Shown piece after piece: positions 1 to 9,645 of a stretch of DNA of 9,645 bases. The notes below the pieces were generated by a model. That model had not been told where the DNA came from. It saw only the letters and a list, made by a program, of their open reading frames with translations, and made no database searches. Origin of the DNA: Candidatus Aerophobota bacterium. Its GTDB lineage: Bacteria > Aerophobota > Aerophobia > Aerophobales > B3-G15. Within the stretch, counting starts at the first letter, position 1, and each line of letters begins with the position of its first letter. Position numbers and translations under genes: made by a program. The DNA lies in the NCBI GenBank assembly GCA_014859225.1, contig JACUUP010000050.1, positions 1 through 9,645 on the forward strand, in the 5' to 3' direction.

Positions 1-482
1 AGTTTCATATGTTAGGGTTTATTGATAGGCTTGATACTCGTATGTATGCAGCTCAAGCTGCAGGTTGTTCTCCCATTGCTAATGCCATAAAAGAGGAAAC
101 TGATATTGTAAAGCCGGTAAAACCTAAAACTATTGCTAAGTCTTTAGCCATAGGCAATCCTGCTGATGGATACTATGCGGTTAAAACTGTCAGGGAAAGC
201 GCAGGTTGGGCGGAAGTTGCCAGTGATGAGGAAATCGTGGAGGCAATTAAACTCCTGGCTCAGACCGAAGGTGTGTTTACCGAACCTGCGGGTGGCGTAA
301 CGGTGGCAGTAGCTAAAAAACTAATAGAAAGAGGAAAGATTACCCGGGATGAATCTCTGGTTATCTGTATTACCGGTAATGGATTAAAAACTCAGGAGGC
401 GGTTAGTAGCTATCTGGGCAAAAGAATAAAAATAAAGCCCACTTTAAAGTCCTTTGAGGAGTCTTTAGACAGGTTAATTTAA
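1..482 (+). CDS. thrC: Threonine synthase, C-terminal part (5' end outside window)
   Basis: This is the last ~159 codons of a PLP enzyme that converts O-phosphohomoserine to threonine and phosphate in the cytoplasm. The reading frame is open from base 3, so the ATG at 9 is internal and the true start lies left of the window. Recognisable threonine synthase features are the stretch around RMYAAQAAGCSPI, the AIGNPADGYYAV segment, a TEPAGG motif and the phosphate-binding-region motif ITGNGLKT near the C-terminus. The catalytic lysine and the N-terminal half are not in view. A 92-base gap separates it from the sulfur carrier gene, so it may be the first visible gene of the same operon or the end of a preceding one. 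Its side-by-side placement with sulfur-transfer genes fits the aspartate-family branch, where phosphohomoserine feeds threonine and homoserine derivatives feed homocysteine. Family assignment is firm; the link to sulfur chemistry is inference. Confidence 0.93.
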   Translation, partial: FHMLGFIDRLDTRMYAAQAAGCSPIANAIKEETDIVKPVKPKTIAKSLAIGNPADGYYAVKTVRESAGWAEVASDEEIVEAIKLLAQTEGVFTEPAGGVTVAVAKKLIERGKITRDESLVICITGNGLKTQEAVSSYLGKRIKIKPTLKSFEESLDRLI

Positions 483-510
483 GTTCATAAACTTACAGTG
501 TGGCAGGTAT

Positions 511-538
511 TTAACCTATCATTTATTTTTGTTAAAAT
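511..538 (+). promoter_or_regulatory. Possible promoter before the sulfur carrier gene
   Basis: TTAACC at 511-516 (two mismatches to the -35 consensus) is followed after 16 bases by TAAAAT at 533-538 (one mismatch to the -10 consensus). It sits 36 bases before the ATG at 575. A short AGGT/ACCT inverted repeat (504-516) overlaps the -35. The surrounding DNA is AT-rich, so chance matches are likely; the call is tentative. Confidence 0.3.
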
Positions 539-574
539 ATCTGATTAAACTACTTAACAAGAAAGGAGTAAAAA

Positions 575-853
575 ATGACTGTAAAAGTAAGAATACCAAC
601 ACCATTGCAAAAACTCACAGAAGATAAAGCAGAAATTGAAGTGGAAGCCTGCAGCGTTGCCGAGCTTGTGGAGATACTGGATGAGAAATTCAAAGGTTTA
701 AAGGAGCGTATATGCGAGGATAACGGAAAGATTCGCCGTTTCATAAACATCTATGTTAACAATGAAGACATAAGATTTCTTGAGAATGAGAGGACGAAGC
801 TTGAAGATAAAGATGAAGTCTCTATTATTCCTGCTATTGCGGGAGGGAGGTGA
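575..853 (+). CDS. Ubiquitin-like sulfur carrier protein, MoaD/ThiS (CysO-like) family
   Basis: This 92-residue protein has the beta-grasp pattern of MoaD/ThiS/CysO carriers: an N-terminal strand VKVRIPTPLQKLT, a middle RRFINIYVNNEDIRFL segment, and a C-terminal EVSIIPAIAGG tail. In this family the terminal Gly-Gly is adenylated by an E1-like enzyme and converted to a thiocarboxylate that donates sulfur. Here the E1-like gene follows directly, with the two genes sharing the A of TGATG. The sequence is closer to CysO-type carriers (IPTPL, NIYVN, IIPAIAGG) than to molybdopterin-synthase MoaD, and no moaE or moa genes are present. The protein ends in Gly-Gly-Arg rather than Gly-Gly, so the C-terminus would probably need trimming before activation. 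The start is set by an AAAGGAG Shine-Dalgarno at 562-568. The sulfur acceptor (cysteine, homocysteine, thiazole or other) cannot be read from the sequence. Confidence 0.92.
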   Translation: MTVKVRIPTPLQKLTEDKAEIEVEACSVAELVEILDEKFKGLKERICEDNGKIRRFINIYVNNEDIRFLENERTKLEDKDEVSIIPAIAGGR

Positions 854-1659
854 TGTTTAAATTTTCAGAGGAGCAAATTGAGAGGTATTCCCGACAGATT
901 ATTCTTCCCCAGGTTGGAGGGAGAGGGCAAAGAAAGATAAGACAGGCATCTGTGTTGATAGTAGGGGCAGGGGGATTGGGCTCGCCCTGCGCTTTTTATC
1001 TTGGTGCCGCTGGTGTTGGAAAAATAGGACTGGTGGATAGCGACGAGGTAGAGTTGAGCAACCTTTCCAGACAGATTCTTCATTTCAGCCCGGATGTAGG
1101 TAGAGAAAAAGTTTATTCAGCAAAGGAAAAATTGAATAAACTCAATCCGGATGTGGAAGTTGTAGCGTATAGTGAGAAGGTATCCTCGGAAAATATAATG
1201 TCCCTTATAAACGACTACGACATTGTGGTGGATGGAAGCGATAATTTTCCTACGCGCTATCTGGTTAACGATGCCTGTGTTATGACTAACAAACCATTAT
1301 CCCATGGAGCCATACTTCAGTTTAATGGACAGATTTTTACTATTCTTCCAGGCAAAGGTCCCTGTTACAGATGTCTTTTTGCCGAGCCTCCACCTCCGGG
1401 GGAGATTCCTAACTGTCAACAGGCAGGAGTTATAGGAGCAGTTGCCGGGGTGGTGGGGGCTATCCAGGCTAACGAGGTGCTGAAAATTATACTGAATCAG
1501 GGCAAACTTCTGGTTGGACATCTTCTGATAATTGACCTTTTAGGGATGGAATTTCGCAAAGTAAAAATTTCTAAGAATAAAGACTGTGCAATGTGTGGGG
1601 ATAGTCCCTCAATAAAAAATTTAATTGATTATGAGCAGTTTTGTGGCATAAGGAGGTAA
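853..1659 (+). CDS. moeB: E1-like adenylyltransferase/sulfurtransferase, ThiF/MoeB/HesA family
   Basis: This 268-residue cytoplasmic enzyme is expected to adenylate the C-terminal glycine of the carrier encoded just upstream and to help load sulfur on it. From the ATG at 853 the visible landmarks are the RYSRQI start signature (11-16), the nucleotide-binding GAGGLGS loop (38-44), the VDSDEVELSNLSRQ segment (61-74), Zn-binding pairs C171/C174 and C245/C248, and C188 in PNCQQAGV at the place of the catalytic cysteine. Length fits MoeB/ThiF without a C-terminal rhodanese domain, so sulfur must come from another protein such as the desulfurase at 3781. A GTG at 850 could also serve as start, but ATG 853 overlaps the upstream TGA and lies behind GGGAGGGAGG, which suggests translational coupling. 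MoeB is used as the nearest familiar name; ThiF-like or HcyF-like function is equally possible. Confidence 0.92.
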   Translation: MFKFSEEQIERYSRQIILPQVGGRGQRKIRQASVLIVGAGGLGSPCAFYLGAAGVGKIGLVDSDEVELSNLSRQILHFSPDVGREKVYSAKEKLNKLNPDVEVVAYSEKVSSENIMSLINDYDIVVDGSDNFPTRYLVNDACVMTNKPLSHGAILQFNGQIFTILPGKGPCYRCLFAEPPPPGEIPNCQQAGVIGAVAGVVGAIQANEVLKIILNQGKLLVGHLLIIDLLGMEFRKVKISKNKDCAMCGDSPSIKNLIDYEQFCGIRR

Positions 1660-1662
1660 ACA

Positions 1663-1902
1663 ATGCCTAAGCTACCTGTGAGATTAACTTTTCCTCAGCA
1701 TTTAATCAAAGAGCCGGTGATTTTCCGCATGGCTAAGGAATGCAAAGTTATACCTAATATCCGCAGGGCTAAAGTTACAGAAACTGTGGGGGAGGTGGTA
1801 CTGGAACTTGAAGGTGAAAAAAATAATTTAGAGAAAGCTAAAAAATATCTTGTTGAGTTAGGAGTAGAGGTGGAACGGGTAGAAGGGGATGTGGTTACGT
1901 GA
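1663..1902 (+). CDS. Stand-alone NIL-domain protein
   Basis: A 79-residue protein made up almost entirely of a NIL domain, the small ferredoxin-like fold known as the C-terminal ligand-binding domain of MetN methionine transporters. Visible pattern: RLTFPQHLIKEPVIFRMAKE, VIPNIRRAKVTETVGEVVLELEG, then a helix and a final GVEVERVEG strand. There is no ABC ATPase, membrane segment or ferredoxin cysteine cluster. NIL domains occur with homocysteine-forming proteins in anaerobes (COG1900/NIL-ferredoxin systems of methanogens), so a role in sulfur amino-acid sensing or synthesis fits this locus, but that is inference. It starts three bases after the previous stop; the AGGAGG Shine-Dalgarno at 1651-1656 is formed by the last two arginine codons of the upstream gene, pointing to coupled translation. 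Confidence 0.85.
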   Translation: MPKLPVRLTFPQHLIKEPVIFRMAKECKVIPNIRRAKVTETVGEVVLELEGEKNNLEKAKKYLVELGVEVERVEGDVVT

Positions 1903-1977
1903 GCTGGCCAATATAAACAAGGTAGTATCAAACAAATTGTGAAAAATTCTCGTTAAAATGAAGAAAAGGAGATTTCC

Positions 1978-2793
1978 ATGCAGGAAAATATGGAAAAATT
2001 TGCTTTTGCCGGAGAAAAGGATATTACAAGAGCTATTGCTTCAGGTTTTTTGAAACAGTTTACCGAATTTGCGGAAAGCGATGTTGTAGTTATAGGAGCA
2101 GGACCAAGTGGACTGATGGCAGCAAAAGAGCTTGCCGGTAAAAAATTTAAAACTCTCGTTGTGGAAAGGAACAACTATCTTGGTGGTGGATTCTGGATAG
2201 GAGGGTATCTTATGAACAAGGTTACGGTGAGGGCTCCAGCAGACACAGTTCTTAAAGAGCTTGGGGTTCCTTATGAAGAAGTACAATCAGGTCTTTTTGT
2301 AGCTGATGGTCCGCATGCCTGTTCTAAACTTATTGCTGCCGCCTGTGATGCGGGAGTAAAAATTTTTAATATGACCGTGTTTGAGGATGTAGTTCTGCGG
2401 GATGAAGGAAAAGTTGCAGGAGCGGTGATTAACTGGACACCGGTCTCTTCCTTGCCAAGAGAGATAAGCTGTGTTGACCCTGTGGGCATTGAGTGTCATG
2501 TGGTAATAGATGCTACCGGACATGATGCCTGTTGCGTCAAAAAATTAGAAGAGCGCGGACTAATAAAGTGCGGTAGATACGGGGCGATGTGGGTGGAAAA
2601 ATCAGAGGACCTTGTGGTGGAGCACACAGGTATGGTAAAACCAGGTCTTATAGTTTGTGGAATGGCTGTATCCACTACATTTGGTCTTCCCAGAATGGGT
2701 CCAACTTTTGGAGCAATGCTTCTTTCGGGGAAAAAAGCAGCAAAGGAGGCGGAAAAGTTCCTAACCGGAAAAAACTTAGGATATGCAATATAA
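1978..2793 (+). CDS. thi4: Thi4-type adenosine-diphosphate thiazole synthase
   Basis: This 271-residue FAD/NAD-type Rossmann enzyme belongs to the Thi4 family, which builds the thiazole half of thiamin from NAD, glycine and a sulfur atom. Landmarks are the dinucleotide loop GAGPSG (40-45), ER (63-64) ending the second strand, the glycine-rich [11 protein letters not shown] (66-76), TGHDA (180-184) and the C-terminal RMGPTFGAM segment (239-247). At the position of the sulfur-donating cysteine of yeast and plant Thi4 (SCMDPN in plants), this protein has SCVDPV with Cys165, whereas methanogen sulfide-using enzymes have His there. It could therefore be a single-turnover enzyme or a cysteine-bearing sulfide user; the sequence alone does not decide. 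Start: ATG 1978 behind AAAAGGAG at 1963-1970. It is separated from the NIL gene by 75 bases and followed 32 bases later by cysK. No thiG, thiH or thiS-type thiazole genes are seen. Confidence 0.9.
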
Positions 2794-2825
2794 CATATAA
2801 AGCGACAAAAATAAGGGGGGATATT

Positions 2826-3800
2826 GTGATTAAGAAGATAAGGGAAAAATTTTTTGATGATATTACAAAGACTATCGGCAATACGCCTCTGGTGCGTTTG
2901 AACAGGATAACCGAAAGAGTGCACGCGCAGGTTTTTGCGAAACTGGAATCGTTTAATCCCCTGTCCAGCGTAAAGGACCGTATCGGAGTTTCCATGATTG
3001 AGGATGCAGAGGAAAGAGGTGTCCTGCGCAGGGACTCGGTACTGGTGGAGTCAACAAGTGGCAACACAGGTATTGCCCTGGCGTTTGTCTCTGCAGCAAA
3101 AGGATACCGGCTTATTCTTACCATGCCTGAAACTATGAGTATGGAGCGTCGTCAGCTACTTGCCGTATTCGGCGCAGAACTTGTGCTTACTCCGGGGAGC
3201 GAAGGAATGCAGGGGGCGATACTAAAGGCTGAAGAGCTGGTTAAGGAAATTCCCAATGCGGTGATGCTCCAGCAATTTAGTAATCCAGCAAATCCCGAAA
3301 TTCACCGCAGAACCACAGCAAAGGAAATATGGACGGATACAGACGGCAAGGTGGATATTGTGGTTGCGGGTGTTGGTACAGGTGGCACGATTACCGGTGT
3401 AGCAGAAGTGATTAAGAAAAAGAAAAAAGATTTTTGTGCAATAGCGGTTGAACCTGAATCATCGCCGGTTTTATCCGGTGGCAAAGCAGGACCACACAAA
3501 ATACAGGGCATTGGTGCAGGTTTTGTGCCAGATGTATTGAACGTAAAAATTATTGATGAAATTATCACAGTCAAAGATGAAGATGCCGGTGCAACTGCAC
3601 GCAGGCTGGCAAAGGAAGAAGGAATTCTTGCAGGGATTTCAAGCGGAGCCGCGTGTTGGGCGGCGTTGGAAGTTGCAAGACGGAAGGAAAATAAGGAGAA
3701 ACTTATCGTGGTGGTACTTCCGGATACTGGAGAAAGATACCTGACCACATGGCTTTTTAAGGAACAAGGAGGGAAAGAAAATGATATATATGGACTATAA
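2826..3800 (+). CDS. cysK: Cysteine synthase (O-acetylserine sulfhydrylase)
   Basis: A 324-residue fold-type II PLP enzyme that forms cysteine from an activated serine and sulfide (or a thiocarboxylated carrier). Landmarks: GNTPLVRL (18-25), PLP lysine K50 in SSVKDR, substrate loop TSGNTG (77-82), PLP-phosphate loop GTGGT (184-188), QGIGAGFVP (227-235), ISSGA (271-275) and PDTGERYL (299-306). These match CysK better than the CysM/O-phosphoserine type. The open frame extends back to 2589, but that part overlaps thi4 and has no family similarity. I chose GTG at 2826 because it follows an AGGGGGG ribosome site at about 2812-2818 and gives the normal N-terminus. The 3' end overlaps the desulfurase gene by 20 bases. 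With an adjacent MoaD/ThiF pair, a CysO-like route to cysteine is conceivable; free sulfide is the default expectation. Confidence 0.95.
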
Positions 3801-5019
3801 CGCTACCACACCCTGCGATAAAAGGGTGGTAGAAGAGATGCTTCCGTACTTGAGTGATGAATACGGCAACCCTTCGTCTCTTTATAAAAAAGCACGTACA
3901 GCAAGAAAAGCAGTGGATGAAGCACGGGAGAGGTTGGCAAAACTTTTGGGATGCCAGGCAAATGAGGTGTTTTTTACATCAGGTGGAACGGAGGCAGATA
4001 ACTGGGCTATACAAGGTACTGCGTGTGCTTTAAAAGATAAGGGCAGACATATTATTACATCACTGATTGAACACCATGCGGTTTTATGTGCCTGCAAGGC
4101 ACTTGAAAAAAAGGGATATAAGGTTACATACCTGCCTGTTGATAGCTATGGCATGGTTGATGTCGGGGAGTTAAAAAAATCTATAAGACAGGATACCATT
4201 CTTGTAACTATAATGTATGCCAACAATGAAATAGGCACAATCCAGCCTATTTCTGAAATAGCAGAAATAACAAAAAGTAGGGGAGTGTACTTTCATACCG
4301 ATGCAGTGCAGGTAGCAGGTAAAATACCTCTGACAGTAAACTCTCCTGGTATAGATATGCTTTCGCTATCAGGGCATAAATTTTATGCTCCCAAGGGGAT
4401 AGGTGCGCTTTACATAAGAAAGGGGGTCAAGATTTCACCGCTGTTGTATGGTGGTGAACAGGAAAGAGGTGGGCGAGCAGGGACTGAAAATGTGGCGGGA
4501 ATTGTCGGTATAGGAAAAGCAGCCGAGCTCGCACAAGAGGAAATGAGAGAGGAATCGGTGAGAGTAGGGCTGCTGCGTGATAGACTTGAAGAAGAAATAA
4601 AGAAGAGAATACCGCAGATAGTTGTAAACGGACACCCCGAACAGCGACTATACAACACCCTTAATTTGTGTATAAAATATATAGAGGGAGAAAGTATCCT
4701 GCTGAACCTTGATTTTGAGGATATTTGTGTTTCTTCTGGTTCTGCCTGCGCATCTGGTTCACTTGAACCAAGTCATGTGCTGCTTGCCATAGGGCTACCT
4801 GATGAAACTGCACGCGGGTCATTGCGGTTCAGTCTGGGTAAATATAATACAGAAGAGGATGTTACTCGGGTGGTTACTGTTCTTGCGGGCGTTGTTGAAA
4901 GACTATGGCGGATATCCCCTTTCTGGGAAAAGGACAAGGAGCAGGTAAATGGACTATACAGAAAAAGTTTGCGAATACTCCAGAAATCCCAAAAATATGG
5001 GAAGAATTATTCATGCTGA
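3781..5019 (+). CDS. nifS: Cysteine desulfurase, NifS/IscS class I
   Basis: A 412-residue PLP enzyme that removes sulfur from cysteine as an enzyme-bound persulfide for Fe-S cluster assembly or other sulfur carriers. Visible features: start [24 protein letters not shown] (65-77), IEHHAV (96-101) with the PLP-stacking His, ANNEIG (147-152), PLP lysine K200 in LSGHKF, and the mobile catalytic loop [16 protein letters not shown] with C323. The class I loop and length indicate NifS/IscS rather than SufS. ATG 3781 lies behind AAGGAGGG (3766-3773) within the end of cysK. After [11 protein letters not shown] (residues 378-388) the last ~24 residues lose family similarity. The final 71 bases overlap the start of the scaffold gene in another frame, so the tail is effectively an out-of-frame reading of nifU, perhaps after a small frameshift. 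Its usual partner, NifU/IscU, is truncated here. Confidence 0.95.
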
Positions 5020-5119
5020 TGGGGTAGACACAGCGGGAAATCCGGTATGCGGTGATGTGATGAAGATATACATAAAGGTCAGAGAGAATGGGATAATTGA
5101 GGATATAAATCGGAAGTAA
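4949..5119 (+). pseudogene. nifU: NifU/IscU Fe-S scaffold, N-terminal fragment only
   Basis: ATG 4949 opens a 56-codon frame with a clear NifU/IscU N-terminus: MDYTEKV, RNPKNMG, then GNPVCGDVMKIYIKV and IIEDI. It has its own ribosome site, AAGGAG at 4936-4941. The family is normally about 125 residues and uses three cysteines. Only the first is present here (C34, with the adjacent D36). The frame meets TAA at 5117-5119 just where the second, the GCG motif, should follow within a few residues. The downstream frames contain no continuation. The fragment therefore cannot bind a cluster alone and is most simply the remains of a scaffold gene cut by deletion or insertion. A second scaffold elsewhere would be needed for the desulfurase. 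The identity of the retained half is firm; calling it a pseudogene is inference from the missing half. Confidence 0.85.
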
Positions 5120-5145
5120 AATGGTTACATGATATACAAAAGAAA

Positions 5146-5175
5146 CGAGAAAATCTCGAGATGGAGAAAATCCAT
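5146..5175. repeat. Two tandem mini-hairpins at the NifU break
   Basis: CGAGA-AAA-TCTCG (5146-5158) and ATGGA-GAAAA-TCCAT (5161-5175) are two perfect 5-bp inverted repeats separated by two bases. Both contain the direct repeat GAGAAAATC (5147-5155 and 5164-5172). A 10-bp palindrome ATCTCGAGAT (5153-5162) links them. They lie 27 bases after the premature NifU stop and before the toxin-antitoxin-like pair. They could be a recombination scar, a recombinase site or a structured leader; nothing in the sequence decides. Confidence 0.45.
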
Positions 5176-5270
5176 TTGCCTTGAGCGGAAAATTATGTAA
5201 GATTATATCTAATAAAGTGCCTATACGGCTAAAAATTGAGAGACACAACATAGCATTCCAGCATCCAAAG

Positions 5271-5498
5271 ATGAAAATAAAGCCAAAGAGATATATTATC
5301 TGGTCCACAAACAAAGAGATTGACCTGGATAACTCTTATCAGAAGAAGTGGTACATTGCAGAGGTCTTGTCTAATGGTAGAGCAGAAGATATTGGTCAAC
5401 TGGACTGGGAAGAAATAAGGAAATTGCTTCCTGAGATTAATTTGCCGGAGAGAATCCGACGATTATGGGAGGACTATTTTGAGTATTCTGGAAAGTAA
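5271..5498 (+). CDS. Small putative antitoxin partner of the nucleotidyltransferase
   Basis: A 75-residue protein with the pattern MKIKPKRYIIWST, then QKKWYIAEVLSNGRAEDI, then LPERIRRLWEDYF. I recognise this arrangement (IWST, a KKWY...VL..GRAEDI core and a LWEDYF-like end) from small proteins usually encoded directly before AbiEii-like nucleotidyltransferases; it resembles the family I know as DUF6922, from memory. The downstream gene overlaps it by 20 bases, as in toxin-antitoxin pairs, so antitoxin is the likely role. The open frame extends upstream to a TTG at 5181, but the extra 30 residues are lysine-rich and unlike the family, and neither start has a strong ribosome site. I prefer ATG 5271 because conserved sequence begins there. 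A weak promoter-like pair, TTGAGC (5181-5186) and TATATC (5204-5209) with a 17-base spacer, could serve it. No helix-turn-helix is obvious, so autoregulation cannot be claimed. Confidence 0.72.
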   Translation: MKIKPKRYIIWSTNKEIDLDNSYQKKWYIAEVLSNGRAEDIGQLDWEEIRKLLPEINLPERIRRLWEDYFEYSGK

Positions 5499-6165
5499 AG
5501 GCACTCTCGCACCAATTCAGAGAAATCTGTTGATGGAATTTGGAAAGATTAGTGAAGCATCTTTTTTCTATTTAACAGGTGGAACTGCTCTTGCCGAGTT
5601 TTACATAGGGCACCGTCGCTCTTACGACCTGGACCTTTTTACAACCGAGAAAGGGTTGATTCTCTCTTTTACCAGAGTTGTAGAGGAAATGCTCCATAAA
5701 GGGCAATATTTTCTTAAAGTTATTCGCAGATTTGAGTCTTTCGTGGAGTACGAGGTTAGCAAAGAAGAAGAAAGTGCAGTGCTTCATTTTGCCTATGATT
5801 CACCCTTTCGATTTGAAGAGCCACAACCTTCAAAATTTGGAGTTAAGATAAATGACTATAAGGACCTTATTGTGGATAAACTTTTGACCTTTTTCGGACG
5901 ATGGAAACATCGAGATGCCATTGATCTGTATTTTATTTTAAGAACTGAACCAATAGAAACTTTGATAGAGATGGCGAAACAAAAAGACCCTGGTTTTGAC
6001 CTTTACTGGTTGTGCGCTGCTCTCAGGGAAGTATCTGATTTTCCGGATGAGATCGGTAAATGGCCAGTGGATATGCTTGTTGAAGTAAATGTAAAAGAAT
6101 TGAAAAATAAATTCTTGCACCTTACTTATCAAATTATGGATAAAATAAAGACAGGTGAAAGATAA
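5479..6165 (+). CDS. AbiEii/AbiGii-type nucleotidyltransferase, putative toxin
   Basis: A 228-residue protein of the polymerase-beta-like nucleotidyltransferase superfamily in its AbiEii/AbiGii branch. The signature is FYLTGGTALAEFY (30-42) with G34-G35-T36, followed by RRSYDLDLFT (46-55), where D50 and D52 are the expected metal-binding pair. Further along are YKDLIVDKLLTF (127-138) and KHRDAIDLYFIL (143-154), also typical of this branch. No membrane segment or signal peptide is visible. In related type IV-like systems such proteins transfer nucleotides to cellular RNA targets and the upstream gene neutralises them; this specific target is unknown. Translation probably starts at TTG 5479, six bases after GGGAGG (5467-5472), overlapping the partner gene by 20 bases. 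The pair sits exactly between the broken nifU and a csoR remnant, consistent with acquisition by transfer. Family is well supported; toxicity is inferred. Confidence 0.85.
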   Translation: MSILESKGTLAPIQRNLLMEFGKISEASFFYLTGGTALAEFYIGHRRSYDLDLFTTEKGLILSFTRVVEEMLHKGQYFLKVIRRFESFVEYEVSKEEESAVLHFAYDSPFRFEEPQPSKFGVKINDYKDLIVDKLLTFFGRWKHRDAIDLYFILRTEPIETLIEMAKQKDPGFDLYWLCAALREVSDFPDEIGKWPVDMLVEVNVKELKNKFLHLTYQIMDKIKTGER

Positions 6166-6196
6166 AATAAAAAAGCGTCAAAAAAGAGAGTAAAAT

Positions 6197-6334
6197 TTAC
6201 ATTTTATAATCAACAAACCTGTTAAATATCTTCATGAGCTCTTCTATCTTTTTGTTCTTATCCTCCTCATCAGGGGAAATCATAGTCTCCGCCACACAGG
6301 TTTCAATGTGATTCTTTAACAGTTGTAAAATTAC
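6197..6334 (-). pseudogene. csoR: CsoR-family copper repressor, C-terminal remnant
   Basis: On the - strand, about 45 codons ending at a TAA (complement of 6197-6199) encode LLKNHIETCVAETM followed by an acidic, lysine-rich helix and EELMKIFNRFVDY. This matches the last half of CsoR/RcnR (DUF156) repressors, including the His-x3-Cys pair of the Cu(I) site in NHIETC. The N-terminal half, with the first Cu-ligand cysteine and DNA-contacting helix, is missing. Beyond about 6334 the frame enters the copA promoter and then reads as antisense of copA. An ATG at 6385 (- strand) would add 17 unrelated residues but has no ribosome site. It is therefore most likely a decayed gene. It lies convergent to the toxin gene and directly abuts a CsoR-type operator, so an intact regulator may once have stood here. 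Confidence 0.75.
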
Positions 6335-6343
6335 AGTTATAAT
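6316..6343 (+). promoter_or_regulatory. Promoter of the copA-YHS unit
   Basis: TTAACA (6316-6321, one mismatch to TTGACA) and a perfect TATAAT (6338-6343) are separated by 16 bases. The predicted transcription start, about 6350, falls at the edge of the CsoR-type operator. The -35 lies inside the csoR remnant. Confidence 0.75.
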
Positions 6344-6351
6344 ATATACAG

Positions 6352-6368
6352 ATACCCCGTAAGGGTAT
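6352..6368 (+). promoter_or_regulatory. CsoR-type copper operator
   Basis: ATACCCCGTAAGGGTAT is an inverted repeat with 6-bp arms ATACCC/GGGTAT and a 5-base centre. G/C-tract dyads flanked by TA in this layout are the known operator form of CsoR repressors in front of copper genes (for example copZA of Bacillus). It lies 8 bases downstream of the -10, where bound apo-repressor would block transcription until Cu(I) releases it. The CopY box (TACAnnTGTA) is not present. Confidence 0.8.
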
Positions 6369-6410
6369 ATACTGAAATGAATCATGCGTAAAATTTCAGG
6401 GGAGATGAGT

Positions 6411-8831
6411 ATGGTTAAAAAAGTCGTGTTGCCAATAAAAGGAATGGCATGCGTGGGGTGTGCAATAAAAATAGAAAAATCTCTGGGCAAGGTGGCTCAA
6501 GTTAAAGAAGCTCGTGTGAATTTTGCAACAGAGAAAGCAACCATCGTTGTAGAGGAGTCGGTATCTCTTTTCTCCCTGTTGAAAGCGGTGCGCAATAGTG
6601 GATATGATGTTTCTGCCAGTCAGGTTGAGTTACACATTACTGACATGCGAAACACGAGCTGTGCAAACACCATAGAAAAAGCGCTCAGAAAAACCGAAGG
6701 TGTGCTTGAGGCTAAGGTGAATTTTGGCGCCGAAAAAGTCTCCGTCGTTTACATTCCCACTGTGGTGGACCCGGAAGAGTTGGTGAGGGTAGTTGATAGC
6801 ACCGGATACACTGCTAAGCTTCCGCAGATAAGGCCCGAAGCTATTGAGGATGAAGATATTCTAAAGATGAGGGAAGCCTGGAACAGGTTCAAATACTCCC
6901 TGGTCCCAGGTTCTATAATAATGGTTTTGATGGTAATTCACTACATGACGTCAATAAAGATTTCACTCTACGTGCCCATTACCCTTATTTTAGGGTTCCC
7001 GGTAGTTTTCATCTGGGGATGGCCAACTCAACGCTCCGCTCTTAAATCTTACAGAAATTTGAGTCCAAATATGGATGCTTTAATTTTCCTTGGCTCTATA
7101 CCACCCTATTTTATGGGCGTTCTTGGAATCTGGTTCCCCTACATAACCTTCGTTGAGATGGGAGTCTGGATTATGATATTTCACCTGCTTGGAATATACC
7201 TTACGGTGAAAGCTAAGGGGAGAGCATCTCAGGCTATCAAAAAGCTCTTGAAGTTGGGAGTAAAGAATGCAAGAATCCTGAGAGACGGTAACGAGGTGGA
7301 AGTGCCAATTTCTGAGGTCAAAGTGGGAAACATAATGATTGTCCGCCCTGGAGAAAAGATCCCCACTGATGGCAAGGTCTTTGAGGGTGAAAGTACGGTA
7401 GATGAATCAATGGCTACGGGGGAATCCATGCCGGTACGGAAAAGGAAGGGCGATGAGGCTATTGGAGCTACGGTAAACCAGCAGGGCCTCTTGAAGGTGA
7501 AGGCAACCAGAGTAGGAAAGGATACCTTCTTGTCTCACGTAATTAAGATGGTTCAGGAGTGTCAGGGAAGCAAGATACCAATTCAAGAATGGGCTAATAG
7601 GATAACCGGGTATTTAGTCCCCACAGTCATCGGGTACTCTTTGCTCATATTTGCGCTCTGGATGTTTTTTCCTGGATTCTTCGTCGGTTTTATTGGGCGC
7701 TTTGAGTTTCTGCCCTGGGTCAATGCAAGCCTTCCTATCTGGATATTGGCGTTCCTGGCGATGGTCGCAGTACTTGTGATTTCCTGCCCTTGTGCTTTAG
7801 GATTGGCCACTCCAACTGCACTGATGGTCGGAAGTGGTCTTGGCAGCGAGAAAGGTGCTTTAATTAGAAGGGGCGAAGCTATACAAACAATGAAAGAGGT
7901 CAAGGCTATTATACTCGACAAAACTGGGACTTTGACCAAAGGTAAGCCTGAAGTCACTGATGTTATATCTTTTGGTGTAGGTGAGGATAAGAAAGTCCTG
8001 TACTATGCTGCCAGCGTGGAGAAGGGCTCGGAACATCCACTCGGACAAGCAATAGTGAACCGTGCCAGAGAACTTCAACTCAGGCTGGATGAGCCAAAAT
8101 CATTCCAAGCTATAACTGGAATGGGGGTGAAGGGTATTATAAATGGTGCTGAGGTTCGCGTTGGTAAACCCGAATTGGTTGACGGCGCTAAACAGGAGCC
8201 AAAGCTACAGGAAAAACTGAATGAATTGCAGGAGCAGGCAAAAACTGCCATGGTCGTCACCGTGGATAAAAAAGTCGTGGGAGTAATCGCCGTCGCGGAC
8301 ACACTAAAGGAGGGTACCGTCGAGGTTGTGCGAGAACTCGAGCAGATGGGACTGAAAACCATCATGCTCACTGGTGATAATCAAAAGACTGCCGAAGCAA
8401 TAGCAAAGGAAGTCGGCATAAGCAAGGTATACGCAGAAGTCATGCCTGACCAAAAAGTGGAGGCGGTGCAACGGGCACAGCAAGAATACGGAATGGTTGC
8501 CATGGTTGGTGATGGCATTAACGATGCTCCAGCCATAACCGCATCAAATGTTGGTATTGCCATAGGGACAGGCACCGACATCGCAATTGAAGCCGGTGAC
8601 ATCATACTCGTGAGGGGTGATATCTCGGGAGTTGTCGCTGCGATTAAACTGTCAAAAGCTACTTTCAGGAAAATCAAGCAAGGCTATTTCTGGGCCTGGT
8701 TTTATAACGCCAGCGCTGTGCCCATTGCTGGCTTAGGACTTCTGCATCCGATGATAGGTGCTCTGGCAATGGCAATGAGCTCCTTCACCGTGACAATGAA
8801 CGCGCTGCGGTTGAGGAAAGCAAAAATCTAA
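6411..8831 (+). CDS. copA: Cu+-exporting P1B-type ATPase
   Basis: An 806-residue inner-membrane copper pump. Order of parts: HMA domain 1 with GMACVGC (C14, C17), a second HMA-like domain (residues about 71-138), membrane helices, the actuator motif TGES (336-339), the transmembrane CPC copper motif (459-461), phosphorylation site DKTGT (D503), the HP pair (542-543), TGDN (654-657), hinge GDGINDAP (700-707) and C-terminal helices with YN (765-766) and MSS (789-791). CPC with YN and MxxSS identifies the Cu+ (P1B-1) subtype. The second HMA domain reads DMRNTSC: its first metal-binding cysteine is replaced by Asn81, leaving C84 alone. The open frame begins at ATG 6384, but ATG 6411 lies 6 bases after AGGGGAG (6398-6404) and gives the usual N-terminus. 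The CsoR-type operator upstream implies induction by copper. Confidence 0.96.
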
Positions 8832-8845
8832 GGAGGTGAGCTAAT

Positions 8846-9016
8846 ATGGCAAAAGACCCAGTTTGCGGAATGGAAGTAGACGAGGATGAGGCAGTAGCTA
8901 CTTCTGAATACGGGGATAAAACCTATTACTTTTGTGCTGAAGGTTGCAGGAAACAATTTGATGAGAATCCTGAAAAGTACGCAGAAGGTAGCAAGAAAAG
9001 AGGCTGCTGTGGTTAA
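8846..9016 (+). CDS. YHS-domain metal-binding protein
   Basis: A 56-residue protein beginning MAKDPVCGMEV, the hallmark of the YHS domain, followed by YGDKTYYFCAEGCRKQFDENPEKY. The likely metal ligands are C7, C30 and C34; the C-terminus adds a Cys-Cys-Gly (54-56) that could form another soft-metal site. YHS proteins are often encoded beside or fused to P-type copper ATPases, and a copper-handling or chaperone role is inferred from that. It starts 14 bases after the copA stop behind a near-perfect AGGAGGTGAG ribosome site (8831-8840), so it is the second gene of the copper unit and probably highly translated. There is no CxxC HMA motif, so it is not CopZ. Confidence 0.9.
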   Translation: MAKDPVCGMEVDEDEAVATSEYGDKTYYFCAEGCRKQFDENPEKYAEGSKKRGCCG

Positions 9017-9049
9017 TAAGATTTTCTCCAAAAAGCTCTGCAGGTTTTT

Positions 9050-9085
9050 AGGGGTGGCAAAAAACCACCCCTCTTTTTTATTTTC
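9050..9085 (+). terminator. Rho-independent terminator of the copper unit
   Basis: Perfect 8-bp stem AGGGGTGG (9050-9057) and CCACCCCT (9065-9072), 7-base loop CAAAAAA, followed by a T-rich tract (9073-9085). It lies 33 bases after the YHS stop. The left flank gives no comparable U tract in the other direction, so it should act only on + strand transcripts. Confidence 0.92.
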
Positions 9086-9109
9086 TAAAGCCGAGGAGAG
9101 GTAGATTAT

Positions 9110-9137
9110 TTGACAAAAGGCCTTAGGTCGTTATGAT
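9110..9137 (+). promoter_or_regulatory. Orphan promoter with internal palindrome
   Basis: A perfect TTGACA (9110-9115) is followed after 16 bases by TATGAT (9132-9137, one mismatch). The spacer holds most of an 18-bp imperfect palindrome (9112-9129) with the perfect core AAGGCCTT and outer GAC/GTC. It points right, but there is no + strand gene downstream: only about 57 bases lie between it and the end of the oppositely oriented HD gene. Activity would yield a short RNA or an antisense transcript to that gene. Confidence 0.5.
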
Positions 9138-9194
9138 GAGGTTTGCACGAGATAAAAACTAATCCATAAAAAATAATTGGTTAAGTTAATTTAC

Positions 9195-9645
9195 TTATTT
9201 ATCCTTAAGATAAAGCTTTCTTGCCAGGTTCTTCCCTGTATCTGTAAGGAATATCTCCTCAATCTTCCTTTCAAGTTTGTTTTTACCCTGCTTGTTAATT
9301 TCATCCTTTAAGTTGACAAGGCAGTCCGCATCGTATACCAGTTTAAAGTTCTGGGTGTTAATCTTTCCCGGCGAGTGGTGATGAGCTATTATTTCACAAA
9401 TCTCTTCAACATCTTCTCTTTTGAGAGACATTTTGAGAAGAAACTCTTTTGCTACAGATGGTCCTTCTTTTTCCTGATAGGAAGGTGCTGCTTCGCCATA
9501 TTTTTTCTCCGCCTCTTTTATTCCTACATCATGCAAGATGCTCGTCGGAATAACAATGTGCCAGTCTCCTTCTTCTTTTTCAAGAAGCTTTTCTGCAAAC
9601 CGCATCACCTTCCTGGCATGCTCTATCCTCTTTTGGTCATTCCCA
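9195..9645 (-). CDS. HD-domain phosphohydrolase, C-terminal part (5' end outside window)
   Basis: The - strand frame is open from the right edge to the stop at 9195-9197. About 149 residues are visible, starting GNDQKRIEHARKV. The order His (in IEHARKV), then LHDVG, then AHHHSPG follows the metal-binding H...HD...H series of the HD superfamily, and the spacing matches small single-domain members of about 160-180 residues. HD proteins hydrolyse phosphate esters or nucleotides; the substrate here cannot be told. Met and Val codons near 9608 could be read as starts, but they would remove the first metal-binding His, so the true start is to the right of the window. The C-terminal third (KLVYDADCLVNL and a lysine/glutamate-rich helix) includes a DAD motif often seen after the third metal ligand. 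It is convergent with the copper unit and separated by the terminator. Confidence 0.88.
   Translation of the reverse strand, partial: GNDQKRIEHARKVMRFAEKLLEKEEGDWHIVIPTSILHDVGIKEAEKKYGEAAPSYQEKEGPSVAKEFLLKMSLKREDVEEICEIIAHHHSPGKINTQNFKLVYDADCLVNLKDEINKQGKNKLERKIEEIFLTDTGKNLARKLYLKDK

Follow-up and report, generated by a model that had tools for sequence, protein, structure and literature searches.

Gene Organization of the Locus

The window, i.e., the whole stretch of DNA analysed (9,645 nucleotides), corresponds to the entire contig 143 of an assembly of 1.8 Mb that is 91% complete and split into 273 contigs. The features identified are listed in Table 1. An earlier note, made from the sequence, had described an uninterrupted same-strand run of seven genes (thrC, a sulfur carrier, an E1, a NIL protein, thi4, cysK, and nifS); profile matches and coordinates placed all of them where that note had put them. 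They are tightly packed, with intergenic gaps, from the thrC-like gene through nifS, of 92, −1, 3, 75, 32, and −20 bp. The ATG of the E1 gene at 853 overlaps the stop codon of the carrier gene, an alternative GTG being located at 850. Only the last 159 codons of the thrC-like gene are visible, the rest being cut off by the contig start.

Table 1. Features annotated in the window.
Feature	Position	Strand	Evidence and remarks
ThrC-like PLP enzyme, 3' part	3..482	+	PF00291; 5' end beyond contig start
CysO/SAMP1-like sulfur carrier, 92 aa	575..853	+	PF02597
Uba4/MoeB-type E1, no rhodanese domain	853..1659	+	PF00899, 8e-85
Stand-alone NIL-domain protein, 79 aa, no ferredoxin domain	1663..1902	+	PF09383, 2.5e-17
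Cys-type Thi4 thiazole synthase	1978..2793	+	PF01946, TIGR00292
CysK, O-acetylserine sulfhydrylase A type	2826..3800	+	TIGR01139, 480 bits (cut-off 351); GTG start
NifS/IscS-type cysteine desulfurase	3781..5019	+	TIGR03402, 588 bits (cut-off 531)
Truncated IscU/NifU_N scaffold, 56 aa	4949..5119	+	PF01592, E 7e-13

The end of nifS is overlapped by the truncated iscU, which the earlier note does not mention; it covers positions 2–55 out of the 127 of the PF01592 profile and ends before the conserved FKTFGCGAAI region. A minus-strand ORF (6200–6490), CsoR-like by eye, did not match any Pfam profile, and the window contained neither RNA regulators matching Rfam nor tRNA genes.

A second contig of the same genome (C72) harbors genes for a JAMM peptidase, a second CysK, and a Thi4 paralogue of the His type (LHVDP), together with an Rrf2-like regulator, a NIL-ferredoxin protein, and an MnmA-like protein, the last three named from sequence.

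The ThrC-like Protein

The fragment at the contig start, which the earlier note had taken at face value as threonine synthase, matched the ThrC-like profile along 156 of its positions (250.7 bits). The carrier-linked ThrC sequences, the window fragment included, form one clade (support 100/100) separate from canonical ThrC. The genome of the window also encodes a canonical ThrC, on contig C23 beside a ThiC fragment, which groups with the canonical enzymes and possesses all the canonical motifs. Furthermore, each of the 18 genomes in which a carrier-linked ThrC was read encodes another ThrC; in one of them (genome G139, locus L090), the two stand side by side, a single operon embedding genes for the ThrC-like protein, the carrier, NIL, canonical ThrC, a proposed homoserine kinase, and aspartokinase.

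The comparison of 25 linked and 12 canonical sequences revealed 32 differing positions, at each of which both groups are at least 90% uniform; the window fragment covers 10 of them and shows the ThrC-like residue at nine. From the canonical to the ThrC-like proteins, STGNTSAS becomes STGNLANS, SVNPxR becomes NIRPYY, PVGNAGN becomes PxAGGSL, and EPASA becomes ETAGG. The canonical motifs occur in the canonical paralogues and in none of the 25 linked relatives, the N-terminal motifs of the window protein lying outside the contig. Some of the changed positions align with Ser155, Arg160, and Asn188 of Thermus ThrC, which we take to be phosphate-contact residues. The AlphaFold model of a ThrC-like protein (pLDDT 85) best matches threonine synthases, with Z up to 41.6; the match establishes the fold, which does not settle the substrate.

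The divergent clade and the non-canonical diagnostic residues indicate that the "ThrC" of the window is not an ordinary threonine synthase; as far as its sequence tells, it is a distinct relative travelling with the carrier. It is the most unusual member of the cluster and the likeliest acceptor of the carrier sulfur. A search of the open-access literature did not retrieve any report of a link between ThrC and such a carrier.

Carrier, E1, NIL, and JAMM Proteins

The best PDB matches of the carrier were a ThiS/MoaD protein (4n6e_B, 3.7e-16) and the Mycobacterium tuberculosis CysO (3dwg_C, 3.3e-15). Its C-terminus reads IAGG-R, with one Arg after the two glycines; in the relatives, GG is followed by AR, SE, SC, or NK, or the chain runs on into a NIL domain. 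Carrier–NIL fusions of 171–188 residues with an internal GG were found in L169, L180, L078, and other loci, and carrier–E1 fusions in L108, L120, and L152. The residues following GG imply a cleavage after it, a task that JAMM peptidases perform. Such a peptidase is encoded outside the window, on contig C72 (G000:C72:45-383, Prok-JAB, 85 bits; checked as L049 3-398), and among the 17 genomes of the order, only that of the window has a JAMM protein over the cut-off.

The structural relatives of the E1 are Uba4 (6yub) and ThiF/MoeB structures, and no rhodanese domain is present. Carrier and E1 also resemble SAMP1 and UbaA, and the JAMM protein of one relative resembles desampylase. The window NIL protein was aligned with the NIL proteins of carrier clusters. 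Judging from sequence, three traits of a CysO-type system are therefore present, that is, a beta-grasp carrier with a C-terminal GG (followed by Arg), an adjacent E1, and a JAMM peptidase in the genome; no CysM is encoded in the window. The CysO-like carrier, the fusions, the JAMM peptidase, and the conserved neighbourhood (see below) argue well for the thiocarboxylate sulfur route that had been suggested from the gene set.

Thi4, CysK, and NifS

The Thi4 of the window has Cys165 within the motif ISCVDP, aligned with SCMDP of the Arabidopsis protein, and the Cys is kept in 17 out of 18 close relatives; this Thi4 is thus of the Cys type and probably a suicide enzyme, as Cys-type Thi4 is in yeast and plants (PMC8454699). 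The corresponding Cys is essential in Haloferax, and the deletion of UbaA, the sole ThiF homologue, leaves thiamine-free growth unaffected (PMC4215014). Since the window enzyme has the sacrificial Cys and its Haloferax counterpart works independently of the E1, a transfer of sulfur from carrier to Thi4, raised earlier as a novelty, is unlikely. The same holds for a transfer to CysK, because the latter is closest to the sulfide-using CysK/OASS-A proteins rather than to CysM (2q3b, cysteine synthase A, 6.7e-128). NifS is a possible sulfur source.

Conservation of the Gene Neighbourhood

The neighbourhood was analysed in 80 named loci harboring a relative of the window thi4, counting same-strand neighbours up to 6 kb away. 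A carrier or E1 gene lies near thi4 in 18 loci; in 11 of the 80 thrC occurs together with carrier or E1 and thi4, mostly in Omnitrophota and Endomicrobia, and also in Syntrophaceae and a Dehalococcoides assembly. The window order thrC–carrier–E1–NIL–thi4 is repeated in four loci (L127, L136, L160, and L183). The arrangement of the seven genes is therefore more than chance, and the conservation among relatives on which the earlier proposal depended was found.

Moreover, sulfur genes surround thi4 in 36 of the 80 loci and thiamin genes (thiC, thiE, thiL) in 22, and the two sets never coincide (p 8e-8 if the loci were independent; they are related). Bacterial Cys-type Thi4 is thus encoded either in thiamin operons or in sulfur-assimilation clusters. 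DUF6775, a protein with the archaemetzincin fold, flanks most Cys-type thi4 genes as a near-constant companion and is not found beside that of the window; an open-access search retrieved no literature on it.

Within the order of the window, genomes G007, G012, G013, and G014 carry CysK–HcyBio–NIL–ferredoxin–(E1)–Thi4–DUF6775 instead. Since the carrier and the JAMM protein of the window's genome (G000) are missing from its sister genomes or weak there, an acquisition of the ThrC-like/carrier part is conceivable. Conversely, 20 carrier loci of distant genomes had no thi4 up to about 7 kb from the carrier gene; therefore, the carrier module occurs without Thi4 as well.

Phylogenetic Profile

The distribution of the ThrC-like clade was checked over 145 genomes, yielding 23 matches of at least 530 bits plus the window fragment, with the next match at 388 bits; the carrier was scored as present at 50 bits or more and PF01053 at E 1e-50. 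All 24 genomes with the ThrC-like protein have the carrier, compared to 12 of the 121 others (p 8e-19; phylogenetic independence does not hold for the 145 genomes, and their relatedness is the main caveat on this and the following p values). One locus (L134) has a thrC-like gene and no carrier within the stretch examined.

PF01053 and HcyBio are both missing from 13 of the 24 ThrC-like genomes and from 25 of the 121 others (p 0.0016). When the count is restricted to genomes that encode a MetH-type methyltransferase, the corresponding figures are 11 of 19 and 14 of 90 (p 3e-4); the genome of the window, which has both canonical ThrC and MetH, is one of these 11. In this genome, 91% complete, no match to PF01053 (MetY/MetB type) was better than E 4e-7, and HcyBio (PF01837), present in 13 of the 17 genomes of the order, was not found; both absences are provisional. 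The HcyBio route was accordingly discarded as its source of homocysteine. The enrichment of the ThrC-like protein in genomes lacking the known homocysteine synthases points to homocysteine as the product, even if 11 of the 24 do have PF01053 or HcyBio enzymes.

A Possible Route to Homocysteine

The gene set and its conservation, the fusions, the separate clade with its altered residues, and the co-occurrence are observed; in the following scenario, every chemical step, the homocysteine product included, is inferred. NifS, or another persulfide source, would supply the sulfur. The JAMM peptidase of contig C72 would trim the residue after GG from the carrier, and the E1 would adenylate and then thiocarboxylate the trimmed CysO-type protein. 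The ThrC-like PLP enzyme would put the carrier sulfur on a phosphoester of the aspartate family, most likely O-phosphohomoserine, giving homocysteine, and NIL would probably help in carrier docking or substrate binding. Thi4 would build the thiamin thiazole with the sulfur of its own Cys165, and CysK would make cysteine from sulfide. Thi4 would thus be a neighbouring cysteine user, the two units adjoining through a common cysteine/sulfide pool rather than through the loading of Thi4 by the carrier.

To this model as a whole, that is, a carrier-thiocarboxylate module leading with the ThrC-like enzyme to homocysteine, plus a separate Thi4/CysK unit, we give an even chance. Its central step, in which a ThrC-derived PLP enzyme uses a CysO-type thiocarboxylate together with O-phosphohomoserine or a similarly activated homoserine, is proposed more tentatively, at somewhat below even. 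The truncation of the window protein, whose PLP and phosphate-site motifs lie outside the visible part, counts against the model, and the replacement of likely phosphate-binding positions of canonical ThrC may speak against O-phosphohomoserine as the substrate.

A different product is conceivable. The module might make cysteine, with O-phosphoserine as the substrate of the ThrC-like enzyme or of a CysM not yet seen, as in the CysO/CysM/Mec+ system. The carrier is indeed closest to CysO, CysM-like enzymes and JAMM proteins occur in many clusters, and one enzyme known to derive from ThrC, cysteate synthase, uses O-phosphoserine. However, the genome already has two CysK proteins, the ThrC-like clade follows the lack of homocysteine synthases, and the L090 operon joins the ThrC-like gene to aspartate-family genes, so that we regard a cysteine product as rather unlikely. 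It is still less probable that the genes are simply co-localized; the ThrC-like protein would then be a genuine threonine synthase, and the carrier would serve tRNA thiolation, molybdopterin, or protein tagging. NCBI models do name the full-length relatives threonine synthase, and the likeness to SAMP1/UbaA and desampylase would suit such a role; nevertheless, the genome has a second ThrC with every canonical motif, the ThrC-like protein and the carrier co-occur in all 24 genomes, and the sister genomes keep ThrC where the carrier is absent or weak.

Lastly, the carrier might hand sulfur to Thi4 or rebuild its Cys165 from dehydroalanine, making the suicide enzyme catalytic. The recurrent adjacency of thi4 to carrier or E1 and the strict separation of its sulfur and thiamin contexts (0/80) would fit this reading. 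The active-site Cys is conserved, though, the Haloferax ubaA (E1) deletion mutant grows without thiamine (PMC4215014), and neither carrier nor E1 lies close to thi4 in 62 of the 80 loci, all of which leaves it highly improbable.

Returning to the homocysteine scenario, the cluster would represent a variant of those amino-acid pathways using protein thiocarboxylates that Iyer 2006 (PMC1779556) grouped together; the sulfur would probably be accepted by the ThrC-derived PLP enzyme, homocysteine being the most likely product. Price 2018 (PMC5764234) acknowledges that one or more ways of making homocysteine are still missing. If the scenario is true, it would explain the methionine source of several anaerobes that have MetH and no known homocysteine synthase, and a further methionine route, spread over many uncultured anaerobes, would be lying under the annotation of threonine synthase. 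This, in turn, would imply the correction of a widespread annotation and a second fold-type-II acceptor for protein thiocarboxylates.

Comparison with Known Systems

The CysO/CysM/Mec+/MoeZ system of Mycobacterium shares with the window a CysO-type carrier, a MoeB/Uba4-type E1, a JAMM protein in the genome, and a clustered fold-type-II PLP enzyme. In the window, however, the PLP partner is a relative of ThrC rather than CysM, the CysK is not CysM-like, the E1 has no rhodanese domain, and a NIL protein is present. HcyS/HcyF/MetY of Wolinella is a carrier-based homocysteine route, and it resembles the window in its carrier, its E1 without rhodanese, its JAMM protein, and homocysteine, here as the proposed product. 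The likeness extends to the relatives of the window, where CysH, ATP sulfurylase, sulfite reductase, and TusA are encoded close by, whereas no MetY-type PF01053 protein was found in the genome of the window, the ThrC-like enzyme standing in its place. The Wolinella route corresponds to operon group 4e (sulfur metabolism) in Iyer 2006 (PMC1779556).

The DUF39 (HcyBio)/NIL-ferredoxin route (Price 2018, PMC5764234) has the NIL domain in common with the window, and sister genomes of the order carry its genes as CysK–HcyBio–NIL–Fd–(E1)–Thi4; by contrast, HcyBio was not found in the genome of the window, whose NIL protein lacks the ferredoxin domain that the NIL protein of contig C72 has. Finally, HvThi4 of Haloferax volcanii (PMC4215014) has, like the window Thi4, a sacrificial Cys at the same site, numbered Cys165 in both, while the window protein is bacterial and lies within a sulfur-amino-acid cluster.

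DUF6775 and the other neighbours of Cys-type Thi4

A gene for a DUF6775 protein was found near 73 of the 80 Cys-type Thi4 genes compared, and the majority of loci L107-L186 contain it. Counted by genome (145 genomes), DUF6775 occurs in 13 out of 18 harboring the window's Thi4 subfamily versus 1 out of 127 lacking it (p = 1e-13); a search of the window's own genome (G000, 91% complete) did not retrieve it. The AlphaFold model of DUF6775 (pLDDT 93) matched the structure of archaemetzincin 2x7m (E = 1.5e-4); despite this match, the HExxH motif is absent. A literature search on DUF6775 found no papers.

Positions of genes in the window and in the compared loci
Feature	Position	Remark
DUF6775	L034:836-1660	
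DUF6775	L108:7520-8323	
DUF6775	L183:10810-11442	
LarE	L112:3458-4297	TIGR00268, 355 bits
ORF	window 5181-5498	after IscU frame
AbiEii-type nucleotidyltransferase	window 5479-6165	after ORF 5181-5498
L049 contents	G000:C72:1-12000	JAMM, CysK2, Rrf2-like, NIL-ferredoxin, MnmA-like, His-type Thi4

In the window, the IscU frame (from 4949) stops after 56 codons, upstream of the FKTFGCGAAI region, and is followed by the ORF and the AbiEii-type gene; thus, a NifS-IscU operon may have been disrupted by a toxin-antitoxin pair. Positions 6384-8831 encode a CopA-like heavy-metal P-type ATPase that carries a pair of HMA domains.

In locus L183, a sulfite/nitrite-reductase-like gene (4468-6807; 780 aa, with a YedF/TusA-like domain at the C-terminus) adjoins the ThrC-like/carrier genes.

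L049 represents a second sulfur locus in the window's genome; since it embeds a His-type Thi4, this genome encodes both the Cys-type (window) and the His-type.

LarE recurs in Cys-type Thi4 loci (L112, L113, L124, L130, L150, L161, L162, and L182); this enzyme, too, is known to give up its own cysteine as the sulfur donor.
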